DNA of 64,000 nucleotides from Collybia mongolica (taxonomy: Eukaryota; Basidiomycota; Agaricomycetes; Agaricales; Clitocybaceae): NCBI GenBank assembly GCA_013420905.1, contig JAAXNY010000009.1, forward strand, positions 3,286,001-3,350,000. Reading direction: 5' to 3'. This document shows positions 1 to 64,000 of this stretch, piece by piece. The stretch's first letter is position 1. The number at the start of each line of letters is the position of its first letter. The position numbers and the translations under genes were made by a program. The notes under the pieces were generated by a model, which saw nothing but the letters and a program-made list of their open reading frames with translations, was not told the origin of the DNA and searched no databases.

Positions 1-736
1 AAAGTGACATCTTCCAGCCAATATCATTCACCAATGCTCACAACCTCATCCCCACCCGAAAACATCCGACGTTGGAATGACTCTCGGGATGTGTGGTCAA
101 TGGTGTATATTCTTACTTATCGTCGCATAATTCCTCAATCAACATCATTACAGATCACGCATCGATTTACTTCAATAGTTTATCCACACTTGCTGTTAGT
201 TTTGGGCTGGTGTCCATGGTGAAGATTGAGGATTCGAAAGCTAGGAAGGGAGCTAGAAAGGGATGCTAGTCGCACACTGCAAGGAATTGAAACATTCAAG
301 GAGACTAGGCATCGTACGACTTCAAATAAATGTATTGTATTGCCCCATCAGGATGGCATATAGAGAACATGATATAGAATTACCGTTCCAGAGATTGCCA
401 ACCAGTCGACGCCCGAGATAGCCATACTGCAGAGATAAATGTCTGATTCTGTCTCATACAGAGTGTGGACCGCTGTAAGAACGGCACACGAGAGAACTCG
501 AGATGGTGCAGGCGAATTCATGAATCATGTCAAGGCAGCTTGGAGGATCGGATCAACTTCGGGCAAGCGAGCTCAATCTACACGTGACGCACCGCCTCAG
601 TCTGATGATCTTCCGTTTCGATTCCTGCACTACACTCCATCCTATCGTTTTTGCATAACGAGTACATCTTTGGCCAGCTTCTGATCTATAGAGTTTACGC
701 TGAATTTCTCTCTCCAGGTCACATCCACTCAACAAC
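1..736. other. 5' flank of the GTPase gene, no clear gene
   Basis: No recognisable domain, RNA gene or repeat is visible. The start codon at 737 sits in a CAACAACATG context. A pyrimidine-rich CTCTCTCCAG at about 709-718 could be the acceptor of a 5'-UTR intron. The only notable reading frame is the short one at 439-684. Confidence 0.4.
439..684 (+). CDS. small hypothetical ORF upstream of GTPase
   Basis: This is an 81-codon ATG-to-TGA frame ending 52 nt before the GTPase start. I recognise no domain, signal peptide or membrane segment. The first 50 residues are fairly polar (R, H, E, D) and protein-like, while the last 25 look like untranslated sequence. It could be a short gene, an alternative 5' exon of the GTPase, an upstream ORF in its leader, or chance. 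Transcript evidence would decide. Confidence 0.2.
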   Translation: MSDSVSYRVWTAVRTAHERTRDGAGEFMNHVKAAWRIGSTSGKRAQSTRDAPPQSDDLPFRFLHYTPSYRFCITSTSLASF

Positions 737-3700
737 ATGTCTACAGTTCAGTCAGGTCAATCCTCCCAGGATACATATGCGATGGAAGAGAGACGCGCAG
801 AATTAGAAAAGAGGGCAGGGCGCTTCCGGATCCTTATCGTAGGAAGGGCCAATGCCGGGAAAACAACGATCCTGAAGAAGATCTGCGACACAACTGAAGA
901 GCCCGAGATTTACAATATTCATGGAAAAAAGGTATTTCAATGGTATTGGGTTTGATCAATATTTATAATCGGCTGAAAATCCGTTCAGATCGATACCTCA
1001 AACATTGAGCCATCTAAGCTTGTAAGTTGGTTATTGTATAGCATGCTACTGTTACTTATCACTATCTAGCGTGGAATTCACAACATCGAAAACGAGATGA
1101 TCTTTCGAAGCAACCCTGGATTTATTTTCCATGATTCGCGCGGGTTCGAAGCTGGTGGCATTGATGAGTTGGAGAAAGTGAAAATGTTTGTATCTGAACA
1201 TTCGAAGAAAGAGAAATTCATGGACCAGGTCCATGTTATCTGGTATGTTTATTAAACAAAATCTTTATTAGATTTGATTCATTACATTTTGAAGGTACTG
1301 CATTCCCATGAATGACTCCCGACCAGTTACACATGCAGAGGTTCAGTTCTTCTCTAAATCTGGTACTGGAAAAGGTATGGTCAGAAGGTGTACACGAACA
1401 TATATTAATATCATGTCTAGTTCCAGTCATTGTTGTATTTACCAAGTGTGAGGCACTGGAGCTTAAAGCAATCGAGATTCTGCAGGAAGAGAAGAACCTT
1501 ACTTATGGAGAAGCAGTGAATGGAGCAGCAGAGTATGCCAAAGAACATTTCTGGAACACTCACCTGGATTTGGAGGAGTATAAATACAAACCAGCAGGGC
1601 ATGTCTACTTGCAAGGTACATAAAAATTGATCTGAAACATGTTTAAAGAAATTTAACTTACATTTTAGAACTGGACAAACCTAGTGTGAACTGTGAACAT
1701 CTGGTAGAATGCACTGCTACTGTGCTTGATGGTAATAGACTCCAGGCAATATTTGTCTCCACCCAGCAAAATAGCCTGGAGTTGCAAATTAAATATTCTG
1801 CAAGGTATAGTATGATGGAGCAGGCTGAACACAAGTTCACTGACAATGCTTCTAACAGAGACATTGTTCAAATGTGTTTTGATGGAAGAACCAAAACCTG
1901 GGGCACACAACAAGATAAAGAAGCATTCATGTATGCTATGTTAAAGAAAATAATGGGTTATTTCCCATATTGGGTAGTAAGTGGTTACTTTGTTGTTTTC
2001 TACTGCCATATATAACTGGATTTACAGAGTGAAATGGCTTATGATAAACTGATTGTGCAAGGGTGACTTAAACAATATTGATAGATTGTAAGTCATTTGT
2101 TTGATAACTCTATTTCAAGTCATTACTTTATGGGATAAAAACTTCAGGTTGTAAGTGCTATTTTGTACTATATACAAACCATACCTCCTACTTTGAGCTG
2201 CTGTTAAATGGGCTTTCAGAAAGTAAGTAGCCATACATCTGCATCCATGTTGGTGCTGATGCCATGTCCGACATTGTTCAATCTCCCTCCAGCGGGTAAG
2301 TGGCTGTGCATCCATGCATCCATGTTGGTGCTCATTCCATATCTGACATTGTTCAATTTTCCTCCAGATGGTAAGTGACTGTGCATTGATGCATCCACAT
2401 TGGTGCTCATTCCATGTCTGATATCATTTCAATCTCCTTCCAGCAGGTAAGTGGCTGTGCATCCATGCCTCCACATTGGTGCTCATTCCATGTCTGATAT
2501 CATTTCAATCTCCTTCCAGCAGGTAAGTGGCTGTGCATCCATGCCTCCATGTTGGTGCTCATTCCATGTCTGATATTGTTCAATTTCCCTCCAGCGGGTA
2601 AGTGGCTGTGCATCCATGCATCCACATTGGTGCTTATTCCATGTCTGGCATTGTTCAATCTCCCTCCAGCGGGTAAGTGGCTGTGCATCCATGCATCCAC
2701 ATTGGTGCTTATTCCATATCTGACATTGTTCAATTTTCCTCCAGATGGTAAGTGGCTGTGCATTGATGCATCTGTATTGGTGCTCATTCCATGTCTGACA
2801 TTGTTCAATGTCCCTCCAGGAGGTAAGTGGCTGTGCATCCATGCCTCCATGTCTGATATTGTTCAATCTCCCTCCAGTTGGTAAGTGGCTGTGCATCCAT
2901 GCATCCATGTTGGTGCTCATTCCATGTCTGATATCAATCAATCTCCCTCCAGCAGGTAAGTGGCTGTGCATTGATGCATCTGTGTTGGTGCTGATTCCAT
3001 GTCTGACATTGTTCAATTTCCCTCCAGGAGGTAAGTGGCTGTGCATTGATGCATTTGCATTGGTGCTGATGCCATGTCTGACATTGTTCAATGTCCCTCC
3101 AGGCAGTAAGTGGCTGTGCATCCATGCCTCCATGTCTGATATTGTTCAATCTCCCTCCAGTTGGTAAGTGGCTGTGCATCCATGCATCCATGTTGGTGCT
3201 CATTCCATGTCTGATATCATTCAATCTCCTTCCAGCGGGTAAGTGGCTGTGCATCCATGCCTCCATGTTGGTGCTCATTCCATGTCTGATATTGTTCAAT
3301 TTCCCTCCAGCGGGTAAGTGGCTGTGCATCCATGCATCCACATTGGTGCTTATTCCATGTCTGGCATTGTTCAAATCTCCCTCCAGGAGGTAAGTGGGTG
3401 TGCATTGATGCATCTGTGTTGGTGCTGATGCCATGTCTGACATTGTTCAATTTCCCTCCAGTGGGTAAGTGGGTGTGCATTGATGCATCTGTATTGGTGC
3501 TGATTCCATATCTGACATTGTTCAAATCTCCCTCCAGTGGGTAAGTGGCTGTGCATCCATGCATCCACACTGGTGCTGATTCCATACCTGTCATTGTTCA
3601 ATCTCCCTCCAGGAGGTCAAGTCTTTTGCTCTTTTACCTTCAGGTTTCTTCTCATTATTGGCTTCAGGTTGTAAGTCTCCCCTCAATTCAATATTCCAAT

Positions 3701-5509
3701 ACATTGGTTTATTTTTCTGTATGTATAATGATCTTGCCCTTAGGAAGTGAGTTCTATGTGTTTCTCTTTTCCTCTATCTGTTCTGACAGAGGCTTTTAAT
3801 TGCTCTTTTTTTTTTTAGTATGTATGTTTATATCCTTGTCCGACCTTACATTCATTCTTCTTACCACCTTTGTAGGATGTAAGCATATATTCCTCTCTGC
3901 AACTATATTTGATTTTTCCTGTATTCTTTCTAGCATGTCAGTATTTGTTGTCTTTTTCTAAAAATCACCTTTCAATAACCATTTCTCTAACCTTCTGCAG
4001 GAAGTAAGTCCATCTTCTTCTAGTCGTATCTTCATATTAATTCCCTCATACTTATCTCCAGAATGTAAGTACTTGTTCTTTTCCACTTCTAATTCTTATT
4101 TCACTTATATACTATGCAATCAAGATGCCCTCCAGAGATGTAAGCAACTTGGCTTTTCAGGATTTGCATTACATCTCTTAAATGACATCTCCTCTAGGTT
4201 GTATGTACCTATATCATATATGTTCAGACCTTGGTCTCACACAATCTGTTCTTGCTTTGAACTTGCCATCAGATTGTAAGTCCCCTTTATTATGAAGTGT
4301 GTTCCTTCTTATCCACTCTTATATCATTTCATTGCTTTAGCAAGTGTGTACCTCAGTCTTATGTCTAGACTGCACCTCATTCCATCTATAATGGTTCAAT
4401 GTCCCTCAGAAGGTGCAAATATGCTTTTTCCTATATTCTTTCAAGCTTATCATTGAACATCCTGCCTGGACATTCAGGATGTAAGCAGTTGTACTTGTCA
4501 TATTCTTAAAGCTCAACTGATTAGTTGTAATGATTATTGAATTTCTTCTAGGTTGTAAGTACCTGCCATCCTCTGTTTGTCCATTTTGCACTGAATACTC
4601 CTCTCTAGTTTGTAAGTGGCTCTACTACTACTTCAGCACCAATGTTTGATTTTTGTGCATAGAATGTAAATATTTTATTACATTTCTGCTTTAAAGATGA
4701 TTTATATTTGATCTCACATAAAAACAGAAAGTAAAGGTTTGCACACCTTCCAAATCCATCTACTTATAATATTTTCCCCCCAGTTTGTAAGCAATTGCCT
4801 CTCCTGTTTTTCCAGCTGCTACCATAATTGATAATCAAAATCAGACTGTAAGTCTTTGATTATAATACATTTCTTCTTCTGTCTTGATTCATATCCCTCA
4901 ATGATTAATACTTACATACTCTATGGATCTAGGCCACTGATGAGGAATCTATTACATTGGCTATCATCCAACTGGTAATGCTTTTTTTCTTTCAAATTTT
5001 ACTTAAATAATGATGACTACCCTCCAACCTTCAAGGCAGACACCCATGCACATCTTTCCAGAAACAATCAAACTATCCAACTTGGCAGTGGTGAGAAGTT
5101 ACTGTTACATCTGGTATTCTTGGAAAAATGATTGATGAAGATGGCTAGCCCTTATTATTATTGCTGAGCACTTGTTCTTTGTCTGGAGAAAAGCAAAAAA
5201 TATCTCTGCTAATGGGATCCTCTCCACAATTCTTCTATACCAGCAATCTGCCAATCAGTCCCTGGTTACTGGCAAGGTCCAGGAAGCTTTTGCTACATAC
5301 TTGGGTTTGATTTCTAAAGTTGATGGGTCAACTTGGAAGCAAATTACAGGTGCTCTGGTCAAAAGGTGTGGTGCATGGTCTGTAAATCAAAAAAAAAATT
5401 GACCTGGCCTCATATTTGCAGGGGGGCCCACAAAAAGGCCATAGAACAAGCCAAGGATACTCTCCAGAAGAAGATATATGCCATCATTTTGGGAAATCGG
5501 TTGGGTTAG
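737..5509 (+). CDS. P-loop GTPase with single-codon micro-exon array
   Basis: A spliced GTP-binding protein of the TRAFAC/MMR_HSR1-like kind that is abundant in Agaricomycetes. Predicted ordinary exons are 737-931, 989-1021, 1070-1242, 1295-1374, 1421-1615, 1669-1976 and 2028-2054. All introns are GT-AG and phases agree. Motifs: P-loop GRANAGKT at residues 36-43, switch-II DSRG at 98-101, base-recognition TKCE at 168-171. About forty micro-exons then follow (2148-4847), nearly all of exactly 3 nt. Ordinary exons resume at 4933-4974, 5036-5113, 5169-5365 and 5422-5509 (TAG). Every exon joins in phase if the single 4-nt micro-exon at 4136 is skipped, giving about 510 residues. The micro-exon part is rich in R, Q, E, L and W and looks helical. 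The donor after exon 7 (GTGCAA at 2055) and the acceptor at 5168 (GAG) are weak. The G domain is certain; the exact 3' model is inferred. The alternative is a gene ending at the TGA at 2064-2066, followed by non-coding repeats. Confidence 0.72.
2055..4932 (+). repeat. intron/micro-exon array (about 40 introns in series)
   Basis: From 2088 to 4932 the sequence parses as consecutive introns of 51-85 nt. Each starts GT (mostly GTAAGT/GTAAGC) and ends in a pyrimidine tract plus AG, and successive introns are separated by three nucleotides. Micro-exon positions include 2148, 2220, 2293, 2368, 2444, 2520, 2595, 2670, 2745, 2820, 2878, 2953, 3028, 3103, 3161, 3236, 3311, 3387, 3462, 3538, 3613, 3668, 3744, 3819, 3876, 3934, 4001, 4062, then 4136 (4 nt), 4198, 4273, 4341, 4410, 4478, 4552, 4609, 4663, 4728, 4784 and 4845. 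An extra ATT at 2085-2087 is possible, but the intron before it would be only 30 nt. Spacing is kept in the second half, where the introns no longer resemble each other. Confidence 0.8.
2223..3615 (+). repeat. 75-bp tandem repeat, each unit an intron plus one codon
   Basis: About 19 units of 75-76 bp (two shortened to 58 bp). Each starts GTAAGTGGCTGTGCAT and ends TTCAATCTCCCTCCAG followed by three variable bases. A branch-point-like CTGAC or CTGAT lies about 22 nt before the AG. The intron-like part is nearly invariant, while the final triplet varies (CGG, ATG, CAG, GAG, TTG, GCA, TGG). Long frames run through the repeat on both strands because it lacks stops in some phases; these are not genes. 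Confidence 0.9.
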
Positions 5510-6974
5510 TTTTTACAGATTATCTCTTTTGTATAATGGTTGAATTCAGCCTTTTTACATCAGACAAGACTGATTTTTGATCAGTGACTGAAAGAAATGA
5601 TCAACAAAGGCAGGCAGAAGTAAACAAAAGAAAGGTGAAATGAATAGGGAGGCTAGGTTTTGGTTAGATATGCAAAGAGATTTGTGGATATATATAATTC
5701 CATTGGAAGTGCACAGTGGTAGGAATAATAAAAAAGAAGCAGACTGTAGTGACCTAAAGAGATTGAGCTTGATACCACATAATATTGGTAGAGCCAACTT
5801 GGCACTATGTCAGAACAACTCCAGTGGTGAGATCAGGCATTATTATGTATGATCAGGCAGTTCCAGACAGGCTAGATTTTGGACCCTGATTAGGAGAGAG
5901 TTGTCTGATCAGGAAGGTCATAGCTAGGCAGTCCATTCCTGTTCGGGCTAGAAAACTCAGGGTTGCCCACAGTACAGCCGTCCGACCCTTAATGGAGACT
6001 ATCTCTATACTCATGAAGTTTTGATATGATACAGTGGATATGAAGATGGCAGAAGGCAAGGTAGATAGCATGGACATTAGTCCAGTGACTGGTGATGCTT
6101 TGCCACAAAGTAATGATGGGGATGGTTCCAAGATGTTTTGAAGTAGGTTGCATGTTCTCACATGCTCTGCTGGTATTGCAATACTCATGGGAAATATCAG
6201 TGACTCAGGCCTAGACCCACTCAGAGTTCCAGCAATGAAAATTAGATGTTTATATCAAAGTGTACACCTTGTAGGTTGACTAATTTACTATTGACCTCAT
6301 GTGATGCTGACATTATATTGGTGAATCTAGAGCCCTCATAATTCTCAAGTAATAATTCCATATAATTGATGGCTTCCGACATCAAACAGTATCAAGGATG
6401 AGAGGATGACCAATTTATGCCGTAACACTTCCAAGTGTATCCTCAGGGCTCTACAGTCCTCTCATCATGATTCATATAATTTTACTCCACTATTATGAAG
6501 GTGCTCAAGATCTTGAGAATTTTAGTGTGGAATCAGAGAGAAGGGGAACATGTAAACTCCAGAAGATACCTGATCAATCTATCATTTGCTATACACAAAT
6601 GAAGCAGTGATAAAATTGAATATATTGACCTGGCTAGCAATGACTGGGCCATATCAAACATTCCCAGAATTAGATGTGGGTTCTAAGGGTCTATGATGTG
6701 AGAAGGGATAGAGGAGAAGAATCAAGGTCAGAGGTCCATCATAACATAGGTGACATCAAAGGTGCGAGTCAAGGAAGAGCACTCTTCCTGACCCCTCTTG
6801 TGAGGCACACATGCTCTCAGGGTCTCCAAACCCCTATGGCCCACAGAACCAAGGAGTAATAGGGAAAAAGGGGGGAAGTAAAGAGGTGAAGTTCAATGTC
6901 ATTCATATGCAAAAATCCAAGAGAAGATTGAGATAATTGAGGGAGATGCAGATGTTCTAGAATGGAACTAAGTT
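5510..6974. other. intergenic region with decayed coding-like remnants
   Basis: No intact gene is visible. On the plus strand around 5850-6130 there are short stop-interrupted protein-like stretches that may be a relic gene, but I cannot name a family. The rest is AT-rich with no repeat or RNA gene that I recognise. Confidence 0.4.
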
Positions 6975-7248
6975 TATGAGTCCTTATGTTTACATAAGTA
7001 ACTCATTCATCATCCTGGGTTTGTGGGGAAAATTCAGCATACCCAACAAGATCCAGTGTTGTTTTTCCCACGGTTAGTAAGTTTGAAGTGTTCCGAGATT
7101 TCATTAGAACATGATCAGTAAACATTTTGAAGTACATCAGTAACACTTTGTAGTCGTGGAAATATTTTTCTAACTGTGGGAATCAAAATTAGCTGACGTG
7201 CGGATTTCGAGCAAAAAGGCAACTGCTTACATGGGCTGCATTTAATAA
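6975..7248. repeat. outer left inverted arm, distal part
   Basis: It is the reverse complement, with scattered C/T differences, of 36588-36743 and 38031-38188 on the right. The arm is split on this side by the hAT transposon at 7256 and on the right by a TIR element at 36746-38028. Confidence 0.75.
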
Positions 7249-7879
7249 TATAAATTAGTGTTGCCGGAAGCTCGGCTCGAGCTGAACGAACCGGTGGGCT
7301 GGGCTGCCAATTTGGGCTGGCTGAGCTTGAAATTCAGGGCGGCTCACGTGGCTGGGCGGCTAAAAGCTTGGCAGCTGATGGGCGGCTGATGGGCGGCTTG
7401 AGCCAATGCTGTGAATCCGAATCAGGTAAGAAATCAAAGACAGCCTTATCTCAACATCCACGACTTTCCCCGGCCTCCAACAGACACCAGGACCCTCCTT
7501 GGGGGTATGAGAGTGTACTGGATCTCTCATTGCACCCCATTTGCCTCAAATGCTGAGTGGAGGGGTTGGCAAGTAGGTGAGTGGCCTATTAATTGATTAT
7601 CTTGACATATAACTGATAAGGGGATCCTAGGTTCAAAAGGTGCACCACGAGGTGTGCCTAGGAGCGGAGGAGACAGGAAAGAGGAGGATAGGAAGGGACG
7701 AGAGCAGCTGGAACTCTCGTCCATCTCTTTTCTCGTTTGCAGTGCACCTCAGGCGTCACTGCCATCGCGATCACCTTCCCACCACCTTCCTAACGTCTTC
7801 CTTCCATCCAGACAGTGTCCATGGTCCTCTAATGTCCCTTTGGATGGCCCAGTGAGTAGCTGTGAGCAGAATGGGAGCC

Positions 7880-8850
7880 CTGGCAGCTCTCGTTCCTCTT
7901 TTTTTGCCGTTTGCAGTGCAATTCCTGCCCCCTCACCTTCACCCTCACTCCACCCCATCCGTCGCCTCTTGTTTCTATCCAAACACCATCCCCAGTGACC
8001 CACCACTGTCTTGAATGCCCCAGCAAGCGGAACAAGAGCCCCAGCGGCTCTCGTTCCTCTGTTTTTATCTTTTGCAGCGCATTTACCGCCCCCTTGCCTT
8101 CACCCTCACTCCACCCCATCCATCGCCTCTCGGTTTGATCCAAACATCATCCATGGTGACCCACCACTGTCTTGGACACCTCAGCAAGCGGAACAAGAGC
8201 CCCAGCGGCTCTTGTTCCCCTGTTTTTCTCTTTTGCAGCACATTTCCCGCCCCCTCGCCTTCACCCTCACTTCACCCCATCCATCGCCTCTTGTTTCCAT
8301 CCAAACATCATCCACAGTGACCCACTGCCGTCTTGGATGCCTCAGCAAGCGGAACGAGAGCCCCAGCAGCTCTTGTTCCCCTGTTTTTCTCTTTTGCAGC
8401 ACATTTCCTGCCCCCTCGCCTTCACCCTCACTCCACCCCATCTGTCGCCTCTTGTTTCCATCCAAACATCATCCACAGTGACCCACCGCCGTCTTGGACG
8501 CCTCAGCAAGCGGAACGAGAACCCCAGCGGCTCTCATTCCTCCGTTTTTATCTTTTGCAGCGCATTTCCCGCCCCCTCACCTTCACCCTCACTCCACCCC
8601 ATCCGTTGCCTCTTGTTTCCATCCAAACACCATCCACGGTGACCCACCACCATCTTGGATGCCTCAGCAAGCGGAACAAGAGCCCCAGCAGCTCTCGTTC
8701 ACCCGTTTTTCTCATTTGGAGTGCATTTCATGCCCCATCACCCTCACCCTCACTCACCCTCTTCCATCCCCTCTCATTTCCATCCAAACATGATCCACGT
8801 CGCCCCACTGCCGTCCTGAATGCCCTGCGTGAGTGGAACAAGGGTTCTAG
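7880..8850 (+). repeat. 161-bp subterminal tandem repeat, about six units
   Basis: The phrase CCCCAGCGGCTCT recurs at about 8040, 8200, 8361, 8522 and 8683, giving a 160-161 bp period, with degenerate first and last copies. All three forward frames stay open, which yields long serine/proline/histidine-rich translations that are not genes. It lies inside the left end of the hAT element. Confidence 0.9.
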
Positions 8851-9063
8851 TCCTTGTTTCCTCTCTTTCACCTTTCGTCTCTAACGTGTTTGTTCTTATA
8901 TGTTATCGTAACGTACCCTTTCTATAAGTATTGCTGGTCTCCTGTTCCATCTACCTCTCCCCTTGACCAGCATATTTCTCAGTATAACAAGCTCAACAAT
9001 ACATTCAGTTTGCATGGGTTCCAAGCATGATAAACAACAATTGCATAGAGTATTGTAGACCCT

Positions 9064-12000
9064 TCAGTCATCATCATCATCATCACTATCCTCACTCGTC
9101 TCGCTATCCTCACTCTCATCACTATCCTCACTTTCTGTATTGTCCTCATCTTCCCAATCATCATCATCCTCCTCCTCCTCCACGCTCATGTTTTTGATGT
9201 AAGAATACATATTGGTGGGAATTGCATCCTTCTGCATGGCTTCAATCTCACTAAGTTCTTGTGCCCAGCTCAGGCCCTCTGTAAAATTTAGTGAATTTCT
9301 TCTGAGGGCATACTTTAACATCTGGAGTTTCTCCATCAATGCAGGTTTGATCTGACGGCGTCAAGGTGCCATTGTTTCTTTTCCAGATGAGAAAACTCGT
9401 TCGCAAGGGACACTTGATGCCTGAATTGGTATAACATTCATGGCCACTGGAAACAATTTTGGGTAGTGTTCCTGTGAATTCTGTAAAAATCATTAATCCC
9501 TCGAGTTTATACCATTGGATAGTGAAACAATATACCTGCCAAAATTGCAAAGCTGAAACTTCTGACACTGGATCTGACAAATATTGATCAACTTCAGCCT
9601 CGACTGTGTGCTCCCGAGCAGGGATCTGATGCTGATTCAATCCCAGACTATCATGCGAGGACTGTGGTTTGTGCTGAGCTTGTGCACCTGGAACAGGATT
9701 TGGAGGTGGAGTAGATGCAGAGGACTCATGAGATTTGACCTATAGTCAGTAAATTGTTACCAGGGATACGAAGATATTGTTATTCAAATACTTACAGCAT
9801 CAACCAATTTCTTTTTTGCATGCTCATACTTCCACACACTATCTTGGTATGGGTTGAGTTTAAATCGAGGATCCAAGGCTATAAAAGAACACATGCTTGA
9901 ATGTGGCATATATATCAAGAAGAGATGACATACCCATTGCAATGGTATATGCTGGAACATTGTCAAGATCCATGGAGTATTCTTGCAATTTGTCGAGTCC
10001 AGGTTCGATAACCCTGGCAAATCACATGTTGTCTTCTCCAAGTTCCTGCCATCTCTGCATGAAGGCTGAAAAGGCAAAGATGGTATAACAAAGAGTTGGA
10101 GTAGCTTCAGCACCAAGAATATCCTGGAACGCATGAGGAACCTAGTCAGCAATATGAGTGCTATAATTCTGAATAGTAGAATGAAGCAATACTTGAAGAA
10201 TTTCTTTATAATCTTCTAACAGACCCCACTCCTCATCTGTGAGTTGATACTTCTCAAGATTCAGATCATTTGAAGTTGTTGTAATTTCTACAACAGCCTA
10301 AATACAGTCAGTTTTGAGAAATACAAGAAAAAATCTAATTTGTACCTCCTTCAACAACAATACATGCTCAATCATAAGCAATGTTGATGACCAGCGTGTG
10401 ACAACATCACAGAGGAGTTAAAGTTCTAATTCACATGTATTTTTTGCAATTTCAGCAAACTGATCCTTCTTGATACTGCTGTTGCAAATCTACTATGATG
10501 TCAGGAATATGATAATTTTGGGACTGATTTAGAACATACAGCAGTAACCATACTTCGAACAAGGGCGATGCAATCTCTATTGAATGCATGATCAGGATTG
10601 TAGTCCTCATAACCAACCTGTGTTTCATCAATGTACTTGAGTTCTGTAAGAATGCCAAGCACTGCCTTGCAAGCAAGGTTGACGATATGAGGAAAACATC
10701 TGATAGAATCATTATAGTAGCTGGCAATAAGCTAAAATAAGATGCAAATACCGTATTCGTTGCTCAACACGATGAAATCGAATCTTTTGCTGTCCAAGAA
10801 GACGTTCCAAATTTTCCAACATGGTGTCATTATTGCTTGCATTATCACATGTGATCCAACCAATCTAAAGATGGTTTATATCAGAATTAATGTCCAAAAG
10901 ATAAATAAAATGTAAACTTTATGCGTGATCTTGAGACAATCAATAATAAACAAAAAACAATTGGCTAGATGACTTCCATTGTGTCGTCCAGGGATTTTGT
11001 GAAAGCCGACAAGATCAGATCTGAGCTTGAGTTGTTGGCTTCCATCAGTTGCAATGGTGCCTTGAATCCAATGAGCCGTAACAGCCATAAATGATGTCTG
11101 ATTTGGATCAGTCCAATTATTGGTGGTGAAGGAAATTTTCCCAACAGATTGCTAATTGACAAATTAATAATAGCATAAAAAATCGTGTACTGTATCACAC
11201 CTTAAGCTCTTCTTCCAGCTGTTGGAGATGTTCTTCCTGCATTTTATCAATCTGTTCACGAATTTTAGTGCACCCAGGGATATCAGACTCCTTCAAGTCT
11301 TTGCAAAGCATCAAAAAAATCCTCTTCAGATGTGGAGATCTGACAATATTAATTGGCTAAGAAAAAAAATAAATGTAATACTTGAAAGCTGATTGTTTAC
11401 AAACCTGATCATCACCTACAATAAACTCTGCAAGTGCATCAGCAAAGGCCTCCTTGGAATACTCTGGACACTTGGCCTCCAATTCAGTAGGAGCAGGCAA
11501 CTTTTGAAATTTGCAAACAGCAAGCTTGGCATCAGCACCACAGATTGGAATCTTGAGATCGTCACAAGCTTTTGTCCAGTTGGCAATATGGTACTTGTAC
11601 AGATGTCGATGGGCATTAGTTATACCAGTGCCCTTTCCAAAGCTGACAACTTGGTGTTTGTGATTTGCTTCATACTCCTTTCTAAATACAAATAAATACG
11701 GAAAATAACAGAGATTGGAAATAGAATTCAACGTACTTGCAAAATAAACAGTGTTTTCTTCCATCTGCTTGAGGCTCCATGAACATCCAAACATCTGAAA
11801 CCTTCTTTGATTTATGTTTGAGAGGAGAAGGAGCCTTCCGACCAGGTCTACCATGAAGTGGGCCTGTGGTTTGAGTGAGACGAGCATGAGCAGGTGATGG
11901 AGATGATGGATCATGAAGGCTGAGCCGTTGAAGCAACTGCTCAGGCTCATCCAATTCAGACTCTGGTGCAGTTGCAAATACGGAAGATCTCGCAGTCGCA

Positions 12001-12686
12001 AAATGTCTAGCAGGTGTAGGAATATCCAAAATTGGCTGTGTCACAGCAGGAGGATGCTGAAATTGGCAATTGGGAGTGAAAAGAATTGCATTTGCTTGGT
12101 GTTTGTTTTTTCGAGCATTACGAGAAGGAGTTTGATTCAGCCGTGCACGTACAGCTGCTGGAGTTTCAATATGAAAGGTATATGTGATAGGAGGATGGGA
12201 TGTAGAAGGAGGAGGCTGAGGCTGAGGCATAGGTACAGGAATCACTGGAACAATTGGTGTCTGAGTAGCTGGAGCTGAAGGTACAACAATGGAGGGCTGA
12301 GGAATAGGCTCAGGGGGAGGAAGCATGGAGCCTGTGGGTGCCTGGATAGCAGGTGCTTGTGAATGAATAGCCTGAGAAGGAGGTGGAGGGAGAAGTTGAG
12401 GAACAGAACTTTGAGCAGGAGTAGAATTGGAAGCAGGAACAGCAGGCTGTGAAGGTACTGCTGCTGCACAACGACGGGTTCTAGTGCCTGATCAAATGAT
12501 GAAAATCATTTACAGAGTATTGGAAACATGAGATATGGTACCTGTGTTCGATGTCTCCGGGACTTGATCATCGTAAGTTGAATTTCTATTTCAAATTGAT
12601 TGGTTGGACTTGCCTGGAAGGGCAGGGCCTGGTTGACCATTATCCACAGCCTTTCTGGACTTTGCTTGATTTTTCCTAGGTGCCAT
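9064..12686 (-). pseudogene. hAT transposase (BED finger, hATC), one premature stop
   Basis: A multi-exon transposase on the minus strand starting MAPRKNQAKSRK at 12686. In order: a proline-rich N-terminus (12480-11800); a split BED-type zinc finger, with CLFC at about 11740 and HLYKYH at about 11600; a core with WTDPNQTSFMAVTAHWI (about 11100), CDNASNNDTM (about 10840) and CFPHIVNLACKAVLG (about 10680); and the hATC dimerisation region with DQYLSDPVSEVSALQFWQ (about 9560) and SSVPCERVFSSGKETMAP (about 9390). The protein ends in a long acidic tail at 9064. An in-frame TGA at 9361-9363 sits where an Arg CGA is expected. Introns are about 50-60 nt. Family is certain; exact exon edges are not. 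Confidence 0.88.
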
Positions 12687-12959
12687 AACTGAGAGGATGA
12701 CTGAAAATGACAAGGAGACTGTAAGAGATATGGGGGCAGGGGAAGAAAAGCAAAATGCTCAAGGTATCATTCTTATCTGACGTGCCCATGCAAATTCCAT
12801 ACTACATGGGGTTATAACATAACCACCTTGGTTCATGCACTTTGTACCTGTATAACATCACAGACAGTATCTACACCTAACAGAAAATACAGTATATCTT
12901 TGATTGAAATGAGACACAGCTGAAGGGAGTGAGGGCTAGGGTAACATCATTGGGCTAGA

Positions 12960-13310
12960 GTACGTAAGAAAAAAAAGAGGATCTGCTTGTTGGGGCATCT
13001 AAAATGGTGGTGGGTCACCGTGAATGGTGTCTGGATGGAAACAAGAGGCGACAGATGGGGTGGAGTGAGGGTGAAGGTGAGGGGGCGGGAAATGTGCTGC
13101 AAAAGAGAAAAACGGGGGAACAAGAGCCGCTGGGGCTCTCGTTCTGCTTGCTGAGGCATCCAAGACAGCGCTGGGTCACACTGGATGGTGTTTGGATGGA
13201 AACAAGAGGCGATGGATGGGGTGGGGTGAGGGTGAAGGCCAGGGGGCGGGAAGTGTGCTGCAAAAGAGAAAAATAGTGGAATGAGAGCCCCAGCGGCTCT
13301 CATTCCTTTC
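12960..13310 (-). repeat. 161-bp subterminal repeat, right end, inverted
   Basis: About two units of the 161-bp repeat found at 7880-8850, here in the opposite orientation, so the arrays face each other across the hAT element. Matching phrases include AGAGCCGCTGGGGCTCTCG at about 13124-13142. Confidence 0.88.
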
Positions 13311-13754
13311 ACTCTGCTTGATTCTGCTGCATTCAAACACGGGGTTGCTTCCTTGGCCCCAAGTTCATCCTAACTTTTATCTATCAGCGAAAGATGCCAT
13401 TGCAAAATGGAGGGGGGGCTCACCTAGATTACTCCCCTTGAGCTCAACATTGGGGACAGATGGAGGGTAACGAAGGCTGTCTATGCCTTCCCTACCCTCC
13501 GTATAGCATGCCAGGTGGTTGTGGTATGGCTTGGAGGTCAGCGGAGCAGGCAGTTAAGGGGTTACATCCGGTTTTGTTTATTGTTCCAAATAAGGTTCGA
13601 GAATCTCGGCTCAAGCCGCTTAGTGGGCGGCTCACCCCTTGGCTGAGCCCCTTTCCCATGGCTCAGCTTGTGGCTATGAGCCGTCAGTTTGGCTCTGGCA
13701 CTGGGCAGCCCACCGGCTTGGGCCGAGCTGAGCTCCAGCAACACTAATATAAAT

Positions 13755-14872
13755 TCGAGTTAATTGGTCTTTTTCTTGGGATATCTCAAGAATTAATTAA
13801 TAACTGCCCACTGCATAATCATGCTTACGTTTGTCAACTACGCTGTTAGCTCTAACAGCATAGATGACAAATGTAAGCACGATTACAAGAGGCTTGTTCC
13901 GCTTTGGGTCAAACTTTTCCCACAATACAAAATATTGCATATCTCAAGAATGACAAGACCTATGGATGCAATTTAAATTGCTACTACTAGATATGGTGAG
14001 GGGCTACCTAATGTAGATATTTATATGTATTTGTATTTGTTTGTACACATTTAAACATCATGATTAAAAGCAGCTCTCTCACTACAAGCATGTTACAAAT
14101 GAATATCAAGTTTGTATATGACTTTGCCACACAGCTAGCCAAACAAACAATAACATCAAAGTTCCCACAATATAAATCATTGCATATCTCAACAACAACA
14201 AGGCTTATGGATGTAATTTAAATTGCTAGTGTTAGATATGGTGAAGTAGTACCTCATGTATATGTTTGTATGTGTTTGTATTTGTTTTATTTTTTCTAAA
14301 CCTTGTTGACAACAAATTTCTTGCTACATATTGTAAATGAATACTGTACACATATCATTTCACCACACATCTGGCCAAACAAACAATAACACTAAAGAAA
14401 TTTCCCACAATATAGATGACACTTATCCCAGCAAATACAAAGCTGATGGACATGCTACTACTACATATTGTAAAGGAATACATTATATGTATGTTTATAT
14501 GTATTTGTAGTTGTTTGTACCCTTCCAAATCACATTATTAACAACAATATTCTTACTACATACAATATTACAAATGAATATCATCTGTATATTACTTTGC
14601 CAACATCTGGACAAACAAACAATATTAATGAAGTTCCCACAATATAGATGATGCATATCTCAGCAAATACAAGGCTAACAGAGACAATTGAAATTGCTAC
14701 TACTCCTAGACCTATGGAGGGGGTACACCAGGAAATGTATATTTATATTTGTTTGTACCTTTCCTAATTTGATTATAATCTCTTGTTATATCTATTTTAA
14801 CATCACATTTATATATACTTGGCTATAAGCATAGCCAAACAAGTCAATGTGGGCACTTCTGGAATCTATAAT
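13755..14872. repeat. left arm with about four 240-bp tandem units
   Basis: A unit beginning TTCCCACAATAT recurs at about 13917, 14163, 14401 and 14634 (233-246 bp apart). Each unit has a CATCTGGCCAAACAAACAAT motif or a close variant, and TTTGTATTTGTTTGTAC-like blocks. The reverse complement of the whole stretch lies at 34508-35578, and a further diverged copy at 31840-33650. No coding capacity. Confidence 0.85.
13823..13878. repeat. imperfect 56-bp palindrome
   Basis: GCTTACGTTTGTCAACTACG pairs with its reverse complement around TAGCTCTA, with a few C/T mismatches. It is the decayed counterpart of the perfect palindrome at 35502-35557. Confidence 0.85.
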
Positions 14873-15343
14873 TGTTACAAATTCCCTGTTCACGTGCCCT
14901 TATCATTTCTTTTCTTACACACCACTGATTACTGGATACTTATCAACTTTTATCTTTCAAAGACCCATATATGCATTTCCTTTCCCATGCTTACTCATCT
15001 TTTGTACTATGCTTACTCATTCTCATTTTAGCTTACTCATTCCTTTATCTATAACGAATAGCGTAAACCACGCTTATCGGACTCTTACATATATATACAG
15101 ATAGTTTAGCTTAGCTAGTTCTTTAGCTTAACCTAGCTGAATCAACCTTATTCACTCTTATCTCTTGACGCAAAGCTCAATCCTACTTGCCTTATGAAGG
15201 GAGTAGTGCATCTCTGATTCAACGATCTGACTTTAGCCCTATTGAGGGAGTCATTGGACGTTAGACTTACGAAGTCAACGGTCTATAGTGAACAAACGAC
15301 AAACCAGACTGATCTAGAGGATAAGGCCTAAACAGCTGTAACA
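14873..15343 (+). repeat. G1 5' LTR
   Basis: 471 bp, with a TATA-like TACATATATATAC at 15087-15099. It differs from the 3' LTR at about 11 positions, all transitions and about ten of them at CpG. It is identical, as far as compared by eye, to the LTR in the inverted copy at 34037-34507. Confidence 0.95.
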
Positions 15344-15345
15344 AA

Positions 15346-15355
15346 AGGTTAAGCT
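15346..15355 (+). promoter_or_regulatory. G1 putative self-priming primer-binding site
   Basis: AGGTTAAGCT, two bases after the LTR, is the exact reverse complement of AGCTTAACCT at 15125-15134 in the LTR. That site is about 30 nt downstream of the TATA-like box, where the RNA should begin. The layout matches the Tf1 self-priming mechanism. No TGG-type tRNA site is seen. Confidence 0.6.
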
Positions 15356-15417
15356 GATCAGAATCATCAACCTATTAAGGTTCAGATGCAACAGCACCAC
15401 GATACAGATTAAAGCCT

Positions 15418-16440
15418 GTGAGCAGCAGCGAAAGCAGTAGAAGCAGCAGTAGGCAAAGTGCCTTCAGCAACAAAGACTTCCAAGACACAGAAGAACAACC
15501 AAGACTCTCAGTAGTCACACAAACAGTAGAAACGCCCACCACGCTGAAACCAAAGGCAGAAAGTTCCAAAGGAAAGGAACCAGAGAAACCACCAAAACCT
15601 GAATCACCAAACTCCCCGATACCACCCGACTCTGACGTAGAAATGGCAGACGAACAAAAACCCACTGAGATCAAACTCAGTTCACTGAACATCTTTGATG
15701 GAAACCAAAGAATGACAAAAGACTTTGTCCTTGACTGCAAAATGTACTTGCAAGCAAACAATAGAATCTATGACACGGAATGGAAGAAGATCCTTTACGT
15801 GCTCTCATACATGAAAGGAGGAACAGCAGGACCATGGAAGAAATCCTGGTATGGAGAAAATAGTACCCACCCAGGAACCTTTACAGATTTCATAGCAACA
15901 GTCGAAGAAGCATTCTCAACACCAGATGAAGCAGGAGATGCTAGACAAACCCTGAAGACGCTGCGCATGACAGGAAACATGACAGCAGATGACTACATTG
16001 CAGAATTCAAATCAGCCGCATCAGAAAGTCAGATCACCGAAAGCAAAGCACTTGTTGAGTACTTCATGGAAGGAATACCCCCTTCCTTGATGCAGAAAAT
16101 TTTGACGATGGATAACCCACCTACCACCATCAAGGGTTGGTACCAGAAAGCATCCATATTTGACACCCAGTACAGACATGCAAAATCAATTGTAGCACGA
16201 ATCAAAGGAAACACAGGAAAGCCAACAGGAGGAAACAATGGAAAAAAATATAATTTCCAACAAAACAACCCCAAATATGTTCCAAACAAAGATTCAAATG
16301 CAATGGATATAGATCAATTGACCATTCAAGAAAGAGACGAACATATGAAACGAGGACTATGCTTCGAATGCCATAAATTTGGACATTGAGCACCTGATCA
16401 CAAAGCAGGAGGTTCAATTCCTCAAACTCCATGAAAAGAA
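15418..16440 (+). pseudogene. G1 gag
   Basis: An open frame from 15418 (no in-frame ATG until 15643) encodes a serine/proline-rich N-terminus, a retrotransposon gag domain (about 15660-16110) and a zinc knuckle starting CFECHKFGH at about 16362. The frame ends in TGA at 16387-16389 inside the knuckle, where an Arg CGA would fit. The first 100 codons are duplicated in inverse orientation at 33655-33962. Confidence 0.85.
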
Positions 16441-16639
16441 GAACCAAAATTACCAATGAAAGGCAAAGATGCCTACATGAAAATCAGATCTCTTATGGCA
16501 GAGTTAGATGAAGACGAAAAGGAGATTGCCTTAAAGAATATGGAAGATGAGGGTTTTTAAAGAGGCGGACTGAATCGACGTCAGTACCTGCCGAGAACTA
16601 TTCTGTTACACTGTCACCTGTAATTTTAGGAGAGATGAA

Positions 16640-19600
16640 TTGACAATCATTATCTATTCCAATTACAGTGGTTGAAGAACAGAAAAACATCGAAACTCCA
16701 GCAATTGGACTCATTGATTGTGGAGCTGGAGGAATCTTTATTGACAAAACATTCGTTGAAGAAAACAAAATAAAGACAACTCCGTTGAGAAAATCAATTT
16801 CGGTCAGAAATGTAGATGGGACAAAGAACAAATCAGGGAACATCACAGACTGTGTATGGACCAAGATTTGAATTGGAGATGAAGAAATCAGAATCCGACT
16901 ATTAGTTAGCGGACTTGGAAAAGAAAACATTATCCTCGGACTACCATGGTTAAAACGACACAACCCCAAAATTGATTGGGAGAAAGGAACACTCGACTTC
17001 AGACCAAGCATCAAGAAAGGAGTTCTATCAGAAGCAATTCGAAAGAATTTAGAAATCCGACAGATGAAACAAGAACGGCAATACCCCAAGGCAACGGTAA
17101 CAGAAATACAGGAAGAACATCTAGAAGAAATCTCAAGGAATCAACCCCTTGAAGATTGGCAACCAATTCTTTTAGGAATCGACAAAGAAGATGATGAACA
17201 TGAAATCAATCTACTTAGGACATATATCCATCCAGAAGATGACAAAGAAGAATCCATCTGGATAAATGCAAAAACATCAATATCACAGGAACTGGAACAC
17301 AAAGCAGAAATCGAAGATCAAAAGCCGAAGAAGACGTTACCAGAATTTTACTAGAAATACGCGTCACTATTTGACAAAACAAATTTGGAAAGAATGCTAA
17401 TATAACAATCATGGGACCATGCAATAGATCTAAAACTAGACTTCATTCCAAAAGACTGTAAGATCTATCCCATTAGTCCAGTGGAACAAGGAAAATTGGA
17501 CAAATTCATTGACAAAAATCTGTGGAAAGGATATATCCGACCATTGAAATCTCCACAAGCATCACCCTTTTTCTTTGTATCAAAGAAAGACTCAGCAAAA
17601 CTTCGACCAACTCAGGACTACAGAAGATTAAATGAAGGAACAATAAAGAATGCATACCCTTTACCACTTGTAGGGGAACTTCTTGACAAACTGAAAGGGG
17701 CCAAATATTTCACAAAACTGGATTTACAATGGGGATATAACAATGTCCGGATCAAAGAAGGCGACGAATGGAAAGCAGCATTCAAAACTAACAGAGGATT
17801 ATTTGAACCTCTTGTTATGTTTTTCGGCTTATGCAATTCACCAGCGACATTCCAGAACATGATGAACAATATCTATGCAATAGAAATTGATGAAGGATGG
17901 ATCCTGATCTACATGGATGACATTCTAATTTCCTCCAACAACATCAATGATCTATGACAAAAGACCACGAAAGTCTTGGATAAATTAAAGGAAAACAACC
18001 TATACCTAAATCTGGACAAATGCGTATTCGAAGCCACAGAACTTGAATACCTTGGATTGGTTTTCAGAGAAAACAAAATAGGTATGGAACCAACAAAGTT
18101 AGCAGGAATCGCAGATTGGCCAGCCCCAACAACAGTAAAACAAGTCTGATCATTCCTCAGATTTGCAAACTTCTACTGAAAGTTCATTGGACACTATGCT
18201 GAACTTAGCAGACCATTAACAAATCTGACAAGAAAAGACATCAAATGGAAATGGACTCAAGAATGTCAGGAAGCATTTGACAGATTGAAACAGAAATTTT
18301 TGAAATCACCCGTCCTCATGATGCCAGACAAGAACAAACCATTTCACATTGAATCAGATGCTTCGAAATGGGCCACAGGTGCAGTACTACAACAACAAAA
18401 TGACAACGGAGAATGGCATCCATGCGGATACATTTCACACTCATTTACAGAAACAGAAAGAAACTACAAAATTTACGACAGAGAACTATTAGGCATCATT
18501 CGAGCCTTGAAAACATGGAGACATTACCTTGAAGGATCACAATTTCCCACGGTAATTCTGTCAGATTACAAGAACCTGATGTACTTCTGAACAGCACAAA
18601 AATTGAATTGATGACAAGCAGGATGGAGCTTGTTCCTGTCACAATTTGATCTGAAACTCGTACACACACCTGGAACACGAATGATACAATCTGATGCTTT
18701 ATCAAGAAGATCAGACTATGTCAGTACAGAAGACACAGACAACGAAGACCAGATCCTTCTACCAGATGACATTTTCGTCAAAATGATCAATATAGGTTTA
18801 CAAGAAGACCTAAAGAAATCAGTTGAAGAAGATGATTTGTTTGCAAAATCAATCGAAGCGTCAAAAGAGACAGGAACACCACTGATCAAATCAAACTTGT
18901 CTGATTGGAAATTCGAAGACGGACTTCTGTTTTTCAAGAACAGATGTTATGTAGGACCAGACGCAAAGCTGCGACAAGAAATAGTGTGAAGATATCATGA
19001 CACAAAACCAGGAGGACATCCAGGCCAATACAAAACACAAGAGTTAATCAGTCGAGAATACTGGTAGCCAGGAATGGGAGTATTCATAAAAAATTACGTT
19101 GATGGCTGCGCCACATGCCAACAAATGAAAGTCAACACACACCCAACAAAACCAGGGTTAATACCAATTGCAACAAATGGAGAACCACGCCCTTTCTCAT
19201 TTGTCACAGCCGATTTTGTCACAGACCACCCAGAAAATGATGGAAAAGACAGTCTCATGGTCGTGGTAGATCATGGCCTTATGAAGGGGGTAATTTCTAT
19301 CCCTTGCACTAAAACAATCAATGCTTTAGGAACAGCGAACCTTTACCTGGAACATGTTTACAAAAGATTCGGATTACCTGACACCTTCTTATCTGATTGA
19401 GGCCCTCAATTTGCAGCAAAAGTCTTCAAAGAACTAGGAAAACTCCTTGGAATTAAGCTTGTAATGAGCACGGCATATCACCCACAAACAGATGGAGAAA
19501 CAGAACGATTAAATCAAGAGCTCGAAATTTATTTCTGAATGTTCTGCCAGAACAACCCAGCAATATGGAAGGATCTTAACCCAATCGCAGAATTCGCGCA

Positions 19601-20240
19601 TAATCAAAGAACACACTCCACAACGAAAAGATCCCCATTCTTCCTTATGATGGGATACAAACCACAAGCAATTCCATCAGTATTCCAGAAGACAAACGTT
19701 CCAAGTGTGGAGCAATGGATGATTGAACTTAACAGAGCAAGAGAAGAAGCTATGGCAGCACACGACTTGGCAAGAAGAAAAGTTGCAGAAAGGACAACAT
19801 GAGGTTTCACTCCATTCAAACAAGGAGAACACGTTTGGTTAGAAGGAACAAACCTTCGAATCCCTTATCCTTCAAGGAAACTAGCACCAAAATGAGAAGG
19901 ACCCTTCAAAATCCAAGAAGTCCACAGACCAGTAACGTATAAACTGAAACTTCCATCACAATGGAAGATCCACCCGGTGTTTCATGCTTCTCTTCTTACA
20001 CCATACAAGGAAACCAATACTCATGGACCCAACTTCTTAGAACCTCCACCGGATCTTGTGAATCAAGAAGAAGAGTACGAAGTAGAAGGGATTATCAATC
20101 ATCGATGACGAGGCCGAGGCTTCCAATACCTCGTGAAATGGAAAGATTACTCATCCGCACACAACACGTGGGAACCAGAAGACCACTTAAAAAGAGCTCA
20201 AATGATACTTCAATCCTATCAGAAGCTACATCACCTCTAA
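16640..20240 (+). pseudogene. G1 pol: PR-RT-RH-IN-chromodomain with many stops
   Basis: Protease LIDCGAGGIFID (about 16710) has Cys where retropepsins have Ser (DSG). RT spans 17500-17950 with YMDD at about 17911-17922. RNase H (18300-18590) includes [15 protein letters not shown]. Integrase has CATCQQMK (about 19107), TADFV, and [18 protein letters not shown] (about 19465). The C-terminal chromodomain has [17 protein letters not shown] (about 20130). Stops interrupt at 16869, 17352, 17955, 18588, 18987, 19398, 19536, 19799, 20106 and elsewhere. Nearly all are TGA where Arg CGA is expected, or TAG where Trp TGG is expected. It cannot make a full polyprotein. Confidence 0.9.
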
Positions 20241-20291
20241 TCAACTACCGTCTACTATCACTCTCAACAAATTCCAGATCCTTAACAAACA

Positions 20292-21299
20292 ATGTCTTCC
20301 CCTATCAACTTCTACACCACCACTGCCACCGCCCTCACCAACCCTCCTAACACCCCTATCATTAATATTGCATCTCAAGAATGCCTTGAAATTGCAACAA
20401 AGATCATACATCGTCAGAAGTTCCTATCATGGTTCATGCATGAAGAACATCGCGAACGAATGATTCAAGCATTCAATCAGCCACCACACGATCAACTCAT
20501 CAAACTAGTCGAAAAATACCTGGAAATCAGGGACATGCTATACCATCAAACTGCAAATATCAGCCAGGCTCTAGATCAAACCACAGAAGAATTAGTGGAT
20601 ATGCAAGAATTTCAAATTCTAGAAGATCTAATTCCGTTATTACAAGAAGGAATTCGATTACCTACGTCCACGCCTTCAACACCCACAGAGTCAACCAAAA
20701 GAGTTGATACAGTTGATGAAGAAGTACAAACATCTCCTCCTAGAACACCCACACCTTCGACTCCGAATTCTCCTATTTATCAACCTGAACCCCTTCCAAT
20801 CCTGCCTTTTCGCGAATCATCCCCTTCACCATTGCAATATTCCACTCCTGATCCAGCAGACATGGTTGCAAACAAAGAAATATTTAAACATTTGAAAGGT
20901 CGAAAAGCCACTAAATCCGTCATTAAAAAGAAGAAAGCACCCAAACCCATCAAATACACAATGAACCCTCTCAATTACGTTGGAAGTCGAGAAAAACCCA
21001 TCAACCTCACCCAAGTAGAACAAGCACTCATCTACAAAAACGTATTATGCTCTCGATGCCTCAACTTTGGACATTCATCAATAAATTGTGAGAAACAATA
21101 TTGTCCAATATGTTTTAAACCAGCACCAGGACATCATCGCAACCAATGCCCCAAAAGACCCACAACTAGAACAGCGGGGTATTATCAGAGCTGGCGACGG
21201 GTTGGAGATGAATACAAAGAGGTAGACGATGGGATTGACGATCCTTTTGATTATCTGGAAGCCATTGCAAACATGACAGGGGAGCCAATTGACTACTAA
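20292..21299 (+). CDS. G1 third ORF, double zinc-knuckle protein, intact
   Basis: 335 codons from ATG to TAA between pol and the 3' LTR, with no interruption. The N-terminal 110 residues are helical. A Pro/Thr/Ser-rich linker follows (about residues 115-190), then a basic KKKKAPKP segment (about 217) and two consecutive Cys/His motifs at about residues 251-285: CSRCLNFGHSSINC and CPICFKPAPGHHRNQC. The C-terminus is acidic. The motifs suggest nucleic-acid binding, like gag nucleocapsid. The position is that of env or accessory genes, but there is no signal peptide or membrane segment, so it is not env. It is notable that it is intact while gag and pol are heavily mutated. Confidence 0.8.
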   Translation: MSSPINFYTTTATALTNPPNTPIINIASQECLEIATKIIHRQKFLSWFMHEEHRERMIQAFNQPPHDQLIKLVEKYLEIRDMLYHQTANISQALDQTTEELVDMQEFQILEDLIPLLQEGIRLPTSTPSTPTESTKRVDTVDEEVQTSPPRTPTPSTPNSPIYQPEPLPILPFRESSPSPLQYSTPDPADMVANKEIFKHLKGRKATKSVIKKKKAPKPIKYTMNPLNYVGSREKPINLTQVEQALIYKNVLCSRCLNFGHSSINCEKQYCPICFKPAPGHHRNQCPKRPTTRTAGYYQSWRRVGDEYKEVDDGIDDPFDYLEAIANMTGEPIDY

Positions 21300-21332
21300 A
21301 GCTGGGACACTTTAGGGATAGAGAGGGGGTAA

Positions 21333-21803
21333 TGTTACAAATTCCCTGTTCACGTGCCCTTATCATTTCTTTTCTTACACACCACTGATTACTGGATACT
21401 TATCAACTTTTATCTTTCAAAGACCCATATATGCATTTCCTTTCCCATGCTTACTCATCTTTTGTACTATGCTTACTCATTCTCATTTTAGCTTACTCAT
21501 TCCTTTATCTATAACGAATAGCGTAAACCATGCTTATCGGACTCTTACATATATATACAGATAGTTTAGCTTAGCTAGTTCTTTAGCTTAACCTAGCTGA
21601 ATCAACCTTATTCACTCTTATCTCTTGATGCAAAGCTCAATCCTACTTGCCTTACGAAGGGAGTAGTGCATCTCTGATTCAACGATCTGACTTTAGCCCT
21701 ACTGAGGGAGTCATTGGATGTTAGACTTACAAAGTCAACAGTCTATAGTGAACGAACAACAAACCGGACTGATCTAGAGGATAAGGCCTAAACAGCCGTA
21801 ACA
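21333..21803 (+). repeat. G1 3' LTR
   Basis: 471 bp, TGTTAC...GTAACA, preceded by the purine tract at about 21320-21330 and followed by the duplicated target ATAAT. Confidence 0.95.
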
Positions 21804-24105
21804 ATAATGCTCAATATATTGACAATAGCTAGCTATATGAGTATGGTTAAATATAGTATGTGATAACACAACAAAAAACACTTAACAGGCATATGTACAT
21901 TTGTTTGAACTTTGTCTTTGATGATGATATTTCTATTTTTAGCATATCTAATAAGTTCTTGATTAACCCAGGATGCAAGGCTAGAAATAAATTGTTCAAT
22001 ATTGAATAGTTGATATACATTCCAATACTGTGGGAACTTGGTTCTATTATAGGCATTTGCATTGATATTACTTCCTTATATCACACAATTGGGTAGTCCA
22101 ATCTATATATAGATGCATTGGATAAATACTGTGGGTGTACCAGAAGTCTATATCAGCCTACTAGAGTTGTGCAAATAGTACAGGGGTAAAGTATCAGTAA
22201 GAAGTAAACTAATATTTGTAAAAGGAATAAGAACATAATACAAGGTAGATAGAATTACACCAAGGTAGTCTCAAGGTATACAGCAGCATATAGGTGCATA
22301 TACAATAGAACAAGGTATATCTGAGCAACTAGATGTGGGGCACATATGCACTCACCTTACACACATCTGGTTAGGGCACAGGGGTGATTGACACTACTTG
22401 GTCTAGACAGCACATCCAGGGGTGCACACCCAGCCACCAGGTGGTGGTTCTACCATATGGAATACACCACTGCACCACCCATGTCCACCATGCTAGCTGC
22501 TCACTAGCAGATGTGGGCAGGCAGTCACTGGTAATGTGGCAGGTGCCTCTGTAGTTCTTGTTGCAGCTCTTATTGTTGTGATTTTGCAGTTGTTATTTTC
22601 ACTGAGAGGGGTGGGTATGAGAGAGGGTGGTGGTATCCATGGCAGTGGGACCTGGCATTGTATTTGGCAGTATTGTGCACAATCATATGGCAGGGTATGT
22701 AGTGGTGGTGGTTGACAACAAGGCTAATGGGTGATGTGGCACCCATCAACAATACTCAGCCATTGCCAGAACAAAAGAGTAGGCAGCAGGGGGACTCCAT
22801 GTAACAAGCAACTTGGAGTGACAAGCTCATATTGCCAAATGGTTAATCTCCATGCTTTATGCACATGTTATGTAACCTTGAGGCCTTGTATTTGACTCTC
22901 TAAAATATTGCATTTTGTGCATTAAATAAGCAATGGTAAGTATAGTTAAGTAAGCAATCTGGACAGTCTGCATGGACTTCATGGGGAGTTGTTCCCAAGC
23001 TGGGTCTGAGCATCCAAGTAACAGCATGGATTTATGTATAGACTTAGCTTTGACTTGGCTCAGATGCAGACTGTCAATTAAGCAGGGCTCCCTGCCAAAC
23101 AGGGTCTGAGTCAGTCTGCAGACACCTGCATTTGTCTGTGTGGTCTGTGGGGCTCATGTGGCTCAGTGTAAAGTCCCCAGAGAAGCTACTGAGTTGGTTG
23201 TGTATTTGGAATATACAAATATGGATCTACATTTTCAAGTTTGTTAATTTTTTCACACAGTCCATCTCTGAGAGTCTGAGTCCCCACTTCACCAGCTGAC
23301 TTGTTTTTAAGGAAAATGCCTAGATATATATTGTTACCTTTTATTGGTGGATATTTGTATAGGATCTATAAACACCAAATTCTATTGGCATACACCATGG
23401 ATATGGGTGAAGTTGTAAGGGGATCACTTGTTTGTCCACATCTAGCCATCAGAATCACTATTGCACAGCTTGTATAGCCTCACTGTTATATCTGTTATTC
23501 TGACACACACTGCTTTAACCCCTTGACAGATAGTATTTTACTCTGGACTGACATATCACAGATGGATTGTTGCATCAGTAGAGTTACTAATATCAGGTTC
23601 TGTTGTTATTTGAGACATAGGCATAATGTACTGCATATAAGGTGCCCCTTCCTCTCTATGGAAGGGCACCTTTGCAATAGACTTGGGCTGGGTTCTCTAC
23701 TCATAGTCAAGCCTCTAGTGCTCTATGCTCATCCCTTCCCTGTGTGGTTGTTCATACTGTGTATACTGCTCCCTGTCTGAGCCTCTTGGTAACATGACCC
23801 CTTACAGAAGTGCAACAAGTATTTGGCAAGCTCAAATGTGTGGTCATATTACGTCTTCATGTTGTGTATCCATCAGGCCTTCCATGATGTCAAGCTACTC
23901 TCTGTAGCCTACAATCTAATTCTAGAACAATGCCTGACAAGTGTTCCAGAACCAAACTTATTAACAACAAAAAGTAATATAAAGCTGAATAGATTCTGGA
24001 TAGCTAGTTCTATTGCAACAACCTAGTTCTAGAAATATAAAGAAAAGTTAATCAAAAAAAAACATAAGGACTTGTATCTGCCAGTAATGGCCCTCTACCT
24101 CAAGT
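21804..24105. repeat. inner left inverted arm
   Basis: It continues the host sequence interrupted by G1 and is largely the reverse complement of 25821-28847. Matching landmarks include GGCAGATACAAGTCC, CACCTGGTG and CACTAGCAGATGTGGGCAGG. It contains no convincing gene: short frames are mirrored in both arms but lack domains. Confidence 0.85.
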
Positions 24106-25820
24106 CACCTGGTGGGTGGGTGTGCACTGGATATGCTGTCTGGACCAAGTAATGCCAACCACCCCTGTGCCCAAACCAGATGTGTGTAAGGTGTGTGCAT
24201 ATGTGCCCCACATCTAGTTGCTCAGATATACCTTGCTCTATTATATATACACCTATATGCTGCTGTATACCTTGAGACTACCTTGGTGTAATTCTCATAC
24301 CCTGTGATATGTTCTTATCCCTTTCACAAATATTAGGGTACTTCTTACCAACACTTTACCCCTGTACTATTTGTACAGCTCTGGTGGGCTTATATAGACT
24401 TCTGGTACCTCCACAGTATTTATTCAATGTACCTATATATAGGTTGGGCTGCCCAATTACAGATAGCACCTTTGCAATGAATTAGGCCCAGATTTCTTGC
24501 AATAAAGCCCACTTAGTCCTCTGTTGCCCCCTTCACTGTGTGGCTTAGCCCTGCTGTTCATATCAATCCCCCCTTCTAATACTCAGTGTGATGCAGCCCT
24601 TTACAGTGTGGTAGGGTGTGGGCAGTATTTCTCCAATGCACAGCCCCAGACCATAGACAACCCCCACCCTCTAGAACACCATTGCATACAGGAGGCTACC
24701 TACTGCAGCAACATGCAAACATCACACACCAGCAAGTACTAATACAAAATCAAATAAGGGGGCAGTGGTAGCTGAGGATGGCAGGGAAGTGGTAGGCTTA
24801 TGTGGGGGACAAGTTCTTGTGTAGACTTATATTTTGTGTGATAAAGGAAGTAATATCAATCCAAATGTGTCAGCAATGCAATAACAACAGTCACTGCAGA
24901 ATGTCAGAGAGTAGAAGAGCAGAGATAACACAAGAGGTAGAGAGTTGAGAAGACCTGTCTGTATTGCAGAGAATAGACAAGATCAAGACTATAGAACTTG
25001 GGTGGAGTGGGTCAACACACTGTGTGGCAGGTACTCATTCTTTATCTCTTTTCTTAGGATAAGTAAGTCCATTGAACATTCAGGAGGTTGTAAATGACTA
25101 GAAACAATGTAGGTGATAGTTTATAAATGTCATGTGACCATGAGAAAGTGTTACCAAGTAAACAAGCAATGCCTGTGCACAAAAGCCAATACCATAGCCT
25201 GCCTGTTATGGAGAAAATACAAAAACCATCAGAACTAACCTTTTCCCAGGATCATGGACCCTAAATAAGCATTCAGATTGTTGTCATATATTTGGTATAC
25301 TTATGTGGTGGAATAGATTATGTGACATGTGTCAATAAATAGAGAAATCAATCTTATTTGTATTTTAGGTAAATATAGTAGTAGTTGTTGATTATTCCAA
25401 TGTTTAGTGAAATTTCCCACAATGGTCATTGTTATTATAGGATGTTTGGTCACCCCTGACATAACACACAGACCTTCAAAACTAGTTGAATCTGGACATT
25501 TCTAATATTTCACTCAAAATAGACTGTGGGAAAAATATGCTCAACAAAGAAAATGTAGAGCCATGTTTGTACATTCCAAACATACAAAAACAAAGTTAAT
25601 AGCTTTACTGTTTATGGAGAAAAACACAAAATAAAATTTGAAATGTGACACTTTGAAATATTAGATATGCATAATTTTGATGGCATCATCAAAAACATTA
25701 TGTAAGCATCCCAAATACATGCAAATTATGTCACAATACTTTGTATTTGTGGAGAAATGCTGTAAAAAGCCATAACGGAAGAAAAATCCCATTATGGAAA
25801 TATTTTCCTGCAGTGTTGAA
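24106..25820. repeat. spacer of the inner inverted repeat
   Basis: The first 760 bp (24106-24865) are a direct copy of 27739-28515, so this module occurs three times counting its inverted copy at about 22040-22440. The remainder, 24866-25820, is AT-rich and I see no gene in it. Confidence 0.75.
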
Positions 25821-28800
25821 ACTTGAGGTAGAGGGCCATTACTGGCAGATACAAGTCCTTATGTTTTTTTGTGATTAACTTTTCTTTATATTTCTAGAAC
25901 CAGGTTGTTGCAATAGAACTAGCTATCCAGAGTCTCTTCAACTTTATATTACTTTTTGTTGTTGATAAGTTTGGTTCTGGAATACTTATCAGGCATTGTC
26001 CTAGAATTAGATTATAGGGTACAGGGAGTAGCTTGACATCATGGAAGGCCTGATGGATACACAACATGAAGATGTAATATGACCACACATTTGAGCTTGC
26101 AAAATACTTGTTGCACTTCTGTAAGGGGGTCATGTTGCCAAGAGGCTCAGACAGGGAGCAGTATACACAGTATGAACAACCATGCAGGGAAGGGATGTAG
26201 AGGCTTGACTATGGGTAGAGAACCCAGCCAAGTCTATTGCAAAGGTGCCCTTCCATGGAGAGGAAGGGGCACCTTATATACAGTACATTGTGCCTATGTC
26301 TCAAATAACAACAGAATCTGATATCAGTAACTCTACTGATGCAACAATACATCTGTGGTATGTTAGTCCAGAGTAAACTACTATCTGTCAAGGGATTAAA
26401 GCAGTGTTTGTGAGAATAATAGGTATAACAGTGAGGCTATGCAAGCTGTGCAATAGTGATTCTGATGGCTAGATGTGGACAAACAAGTGATCCCCTTACA
26501 ACTTCACCCATATCCATGGTGTATGCCAATAGAATTTGGTGTTTATAGATCCTATACAAATATCCACCAATAAAAGGTAACAATATATATCTAGGCATTT
26601 TCCTTAAAAACAAGTTAGCTGGTAAAGTGGGGACTCAGACTCTCAGAGATGGACTGTAAAAAATTAACAAACTTGAAAATGTAGATCCATATTTGTATAT
26701 TCCAAATACACAACCAACTTGGTAGCTTCTCTGGGGATTTTACACTGAGCTACATGAGCCACACAAACCACACAAACAAATGCAGATGTCTGCAGACTGG
26801 GCTCAGACCCTGTTTGGCAGGGAGCCCTGCTTAATTGACAGTCTGCATCTGAGCCAAGTCAAAGCTAAGCCATAAATCCATGCTGTTACTTGGATGCTCA
26901 GACCCAGCTTGGAACAACTTCTCATGGAGTCTATGCAGACTGTCCAGATTGCTTACTTAATTATAGTTACCATTGCTTATTTAATGCACAAAAATGCAAT
27001 ATTTTGGAGAGTCAAATACAAGGCCTCAAGGTTACATACATGTCATGTGTATAAAGCATGCAGATTAACCATTTGGTAATATGAGTTTGTCAGTTCAAGG
27101 TGCTTGTTTTTATAATGGCCCCTGCTGTTTACTCTTGGCCATTACTGGCAATGGCTGAATATTGTTGATAGGTGCCACATCACCTGTCAGCCTTGTTGTC
27201 AACCTCCACCACTACATCCCCAGCTGCCCCTCCCATCACCTCCCTGCCATATGATTGTGCACAATACTGCCAAATACAATGCCAGGTCCCACTGCTATGG
27301 ATACCACCACCCTAACCATTTAGCAATATGAGCTTGCCAGTCCAAGGTGCTTGTCATTACAGCAACCCCCTGCTGCCCACTCTTGGCCATTAATGGCAAT
27401 GGCTGGGTATTGTTGATGGGAACCACATCACCTATCAACCTTATTGTCAACCACCACCACTACATCCCCAGCTGTCCCTCCTATGACCTCCCTGCCTTGT
27501 AATTGTGCACAACACTGCCAAATACAATGCCAGGTCCTACTGCCATAGATACCACCACCCTCTCTTACCCACCTCTCTCAGTGATAATAACAACTGCCAA
27601 ATCACAACAATAAGGGCTGCAACAAGAACCACAGAGGCATCTGCCACATCACCAGTGACTGCCTGCCCACATCTGCTAGTGAGCAGCTAGCATGGTGGAT
27701 ATGGGTGGTGCAGTGGTGTATTCCATATGGTAGAACCATCACCTGGTGAGTGGGTGCACACCCCTGGATGTGCTGTATAGACCAAGTAGTGCCAACCACC
27801 CCAGTGCCCAAACCAGATGTGTGTCAGGTGAGTACATATGTGCTGCACATCTAGTTACTCAGATATTCTATTGTATATACACCTATATGCTGCTGTTTAC
27901 CCTGAGACTACCTTGGTGTAATTCTATCTACCTTGTAATATGTTTTGATCCCTTTCACAAATATTAGTTTACTTCTCACTAATACCTTACCCCTGTACTA
28001 TTTGTACAGCTCTAGTCGGCTGATATACACTTCTGGTACCCCTACAGTATTTATCCAAAGTACCTATATATAGATGGGGCTGCCCAATTACAGATAGCAC
28101 CTTTGCAATGAACTAGGCCTGGATTTCTTGCAACAAAGCCCATTTAATTTTCTGGTGCCCCTTTCCCTGTGTGGCTGAGCCCTGCTGCGCATATCATTCC
28201 CCCCTTCTAACACTCAATGTGATGCAACTCTTTACAGAGTGGTAGGGTATGGGCAAGTATTTCACTGATGCACAGCCCCAGACCTTAGACAACCCCCACC
28301 CTCTGGAATACCATTGCATACAGGAGGCCACCTACTGCAATAGCATGCAAACACAACCCATCCCTTGCACATCCCACATCAGTAAGCACTAATGCAGAAT
28401 CAAATAAGGGGGCAGTAGTAGCTGAAGGCAGCAGAGGAGTTGCAGGCTTGTGTGGGGAACAAGTTCTTGTATAGACTTATATTTTGTGTGATATATGGAA
28501 GTAATATCAATTCAAATGCCTATAAAAGAAACACATTCCCACAGTATTGAAATGTATATCAGCCATTCAACATTTAACATTTTATTTCTAGCCTTGCATC
28601 CTGGGTTAATCAAAAACTTATCATATATGCTAAAAATAGAAATATCATCATCAAAGACAAACTTCAAACAAATGTACATATGCCTGTTAAGTGTTTTTTT
28701 TTTTTTGTATTATCACAACTATATTTAACCATACTCATATAGCTAGCCATTGTCAAGATATTGAGCATTATAAATTCCAGGAGCATCCACATTGACTTGT

Positions 28801-28847
28801 TTGGATATGCTTTTGGCCAAGTAATATATATATGTGATATTACTAGC
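25821..28847. repeat. inner right inverted arm
   Basis: Reverse complement of 21804-24105 with extra copies of internal modules (for example 27070-27300 is repeated at 27300-27545). It includes the G1-free insertion site at about 28760-28790 and the Tc1-free site ATATGCTAAAAATAG at about 28625. Confidence 0.85.
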
Positions 28848-30063
28848 AAAGCCTTTACACTAAGCCACATCACCTGTGTGGACTCCATGTGGAGTCCACA
28901 CAGACACATTTGGCAGGACACTCAGCCAAATGACAATCTGCATCTGTGCTGAGTCTGCATCAATCTGTGTAATTTTATGCAGCCATGCAGACAAGCACAG
29001 ATGGACAGCTTATGGAGTCCGCATGGCCAGTATATTACTAATCAGATTACTGATATAATTTTTATTTACTCAAATTATATATACTATTTGTTATTAATAA
29101 CATAACATAACAGTGCTGAAAAACTTGTGTTCAACTAGGTTCAAACACGCAGACAAGAACATTAAATAATATGTTTGGCATTCATAACCATTGGGCAAGG
29201 TGGGCATTCCTAGCCACAAGGTAAGCCAGCCTCAAGTCAACATATCTAGGTCATGTGGCTACAAAGCACATACCACAGTCACATTACCATTGTCATGTCT
29301 TTGTTGGTGCTCTTCAACCACATCAACAATGCCTACCAAACCACCAATGCCAATGCCAACACAAATACACCCACACTGCCAATGCCAATGCCAATGCACC
29401 CAATGCCAACCAGCAACAATACAACAATGCACAAAACAATGTGGGGCAAAGGGTACAAACAGACACAGAACGAGGGGACAACAAGGAAAGGGCACCCCAA
29501 GGGGCAGAGGGAGGTGAATCCTGTACTGCCACTCACCTACATACTCACCATGCAGCATGTCCCCCCCCTACTTCAGGAACCTGAGATGAGAAGGGTATGG
29601 CTGCCAATGTCCAGGGTGCTCCAGCACACCTAACTGCAAATGCAGGACAGGCCTGAGGAAGATGGCAACAACAACAACAACAACAACAATGAAGTCAGCA
29701 ACAGAAGCAGCAGCAACAGTGCTGATGAGGCCTGCAGCACCAACAATGGCATGATGATGACAGCTACAATGAGGAAAAAGACTACCACCACCACCACAAG
29801 GGTGACAACAATGGCAATAGGGACAACAAGAAAAGCAGCCAGTCCCACCACTGAAACTCAGGCCACTGACAATGCTGCAGGGGCCAATGAGGATGACAGG
29901 GGTGGCAGGGGCCCCTGCCCATATAAAATTATGTATTTACTATCAATGTATGATATTTACAATCAATATATAATATTTCCTATCACTATATGTAGAATGA
30001 TCAGTAAGTAAATACAGTAAGTAAACTCTTTTATAAGTAAGTAATTTATAATAGTAAAGTACA
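28848..30063 (-). mobile_element. element H, copy 1 (small DNA element)
   Basis: A unit with ends CTTTACACTAAGCCACAT and, inverted, TGTACTTTAC. It has a degenerate 9-bp flanking duplication (ATTACTAGC / GTTTCTAGC, 7 of 9). It is homologous in reverse complement to 38406-39703, but CpG sites there are mostly TpG or CpA here, so this copy is older or more methylated. It holds CAA/CAG trinucleotide runs (about 29667-29690) and only low-complexity frames. No transposase. Confidence 0.6.
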
Positions 30064-30112
30064 GTTTCTAGCCTTGCATCCTGGGTTAATTAAGAACTTA
30101 TCAGATATGCTA

Positions 30113-31720
30113 CAGTGGCTCAAAAAACTGCCCCAATGTTTGTACATTTTTGAAAGATCAATATGGTATGAAGTGCTGACATAAGCAGGGGACCTGGGGT
30201 AATTATGTAAGATACTATGACATCGTGGCTTTCCAATGGACCCTGGATCATGTGATTTGGATCAAAACCCATTAAGCTATAGGCCAAACAAAATGATTAC
30301 TCATTGGGGCAGTTTTTTGACCCTCTATTAATTTTCTATCTAATACTTTGTATGACCACCTTTTGCCTTTATAACTGCTTGTATCCGCCTGGGCATACTT
30401 TCTATCAGGTTTTGGCATACCTCTGGTGGAATTTCACCCCACTCTTCAGCCAATCTATCCCACAACTCATGTACTCCTTTGGGTGGTGTCGGATATTCTT
30501 TAAGACGGCGCTTGAGATGTTCCCAAAGGTGTTCTATTGGATTCATGTCAGGGGATTGGGCAGGCCAGCCAAGGACTTGAATGTTGTTGTCTTCAAACCA
30601 CTGTGTGGCCAGTCCAGATGTGTGTTTGGGGTCGTTATCTTGCTGAAAGTAGCGCTCGCCATCCACCATTTCCAACTTCTCAAAACTTTCCTGAACTCCA
30701 CTCTCCAAAATTTCACAGTATTGAACCTTGTCCATGTTCCCCTGCACCTCTATGAGCTTTCCCACTCCATTCCACCCCATACAACCCCATACCATGAGGT
30801 TTCCTCCTCCTCCATGTTTGACAGTAGGTGATGTTGTTCTATCAGATGGTGGTTCTCCCCTTTGTTTCCAGACATAAACCTTTCCATCTGACCCAATCCT
30901 ATTGATTTTGGTCTCATCTGTCCATAGAACCCTTTTCCAGTCCTCCACAGTCCAGCTTTCATGATATTTTGCAAACTGGAGACGCCGGATGCGATGGGCT
31001 CGTTTGAGAAGAGGAGCTTTCCTCTTTGTAGCAGCATAAAATTGATTTTCCTTGGGTGCATTTCTGACTGTCTGGGGTGTGACAGGATTGGGGATGATGC
31101 CATTGATGAATTGGGTAGCCTGAACTGCATTATCAAGCTTCCCTGACTTGATTTGACGAATAATTGACTGTTTGTCACGAACAGACAGCTTGGAGGGGCG
31201 GCCACCAAGGTTGTTTTCTTTGTTTCCATCCACATCTTTGCTGATCCTACTGATGGTACCCTTCCCTAGACCAGTTTTCTCCTTGATTTGACGCTGAGAA
31301 TAGCCCTCATTGAGGAGAGAAACAACAGTATTGTGCTGAGCAGTAGAAATGGCTTTCATGATGGTGGTAAGAGGTCAAGAAGATGATTGAACCAATTCCA
31401 ACATGTCAAATTGATACAAATAAAGTCACATGACATTGTTTATTCTTCCCACAGTCCATAATGTTCTTGCATTGGATCATAAATGCCAGAATAATGGAAA
31501 ATAAGATAAGGGTCAAAAAACTGCCCCAATGAGTAGCCATTTTGTTTGGCTTATAGCTTAATGGATATTGATCCAAATCACATGATCCAGGGTCCATTGG
31601 AAAGCCACGATGTCATAGTATCTTACATAATTACCCCAGGTCCCCTGCTTATGTCAGCACTTCATACCATATTGATCTTTCAAAAATGTACAAACATTGG
31701 GGCAGTTTTTTGAGCCACTG
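30113..31720 (-). mobile_element. Tc1/mariner transposon, copy 1
   Basis: 1608 bp with terminal inverted repeats of about 200 bp (CAGTGGCTCAAAAAACTGCC...), flanked by TA at 30111-30112 and 31721-31722. The flanks join to the element-free sequence seen at about 28625. It carries one intact transposase. A second copy lies at 62365-63972. Confidence 0.96.
30340..31359 (-). CDS. Tc1/mariner DD34E transposase, intact
   Basis: 339 residues, ATG to stop, no intron. N-terminal paired-like helix-turn-helix DNA-binding region (residues 1-110, including GYSQRQIKEKTGLGKGTISR) binds the inverted repeats. The catalytic triad is visible: D in LWTDETKIN, D in QQDNDPKHTSG, and E in WPAQSPDMNPIEHLWEHL, with the last two 34 residues apart. 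The length is normal for the family. It catalyses cut-and-paste into TA. The sequence is identical to the transposase at 62592-63611, so either may be active. Confidence 0.97.
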   Translation of the reverse strand: MKAISTAQHNTVVSLLNEGYSQRQIKEKTGLGKGTISRISKDVDGNKENNLGGRPSKLSVRDKQSIIRQIKSGKLDNAVQATQFINGIIPNPVTPQTVRNAPKENQFYAATKRKAPLLKRAHRIRRLQFAKYHESWTVEDWKRVLWTDETKINRIGSDGKVYVWKQRGEPPSDRTTSPTVKHGGGGNLMVWGCMGWNGVGKLIEVQGNMDKVQYCEILESGVQESFEKLEMVDGERYFQQDNDPKHTSGLATQWFEDNNIQVLGWPAQSPDMNPIEHLWEHLKRRLKEYPTPPKGVHELWDRLAEEWGEIPPEVCQNLIESMPRRIQAVIKAKGGHTKY

Positions 31721-31722
31721 TA

Positions 31723-32267
31723 AAAATAGAAATATCACTATCAAAGACAAACTTCAAACAAATGTACATATGCCTGTTAAGTGTTTTTTTCTTGTATTAT
31801 CACAACTATATTTAATCATACTCATATAGCAAGCCATTGTCAAGATATTGAGCATTATGGATTCCAGGAGCATCTACATTGACTTGTTTGGATATGCTTT
31901 TGGCCAAGCAATACATAAATGTAATATTAAAATAAATATAACAAGAAATTATAATCAAACTTGGAAAAGTACAAACAAATATAATATAGATTTTTTGATG
32001 TACCCCCTCCATGTGTCTAGAAGTAGTAGCAATTTCAATAGTGTCCATTAGCCTTGTATTTGCTGAGATACATATGCATCATCTATATTGTGGGAACTTT
32101 ATTAATATTGTTTGTTTGTCCAGATGTTGGCAAAGTAATATACAGATGATATTCATTTGTAATATGTAGTAAGAAGGTTGTTGTTGATAATGAGATTTGG
32201 AAGGGTACAAACAACTACAAACACATATAAATATACACATAATGTATTCCTTACAATGCCTAGTAGT
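31723..32267. repeat. diverged copy of the arm sequence
   Basis: Direct, diverged copy of 34508-34925 (inverse of 14470-14872), including the CATTGACTTGTTTGG and CAGATGTTGGCAAAGTAATA landmarks. It is cut by a solo LTR at 32268. No gene. Confidence 0.75.
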
Positions 32268-33353
32268 TGTTATGGCTGTTTAGGCCTTATCCTCTAGATC
32301 AGTCTGGTTTATCATTCGTTCATTCTAGACCATCGACTCTGTAAGTCCCACGTCTAATGACTCCCTCAGTAGGGCTAAGTCAGATCATCTGTATCTTTTT
32401 TTATTTTTTTATTTTTTTATTTTTTTTTTGGGTTCACCATTTTATATACCAACTGTACATAATACATGTGCTGTTCACTACAAGTAGTAATTGGGCAGGG
32501 GGGGGAGAGGGGGGCAGGAGACAAAGTGCTGCAGGGCTAGGGTGCTCACCCGACCGGGGTCAGACTAGCGAATGGAGCCAGAGCTCGTTATACACAGGCC
32601 AGAAGGGCCAATCTACGCCAGGGGGTGGGCCCCCTGCAACGGTGCTCCGCAGCAGGTGGTGGCTTCAAGTCCACTGATTATCCAGGTTTGCATGTTCAGG
32701 CAGGGAGCACCCTATAGCCATCACTTAGAACACTGAGTACCGCCCCTAGCCTGTTTAGGACTAGGGAACATCGAATGCGAATGCGTTTTTGTTCTCCGAG
32801 AGGAATTCAACCAGCCACGCATAGTGCAGCTGGCAGCTGGGCTTGTCTTCCCGTCCGTGCCATGGACAGTCGAATAGGACGTGTTGTACGGTTTCCAAAG
32901 GAGCACTGCACCTACAGGAGACAGATTCCTCCTTGAAGAATCGTGATTGGAATGCCCCAATTGGAGTGTGTCCGGTGATGCACAGATCATCTGTATCAAA
33001 GATGCACTACTCCCTTTGTAAGGCGAGTAGGATCAAGTTCACATCAAGGAGTCAAGAGTAGATGAATAAGGTGAATTCAGCTAGGTCAAGCTAAAGAACT
33101 ACCTAAGCTAGAATATCCCTATATATACATATGAGTCTGATAAGCGTAGATAAGAGTGGTTTGCACTATTGGCTATGTAGATAAGAGGGATTAGTGCCAT
33201 TGGCTGTATAGATAAAGGGATGAGTAAGCATGGGAGATAGAATGCATATATGGGTTTTTAGACATAAGAGTTGTCCAATGTTAGTAAGCATGTGTAATCA
33301 GTGATGTGTAAAGAAAAGAATGAATAGAGCACGTGAATAGGGAATTTGTAACA
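32268..33353 (-). repeat. solo LTR of a gypsy relative of G1, with LINE inside
   Basis: TGTTATGGC...TTTGTAACA, related to the G1 LTR in reverse orientation but clearly diverged. It is flanked by a 5-bp duplication GTAGT (32263-32267, 33354-33358) with no internal region, so it arose by LTR-LTR recombination. A non-LTR fragment interrupts it at 32396-32982. Confidence 0.85.
32396..32982 (-). mobile_element. 5'-truncated LINE fragment
   Basis: Flanked by a 15-bp duplication CAGATCATCTGTATC (32381-32395, 32983-32997). On the minus strand it ends in an A-rich tail (seen as T-runs at 32396-32430). The minus frame from about 32990 to 32770 reads GHTPIGAFQSRFFKEE and then a CxC...HxxxxC motif ending HVLFDCPWH, as at the C-terminal end of Tad-like LINE ORF2 proteins. 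Only the last 70 or so codons and the 3' region remain. Confidence 0.82.
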
Positions 33354-33650
33354 GTAGTAGCATGCATCAGCTTTGTATTTGCTGAAACATGCATCATCTA
33401 TATTGTGGGAAATTTCTTTAGTATTATTGTTTGTTTGGCCAGATGTGTGATGAAGTGATATACAGACAGTATTCATTTGTAATATGCAGCAAGAAAAATG
33501 ATGGTGATAATGTTTAGAAAAATACAAACAAATATAAACACATACATATATATACATGAGGTACTACCCCACCATATCTAACACTAGCAATTTGAATTAC
33601 ATCCATAGGCCTTGTTGTTGTTCAGATATGCAATGATTTATAGTGTGGGA
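33354..33650. repeat. arm tandem unit up to the inversion junction
   Basis: One 240-bp-type unit, similar to 34925-35220. It stops at TGTGGGAACT and is joined directly to inverted G1 gag at 33651. Confidence 0.8.
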
Positions 33651-33654
33651 ACTT

Positions 33655-33962
33655 AAGTCTTTTGTCATTCTTTGGTTTCCATCAAAGATGTTCGGTGAAC
33701 TGAGTTTGATCTCAGTGGGTTTTCGTTCGTCTGCCATTTCTACATCAGAGTCGGGTGGTATCGGGGAGTTTGGTGATTTGGGTTTTGGTGGTTTCTCTGG
33801 TTCCTTTCCTTTGGAACTTTCTGCCTTTGGTTTCAGCATGGTGGGCGTTTCTACTGTTTGTGTGACTACTGAGAGTCTTGGTTGTTCTTCTGTGTCTTGG
33901 AAGTCTTTGTTGCTGAAGGCACTTTGCCTACTGCTGCTTCTACTGCTTTCGCTGCTGCTCAC
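33655..33962 (-). pseudogene. truncated G1 gag copy
   Basis: About 100 codons identical or nearly identical to the start of the G1 gag, ending at the junction after KDL. No knuckle or pol follows. Confidence 0.88.
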
Positions 33963-34036
33963 AGGCTTTAATCTGTATCGTGGTGCTGTTGCATCTGAAC
34001 CTTAATAGGTTGATGATTCTGATCAGCTTAACCTTT

Positions 34037-34507
34037 TGTTACAGCTGTTTAGGCCTTATCCTCTAGATCAGTCTGGTTTGTCGTTTGTTCACTATAGACC
34101 GTTGACTTCGTAAGTCTAACGTCCAATGACTCCCTCAATAGGGCTAAAGTCAGATCGTTGAATCAGAGATGCACTACTCCCTTCATAAGGCAAGTAGGAT
34201 TGAGCTTTGCGTCAAGAGATAAGAGTGAATAAGGTTGATTCAGCTAGGTTAAGCTAAAGAACTAGCTAAGCTAAACTATCTGTATATATATGTAAGAGTC
34301 CGATAAGCGTGGTTTACGCTATTCGTTATAGATAAAGGAATGAGTAAGCTAAAATGAGAATGAGTAAGCATAGTACAAAAGATGAGTAAGCATGGGAAAG
34401 GAAATGCATATATGGGTCTTTGAAAGATAAAAGTTGATAAGTATCCAGTAATCAGTGGTGTGTAAGAAAAGAAATGATAAGGGCACGTGAACAGGGAATT
34501 TGTAACA
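34037..34507 (-). repeat. G1 LTR in the inverted copy
   Basis: 471 bp, matching the 5' LTR version at the positions where the two G1 LTRs differ. It is flanked on the right by ATTATAGATTCC, the same flank as at 14860-14872. Confidence 0.92.
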
Positions 34508-35501
34508 ATTATAGATTCCAGAAGTGCCCACATTGACTTGTTTGGCTATGCTTATAGCCAAGTATATATAAATGTGATGTTAAAATAGATATAACAAGAG
34601 ATTATAATCAAATTAGGAAAGGTACAAACAAATATAAATATACATTTCCTGGTGTACCCCCTCCATAGGTCTAGGAGTAGTAGCAATTTCAATTGTCTCT
34701 GTTAGCCTTGTATTTGCTGAGATATGCATCATCTATATTGTGGGAACTTCATTAATATTGTTTGTTTGTCCAGATGTTGGCAAAGTAATATACAGATGAT
34801 ATTCATTTGTAATATTGTATGTAGTAAGAATATTGTTGTTAATAATGTGATTTGGAAGGGTACAAACAACTACAAATACATATAAACATACATATAATGT
34901 ATTCCTTTACAATATGTAGTAGTAGCATGTCCATCAGCTTTGTATTTGCTGGGATAAGTGTCATCTATATTGTGGGAAATTTCTTTAGTGTTATTGTTTG
35001 TTTGGCCAGATGTGTGGTGAAATGATATGTGTACAGTATTCATTTACAATATGTAGCAAGAAATTTGTTGTCAACAAGGTTTAGAAAAAATAAAACAAAT
35101 ACAAACACATACAAACATATACATGAGGTACTACTTCACCATATCTAACACTAGCAATTTAAATTACATCCATAAGCCTTGTTGTTGTTGAGATATGCAA
35201 TGATTTATATTGTGGGAACTTTGATGTTATTGTTTGTTTGGCTAGCTGTGTGGCAAAGTCATATACAAACTTGATATTCATTTGTAACATGCTTGTAGTG
35301 AGAGAGCTGCTTTTAATCATGATGTTTAAATGTGTACAAACAAATACAAATACATATAAATATCTACATTAGGTAGCCCCTCACCATATCTAGTAGTAGC
35401 AATTTAAATTGCATCCATAGGTCTTGTCATTGTGGAGATATGCAATATTTTGTACTGTGGGAAAAGTTTGACCCAAAGTGGAACAAGTGTCTTGTAATCA
35501 T

Positions 35502-35557
35502 GCTTATGTTTGTCAACTACGCTGTTAGAGCTAACAGCGTAGTTGACAAACATAAGC
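35502..35557. repeat. perfect 56-bp palindrome
   Basis: 27-bp arms around a central AG. The arm starts GCTTATGTTTGTCAACTACG, and the second half is its exact reverse complement. It would form a long hairpin or cruciform. The left-arm counterpart at 13823-13878 is mutated. Confidence 0.95.
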
Positions 35558-35591
35558 ACAATTATGCAGTGGACAGTTATTAATTAATTCT

Positions 35592-36574
35592 GACGCTTCT
35601 TGATCTTTTCCGATGCTTCTTGATCTTTTACCACCACCATCCGACCGTGGGAATTCGTCCCTCCTGCACTAGGTCGTCCCTAAACTACCTAACACCTCAT
35701 CCCTAATCGACATCGCCTTTCATCAGACCACTCTTTTGGCCTGGGCCACCATCCTTTTATACCATATCCAAATTTTTAACTTATCAGAGCTGATCCTGAC
35801 TATCTGCAGGGTCATCTCATCTTGCCTGTACTGGGGGCTTCACTAATCCATTCACATCCACCTCATCAACTACCAGGCCACATGAGGACACCACAACTCT
35901 AGTACTCTGCTTTGCGCAGATCCTTAGGGAGTGTCACCACCAACATTCTCGACGATTTATTCATACTTGCTTAACCACTACACCCAAATACAAAAGGAGG
36001 AAGGGGTCTGGCCCCCAATCAGCTACTGTCCCTGCACAGAGCACACCTCTTGGGGAGAATGCCAGTTTATTGACCAATGGTGGGATTTGGCAGCCTCATT
36101 TCGAGGGGAGTCATTGCTTTGGGAGAGCGGTGTGGAACAGGGGGGAAAGTAATAGGGGGGATTCAGGAGAGGGGGAGCAGGTTTGAGGTATGGGTCGTTC
36201 GTTTAGTTTGGACATTTATCTTCGACACTGGGGGGGAGTAATGGGTTTCCAGGGCGCCCTGAAAATACCAGGGGGGGAGTGGAACGGGGTACCAACGTGA
36301 AGGGAGGGGACCATGCCCCGACAAGCGAAGGCAAACCTTTAAGGCGTTGGGAGGTTCAGACATGGTACAGTACAATACCGTTGGACTGCAGGTATCCTCA
36401 GTCTAGACCAGTAATATGACCTGGAGAGCAACTTAGTGTACAGCTCCACCCTGATGGCTTATTACAGATTACTTAGTGGTAATAGGTGTCTATGCCCGCA
36501 TGTAGCTGGGTCAAACCCACATGTGCTTAATATTATTATATGACCAAAAAAAATATATATATATATATATATAT
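35592..36574 (+). mobile_element. non-LTR-like insertion with (AT)n tail
   Basis: About 0.98 kb, absent from the mirrored site at about 13780-13800. It is flanked by ATTAATTAATTC (35579-35590, 36575-36586). It ends ACCAAAAAAAATATATAT..., a simple tail as in LINE or SINE insertions. Frames inside are short and I cannot name a domain. Confidence 0.65.
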
Positions 36575-36587
36575 ATTAATTAATTCT

Positions 36588-36743
36588 TGAGATATCCCAA
36601 TAAAAAGATCAATTAACTCGAAATTATAGTATTAAATGCAGCTTATGTTAGCAGTTGCCTTTTTTGCTCGGAATCCGCGCGTCAGTTAATTTTGATTCCC
36701 ACAGTTAGAAAAATATTTCCACGACTACAAAGTCTTATTGATG
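36588..36743. repeat. outer right arm fragment
   Basis: Reverse complement of about 7130-7248 plus 13755-13780, uninterrupted at the hAT target. Confidence 0.8.
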
Positions 36744-36745
36744 TA

Positions 36746-38028
36746 CTATCACTGGTTGGAAGTTTCAAAATTTTGATCAAATTGTGAATAGAAGAAGATT
36801 GGTTACACATTTTGCTAATTGGACTTGGGGAATCAGTTCTATGATGTCTGAACAAGGTACAAATGTGCCAACTTGGAAAATGGTGGATGTGTTGTTGTGT
36901 CAGAATGAAGCCAGTCAAAAGTTAAGAGTTTCAAAATTTCTGTCATGGAGAGTAATGCTGACTCATATGGCCAATTACATCTCCGCTCGGTGTCAAATTG
37001 ATGCAATGCCCTGTTCCTCTTGAAAATACTCATTGAGGCTACTTATGGTAACTAGAAACTATATACACTAGTCTAGTATGTATGTAGAATGATTATATGT
37101 TTCAATATGTACAGGATCAGTTGTGATGATTAGCCACGAGCATTGACAAGGGGAGCACTGTGATGGTGGAATGGTGGAAGTGGCAGGTGTATCGGATGAG
37201 GGAAATGGGTAGTAGGAATATGCAGAGATGGGCTAATTGAAGGGTATGGAGAGATATAAAATGAAGGATGCACATGATTAACAATGTTCAAAGACAGTGG
37301 AGTTGGTGTGGGCACAGGGAATGGCAGGGCAGGGTCCTGCTACGGGCACTGTATCCAGGTTTGAAGCCTCGCCTTCTACTTGCACAGCAGCAGGCCGCTG
37401 TCATGCCTGGTTAAAGATGCCTTTGTAGCAGGGATGATTGTGCAGGGTGGTGTTGGCATCAAAATGAGTATTGATTCATCCCAATAGGTCCTTCTTTTGG
37501 CTGTCCTTGGAAAGTCCTAAGGCATGAGCAATGTCCTGAAGGTCAGCCTTGGATTTTGAGCTTAATGCACCTCATAAGAGGATGGATGACAGGAGATGCA
37601 ACTGTGGAGCCAATAGTTTCAAACAAACGTGTTGCGCCGTGCTGATTTATGGACTTTGAAATATGATCACCCTTGTCATGCTAAAATGCTCAATCCTTTG
37701 TAGCTTTCGTTCCAGTCCTCTCAATGCTCCAAAAATTTAAATGAGACATCTTAGACATCTTTGGATGATGCTTGCAAACTTTGGTGATATTCCACTGAGT
37801 GATCCTTAAATCCGAAGCTGTTTAAATTGGGTTTTTCATTTTTTCTCATAATGTCAGCTATATCGCAACACATCTGTGGTTGATTTCCCTCATTTCTGTT
37901 ATGGAATCTATTATAGTGGTACCTAGCTAGACTATCTCACCAAAGATCAGTGTTTTTGTGCCCACAATCCCTTAAAAACCTACATTTTGAAACTCCCAAC
38001 CAGTTTTGAAACCCCTAACATGTGATAG
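36746..38028. mobile_element. TIR element with TA duplication, non-autonomous
   Basis: Starts CTATCAC and ends GTGATAG between TA dinucleotides (36744-36745, 38029-38030). It is absent from the mirrored arm at about 7130 (AAGTACATCAG), which gives an empty site. Near both ends there is a TTTCAAAA / AACTGGTTGGGAG-type inverted similarity. It contains no transposase that I recognise. A TAC duplication is an alternative reading. Confidence 0.65.
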
Positions 38029-38204
38029 TACTTCAAAATGTTTACTGACCATGTTCTAATGAATTCTCGGAACACTTCAAAATTACTAACCATGGGAAAA
38101 ACAACACTAGATCTTGTTGGGTACACTGAATTTTCCCTGCAAACCCAGGATGATGAACAAGTTACTTATGTAAACATAAGAACTTGTAATATACACCTCA
38201 TGGC

Positions 38205-38405
38205 AGTTTCCACTCCATTCGGGTTGTATGAGTGGTTGGTGATGCCAATGGGACTATGGAATGCACCATCAATTCACCAATGGCGTGTTGTCTCCATGCT
38301 GCAAGAGCATATTGGAAAAATTTGCCATGTTTACCTCAATGATATTGTAGTTTGGTCAGACACTCTTGCTGAACATGACTGCAATGTACGCATTGTTTTG
38401 GAAGC
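38205..38405 (+). pseudogene. old gypsy RT fragment, left part
   Basis: Reads STPFGLYEWLVMPMGLWNAPS, then YLNDIVVWSDTLAEHDCNV and IVLEA, a gypsy reverse transcriptase with the YxDD motif changed to YLND. It stops at the H insertion and continues at 60312 with EALCKAKLYCNPKKTHLYC. Everything upstream of the RT palm is missing, replaced by the foldback arm. Confidence 0.85.
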
Positions 38406-38429
38406 TGTACTTTACACTCCCCCACATGT

Positions 38430-38580
38430 CCTTGCGGACTCTGCGCGGACTGCAAAAGTCCACACGGACTCCGTATGGACTCTGCAAGGACAGCACAAAG
38501 TCCACACGGACTCTGCATGGACTTTGCACAGACTCCACGCGGACTCTGTGTGGACTCCACAGAGTCCGTGCAGACTCACT
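38430..38580. repeat. short tandem repeats (GGACTCTGC/GTCCACACG)
   Basis: Irregular repeats of about 15-17 bp around GTCCACACGGACTCTG, subterminal in element H. Related repeats occur at the opposite end (39640-39703 and 60270). Confidence 0.75.
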
Positions 38581-38837
38581 TACTTTCGTCTATTATAAAG
38601 TACTTACTCTTTTACTTACTAACAATCTCTATAATTAATAGGATAAAACATGTATTATTACTAAATATAATACATATATGATAAGATAATTTAATATAGG
38701 CGGGGGCCCCCGCCCCTGCCCCCCCATTGTCCTTGTCAGCCCCCACAATGTTGTCAGTGGCCTGCGCTTCAGCAGTGATGGCACTGGCCGCTCTACTTGC
38801 TGCTGTCCCCGTCCCCGCCACCACCGTCCTTGTGGTG

Positions 38838-39005
38838 GTGGTGGTCATCTTTGTCGTAGTTGTTGTTGTTGTTGTCACGCCGTTGTTGGTGCCGCTGCTG
38901 TTGCTGTCATTGCTGCAGGCCTTGTCGGCACTGTTGCTGCTGTTGCTGTTGCTGTCTTCATTGTTGTTGTTGTTGTTGTTGTTGCCGCCTTCCTCACTAT
39001 TGCTG
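38838..39005. repeat. trinucleotide-rich tract (GTT/GCT)
   Basis: Runs of GTT, GCT and TGC, reverse complement of the CAA/CAG tract at 29660-29730. They give poly-Asn, Gln or Thr translations on the minus strand and Val or Leu on the plus strand. Unlikely to be a functional protein. Confidence 0.75.
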
Positions 39006-39703
39006 TTGGTGGCCGTATTGTTCGTCTTGAGTTCCTGAAGTGGGGGGGAGGGGGATGCGCTGCGTGGTGAGTGTGTGGGTGAGTGGTGGTGTATGACTCA
39101 CCTGGTTCTGCCCCTCAGGGTGCCCTTTCCTCGTCGTCCCCTTGTTCTGCATCCATTTCTATCCTTCACCCTACACTGTCTTGAGCATCGTCATGTTGAC
39201 GTTGGTTGGTGTTCAATGTGTTGGCGTTGGCAGCGTGGGTGCATTGGCGGTTTGGCGGACATTGTTGATGTGGTTGAAAAGAACCAACGAAGATGTGGCA
39301 ACGGTAATGTGACCGTTGCACGTGCCTCGTAATCATGTGACCTAAGTCCGTTGACTTGAGGCCAGTGAGCTGGCAGCTAGAAATGCCCGCCTTGCCCAAC
39401 AGTTATGAATGCCAAACATATTATGTAATGTTCGTGCCTGTACACGTTTGAACCTAGTTGGATGCCAGTTTTTCACTGCCATTATGTGATGTTATTAGTA
39501 ACAAATAGTATATATAATTTGTGTAAATAGAATTTATATTACTAATCTGATTAGTAATCAACTGGCCACGCAGACTCTGTGAGCTGTCTGTCCATGCTAG
39601 TCCGTGTGTCCATGTGAAATCACGCAGATTGATGCGGACTTGGCACAGACATGGATTGTCATCTGGCTGAGTGTCCTGCCAAATGAGTCCATGCAGAGTC
39701 CGC

Positions 39704-40920
39704 TGAAAGGGGGCTCCTGGGCTATAAGTGCGCTGATGCTATGAAATGTAATCCCTTACACACACACACCAAACCTAACAATCAACACACGAACAGTAGG
39801 AATCGCCTGTTTTGAGTTCGGGTTCAAGTGCTTAGAAGCACTAAGCTTTGAATAGTACTAGCCAAAGCCCTTTCCAATGGTCTCTCAATGGGTTTGTTTT
39901 AGACAAAAGCTTCAACACAGGTTTAAAAACCTGCTAGGTATATTTATAATATCTCTTGATCCAATAGACTGAGTACCAAGTGTACGTTCAATTATTAATG
40001 ATCCCAAGTGGATCTATAAGTCCAAGCAACTTATCAAACAATACAGTGCCAAGTGCACTAAGGCCAAGTGCCTAGTAATTCCAATGGACAATACGGTACT
40101 AAGTTCCAAGTGAACTAAGTTTCTTTAATTCTGTGGTTCTTCAATCAATTCCAATCAAGACACATTGAAGCAATCTGATCCTTAATTCGGGCACGCAATA
40201 GTGTTTTAACAAATGTGATTTGTATACTCTATAGTAGCGCGAAGTGGGGGCAAGATTCCTTACCTTAGCACTACTCATCTACAGTCTATTTATAGTGTAC
40301 AAACTAAATACCATACGGAATTGTAAATTTTACACGGAACCGCGCTCCCGCACGCCAAGGATCTGTACTCAATGCTGATGCATCCTCTACAACTTGGCGC
40401 GCGCACCATGCGTGCCAATTATGCCGTTTACTGGTTACTTATCAAATATTGAAAGAGCTGGCTAAACTCTTATCAAGTCACGACTGCGCGCTTTGTTATT
40501 TAAAAACAGTGCAGCACTGTCATTTACTCCTCCTGATTGTCCTGGTTGCTATTCACGGGGTCCCGTTGCTTCCGGTAGTTAACACCAAGTACCCCTGACT
40601 AGGATTGGGTTGTGCAAGTCCCGAATTTACAATTACTTCTCCTATTAATGATGATCCCCGGACTAATGATATCATACTACAACGGTTACTTATGAACTAA
40701 GACACCGAGGTTGTAACCGGGCATGGTGAATAGGACTAATAATAGACCGTACTCATAGTCCTCTGTACTGATAGTGTATTATCCATTAGACTAGTTCACT
40801 CTGATTAGCCGTCTTGGAGCTCGACTCTAATCCTTTATTACCGTTTACTTGGTTATTAGAAATGATACTAATAGCCTTACTTGTTGACTTTATAAGTGCA
40901 AACAATTTCGGGCCCTATCA
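39704..40920 (-). repeat. G2 3' LTR
   Basis: 1217 bp. It differs from 59053-60269 at about nine sites noted by eye, all transitions of CpG type, under 1 percent. Confidence 0.95.
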
Positions 40921-41370
40921 TCTCCCCCATACCACAAATGTAGACTGTCCTCAGTCTCTCTTTGCCGGCATGTTGGTCCAATACTTGGGGTCTACACGTG
41001 TCTAATCTTTTAGTACAAGGTTACAACGGTTCCGCTTTTAGACAGGTAGGCGTGCGATGTTGGGATTGAGCCCAGAGGTTTACTTCCCATCAGGATCATG
41101 ACAGTTATATACGTCTCCTGAGAGAATACTTGCCATTTGGACATCGCTTTACAGATATTTCAGTCATCTGAACCTTTCTCTTGTTATGTTTCTGACACTT
41201 CAGCAAGAGATTGGTACTCCTGCTTGTCCTTTAGAACTTCGCAATGCAGGGTTGTGCGTTTTAAAAAGCTCACGCCCTTGCTAAGTTTTAGACAATTTGG
41301 ACTTTATAGCCCATTTCTAAATTTCTTTGCTATTCGCATCGCTCAAACGCTCCAACTTCTCTAAACCAAT
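40921..41370 (+). other. leader region of G2 antisense gene 1
   Basis: No gene. On the minus strand this must hold the G2 polypurine tract: AATTTGTGGTATGGGGGAGA reads in that sense at about 40921-40940 next to the LTR. On the plus strand it is the probable promoter of the gene at 41371, with only a weak TTTATAG at about 41302. Confidence 0.5.
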
Positions 41371-43332
41371 ATGTCTTCTACTCCCACTTCTGCCATGGCT
41401 CGTGCCCTGCGCTTGCCTTCCGTGCTGTCCCTCTCGCTCTCCGCCGCGATTTTACCGACTGAGGGCCGTTCCCCCACTATGGTCTATGTGGACCAGCCGG
41501 TCCCTTCATTTTCCGACCTCCTTGAAGATGCCGAGGGCGATGTCTTCGTCGCCATGAAGCAAGGGTGGATTATTATGGCTGAGGAACTCGCGCCCCATAT
41601 GGACCATCAGGGCCCCCTTGACCTCGACGAGTTGATTGACTTCGTCGATCACTGCTCCATGCTCATTGTATGCCCATCTTTTACTTATTAAAACCTTTCA
41701 CTAATTTACTTATTTACTGGTCTCAGGATGCCATCACTGGTGTGGTCCGTGGCGCGCATTTTTTGCTGCCATATCCGGCTATTCTCCTCCTGCGCGCGCT
41801 TCACCTTCAAGTGATGCGCATCCCAGTCAACGCGTGCGAGGATTCATGGTCTTCCTGGCATATGGTCATATCGACTGACCTGGGCAACAATTCCATTCTT
41901 CTGGTAAATGACTTGTTTACTTCTTTACTCTGCCTGCCCTTGTCAAGCTGACTACCTTTTACTTTAGGGCCAGGCTCCCACTGTGGAGCAAGTCCTGGAC
42001 CAGGTGGGGTCGCACTTCGAGCGCGACAATGGTGAAAGTATCTTTCAGGATACTTTCCTTGTCCCTCCTCACATGGTTGGCGCACCGCGCCATTACCATC
42101 AGTACCGGGACAGTTGGTCCGCTGCACCCTTGCCGGCGCACTCCCCAGTCTTGGTACCAGTGGTTTGTCTATTACTGCTTTTTATTACTTTTCTTCTGTG
42201 GTTGACTTATTTCAATAGCCCCTCAAGCGGAAGCGTAACGCAGGGTCCAAGGGCAAAGGCCGCGCGGTTCCCCAGGTATATGCCATCCTTTACTTCACGG
42301 GTTTCACATTATTCCTGACTTGATTTCAAATTCTAGTCCGACATGTCGCGTGCCCAGGGGGCTGGCAGTGATGCCGCGCTGCGTCCCTCGGAAGCAGGTC
42401 CCGTATGTCTCTTTTCTCTTTTGAACTCATTTACTTTTACTCATTTTTATCTCCTTAGTCCTCTGGACAGCCGCCGGTAAAGGTTGAGGTCCCCGAGCTT
42501 CGGCTCTTTAATGAAGAGATCACACGCCAGTTGGCTCAAGAGGGATTCACAGAGTTGTTACCTCCCGTGGCCCCTTCTCCTTGTCAGTCACGTAAGACCA
42601 CTCGTTCTAGGGATAGGGTTCAGGCGACACGCCGCAAGCACGCGCTGGTTCCCAACTGGGAGCTGACGCCGCTACAATCCCCTATTACCTCCCTGCTGGC
42701 TGACCTTGCACCTCGGCGCTCTACCGTATGTTTATTACTCTTTTATTTCTTGTTACTGATCATTCTTACTAGGTGGGCTATCCTTGCACGATGTGCGCCA
42801 CCCACAGCGACATCGAGTGCTCCTTCAACGGTTGGGGTAAACTGTGCGTTGAATGCGCCACTGCCAAGAAGGGGAAGTGCAGCTTCAGTCTTGCTCCCCA
42901 GAAGTGTGCTAGGCTTTGTGAGGATCTGGGGCCTATGCTTGGTGCGGGCATTTCTAGTAAGCCATTTTCTTTCTGTCTTTTTGTTTACTAATGATTTTAC
43001 TTATTCTACTAGCGGTTGCTGAAGCCTATGCTCAGCTAGGCGACGCGGACACTCTTGCCGCGGAGGTCATTCAGGCCGCTAACCGCATGCTTGAAATGCG
43101 CAACTCCTTGTTGGTGCGCATAGTTGGCACCATCGGTAGGTTGTACGAGGAGGAAGGCCTGGAGGGCCTTCAAAACCTCTTGCTGACTACGCCAGCCACG
43201 GAGAGTGCTCTCCTCTTCTACACGGATTTCCAGAACCTCCCTTGGCCGCCCTTGGAGGAAGAAGCAGAGGTTGATGACGGTTCTTCATCATCAAGTTCCT
43301 CTTCGTCCGTGCCTGACAGTGAGGAGGAGTAG
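41371..43332 (+). CDS. G2 antisense gene 1: Zn2Cys6-like cysteine-cluster protein
   Basis: Eight exons with consistent phases: 41371-41667, 41727-41903, 41968-42162, 42219-42275, 42337-42402, 42459-42725, 42773-42956 and 43013-43332. They encode about 520 residues. Introns are 47-64 nt, GT-AG. A nuclear-localisation-like PLKRKRNAGSKGKGR lies at about residues 224-238. Exon 7 has six cysteines spaced C-x2-C-x7-C-x8-C-x2-C-x7-C, close to the fungal Zn2Cys6 binuclear cluster, here in the C-terminal half instead of the usual N-terminus. The C-terminus is an acidic poly-Ser tail. It may be a DNA- or RNA-binding regulator. The frame has no stops. It lies between pol and the 3' LTR of G2, on the strand opposite to pol. 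The function is unknown. Confidence 0.85.
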
Positions 43333-44026
43333 CCGTGTCACGCCCCCCCATCTACGTTTTTTTTTTTATATATATCTGTGTTTTCCTGGGCCCTAGTGCC
43401 CTTACATACATCTTATTCCCCCGCCTTTTGTTGGGCTTCAATTTTATTAATTGAAGTCTAACACATGTTTTTACATACAGTCCCCTGGACTATAAACAAT
43501 ACAATTGGTTTAACTGTTGTTCTATTGTCTTCATAAGAAAGCTTCCGCCCTTGCACCGGCTACTTAAGTTATAAATAGTACAGTTTAATTCTGGTGCAAT
43601 TCTCTCGATCATTAAGACCGTGGCGCGATCACTGACTTTTTATAGACAATCTATTTCAATCCTTGTAACCTTGGTAGGTTTTTCCAAATCGATTTTGCTT
43701 ATACCCATCTCCCCCTTAACACTGACAACAACTGTCCCAGTTGTCATGCGGACACTGCCGCGCTCCACATGAATTTTTACGGAGCTCCTTTTTCAATTGG
43801 GCCCAGCATTTCAATTAGGCACGCGTCTCGGACCTGTTCAGTTGAAATGTATAGATTTTTCTGGGGGTAGAACACGCACAACGAATGAGAGACTGGGTAG
43901 CGCTTCTCTAGTCGTAGAGGTATAAAAAGGGCACTGGCTGTGCTTTTTGTCCCAAGACATTGCCCAACTCTATTATACTCTCTTTACAACGTTCTGGTTC
44001 GAAGAACCAATTTCCTCTGCATCATT
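43333..44026 (+). other. spacer between the two G2 antisense genes
   Basis: No gene seen. The first 100 bases include a T-rich stretch after the stop of gene 1 (43361-43372), possibly its 3' end. The last 110 hold the promoter of gene 2. Confidence 0.5.
43921..43929 (+). promoter_or_regulatory. TATA box of G2 antisense gene 2
   Basis: TATAAAAAG at 43921-43929, 106 nt before the start codon at 44027, a plausible core promoter spacing for a fungal gene. Confidence 0.65.
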
Positions 44027-45410
44027 ATGACTAGCCCCCCCAACTATCAAGACATTGAGAACTTCAAGATGGTCCAAGCTCAGTGGCACACCTTTCAAGC
44101 TCGTTTATTGATGGACACCCTTGTTGAACAAAGGGTCAGCATCCGGAAGTTAGGCGAAACTGTGGTACACTTTTTACCAATTAAACTTTTTTAAAACGCC
44201 GTTTTTGTAACCAACTTTTACAATTTACAGCTACTCCTGACTGAGTCCAAATTGGTTTTGACGGAGCGGTCCTGGCAGAATGTTATCTTTGGCGTCCGTA
44301 AGGCATTCCAGGGACTACAACATGTATACCCCGAGTTACTTCAAGAGCCCGTTTACCGTAACATTGTGACTCTTACTGCCGCTATTCACCGTCACCATGA
44401 AAAGGTCCGCACTGAGCACCTGTCTCAAACCGCAGTGCGTGCTTTTTACCTCATCTTGTACTGTACTGTTCTTTAAACCATGGTTTTCTGGTACTAGGTC
44501 CCTGCTACTGGTGGTGATGCGGATGGTACCACTATTCCAGGCGAGGTCATTGCTGGCGGTGAATATGACGGTGACATTGAAATGTCTGGTACTGACTCGG
44601 TATGTTTCTTTTTAGCTACTGCGCTGTCAGTGCGCGACATACTCAATGGCGTCTCTTCTTTACTCAAGAATATGGTCATTGATTCCAGCGTTACGGCTAG
44701 TGCTGCTGTCTCTGGACCAGTGACTAGTCGTCTCCTTAGTGAAGGACCAATCACCCGTAGTCGCAAGGAGAAGGAGAACATTAAGGTTCCCCGTGTCAAA
44801 AGGACTAAGGCTGAAAAGGCTGCCATCAAGGTACCCATTCTTGTTTTTGCTCTGTCTATTACTTTGTTTCTTATTCCTACAGGACGGTAAGCGTTCCGAG
44901 CTCAATCGTGGCAGCACTCTTCGTCCCAAAAAGCATACGAGGCAGGACACCCCAGATGAAGATCCAAAGGCATCTGCTGAGGGTACGTTTTCTAATAATA
45001 GATGATTCTAAATTTATACCGACTGTGCATCAGATACTTGTGTCTTTATTGACTTCCGTCCCTCCAAGGAGCACGATGTAGTCTTAGCGCGGGCGCGCTT
45101 GATTGCAGACGCGGGCAATCCCATGTCGCACACCAAGCAAGCCCTTGGTAGGATGCTTTTAAACTACAGTGCTGAGTTGGAGGAGATCAGTCATACAGTG
45201 TCCTTCTTATTGAAGCATCGTGATGCCACTATGGACGAGGTTACTTGCCTCAACGGTCTAATGAATGAGGCTGCTCTGGAGGGAGGCTCTGACGAGGCTG
45301 CCACTGCAAGCGCTACGGAAGTCCATGACCAGGATGACAATGATAAGGAGGAGGTAGCTCTGGCTGATGTGCCCTTGCCCGAGGTTGAAGACGACTTCAT
45401 ATCTGCTTGA
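44027..45410 (+). CDS. G2 antisense gene 2, unknown protein
   Basis: Six exons in phase: 44027-44164, 44231-44434, 44498-44599, 44669-44830, 44883-44982 and 45034-45410. They encode about 360 residues. Other introns are 50-69 nt; the third (44600-44668) could use an earlier AG at 44630. The N-terminal 110 residues are helical. The middle is basic (ITRSRKEKENIKVPRVKRTK, then STLRPKKHTR). The C-terminal part is helical and ends in a strongly acidic tail (DQDDNDKEEVALADVPLPEVEDDF). There is no signal peptide or membrane segment. I recognise no family. Tail-to-tail with the G2 integrase gene, whose stop lies about 150 bp downstream. Confidence 0.82.
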
Positions 45411-45556
45411 GGGCAGTCCAATTAACTTCCTCCTTAGTTATGGTGTCCCTCCCCACGCTCCTTTGTATTACTGTCTTTACTCGGCTTAACACTGTCCTTA
45501 CTACTTAGCTTCGTTGCTTATACTGTCTTTACTGCTTCTGTTTCCATACTGATTTA

Positions 45557-46427
45557 TCACCTATGCAACTTCCAGTGTGACATAGTAGTTTGTGGTAGCG
45601 CTGGCGCTATCCCCTCCTCAGTGTTCTCACTAGAGCTTGACTCTGAATCGGACTGATCCAATTGGACTCTGTCAAAAGTATAGTCACGCTCCTTGTAAAC
45701 TTGCCTATTAGCAGGATCTTTCGATTCCACTAAAGCATTTAGTGTTTCGCTAGAGATGTCTATTAGATCTTGCAGATTATCCGGCAGTTCAATTGTACTC
45801 CTAGCAAAAATAGGGAATAACCCTAAACGCCCCCACTTTATGTTGCCACACCAATCCATCCATTTTGCAAACAATATAGGCTCCCCCGCGGTTTCATCTC
45901 AGGACTATCATTGGTCCCAGGTACCGTGGCTTCAGCTTTTTATTGAGCGAACTTTCGACCTCGGTATTCCTAACTAGTACTAAACTTCCTGGTTTGAAAT
46001 CATAGTCTCTGATGGTCGCGCTGTGATCCTTCTCATACTGTAATAGTCTCCTTCGTTTTTCTATATTGATACGTTTCCTCATATCGGCCACATGCTGGAC
46101 GTGCTTAGCTAGAGCCTGCGCTCTAAACCCAATGAGTTCCTCTGTAGTCAATATTTTTCCTGGTAACTTTACTAACCAAGTGGCTTCAATAATATCTAAC
46201 GGTAAGGTTGGGTGCGCGCCCGTAATCATAAAATAGGGGGAGCAACCCGTCCCTTTCCGTATAGTAATTCTGTCAGCCCACATTACATGGTGAAAGAAGT
46301 AGTACCACTTCTTTACATCACCACCTGTAGCTTTGAAGACAGCTTGACGCACATCCCAATGTGCGCGCTCGGCAATTCCATTTCCTTTGGAATTGTATGG
46401 TGATATACTTATTCCTGTAATACCATA
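45557..46427 (-). pseudogene. G2 integrase C-terminal part
   Basis: Continues pol after the TAG at 46428-46430. It reads SPYNSKGNGIAERAHWDVRQ with the integrase catalytic Glu, then a basic C-terminal region (KPGSLVLVRNTEVESSLNKK). A TGA at 45894-45896 stands where Arg is expected (LR*NRGGAY), and one extra T in the run at about 45806 shifts the frame before [16 protein letters not shown]. The acidic C-terminus ends at 45557. Confidence 0.8.
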
Positions 46428-49400
46428 CTAGGATTCCAGCCACGCTTTGGCTGCGACAAAGGCAGGACCATTATCCGTTACAATTTCCGTTAGGGAACCC
46501 CATCTACAAATTACTTCTTCGAACAGCCACCTTCCCAAGGTCTTGCCATCCTCAGATTTGAGGGGCGTGCCTTCCATCCATGAAGACAGCGCACATCTTC
46601 CTTGGACAATGTATTTATAACCGTTAGATGATGGGCTCATATACATGGTGTCCGCATGCAATACTTGGAATATAGATGGCATGTGGGTTATGACAGGAGG
46701 GATTCTCAACAAAGTTAAGAGCCTTGTCTGACAGATGTGACATGACTTCACATACCATGATACATTGCATTCCATTTCTGGCCACCAAAATCTTTTATCT
46801 ATTAAGGATTTTGTTGCATAGAAACCCCTATGTCCAACAGAATCGTGAGATGCCTTCATCATATATGTTCGGTGATTTTTATCAACAACAAGCTGGTGTG
46901 CACTATCGATATTTTTCCTATACATCCTGCCTTCTGGATCCAAAAAGAAATTAGACGCCTGCCTTGCAAACTTTAGGTAGGCGCGATCTGTCATTCCTTT
47001 TGGTCTCTTTTGTGGTCTTTTTAACCATTCTTTTATTAAAGGTAGGTTTTTATCCTGTTCCTGCGCCGTAGGTGTTTGTTTAGACTTGTCATATACTTCC
47101 CTTACATTAGGGTCATATTTAAACTTTTCATCGGGTATGACAGTAGTATTTACAAGTTGCTTTAGATAAGCTTCTCTTTGAATACCGAACCGTCCTAAAC
47201 CTAAGTGCTGTTTTACTTCTCCAATAAATGCTGCTTCACCAGCCCAGGCATTGTTTACTTCAACTTCAAAATCAGAGATTTCCTTCGCAAGTTGGAATAA
47301 ATATCCGCCGCGTGTGTTGATCTCCTCTTTAAAATCTGGCAGCTCCAAAGGGTCATCCAATCCTTCCGTTGGGTTGATAAACCTTAAAGGACCTGAGGGT
47401 TTGTCGTAACCATCGTCTGGGTCTGGGTAGACAGGATCCCCTAGCCGCACGTCTCGTCTTGACAGACCATCTGGGCCAAAGCCTTTACCAGCTTTATGAA
47501 CCAAAGTAAAGTGGAACATAAGTATCCTATCAATCCACCTATTTACCGTTGCATTAGGCCCTAGACTTGGGTTTGATAACATCCCCTTAATGTACTTTGC
47601 ATCCGTTTCCACTACCAAATTTCGTACTCCAATAAACCAATAATAACATGCCATTAGAACTCTCATTAATCCGAATAGCTCTCGTTTGGGTTGTGAGAAG
47701 CGCGCTTTGCGCTCATTCAGAGTTATCGAGTCAAATCTAGCATAGTGCTTTCTTCCAGGTATATCAGGGTCTTCCTGATAGATATAGTAGCCTACGGTTT
47801 TCCATGACGTATCTACTGACAATACCACTGGCGTATTCCAGGTGTAATTAATTGGACGGAGCGCGGGGCTATTTTTAAGTGCGTCTAACAATAGCTGCTG
47901 CGCTTCTTCTTGCTCAGGCCCCCATATCCAAGGTTCATTACTTCTAGTTAACTTTTGAATTGGTTGGCCTATACGGGCGAAGTCTTTAATGAAATTCCTG
48001 CATACACCAATAGTTCCCATGTAAGCGCGTACTTCACTGACATCTTTGCATGGTCCCCATCTTTCAACTACACCGATTCTATCTGTAGTAGGTTTTCGTC
48101 CTTCATAGGTACATCTATGTCCTACCACTAGAATTTCACTTGCGCATAACATAGACTTATATCCTGAAAACATTCCTCCAGAATACTTCATTCTCTGTAC
48201 GACGCGATTTACATTTTGCATATGTTCCCAGAAGAAGCGCCTAACACCTGGAGCACCAGGTAGCTCTTCTTCTGTTCCGTCCGGCAGTTCGTAGCGCGTT
48301 GCTGGACCGCGCACGGGTACATCATCAATGTAGGGTATTGTGACATGTGGTACCTCATCCTGTAGGATGTATGTGACATCATCATGAAATATTGGAACCG
48401 AATTCGTCCATCCCATAGGGAGTGTTACTAGTCTCAGCGCGCCAAACGGTGTTTGGAACGTGGTTAGATCGCGCGAGGTTTCTGCTAAAGGCCTCTCATC
48501 GTATCCTACATATAGATCCATCATTCCGCCACAAGCGCGCCCTGCGAAGTGTTCTGCTAGTTCTTTGGTAGCGGGTGGTAAACCCAAGTGCGCTATTGTG
48601 ACTGCATTCAGCAGTTCTAGACTATGTACAATTCTAAGCCTCTTTCCTGGGCCTTTCTTTAATACGGTAAACCATCTAGACCTATATGATGAATTGGATC
48701 TCTCATAGACTCCTGCATCAATTTTAGTCTTGATGATTTTACAAACATCTTCAAAGATCCCTGGTGGGATTCTAATGTTCCTCTCTGTCCACGGCGTATG
48801 TGGGACTACTGGTATTTCAATGGGAGGAAAATATTCCTTCTTAAAGCTACCGCGCTCACTATCATTCCAAGCAAAACCATCATTATGTTTGCACATAAAG
48901 TCGTGGATTATATCCATCTCTTTAGGTTTTAAGAAGCTCTCTTCTTCGTGTACTCTTTGGAATTCCGCGCACCTTTCCTCAGTATACCTTCCAGTTGGTT
49001 TAAACGGAGGTGGGTTAGGTGTTAGAACTGGTAGGGCCGCTAAAGGGTCACCCTTTATATCTCTGATAATTCTAAATTTATCAGGCAGGTCCGCCAGTGT
49101 TGGTTTTGTTTTCAAATGTACTGGTTTATACTTCTTTCCTACTAGCTGATCCATGGGCTCAATATTACACTTTTCACTTGTTGCCGTTCCAAGACCGCGC
49201 TCGTTGGTGCCAATTTGCCACTGCTTTAATTTACTTAAAGCTTTATCGATCATGGGCTGTTCTTGAGCGTATGTCATAGGTCTAGTGGGTGTACTTGCTG
49301 GGTCACTGCTGTTCTGCTCGTAGTTTATTACTGGTCCATCGCGCTCATCTACGGAAGCCAAGTACGTGGCTAGTAATTCGTGTTCAGGTACTGTACTATT

Positions 49401-49445
49401 CATGTTCACATCACTTCTAGACATGTTCACATCACTTCTAGACAA
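46428..49445 (-). CDS. G2 pol: RT, RNase H, integrase (open 1005 codons)
   Basis: A long open minus-strand frame. RT core around residues 225-420, with TPFGALRLVTLPMGWTNSV and the catalytic PYIDDVPVRGP. RNase H is about residues 550-660 (SVDTSWKTVGYYIY, QPKRELFGLMR, ETDAKYIKGML). The integrase zinc-binding H-H-C-C is about 885-925 (ASHDSVGHRGFY ... SCHICQ). Catalytic Asp residues are in LHADTMYM and VTDNGPAF. The frame ends at TAG 46428-46430, after WLES, where the integrase should continue. Upstream, coding-like sequence in the same frame runs from about 49660 past a TAA at about 49625. An eight-residue MSRSDVNM unit is duplicated at its start. Confidence 0.9.
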   Translation of the reverse strand: MSRSDVNMSRSDVNMNSTVPEHELLATYLASVDERDGPVINYEQNSSDPASTPTRPMTYAQEQPMIDKALSKLKQWQIGTNERGLGTATSEKCNIEPMDQLVGKKYKPVHLKTKPTLADLPDKFRIIRDIKGDPLAALPVLTPNPPPFKPTGRYTEERCAEFQRVHEEESFLKPKEMDIIHDFMCKHNDGFAWNDSERGSFKKEYFPPIEIPVVPHTPWTERNIRIPPGIFEDVCKIIKTKIDAGVYERSNSSYRSRWFTVLKKGPGKRLRIVHSLELLNAVTIAHLGLPPATKELAEHFAGRACGGMMDLYVGYDERPLAETSRDLTTFQTPFGALRLVTLPMGWTNSVPIFHDDVTYILQDEVPHVTIPYIDDVPVRGPATRYELPDGTEEELPGAPGVRRFFWEHMQNVNRVVQRMKYSGGMFSGYKSMLCASEILVVGHRCTYEGRKPTTDRIGVVERWGPCKDVSEVRAYMGTIGVCRNFIKDFARIGQPIQKLTRSNEPWIWGPEQEEAQQLLLDALKNSPALRPINYTWNTPVVLSVDTSWKTVGYYIYQEDPDIPGRKHYARFDSITLNERKARFSQPKRELFGLMRVLMACYYWFIGVRNLVVETDAKYIKGMLSNPSLGPNATVNRWIDRILMFHFTLVHKAGKGFGPDGLSRRDVRLGDPVYPDPDDGYDKPSGPLRFINPTEGLDDPLELPDFKEEINTRGGYLFQLAKEISDFEVEVNNAWAGEAAFIGEVKQHLGLGRFGIQREAYLKQLVNTTVIPDEKFKYDPNVREVYDKSKQTPTAQEQDKNLPLIKEWLKRPQKRPKGMTDRAYLKFARQASNFFLDPEGRMYRKNIDSAHQLVVDKNHRTYMMKASHDSVGHRGFYATKSLIDKRFWWPEMECNVSWYVKSCHICQTRLLTLLRIPPVITHMPSIFQVLHADTMYMSPSSNGYKYIVQGRCALSSWMEGTPLKSEDGKTLGRWLFEEVICRWGSLTEIVTDNGPAFVAAKAWLES

Positions 49446-49663
49446 AAAGACATCTCTAAGTTCTTTGTGACCAAAATTCCGCTTATCAGTAGGGTGTCTA
49501 TAACCCGTTATAATAAAGTTTCCGTTCTCATCTTCAGCAATTTCTATGGCTAGCTCTCCTTGATCACTTTGGATTAATTCATCGAAGGCCGAAAATCCTG
49601 CTCTGGTTGTCTTTTCAACAGCTTAGGCGGTGATCCCTTTGCATGGGTAGGGATAGTACACCT

Positions 49664-50551
49664 TCATCCCATGTTAGGGTCCGTGATAGTGACTACTTGT
49701 CCCCCGTCCCAAGCATTTTTGATCTGACTTTCCGTGAGTGTATCAAACGGTCTCCCGAGCAATACTTTGTATGCGGGTGAATTTATGATATGTACTTGGA
49801 GGTAGATGGCCATGTCATTAAACAAGAAAGGGACATTGCGTGCTAATCCCGCTGTTTTCTCAACTTGTTTATTAGCACTCTGCATGTGTATGACAACGTC
49901 CAGATCCCATGAAATATCTAAGTCTAAAGCCGTTTGTTTAGCCATTGATACTATTTGGGATCCCCCATCTAATAAAGATTCCTCCATTCCTACCCCATTT
50001 ATTACTGGATATACTGCGCGCAAAGAGGCCGATTCTTTTGCTACATACAACTGTTTGGGCTCTTCCCCAGCTGGTAAAGATTCTAAATACTGTAGGACTG
50101 GGTCTCCGCATATTATAGATCCCTTAGGTATTCCGCCGCGGTCATACTCCGAGATGAAGAAAGACTGGAATGGGATTGACTCTACTGGTAGCACATCATG
50201 CCGTAAGTAGTTATCATCAAGTTCCCAGTCCCCTCCAAAGGGTAAGACGTCTTCCTCATCTATTCCGTTTATTTGCAAGTTAGCGTCCCTTTGGGTGAGG
50301 GACTTACGTCTGGCAGTTACAATATTCTTTATCCCATCTCTAATGGTTTTTGACGAGCCCATTAACTCTCCCGTGGTCAATGTGATAGGGTTGTCTAACA
50401 CTTTAGCAATTATATCGCCACCTTTTAATTTTACTTCTATCGGGGACTTAGTTTCATAAGTCGGACCGCGCTTAGTGTTAAAATTAGGTAGCGGATCAAC
50501 TGGTTCAGGGTTGCGTTCCGTTCTCCGGGGTATGTAGGGTACCATGGGCAC
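49664..50551 (-). CDS. G2 protease region
   Basis: 295 codons. The aspartic protease signature ESLLDGGSQIVSM (about residues 190-202) has Gly where most retropepsins have Ser (DGGS for DSGS), followed downstream by the KVLLGRPF motif. The frame ends NMG then TGA. A shift of one base continues it as MKVYYPYPCKG in the pol frame, so a frameshift, programmed or by mutation, separates PR from RT. Confidence 0.82.
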   Translation of the reverse strand: MPMVPYIPRRTERNPEPVDPLPNFNTKRGPTYETKSPIEVKLKGGDIIAKVLDNPITLTTGELMGSSKTIRDGIKNIVTARRKSLTQRDANLQINGIDEEDVLPFGGDWELDDNYLRHDVLPVESIPFQSFFISEYDRGGIPKGSIICGDPVLQYLESLPAGEEPKQLYVAKESASLRAVYPVINGVGMEESLLDGGSQIVSMAKQTALDLDISWDLDVVIHMQSANKQVEKTAGLARNVPFLFNDMAIYLQVHIINSPAYKVLLGRPFDTLTESQIKNAWDGGQVVTITDPNMG

Positions 50552-50783
50552 ATCGATGTAGGGTAATTCTTTTCGTACTGGAGACTTTACTGATGGTTCA
50601 ACAAATTTTACTTTCTTTTCCTAGGAGACGGCGCTACCAACTCCTCTTCGCTACTATCCCGACTACTCTCCGAATTGTTACTTTCTTGATGACTATTTCC
50701 GTTTTTACTTCGGTCCTCTGGCTGTCTCTTGGAACGCGACCTAGTCGTAGGTCTAGCGTGTTCCTTAGCCTCCTTCATCGGAC

Positions 50784-50961
50784 CTAATTGAAACCCGACT
50801 CTTTAACCTTGTTTTGGTTATTGAGTTCTGCTACCTGCCCTAATAAAGTACTCATTTGTGCTTGTAAGGCTACTATGTCAGGATTCGGCGCGCTCTTTGC
50901 CGTAGGATTATAGTTATTATTTATATATTCCTGTTTCTGCATCTGAGGCGGTACTGGCAAC
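50784..50961 (-). pseudogene. G2 gag, 3' part after the G3 insertion
   Basis: Continues the gag from 57259: QTALL at the G3 border joins QLPVPPQMQKQEY here. It ends at a stop near 50784, after a short helical region (VALQAQMSTLLGQVAELNNQ). Confidence 0.75.
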
Positions 50962-51467
50962 TGTAAGGGGAACTCCATTTCCGCCTTACTTCGCCGATCT
51001 AGCCTTACTTCGCCAAATCTCACTCCGCCGACTTCTACTTCGCCGATTTGCGACTCAGTCATCCCGCTGACTTACGATACAATTTCTCTGCTTACTTCGC
51101 GCTCACTCAATTACATTCACTACATCGCACGTTCATTACCTACGCCCACACGCACCCCCACTCTCTACTTCGCGCGCAGTTCGCCGCCGGACTTCGCACT
51201 TGTTCGGACTATCAAGGGCACGGTCACGTGACCTTCGCTAGCCCAACGCGTGTCGTCGTACCGCACCGGGAACATGTATTTAATGTAGTCCTAGGTATAT
51301 AGCACACCCCCCCTGATGGAGGCTCCTCAGAGAATTCTCTTAGGATCCCCTCCACCAGGTGAGTAGTACATATGTCATACAAGTGAATACATCAACTTAG
51401 GATCCCCTCCACCAGCGTCGGCCCGCTCTACTAAGTTCGCGCGCACTCTGCCGGAGTTGCCCTTACA
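50962..51467 (+). repeat. G3 5' LTR
   Basis: 506 bp with a TATA-like GGTATATAGCAC at about 51293-51304. Confidence 0.95.
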
Positions 51468-51469
51468 GT

Positions 51470-51479
51470 AGAATTCTCT
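51470..51479 (+). promoter_or_regulatory. G3 putative self-priming primer-binding site
   Basis: AGAATTCTCT, two bases after the LTR, is the exact reverse complement of AGAGAATTCT at 51330-51339, about 30 nt after the TATA-like box. This is the same layout as in G1. Part of the motif (AGAATTCT) is itself palindromic, which weakens the case slightly. Confidence 0.55.
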
Positions 51480-51627
51480 CACCAGCAGAGACCGCGACCT
51501 CACCGCAGCCATTGCCAAATTCCGATCGGCAGAAACTGTCAGCTCCGATACAGAATCCGTCAAGACCGCGCGAGAATCGCCCTCTCCACCCTCCTCCAAA
51601 CTAGAAGTGGAACTCCTACTCCGGCCG

Positions 51628-52794
51628 ATGGACGCCGAAACGAGGATGGATAACATCGAACGAGACGTAGGAGATCTCAATAGGAAGGCGGAGGAACAAG
51701 CCGAGCAGCTTAAGAAGCTCACCAACAGCATCAACGCGCTGATCACGCTCCAAACCGCGGCTCCCCCACCCCCGGTCAATACCCCTGCACCCAGCGCCCC
51801 TGTAAATAATGTATCAACACCTCCCCCCGCGACCCACGTTAATTCGGGACGACCTTCAGCACTCCGGCCATCGCTTCCCGATGACTTCGACGGATCGCGC
51901 AAACGAGGGCGTGCATTCATTAACGCATGCGAACTGTATATAAATCTTGTACCACACCAGTTCGCGGATGAAGTGACGCAGGTACGGTGGGCGTACACCT
52001 TCATGAAGAAAGGCCGAGCATATCTGTTTGCGGACCGGGCCATGCGATACCAGACCGCTACCGGGAACCCGAAGTACGCGACATGGGCCCTATTCCGCAC
52101 CGACTTCGTGGTCAACTTCTTCGTGCAGAGCAAAGCGCAGCGGGCGATTACGAGGTTGGAAACGAGCAGCTACCACCAAGGATCGCGATCGGTGGACGAC
52201 TACACGGATGAGTTCAGGGATCTCATCGACAAGTCGGGATACAAGGAGGGGTTGACGATTGTGGTGAAGTACCGGAAGGGACTGAGTGGGGAGATTCAGT
52301 CGCAGATCGCGACGATGGCAGTGGGACAACCAGCGGACGATCAGCCGGAACAGTGGTATGTAGCGGCGATGAAGTGCGATGAAAACCGCCTCACCAACGA
52401 GGCCTTCCTGAGCACTAAACCGGCGGCTCGCGCACCTCCCGCACGCACTACCTCGGCGTTTCGCGCACCGCCGCACTTCTCAGCCCCGACGCTGCAACGG
52501 ATGGCGCCACCACCACCTCCGCCGCCCCCTGCTCTCCCTCCACCGGTTCCGATGGATGTAGATGCGATGCGGAGGGCTCGAACGAACATCGAGACCTGCC
52601 ACCGATGTAAGCAGCCGGGCCATTTCCGGAAGGACTGCCCCCTCCGCTACGACACGCGGTTCATGTCAATGGAGGAGCAGCATGAGTTCGCGCAGCACAT
52701 CTTCGCGATGATAGACGCACAAGTCGAACCGCCGGCGGAAGAAGGGGAAACGTTCGCAACCACTCAAGAGGGTTTTGTAGCGGACAGCGAGTGA
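51628..52794 (+). CDS. G3 gag
   Basis: 388 codons from the first in-frame ATG (open from 51607). Residues 5-45 form a coiled coil (IERDVGDLNRKAEEQAEQLK). A Pro-rich linker, the retrotransposon gag domain (about 75-240) and a proline run follow. A CCHC zinc knuckle CHRCKQPGHFRKDC sits at about residues 324-337, and the C-terminus is acidic. Packages the element RNA. Intact. Pol lies in another frame after a 66-nt stop-containing gap. Confidence 0.92.
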   Translation: MDAETRMDNIERDVGDLNRKAEEQAEQLKKLTNSINALITLQTAAPPPPVNTPAPSAPVNNVSTPPPATHVNSGRPSALRPSLPDDFDGSRKRGRAFINACELYINLVPHQFADEVTQVRWAYTFMKKGRAYLFADRAMRYQTATGNPKYATWALFRTDFVVNFFVQSKAQRAITRLETSSYHQGSRSVDDYTDEFRDLIDKSGYKEGLTIVVKYRKGLSGEIQSQIATMAVGQPADDQPEQWYVAAMKCDENRLTNEAFLSTKPAARAPPARTTSAFRAPPHFSAPTLQRMAPPPPPPPPALPPPVPMDVDAMRRARTNIETCHRCKQPGHFRKDCPLRYDTRFMSMEEQHEFAQHIFAMIDAQVEPPAEEGETFATTQEGFVADSE

Positions 52795-52857
52795 ACAGTA
52801 CGCCCTTGCTGTCATCTGTAAATAGGTTCGCGTGTTTAGAAGTTGAGAATACAATTT

Positions 52858-55800
52858 AAATTTCCCAAACACCCGAAACTACTACAGAAGCCGTACAAGA
52901 TACCATCCCTGTCCCTAAACCGCCGCGCCAGAGACTCCCCCGATGGGAACGAGCTCTACCCAAGCGATTCGTAGTCGCCGCCACCCCCAGCACTCGCTCG
53001 CTGAAGCTCAAGATTGAACTTCAGACGACCGACACAGGCGAGACATTCGCGACGAACAGCTTGGTAGACTTGGGAGCAACGGGCCTTTTCATCGATTCTG
53101 AATTCGTGCGGAGGAACAGGTTGACCTCGCGCAAGCTAGTTCGCACTATTCCGGTGTTCAACGTCAACGGCACTCCGAACGAGAACGGGTCTATTTCGGA
53201 GATCGTAGACCTCATCCTCCGGTACAACGGTCACTCAGAACGCACCCACTTTGCGGTCACCAGCCTAGGGAAGCAGGATCTCATACTGGGCTACACTTGG
53301 TTGCAGGAGCACAACCCGGAGATCAACTGGCAGACCAACGAGGTGAAGATGAGTCGCTGTCCTGACAAATGTCGGACCTGTGCGAACGAGGTTAAATCGG
53401 AAAAGGCGGAGAAGCGTAAATTGGAGGCCCACATCAACGCCTGTCGCGCAGGACCCATGCCCGAACCAGAAACAGAAATTGGAGAGGTTCCCGACTCTGA
53501 GCACGAAGGAGATATCGCCCTTGAAGATTGCATCGAAGAGGGCGACCGTATCTTCGTGGTCAACATCGGCGAACCAGGACAGTTTCAGAAGGCACCGGAA
53601 GAGATTCAGACAACCCAAACCATCTCGCAGCGACTAGCGGAAAAGATCCAAACGGAAGCCCAGAAGAACGCGTCCCAGCAGATCGCAGACTCCTTTGATC
53701 GTAATGCGCAACCCAAGACGTTTTTCGATCTAGCACCGGCGCATGTCCACGAATTTGAGGATGTGTTCTCCAAGACGTCCTTCGACGCTCTCCCAGATTG
53801 CCGACCATGGGACCACGCGATCGAACTCGTCCGCGACGCAGAAGGGAAATCCTGCAAGGTCTACCTGCTCTCAGTCGCCGAACAAGCGGAGTTGGACAAG
53901 TTCCTCGAGGAGAACCTCGCCTCTGGTCAGATCCACCCCTCCAAATCGCCAATGGCTTCGCCGTTCTTCTTTATCAAGAAGAAGGACGGTTCGCTACGCC
54001 TGGTACAGGACTACCGCGTTCTCAATTCGCTGATGATCAAGAACAAATACCCACTCCCACTCATCTCCGACCTCGTCAACAATCTTCGGGGAGCAAAATA
54101 CTTCTCCAAATTCGACGTTCGCTGGGGATACAACAACGTCCGAATTAAGGAAGGTGATGAGTGGAAGGCCGCATTTTGCACAAACCGCAGAATGTTTGAG
54201 CCCCTGGTAATGTTCTTTGGTCTCACTAACTCGCCGGCAACGTTCCAAACCATGATGAACGAGATATTCCACGATCTCATCATGGAAGGAGTGGTATGTG
54301 TCTACATCGATGATATTCTAATCTACACAAAGACACTCGCCGAACACCGCCGAATTACGAGGTTAGTTCTCCAGCGACTCCGCAAACATAAACTGTACCT
54401 GCGACTGGACAAATGCGAATTCAAGAAGACCCGAATCGAGTATCTGGGGCTCATTATCTCGGAGGGGCAGGCGGAGATGGACCCAGTCAAGGTTGCCGGA
54501 GTAGCGGAATGGCCAACGCCCACGAACAAGAAGCAAGTGCAGTCCTTCTTGGGCTTCACGAACTTCTATCGGTGGTTCATTCGCGACTTCTCCCATATTG
54601 CGCGGCCATTGTTTGATCTCACCGGTAAAGACGTGCCTTGGAAGTGGGGTGAGTCGGAGCAGGAGGCATTCGAAGGGTTGAAGGAAGCGGTGTCGTCTAA
54701 ACCGGTACTGATGTTTGCAGACGACAACCGGCCGTTTAGGGTGGAGGCAGATAGTTCGGATTTCGCGACCGGCGCAGTACTTTTGCAACTCAGCCCGGAG
54801 GACGACAAGTGGCACCCGATCGCATTTTCGTCAAAGAGCCTCAACGCGGTCGAGCGGAATTACGAGATACACGACAAGGAAATGCTCGCCATCATTCGCG
54901 CACTCGAAGAATGGCGACACTTCCTTGAAGGCGCGCGACATGACTTCGAGATCTGGACAGACCACAAAAATCTAGAGTACTTCCGGACGTCCCAGAAGCT
55001 AAATCGGAGACAGGCCAGGTGGTCACTGTACCTCTCCCGATTCAACTTCTCGCTGCACCACAAGCCCGGACAAAGTATGGGTAAGCCAGACGCGCTATCT
55101 CGCCGAGCGGACCACAGCGATGGAAGTGAGGATAACCGCGATCTAGTCCTCCTCAAACCGGAGTTGTTCACAATCCGCACACTGGAAGGAATGGTCGTGG
55201 AAGGAGAGGAAAGGGACATTCTGCGGGATATTCGGAGAGGCAATCGCAAGGGACATCAGGAGGAAGCGGTGGTGAAGGCAGTGCAGGAGTTGAAGAAGTC
55301 CGCAGGAAAATCGGTTCGGAGCGCAGAGTGGAGGGAAGCGCAGGAGTTGCTGTATTTCCGCGATCGCATCTACGTCCCAAAACACGCTGACCTTCGCAGA
55401 CGTATAGTTGCGCAACATCACGATTCGCGAATTGCGGGACACGCCGGAAGATGGAAGACGTTGGAACTCGTATTGCGCAATTACTGGTGGCCTCAAATGT
55501 TGCGCTACATCGGCGAATACTGCAAGACATGCGACCTCTGTCTCCGAACGAAGGCTCAGCGTCAACTTCCAAGCGGCGAACTTAAACCGCTGCCAATTCC
55601 AGAAGGTCGCTGGGACGTCGCAAGCGTGGATTTCATCATGGAACTCCCCGAGTCGCAAGGGCATGATGCGATCATGGTAGTGGTGGACACAGTGGGTAAA
55701 CGCGCGCACTTCATCCCAACCACGACGACAATTACCGCGCTTGGATCGGCGAGGCTTTACCTCCAGCATGTGTGGAAGTTGCACGGCTTACCGAAGGCTA

Positions 55801-56741
55801 TGGTCTCCGACCGAGGGGTACAGTTCGTGGCGGAATTCACAAGGGAGTTATATCGCATGCTTGATATTAAACTCACAGCGTCTACGGCGTACCACCCACA
55901 GACAGACGGACAGACCGAGCGAGTGAACCAGGAACTGGAGCAGTATCTCCGGTTATTTGTCAGCGAGCGACAGGACAACTGGGTCGACCTTTTACCGCTC
56001 GCCAAATTCCAGTACAATAACCACGTCCACTCCTCGACACAGCACTCGCCGTTCTTCCTGGACACCGGTCGACATCCATGCATGGGCTTCGAACCACAGA
56101 CTGCACCATCCCGGCTGGAAACCGCGAACAAATTCCGCGACCGAATGAAGGACACCCTCAAGGAAGCCCGCGCCGCATTAGCCAAAGCCAAGGACGAGAT
56201 GGCGATGTACTACAATCGCCGCCGAAACCCAACACCCGACTACCAGGTTGGAGACCGGATGTATTTGGATTCGCGCGACATTCGTATCACTCGACCATCA
56301 CAGAAACTGGCTCACCGCTACATCGGGCCCTACCCCATCGAAGCCAAGGTTGGATCGCACGCCTACCGCCTCAAACTTCCGCCGGCGCTATCGCGCATCC
56401 ACCCGGTCTTCCATGTTGTCAAACTCCTACCCGCGCCGCACGACCCAATACCTGGTAGAACGGTCACCGAAGTCCCTGAACCCACTCTCATAGACGGCGA
56501 GGTACATTATGAGGTTCAGGAGATCATGGACAGCCGGATTTACAGGAACAAGCTGCAGTACCTGATCGCCTGGAAGGGCTACAGCTACGAACAGAACACC
56601 TGGGAACCTGCCGACAAGGTGAATGCGGATGAGTTGGTCGCCGAATTCTACAGACGCAACCCCGGAGCACCGCGACTCGTACAACGCGTCCAATTCGCAC
56701 AGATCCCGTTCCAACGCCGGCGTGAAGACACGCGAACCTAG
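52858..56741 (+). CDS. G3 pol: PR-RT-RH-IN-chromodomain, intact
   Basis: The open frame begins after a stop at about 52857 with no early ATG, so translation must depend on recoding or an unusual start. Protease LVDLGATGLFID (about 53061) has Leu in place of Ser in DSG. RT 53930-54360 with YIDD at 54304-54315. RNase H includes EADSSDFATGAVLLQ and EIWTDHKNLEYF. Integrase has HHCC (CKTCDLCLRTKAQ), VDFIMELP, VSDRGVQF and [20 protein letters not shown]. The C-terminal chromodomain YEVQEIMDS ... YLIAWKGYSYEQNTWEP (about 56508-56610) targets modified histones. No internal stops. Confidence 0.95.
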
Positions 56742-56752
56742 AAGGGGGGTAA

Positions 56753-57258
56753 TGTAAGGGGAACTCCATTTCCGCCTTACTTCGCCGATCTAGCCTTACT
56801 TCGCCAAATCTCACTCCGCCGACTTCTACTTCGCCGATTTGCGACTCAGTCATCCCGCCGACTTACGATACAATTTCTCTGCTTACTTCGCGCTCACTCA
56901 ATTACATTCACTACATCGCACGTTCATTACCTACGCCCACACGCACCCCCACTCTCTACTTCGCACGCAGTTCGCTGCCGGACTTCGCACTTGTTCGGAC
57001 TATCAAGGGCACGGTCACATGACCTTCGCTAGCCCAACGCGTGTCGTCGTACCGCACCGGGAACGTGTATTTAATGTAGTACTAGGTATATAGCACACCC
57101 CCCCTGATGGAGGCTCCTCAGAGAATTCTCTTAGGATCCCCTCCACCAGGTGAGTAGTACATATGTCGTACAAGTGAATACATCAACTTAGGATCCCCTC
57201 CACCAGCGTCGGCCCGCTCTACTAAGTTCGCGCGCACTCCGCCGGAGTTGCCCTTACA
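56753..57258 (+). repeat. G3 3' LTR
   Basis: 506 bp, followed by the duplicated GCAAC. Confidence 0.95.
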
Positions 57259-58780
57259 GCAACGCAGTTTGCGCGCTCTGTTGTCCTAACATTTGTTGCG
57301 CTTGAAATTGTGCCATTTGTGCCATTATGGCTTTCAAGGTTCCAATGTCGTTACTATTGTCTACTGCATTATGTGACTGCATAACGGACAATACTCCTGG
57401 AGCAGGTCCTTCCATGACATCTCCGTAATAAAGGGCCACTACCTTCTTTGAATGGAAGTGTTCCACTTTATCTTTCAATGATACCGTTTCTGGTTCTCTT
57501 GGGATATATGATCCGTCTGGTAAGCATACTCCTCCATTTGTGTTGGTTTTTATTTTCCCTTCCTCAAAATGTTTCTGTTTCTCGGGACAGGCCATTATGA
57601 AGTGTCCGGGTGTAAAACAGTAGTGACATTTATACGCATTCAGTCTTTGCGGTTGTCCTTCTTTAGGCTTTCCGTACTGATTCTGATACTGATGCTGCTG
57701 GGGTGCGCTATTCGCGGCATGGTTCTGAACAGTTGCTTGTTGAAGCGCTTTCATTACATCCTCGAATCCACTCCTCGTATTCTTCTCATTTACTTGGAGA
57801 CGGTCTAACAAATTAACTATTTGTTGTTTTATTTCATCCATCTCTACTTTGATTTTGGGCGCTGCTGTTGCTGTTACAGACGTTATAAACGATCTATTCG
57901 TGTCTGGAATATTCATGTTGGCTACACCTTCAGAAATGCTGATTGCAGTTGCTATAACTTCCTCCAGATCGTACTGATCCCCTTTTTGTCACGCGAGCGC
58001 GGCGGCTTCAGCAATAGTATTAGGATCTGCTCGGTTGTTTGTAGCAACGGCTTGTCCTGCCTGTGTAGCATTAGACTGATTATTCCCTAGCAGGGTTAGC
58101 CTTCCTTGTACTTGGGATCTGAAGACTTCGTCTAGACATCCCAAGAACTTGGTAACTAATTCTCGGTTAGAGATAATAGGTGGCCTAACTCCCAAGAGTT
58201 TAATAGATTCTGCTTTGAATTCATGCTTCAGCTTTTTCAGTGCGGCCTCATCGGTTACTCCAATATGTGGGTTGGCACAACACACTGCTTCTAACTTGGC
58301 TACTGATCCTTCTACTTGATTGAGTGCTTCCGGATAACTAGAGATCAACTCTGTCTTGAAATCCGTCCAAGTGCCTGTCTTATAGTGGTCTAATGCCCTC
58401 CACTCATTCTCTGATTGTAGGTCTGCGTATTTTCCTAACATTAACTTCTTTTCTTCATCATTTGTAATGTTACACTCCTTCCATAGGACCTCCATTTGCT
58501 CCAGAAACCGGATTAAACCCGTGGGCTCTTTTCCTTTGAATACTGGTGCATCACGGACGCCTGGTTGGGGCATGTATTTACGAGGGGGTTCAGTCATGAT
58601 TACTGAACGGTTCTGAGTAGCTAACGAGTTCGGGTTTGCTACTGGGTTTACTACGGACGATCTTCCGCGCGCTACTGGTCTACTAGTAGTCGATATGTTT
58701 CCTAAGGGCTCTGGAGTTCTAAATACTTGCCTTGGTCCTGAAGATCCAAAGGCTGGTTGTGAAGATCCTCGTGTGCGCAC
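57259..58780 (-). pseudogene. G2 gag, 5' part
   Basis: A minus-strand frame, open from about 58945 without an early ATG (first Met near 58597). It encodes a gag core (about 58590-58050) and, after a TGA at about 57989 in place of Arg, a zinc knuckle CHYCFTPGHFIMAC (about 57630-57590). It is interrupted at 57258 by G3 and continues at 50961. The single TGA is again a CGA-to-TGA change. Confidence 0.85.
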
Positions 58781-59031
58781 TCGCCTAGGAGGTGGTAACG
58801 ACTCTGTTACTCCAGCATTTTGCGAATTTTTAGTCTGCCACGTTTTTGTAGCTACTTGTCTTGCAAGTGGCTGATTAGTTAGTCTGTTTGACGAGCTGGC
58901 TTGTGGGCGTGGCTCTTGAGACAGATTGACTAAACTTTCTCTGCTCTACTTCAATTTGTAGACAACGTTACTCGTCTTGGTATAATATTTTTCAAAGAAA
59001 GATGCTCTCTTTAGACTATTCAAAACTCTGA

Positions 59032-59052
59032 ACCCTTGCGGTGGGCTCCAGA
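59032..59052 (-). promoter_or_regulatory. G2 tRNA-type primer-binding site
   Basis: Reading on the minus strand, two bases after the 5' LTR the sequence is TGGAGCCCACCGCAAGGG, which starts with TGG and is complementary to a CCA-ended tRNA 3' end. The tRNA identity was not assigned. This contrasts with G1 and G3. Confidence 0.45.
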
Positions 59053-60269
59053 TGAAAGGGGGCTCCTGGGCTATAAGTGTGCTGATGCTATGAAATGTAA
59101 TCCCTTACACACACACACCAAACCTAACAATCAACACACGAACAGTAGGAATCGCCTGTTTTGAGTTCGGGTTCAAGTGCTTAGAAGCACTAAGCTTTGA
59201 ATAGTACTAGCCAAAGCCCTTTCCAATGGTCTCTCAATGGGTTTGTTTTAGACAAAAGCTTCAACACAGGTTTAAAAACCTGCTAGGTATATTTATAATA
59301 TCTCTCGATCCAATAGACTGAGTACCAAGTGTACGTTCAATTATTAATGATCCCAAGTGGATCTATAAGTCCAAGCAACTTATCAAACAATACAGTGCCA
59401 AGTGCACTAAGGCCAAGTGCCTAGTAATTCCAACGGACAATACGGTACTAAGTTCCAAGTGAACTAAGTTTCTTTAATTCTGTGGTTCTTCAATCAATTC
59501 CAATCAAGACACGTTGAAGCAATCTGATCCTTAATTCGGGCATGCAATAGTGTTTTAACAAATGTGATTTGTATACTCTATAGTAGCGCGAAGTGGGGGC
59601 AAGATTCCTTACCTTAGCACTACTCATCTACAGTCTATTTATAGTGTACAAACTAAATACCATACGGAATTGTAAATTTTACACAGAACCGCGCTCCCGC
59701 ACGCCAAGGATCTGTACTCAATGCTGATGTGTCCTCTACAACTTGGCGCGCGCACCATGCGTGCCAATTATGCCGTTTACTGGTTACTTATCAAATATTG
59801 AAAGAGCTGGCTAAACTCTTATCAAGTCACGACTGCGCGCTTTGTTATTTAAAAACAGTGCGGCACTGTCATTTACTCCTCCTGATTGTCCTGGTTGCTA
59901 TTCACGGGGTCCCGTTGCTTCCGGTAGTTAACACCAAGTACCCCTGACTAGGATTGGGTTGTGCAAGTCCCGAATTTACAATTACTTCTCCTATTAATGA
60001 TGATCCCCGGACTAATGATATCATACTACAACGGTTACTTATGAACTAAGACACCGAGGTTGTAACCGGGCATGGTGAATAGGACTAATAATAGACCGTA
60101 CTCATAGTCCTCTGTACTGATAGTGTATTATCCATTAGACTAGTTCACTCTGATTAGCCGTCTTGGAGCTCGACTCTAATCCTTTATTACCGTTTACTTG
60201 GTTATTAGAAATGATACTAATAGCCTTACTTGTTGACTTTATAAGTGCAAACAATTTCGGGCCCTATCA
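59053..60269 (-). repeat. G2 5' LTR
   Basis: 1217 bp copy of 39704-40920. At one site this LTR has TG and the other CA, both explained by an ancestral CG. Confidence 0.95.
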
Positions 60270-60311
60270 CTGCGTGTCTGCACGGGTTATGTGGCTTAGT
60301 GTAAAGACCTC

Positions 60312-62053
60312 TTTGGAAGCACTATGTAAAGCTAAACTGTACTGTAACCCAAAAAAGACACATTTGTACTGCACGGAAATAGCCTTCTTGGGACACCACA
60401 TTTCTGAGAGAGGCATTGAAGCAGATACCTGTAAGGTTGGTAAGATTTTGACTTGGCCTTGGCCAAAATTGTCCATGGAGGTGCAGCGATTCCTGGGGCT
60501 GGTTTGCTACCTGGCAGATTTCCTCCCTAAATTGGCAGACCACATGGCAGTACTGACTGCCTTGATGACAGATGCAGCTGATAAAGAATTCCCAGTGTGG
60601 AGTGCAGAACATCAAGCTGCCTTCAAGGCAATCAAGGAGATTGTTGTGAGCCGTGAATGTTTGATGACAATTGACCATAACAACCCACTTGGACAAATAT
60701 TTGTCATGACCAATGCAAGCGACTTGCACTCAGGTGCCATCCTGTCCTTCGGCCAGGACTGGAAATTGGTGCATCTGGTTGCATATGACAGCATGACCTT
60801 CAAAGGGCCAGAATGTAACTACGCTGTGCATGAAAAGGAAATGCTGGCAATTATCCAGGCACTACAGAAATGGAGGGCTGACTTACTTGGTTCTGCCTTT
60901 ACTATTTTCACTGATCACTGGACATTGGAGAACTTTGACAATCAACAAGATCTGTCTCACCATCAGGCAAGGTGGATGGAGTTCATGTCACAGTTTGAGT
61001 GCAAAATCATGTACATCAAGGGTGATGACAACTGTGTGGCGGATGCACTGTCAAGATTACCAATTGAAATGACTGAGGAAGAGCAGATTGCAAGAGACAA
61101 AGTGAGAGATCCCTATGATTTTTGTGCTGATGAAGGGGCCTTCTCTGTGGTGACCGTACTGCTGCAGACAGGTGAAGAGAGTCCATGGAAGGCAGCGAAT
61201 GCTAAAATTGACAGGAGTTAAGATAAAGATGTCAACAGCTTATCATCCACAAACCAATGGTGCAAGCAAACACACCAACAAGACAGTAAACCAGGCCTTG
61301 CGGTATCACGTCGCACAAAACCAAAAGGGCTGGGCTCAGGCCTTGCCAAGGGTGCGCTTTGCAATAATGAACACTGTGAACAAGTCCTCAGGGTCCTCAC
61401 CTTTTCAAGTGCACATGGGCCGCAGCCCTCAACTGATACCACAGTTGATCATGCCAGTTCAGATAGATACTACTGAAGAGATGCGGGCTTGTGAGCTCAT
61501 CAGGCGTTTGGAAAACAATGTTTGAGAGGCTCAAGACAACCTTCTCAAGGCAAAGGTTTCTCAAGCAGTGGCTTCAAATGAAAGAAGGCATGAAAATTTC
61601 GACATCAAGATTGGAAGCCATGTCATGCTTTGTGCAAAAAATCAACACAATGAGTATATTTCTAAAAGTGATAATTGTCTTGCTAAATTCATGCCTAGAT
61701 TTGATGGACTGTTCTGTGTACTCAGCATCAATGATGAGGGGTCCACTGTGACTCTTGACTTACCAGCTTCTTCAAACATTTTTCCTACATTCACCATGTC
61801 CAAATTGAAACCTTACAACAAGAATGACACCGCACTATTCCCTTCACACAAATTCAGCAAACCAGGGCCAATAGTAATGGCAGAAGGCAAACAGGACTAT
61901 TTCATGGAGAAGATTATGGACAAACAATGCAGAGGTCGGGGAGTACAGTACCTTGTTCACTGGATTGGATACAGTCCGGAAGAAGACTTATGGTTACCTG
62001 GTTTGGCACTCAAGGACAACACAGCGCTTGATAGCTGGCTGGCTGGGAATTGA
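60312..62053 (+). pseudogene. old gypsy RT-RNase H-integrase fragment, right part
   Basis: Joins 38405 at EALCKAKLYCNP. It contains the RT thumb/connection (FLGHHISERGIEAD), RNase H (MTNASDLHSGAILSF, FTDHWTLENFD) up to about 61190, then skips the integrase N-terminus. From about 61210 it reads [23 protein letters not shown] of the integrase core, with shifted frames at about 61525. The end is a chromodomain-like VQYLVHWIGYSPEEDLWLP (about 61947-62002). An internal deletion near 61200 removed the first integrase Asp residues. Confidence 0.88.
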
Positions 62054-62362
62054 GAGGCTAAGGCTGTATGTTCAGTTCATCCTTCTTCATGTCCCTGCCG
62101 CTGGTAGCTTTTCCCACTGGGTTTTTAATGCACCCATGCTGAGCAGTTTTACTTACTTCTCTCCATCTTTGGGTTGGGCTGATTTTTTCTGGGAGGGGAG
62201 GGATGTAAGCCTGGCTTACTAATCTTTGCCTGTATTTGATGACCTGTCAATGAAACCTCACATATACTAACATCATCGAGACATCACGATCCTATTCTCT
62301 GATTCTTCCCCCCCCATCTTCCTTGCATACACATATGCCTTATCCCCTTTGCTCATTGAATA
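62054..62362. other. 3' flank of the old gypsy fragment
   Basis: AT-rich sequence without a gene, possibly the element's 3' untranslated part. No LTR is recognised before the Tc1 copy. Confidence 0.5.
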
Positions 62363-62364
62363 TA

Positions 62365-63972
62365 CAGTGGCTCAAAAAACTGCCCCAATGTTTGTACATT
62401 TTTGAAAGATCAATATGGTATGAAGTGCTGACATAAGCAGGGGACCTGGGGTAATTATGTAAGATACTATGACATCGTGGCTTTCCAATGGACCCTGGAT
62501 CATGTGATTTGGATCAAAACCCATTAAGCTATAGGCCAAACAAAATGATTACTCATTGGGGCAGTTTTTTGACCCTCTATTAATTTTCTATCTAATACTT
62601 TGTATGACCACCTTTTGCCTTTATAACTGCTTGTATCCGCCTGGGCATACTTTCTATCAGGTTTTGGCATACCTCTGGTGGAATTTCACCCCACTCTTCA
62701 GCCAATCTATCCCACAACTCATGTACTCCTTTGGGTGGTGTCGGATATTCTTTAAGACGGCGCTTGAGATGTTCCCAAAGGTGTTCTATTGGATTCATGT
62801 CAGGGGATTGGGCAGGCCAGCCAAGGACTTGAATGTTGTTGTCTTCAAACCACTGTGTGGCCAGTCCAGATGTGTGTTTGGGGTCGTTATCTTGCTGAAA
62901 GTAGCGCTCGCCATCCACCATTTCCAACTTCTCAAAACTTTCCTGAACTCCACTCTCCAAAATTTCACAGTATTGAACCTTGTCCATGTTCCCCTGCACC
63001 TCTATGAGCTTTCCCACTCCATTCCACCCCATACAACCCCATACCATGAGGTTTCCTCCTCCTCCATGTTTGACAGTAGGTGATGTTGTTCTATCAGATG
63101 GTGGTTCTCCCCTTTGTTTCCAGACATAAACCTTTCCATCTGACCCAATCCTATTGATTTTGGTCTCATCTGTCCATAGAACCCTTTTCCAGTCCTCCAC
63201 AGTCCAGCTTTCATGATATTTTGCAAACTGGAGACGCCGGATGCGATGGGCTCGTTTGAGAAGAGGAGCTTTCCTCTTTGTAGCAGCATAAAATTGATTT
63301 TCCTTGGGTGCATTTCTGACTGTCTGGGGTGTGACAGGATTGGGGATGATGCCATTGATGAATTGGGTAGCCTGAACTGCATTATCAAGCTTCCCTGACT
63401 TGATTTGACGAATAATTGACTGTTTGTCACGAACAGACAGCTTGGAGGGGCGGCCACCAAGGTTGTTTTCTTTGTTTCCATCCACATCTTTGCTGATCCT
63501 ACTGATGGTACCCTTCCCTAGACCAGTTTTCTCCTTGATTTGACGCTGAGAATAGCCCTCATTGAGGAGAGAAACAACAGTATTGTGCTGAGCAGTAGAA
63601 ATGGCTTTCATGATGGTGGTAAGAGGTCAAGAAGATGATTGAACCAATTCCAACATGTCAAATTGATACAAATAAAGTCACATGACATTGTTTATTCTTC
63701 CCACAGTCCATAATGTTCTTGCATTGGATCATAAATGCCAGAATAATGGAAAATAAGATAAGGGTCAAAAAACTGCCCCAATGAGTAGCCATTTTGTTTG
63801 GCTTATAGCTTAATGGATATTGATCCAAATCACATGATCCAGGGTCCATTGGAAAGCCACGATGTCATAGTATCTTACATAATTACCCCAGGTCCCCTGC
63901 TTATGTCAGCACTTCATACCATATTGATCTTTCAAAAATGTACAAACATTGGGGCAGTTTTTTGAGCCACTG
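62365..63972 (-). mobile_element. Tc1/mariner transposon, copy 2
   Basis: 1608 bp, same ends and length as the copy at 30113-31720, flanked by TA at 62363-62364 and 63973-63974. No difference from copy 1 was noticed by eye. Confidence 0.96.
62592..63611 (-). CDS. Tc1/mariner transposase, copy 2, intact
   Basis: 339 residues, identical in amino-acid sequence to the copy at 30340-31359, with all three catalytic acidic residues. The neighbouring plus-strand frames are shadows. Absence of CpG decay, unlike most surrounding repeats, suggests a recent insertion. Confidence 0.97.
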   Translation of the reverse strand: MKAISTAQHNTVVSLLNEGYSQRQIKEKTGLGKGTISRISKDVDGNKENNLGGRPSKLSVRDKQSIIRQIKSGKLDNAVQATQFINGIIPNPVTPQTVRNAPKENQFYAATKRKAPLLKRAHRIRRLQFAKYHESWTVEDWKRVLWTDETKINRIGSDGKVYVWKQRGEPPSDRTTSPTVKHGGGGNLMVWGCMGWNGVGKLIEVQGNMDKVQYCEILESGVQESFEKLEMVDGERYFQQDNDPKHTSGLATQWFEDNNIQVLGWPAQSPDMNPIEHLWEHLKRRLKEYPTPPKGVHELWDRLAEEWGEIPPEVCQNLIESMPRRIQAVIKAKGGHTKY

Positions 63973-64000
63973 TACTCTGGTCCAAATTCTGTTACATTCC

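Follow-up and report, generated by a model that had tools for sequence, protein, structure and literature searches.

Predicted arrays of single-codon exons in a GTPase gene family of the mushroom Collybia mongolica

A GTPase gene in a 64,000-nt stretch of the Collybia mongolica genome (contig JAAXNY010000009.1, positions 3,286,001 to 3,350,000; here called the window) appears to contain a long series of introns that leave only three nucleotides between them. This raises the question whether each of these triplets is an exon and, if so, how such an array is gained and diversified. The gene model is given in Table 1.

Table 1. Parts of the window GTPase gene (positions in the window)
Feature	Positions	Strand	Basis
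Coding exon 1, P-loop GRANAGKT	737..931	+	homology to Collybia nuda G-domain proteins
Coding exon 2	989..1021	+	gene model
Coding exon 3 (FHDSRGFEAGG)	1070..1242	+	gene model
Coding exon 4	1295..1374	+	gene model
Coding exon 5 (VVFTKCEAL)	1421..1615	+	gene model
Entry exon, end ...YFPYWV, phase 0	1669..1976	+	paralogs with similar entry exons
First intron, candidate nested (twin) intron, inner 1977-2027	1977..2084	+	donor rebuilding in 12 of 16 arrays
22 predicted single-codon exons, introns mostly related, in tandem repeat: IVKRMQQRRMELQEALRREWWE	2085..3615	+	
18 predicted single-codon exons (VEYDHEN, VIQKDVFNKFT), diverged introns, plus AGAT 4136-4139	3668..4847	+	
Exit exon, 42 nt, phase 0: ATDEESITLAIIQL	4933..4974	+	42 nt in 15 of 16 models
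Coding exon	5036..5090	+	gene model
Coding exon, ALIIIAEHLFFVW...	5149..5365	+	gene model
Coding exon	5422..5504	+	gene model
Likely last exon (DKTDF, stop TGA 5578-5580)	5564..5580	+	read from sequence

The initial annotation had described about 40 consecutive introns spaced by 3 nt, with one 4-nt case. This is borne out by a scan of the window, which found 40 AG/NNN/GT triplets at 2085-4847 and a single 4-nt exception (AGAT, 4136-4139). The array introns have 51-85 nt. The nearest AG lies 3 nt upstream of 26 of the 33 GTRAGY donors of the array, is adjacent to six and is found at 2 nt once; an adjacent AG is expected where the codon itself ends in AG. Among 46 GTRAGY donors in the control region (window 7000-64000), one has its nearest AG at a distance of 3 nt and five have it directly adjacent. 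The longest YAG/NNN/GT chain is 29 in the array and 11 in its second half alone. Upon shuffling, the longest chain was 3, both for the whole array (300 shuffles) and for the second half (500 shuffles). A chance origin of the spacing is ruled out by this maximum of 3 versus the observed 29. The 4-nt AGAT breaks the frame if included, while the frame is kept if it is skipped (133-nt intron, 4065-4197); it is probably skipped in splicing. In the second half, the donors that follow 3613-3615 and 4410-4412 are weak, and an unbiased exon-length path left out both of these exons. The predicted codon series includes IVKRMQQRRMELQEALRREWWEVEYDHEN and VIQKDVFNKFT.

The beginning of the array had to be corrected. 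An exon at 2028-2054 (SEMAYDKLI), followed by a 30-nt intron, was rejected, as paralog arrays share a first intron of 107-118 nt (11 of the 12 other arrays with the same inner motif; 224 nt in the remaining one). Thus, 2028-2054 is probably intronic, with a first intron of 108 nt (1977-2084). This does away with both the TGA at 2064 and the 30-nt intron, and the array, which had been placed from 2055 onwards, has its first triplet at 2085. Removal of the candidate inner intron (1977-2027) would rebuild a GTAAGT donor from 1974-1976 and 2028-2030. Such rebuilding (GTG or GTA plus AGT, giving GTGAGT or GTAAGT) is seen at sequence level in 12 of 16 arrays. This is the arrangement that defines a stwintron: removal of the inner intron rebuilds the outer donor, which is split after its third base.

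The window gene is not alone in its genome. At least 15 related genes have the same layout, and 16 arrays, including that of the window, were modelled. The entry donor and the exit acceptor of each array were set by hand, and thus fixed, before an exon-length path was computed in which 1-12 nt were allowed equally. Among 463 exons predicted from the DNA, 439 have exactly 3 nt. The modelled arrays have 20 to 40 codons. The exit exon has 42 nt in 15 of 16 arrays (45 nt in C16a; that of C18 fits 39 nt too, and that of C4 was taken from a separate analysis), and entry and exit exons are in phase 0. The entry positions used for C9c and C18 are inexact by one to three bases. Arrays at C6:386300 (both strands) and C13:2341069 were left out of the 16 because the examined DNA did not show their entry or their exit. 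At least five other clusters are known as search matches only (C2:62-64 kb, C13:326-328 kb, C5:4022 kb, C13:2306-2308 kb and C13:2226 kb). In genome pattern searches, a GTAAGT-led triple pattern gave 33 matches at seven loci (backwards control: 0 forward, 24 reverse), and a GTGAGT-led pattern gave 226 (backwards control: 0 forward, 0 reverse). One array intron has 160 sequence matches in the genome; those listed are grouped in tandem at GTPase loci or close to them, apart from C13:326-328 kb and C13:2359567, which are not tied to a gene. No array was found in about 1.2 kb downstream of five GTPase loci (C13:2227315, C13:2313180, C5:4381729, C16:850384 and C16:912300).

When the codons of the 16 arrays are joined, there is no stop among 441, while 23.7 are expected (P about 3e-11). 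For this count, the 40-exon path of the window (38 exons of 3 nt, one of 1 nt and one of 4 nt) was replaced by the 40 curated triplets. The claim that the single-codon exons are in phase with their flanks thus extends from one gene to 16. The first codons read [TAGN]W[DN]LE in 9 of the 18 arrays with the start covered. Some codon blocks are repeated serially, such as DDDRRL in C16b and LEYHD in C13b. It is very likely that the AG/NNN/GT triplets are real single-codon exons that code for a hypervariable segment.

A homologous peptide in related proteins had been named as a check, and Suillus-like proteins provide an expressed-looking one at the same place. Eight of the nine JGI proteins found have a variable peptide of about 16-40 residues at the array position. 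They are encoded on contigs of 1.1-1.7 kb, and these short contigs are likely transcripts. P0068, a genome model from Suillus cothurnatus, is 99% identical to P0038 over 299 residues and ends at the array position. Within the variable stretch, P0127 and P0034 are identical except for 17 extra residues in P0127, ASRLIPHYLCLLIIIYQ, which lie between two of its codons. This insertion looks like a retained 51-nt GC-AG intron. When the C-terminal half of paralog C5b served as a protein query, none of 260 candidates matched at E <= 0.01.

Codons and introns of the arrays change at different rates. At codon positions 1 and 2, divergence proceeds about 20 times faster than in the introns on either side. 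Where introns have diverged by 2-4%, 61% of codon positions 1 and 2 differ, as do 86% of codons (49 unit pairs from four arrays). Below 6% intron divergence, none of 127 differing codon pairs is synonymous. Below 2%, the codon is identical in 77% of 48 unit pairs. The most recent units in arrays outside the window arose as tandem copies of blocks and mostly have their codons in common; one C5b pair whose introns differ at a single position has different codons. The view that tandem copying cannot explain the array is thus not upheld: because codons diverge far faster than introns and the youngest units are tandem duplicates, the diverged second half can consist of old copies. Between paralogs C10b and C13b, the flanking DNA is 91-93% identical on both sides, the peptide 24%. 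P0123 and P0124 also have near-identical flanks and different peptides.

The window protein reaches the Pfam gathering score of MMR_HSR1 (25.9 versus 21.9 bits), and its homolog P0038 is just under it (21.3 bits). The joined window protein matched 12 Pfam families at E <= 1. These are MMR_HSR1, weaker GTPase/NTPase families and one weak STAND NTPase model (E 0.13); neither NACHT nor ankyrin nor the IRG family is among them. The best structural neighbours of predicted P0038 are the IRG GTPases Irga6, GM4951 and Irgb10. They may share with it a G domain followed by a helical domain, but the match is remote (8-12% identity, rmsd 9-10). The array sits between the GTPase domain and a likely helical C-terminal region. 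We know of no microexon array in IRG genes.

The initial annotation knew of no described gene with such an array. However, dozens of 3-bp microexons are reported for the nank (NACHT-ANK) NLR genes of Tuber melanosporum, with alternative splicing as the stated diversifier (Iotti et al. 2012, via PMC4986451, PMC10197012, PMC3689799 and PMC9815663). This is the only case found in a literature search on fungal microexon arrays and related gene families; among the papers listed there, none dealt with Agaricomycete GTPases that have such arrays. Both systems have tens of codon-sized exons, here predicted from DNA, in an expanded fungal NTPase family. Tuber, however, is an ascomycete with NACHT-ANK proteins, while the Collybia genes belong to another phylum and encode an MMR_HSR1-type GTPase. 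The codon-versus-intron evolution described here has no counterpart in those passages on Iotti et al. 2012. Thus, 3-bp microexon arrays are a kind already known, whereas their presence in this GTPase family and in this phylum, and the contrast between codons and introns, appear to be new. The hnwd genes of Podospora anserina (het-d/e/r) likewise form an NTPase family with a repeat array, which diversifies as units are duplicated or deleted and new variants of them arise (PMC2873952); their unit is a WD repeat, the Collybia unit a single codon plus intron. The ultra-short microexons of plants, among them 1-nt exons in APC11 and VPS55, have in common with the Collybia arrays a very short exon length, strong GTRAGT donors and being overlooked by annotation, but are described as single and conserved (PMC8831610), while the Collybia arrays consist of variable codons.

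We consider the following account probable as a whole. The array would be spliced one codon at a time, giving a variable segment between GTPase domain and C-terminal region. Unequal exchange between intron repeats would add or drop units with the frame unbroken, and selection would then diversify the codon of each unit. The role of the segment is the least certain part: it may act as a rapidly evolving surface for recognition in an immune-type GTPase, much as variable repeats do in the NLR receptors of fungi; the hypervariable stretch of joined codons likely serves recognition. If diversity came mainly from alternative splicing instead, mRNAs would carry differing subsets of codon exons, any of which would be in frame as nearly all units have 3 nt, and Tuber is reported to provide a precedent. 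This is possible but doubtful: the one close transcript-like pair examined (P0034 and P0127) has identical codon series bar one insertion, and the genomic codons are already hypervariable between paralogs.

Insertion of intron copies, one at a time, between the codons of a pre-existing exon (introner-like spread), with codons older than introns, would account for introns being far more alike than codons within an array. It is nevertheless rather unlikely, since the youngest units mostly share their codon, as tandem duplicates would, and codon blocks repeat in series. The peptide as an unconstrained, drifting linker would fit its low prediction confidence in P0038 and the range of array lengths. 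We think this quite unlikely, as drift alone gives neither the faster codon change nor the lack of synonymous differences. Intron homogenisation by gene conversion would weaken this use of the codon-intron contrast. Finally, the array might be one long non-coding intron that is spliced recursively, with alternating strong donors and acceptors as ratchet points and the 3-nt gaps as mere landing sites. This is very unlikely in view of the stop-free triplets, phase 0 at both ends, the common WDLE codons and the peptide in the Suillus-like proteins.

If single-codon splicing with unit gain and loss is true, codon-sized exon arrays would occur in a second fungal phylum and in an unrelated protein family, with more than 400 predicted single-codon exons in one genome. 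Because intron sequence surrounds each codon, protein change could be measured codon by codon against a nearby clock. Forty consecutive 3-nt exons would challenge models of how the spliceosome handles exons. It is tempting to speculate, although only tentatively, that these are ancient and widespread mushroom immune-type GTPases in which each codon of the recognition segment has its own exon and introns act as recombination handles, so that single residues are gained, lost or reshuffled in frame, while selection rewrites codons and not introns, a codon-cassette diversity generator hidden by annotation that stops at the array edge. The arrays may explain the early ends of many annotated mushroom GTPases of this family. 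In the GTPase protein search, 105 of the 120 proteins listed (of 478 matches) are genome-annotated, and 59 of these 105 have the xFPx motif. Among these listed matches, 46 of the 59 end within 45 residues of the motif and 13 do not.

The window carries a GTPase gene (coordinates in the table) whose protein scores 25.9 bits against Pfam MMR_HSR1 (cut-off 21.9). Its nearest relatives among the matches listed are Collybia nuda G-domain proteins (51-63% identity across the aligned portion). Between the GTPase region and the 3' exons sit 40 AG/GT-bounded triplets, spaced 51-85 nt; one 4-nt case interrupts the otherwise 3-nt series. Such sites chain to 29 across the full array and to 11 within the diverged second half alone; in dinucleotide shuffles, no chain exceeds 3. 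A 161-bp tandem repeat (5.9 copies) lies 3' of the gene, at 7875-8824.

Exons of the window GTPase gene outside the array
Feature	Window position	Strand	Remark
GTPase region, 5' part of gene	exons 737-1976	+	Pfam MMR_HSR1
3' end of gene	exons 4933-5504	+	
Likely final exon	5564-5580	+	

The array layout is a trait of the gene family, beyond this gene. In the 46 Mb genome, a pattern of three GTAAGT donors with AG/NNN/GT spacing matched 33 times at 7 loci (0 and 24 matches when run backwards), and the GTGAGT-led pattern matched 226 times (backwards 0 and 0). One exon of the GTPase family matched 25 genome sites; a longer query gave 45 partial matches. We modelled 16 arrays, the window's among them, at loci with both the ordinary exon preceding the array (entry) and that following it (exit). 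The entry exons end in phase 0 with ...FPxxV or a close variant, and the exit exon has 42 nt in 15 arrays and 45 nt in one. When best paths allowed exons of 1-12 nt and favoured none, 439 of 463 predicted exons had 3 nt, 11 had 1 nt and 13 had other lengths.

Several loci show peculiarities. The entry intron of the C18 array (G000:C18:70105 + about 2030) seems to begin with GCAAGT, a GC donor in place of GT. In the C16a array (L039 about 3055-3070), one acceptor, preceding an AGA codon, is CTG, as against CAG in the other units; this unit is probably skipped, with the frame kept. Two array-bearing family genes lie on opposite strands a few kb apart at G000:C6:386300-392817 (L080/L057). Array-like matches at G000:C13:326-328 kb and C5:4022064, near which the genome exon searches list no GTPase exon, may be degenerate copies or represent a different gene family.

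The reading phase of the joined codons is set by the flanking exons. No stop codon occurs in 441 joined triplets (23.7 expected from their own position-specific composition). Shifting the frame by two bases gives 111 stops; shifting it by one gives only 2, so that composition contributes to their lack. The motif [TAGN]W[DN]LE, spread over exons of one codon each, opens 9 of the 18 arrays with an available start, all nine from close paralogs.

Ten of the 11 predicted 1-nt exons are an A within the first intron of an array. Read as an exon, this A would break the frame, which a nested twin intron keeps. In 12 of 16 arrays (window 1974-2084 and 11 others), YAG/AGT follows the donor at a distance of 51-55 nt; joining its AGT to the entry codon, which is GTG or GTA, yields a perfect donor, GTGAGT or GTAAGT. 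On these sequence features, the first intron is a candidate nested twin intron with a donor split after its third base. This reading removes the exon at 2028-2054 proposed in the initial annotation.

Codons and introns diverge at different rates, as judged from unit pairs (one codon plus intron each) that are non-independent within an array. When the two introns flanking the codon are less than 2% diverged, the codon is identical in 77% of 48 pairs; at 2-4%, it differs in 86% of 49 pairs (4 arrays), and codon positions 1 and 2 have changed by 61% versus 3.1% for the introns. None of the 127 differing pairs below 6% intron divergence is synonymous. Among all unit columns, codon position 1 ranks 1-3 in variability in 8/8 arrays tested and position 2 ranks 1-5 in 7/8 (sixteenth in one). 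At the third position, 89% of the 441 codons carry T or A and a single one carries C; this base is completely uniform in C16b, less so elsewhere. The close paralogs C10b and C13b share 91-93% identity on either side of the array versus 24% in the peptide. This pattern is explained if codon-plus-intron blocks are duplicated in tandem and diversifying selection then acts. In a possible variant, gene conversion would homogenise the introns while selection holds the codons apart.

Outside this genome, a search with part of P0038, a Suillus-like protein, retrieved 13 proteins; nine come from JGI contigs and the remaining four belong to Suillus genomes. Eight of the nine (including P0038) are probably transcripts, because a single open frame crosses the array position on contigs of 1.1-1.7 kb; the ninth, P0130, terminates shortly past it. 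A variable stretch of ~16-40 residues, often W-, D-, N- or Y-rich, sets the eight apart. P0123 and P0124 have near-identical flanks around it; three additional residues (SVS) upstream resemble an alternative acceptor. P0127 and P0034 are alike throughout the variable part except for the insertion ASRLIPHYLCLLIIIYQ in P0127, whose ends, deduced from protein letters, fit GCAAGT...CAG, consistent with a retained 51-nt GC-AG intron between two codons. P0068, a genome model of Suillus cothurnatus, shares 99% identity with P0038 across 299 residues and ends at the array position. The other three Suillus models continue past it, with residues that match the transcript-like proteins poorly. Among the genome-annotated proteins in the best 120 of 478 matches, the xFPx motif occurs in 59 of 105; in 46 of those 59, the protein terminates within 45 residues of the motif.

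The initial annotation knew of no described gene with such an array. A precedent is the NACHT-ANK family of Tuber melanosporum, for which passages of the literature describe dozens of 3-bp exons and state alternative splicing (PMC4986451, PMC10197012, PMC3689799, PMC9815663). Codon-sized microexon arrays, predicted ones in Collybia mongolica, are common to both systems; those of Collybia mongolica differ in phylum and in belonging to a GTPase family. Novelty is thus limited to what appears new here: the family, the phylum, the array number per genome and the measured codon-versus-intron contrast.

The remote likeness to immunity-related GTPases, together with hypervariability and family expansion, suggests a possible recognition role for the array-bearing GTPases. 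The AlphaFold2 model of P0038 comprises a G domain and helices (mean pLDDT 82), with pLDDT below 50 in the variable stretch (299-316). Immunity-related GTPases are its top structural neighbours, with dynamin-like proteins just behind in Foldseek and septins when only the G domain is compared; the likeness is remote.
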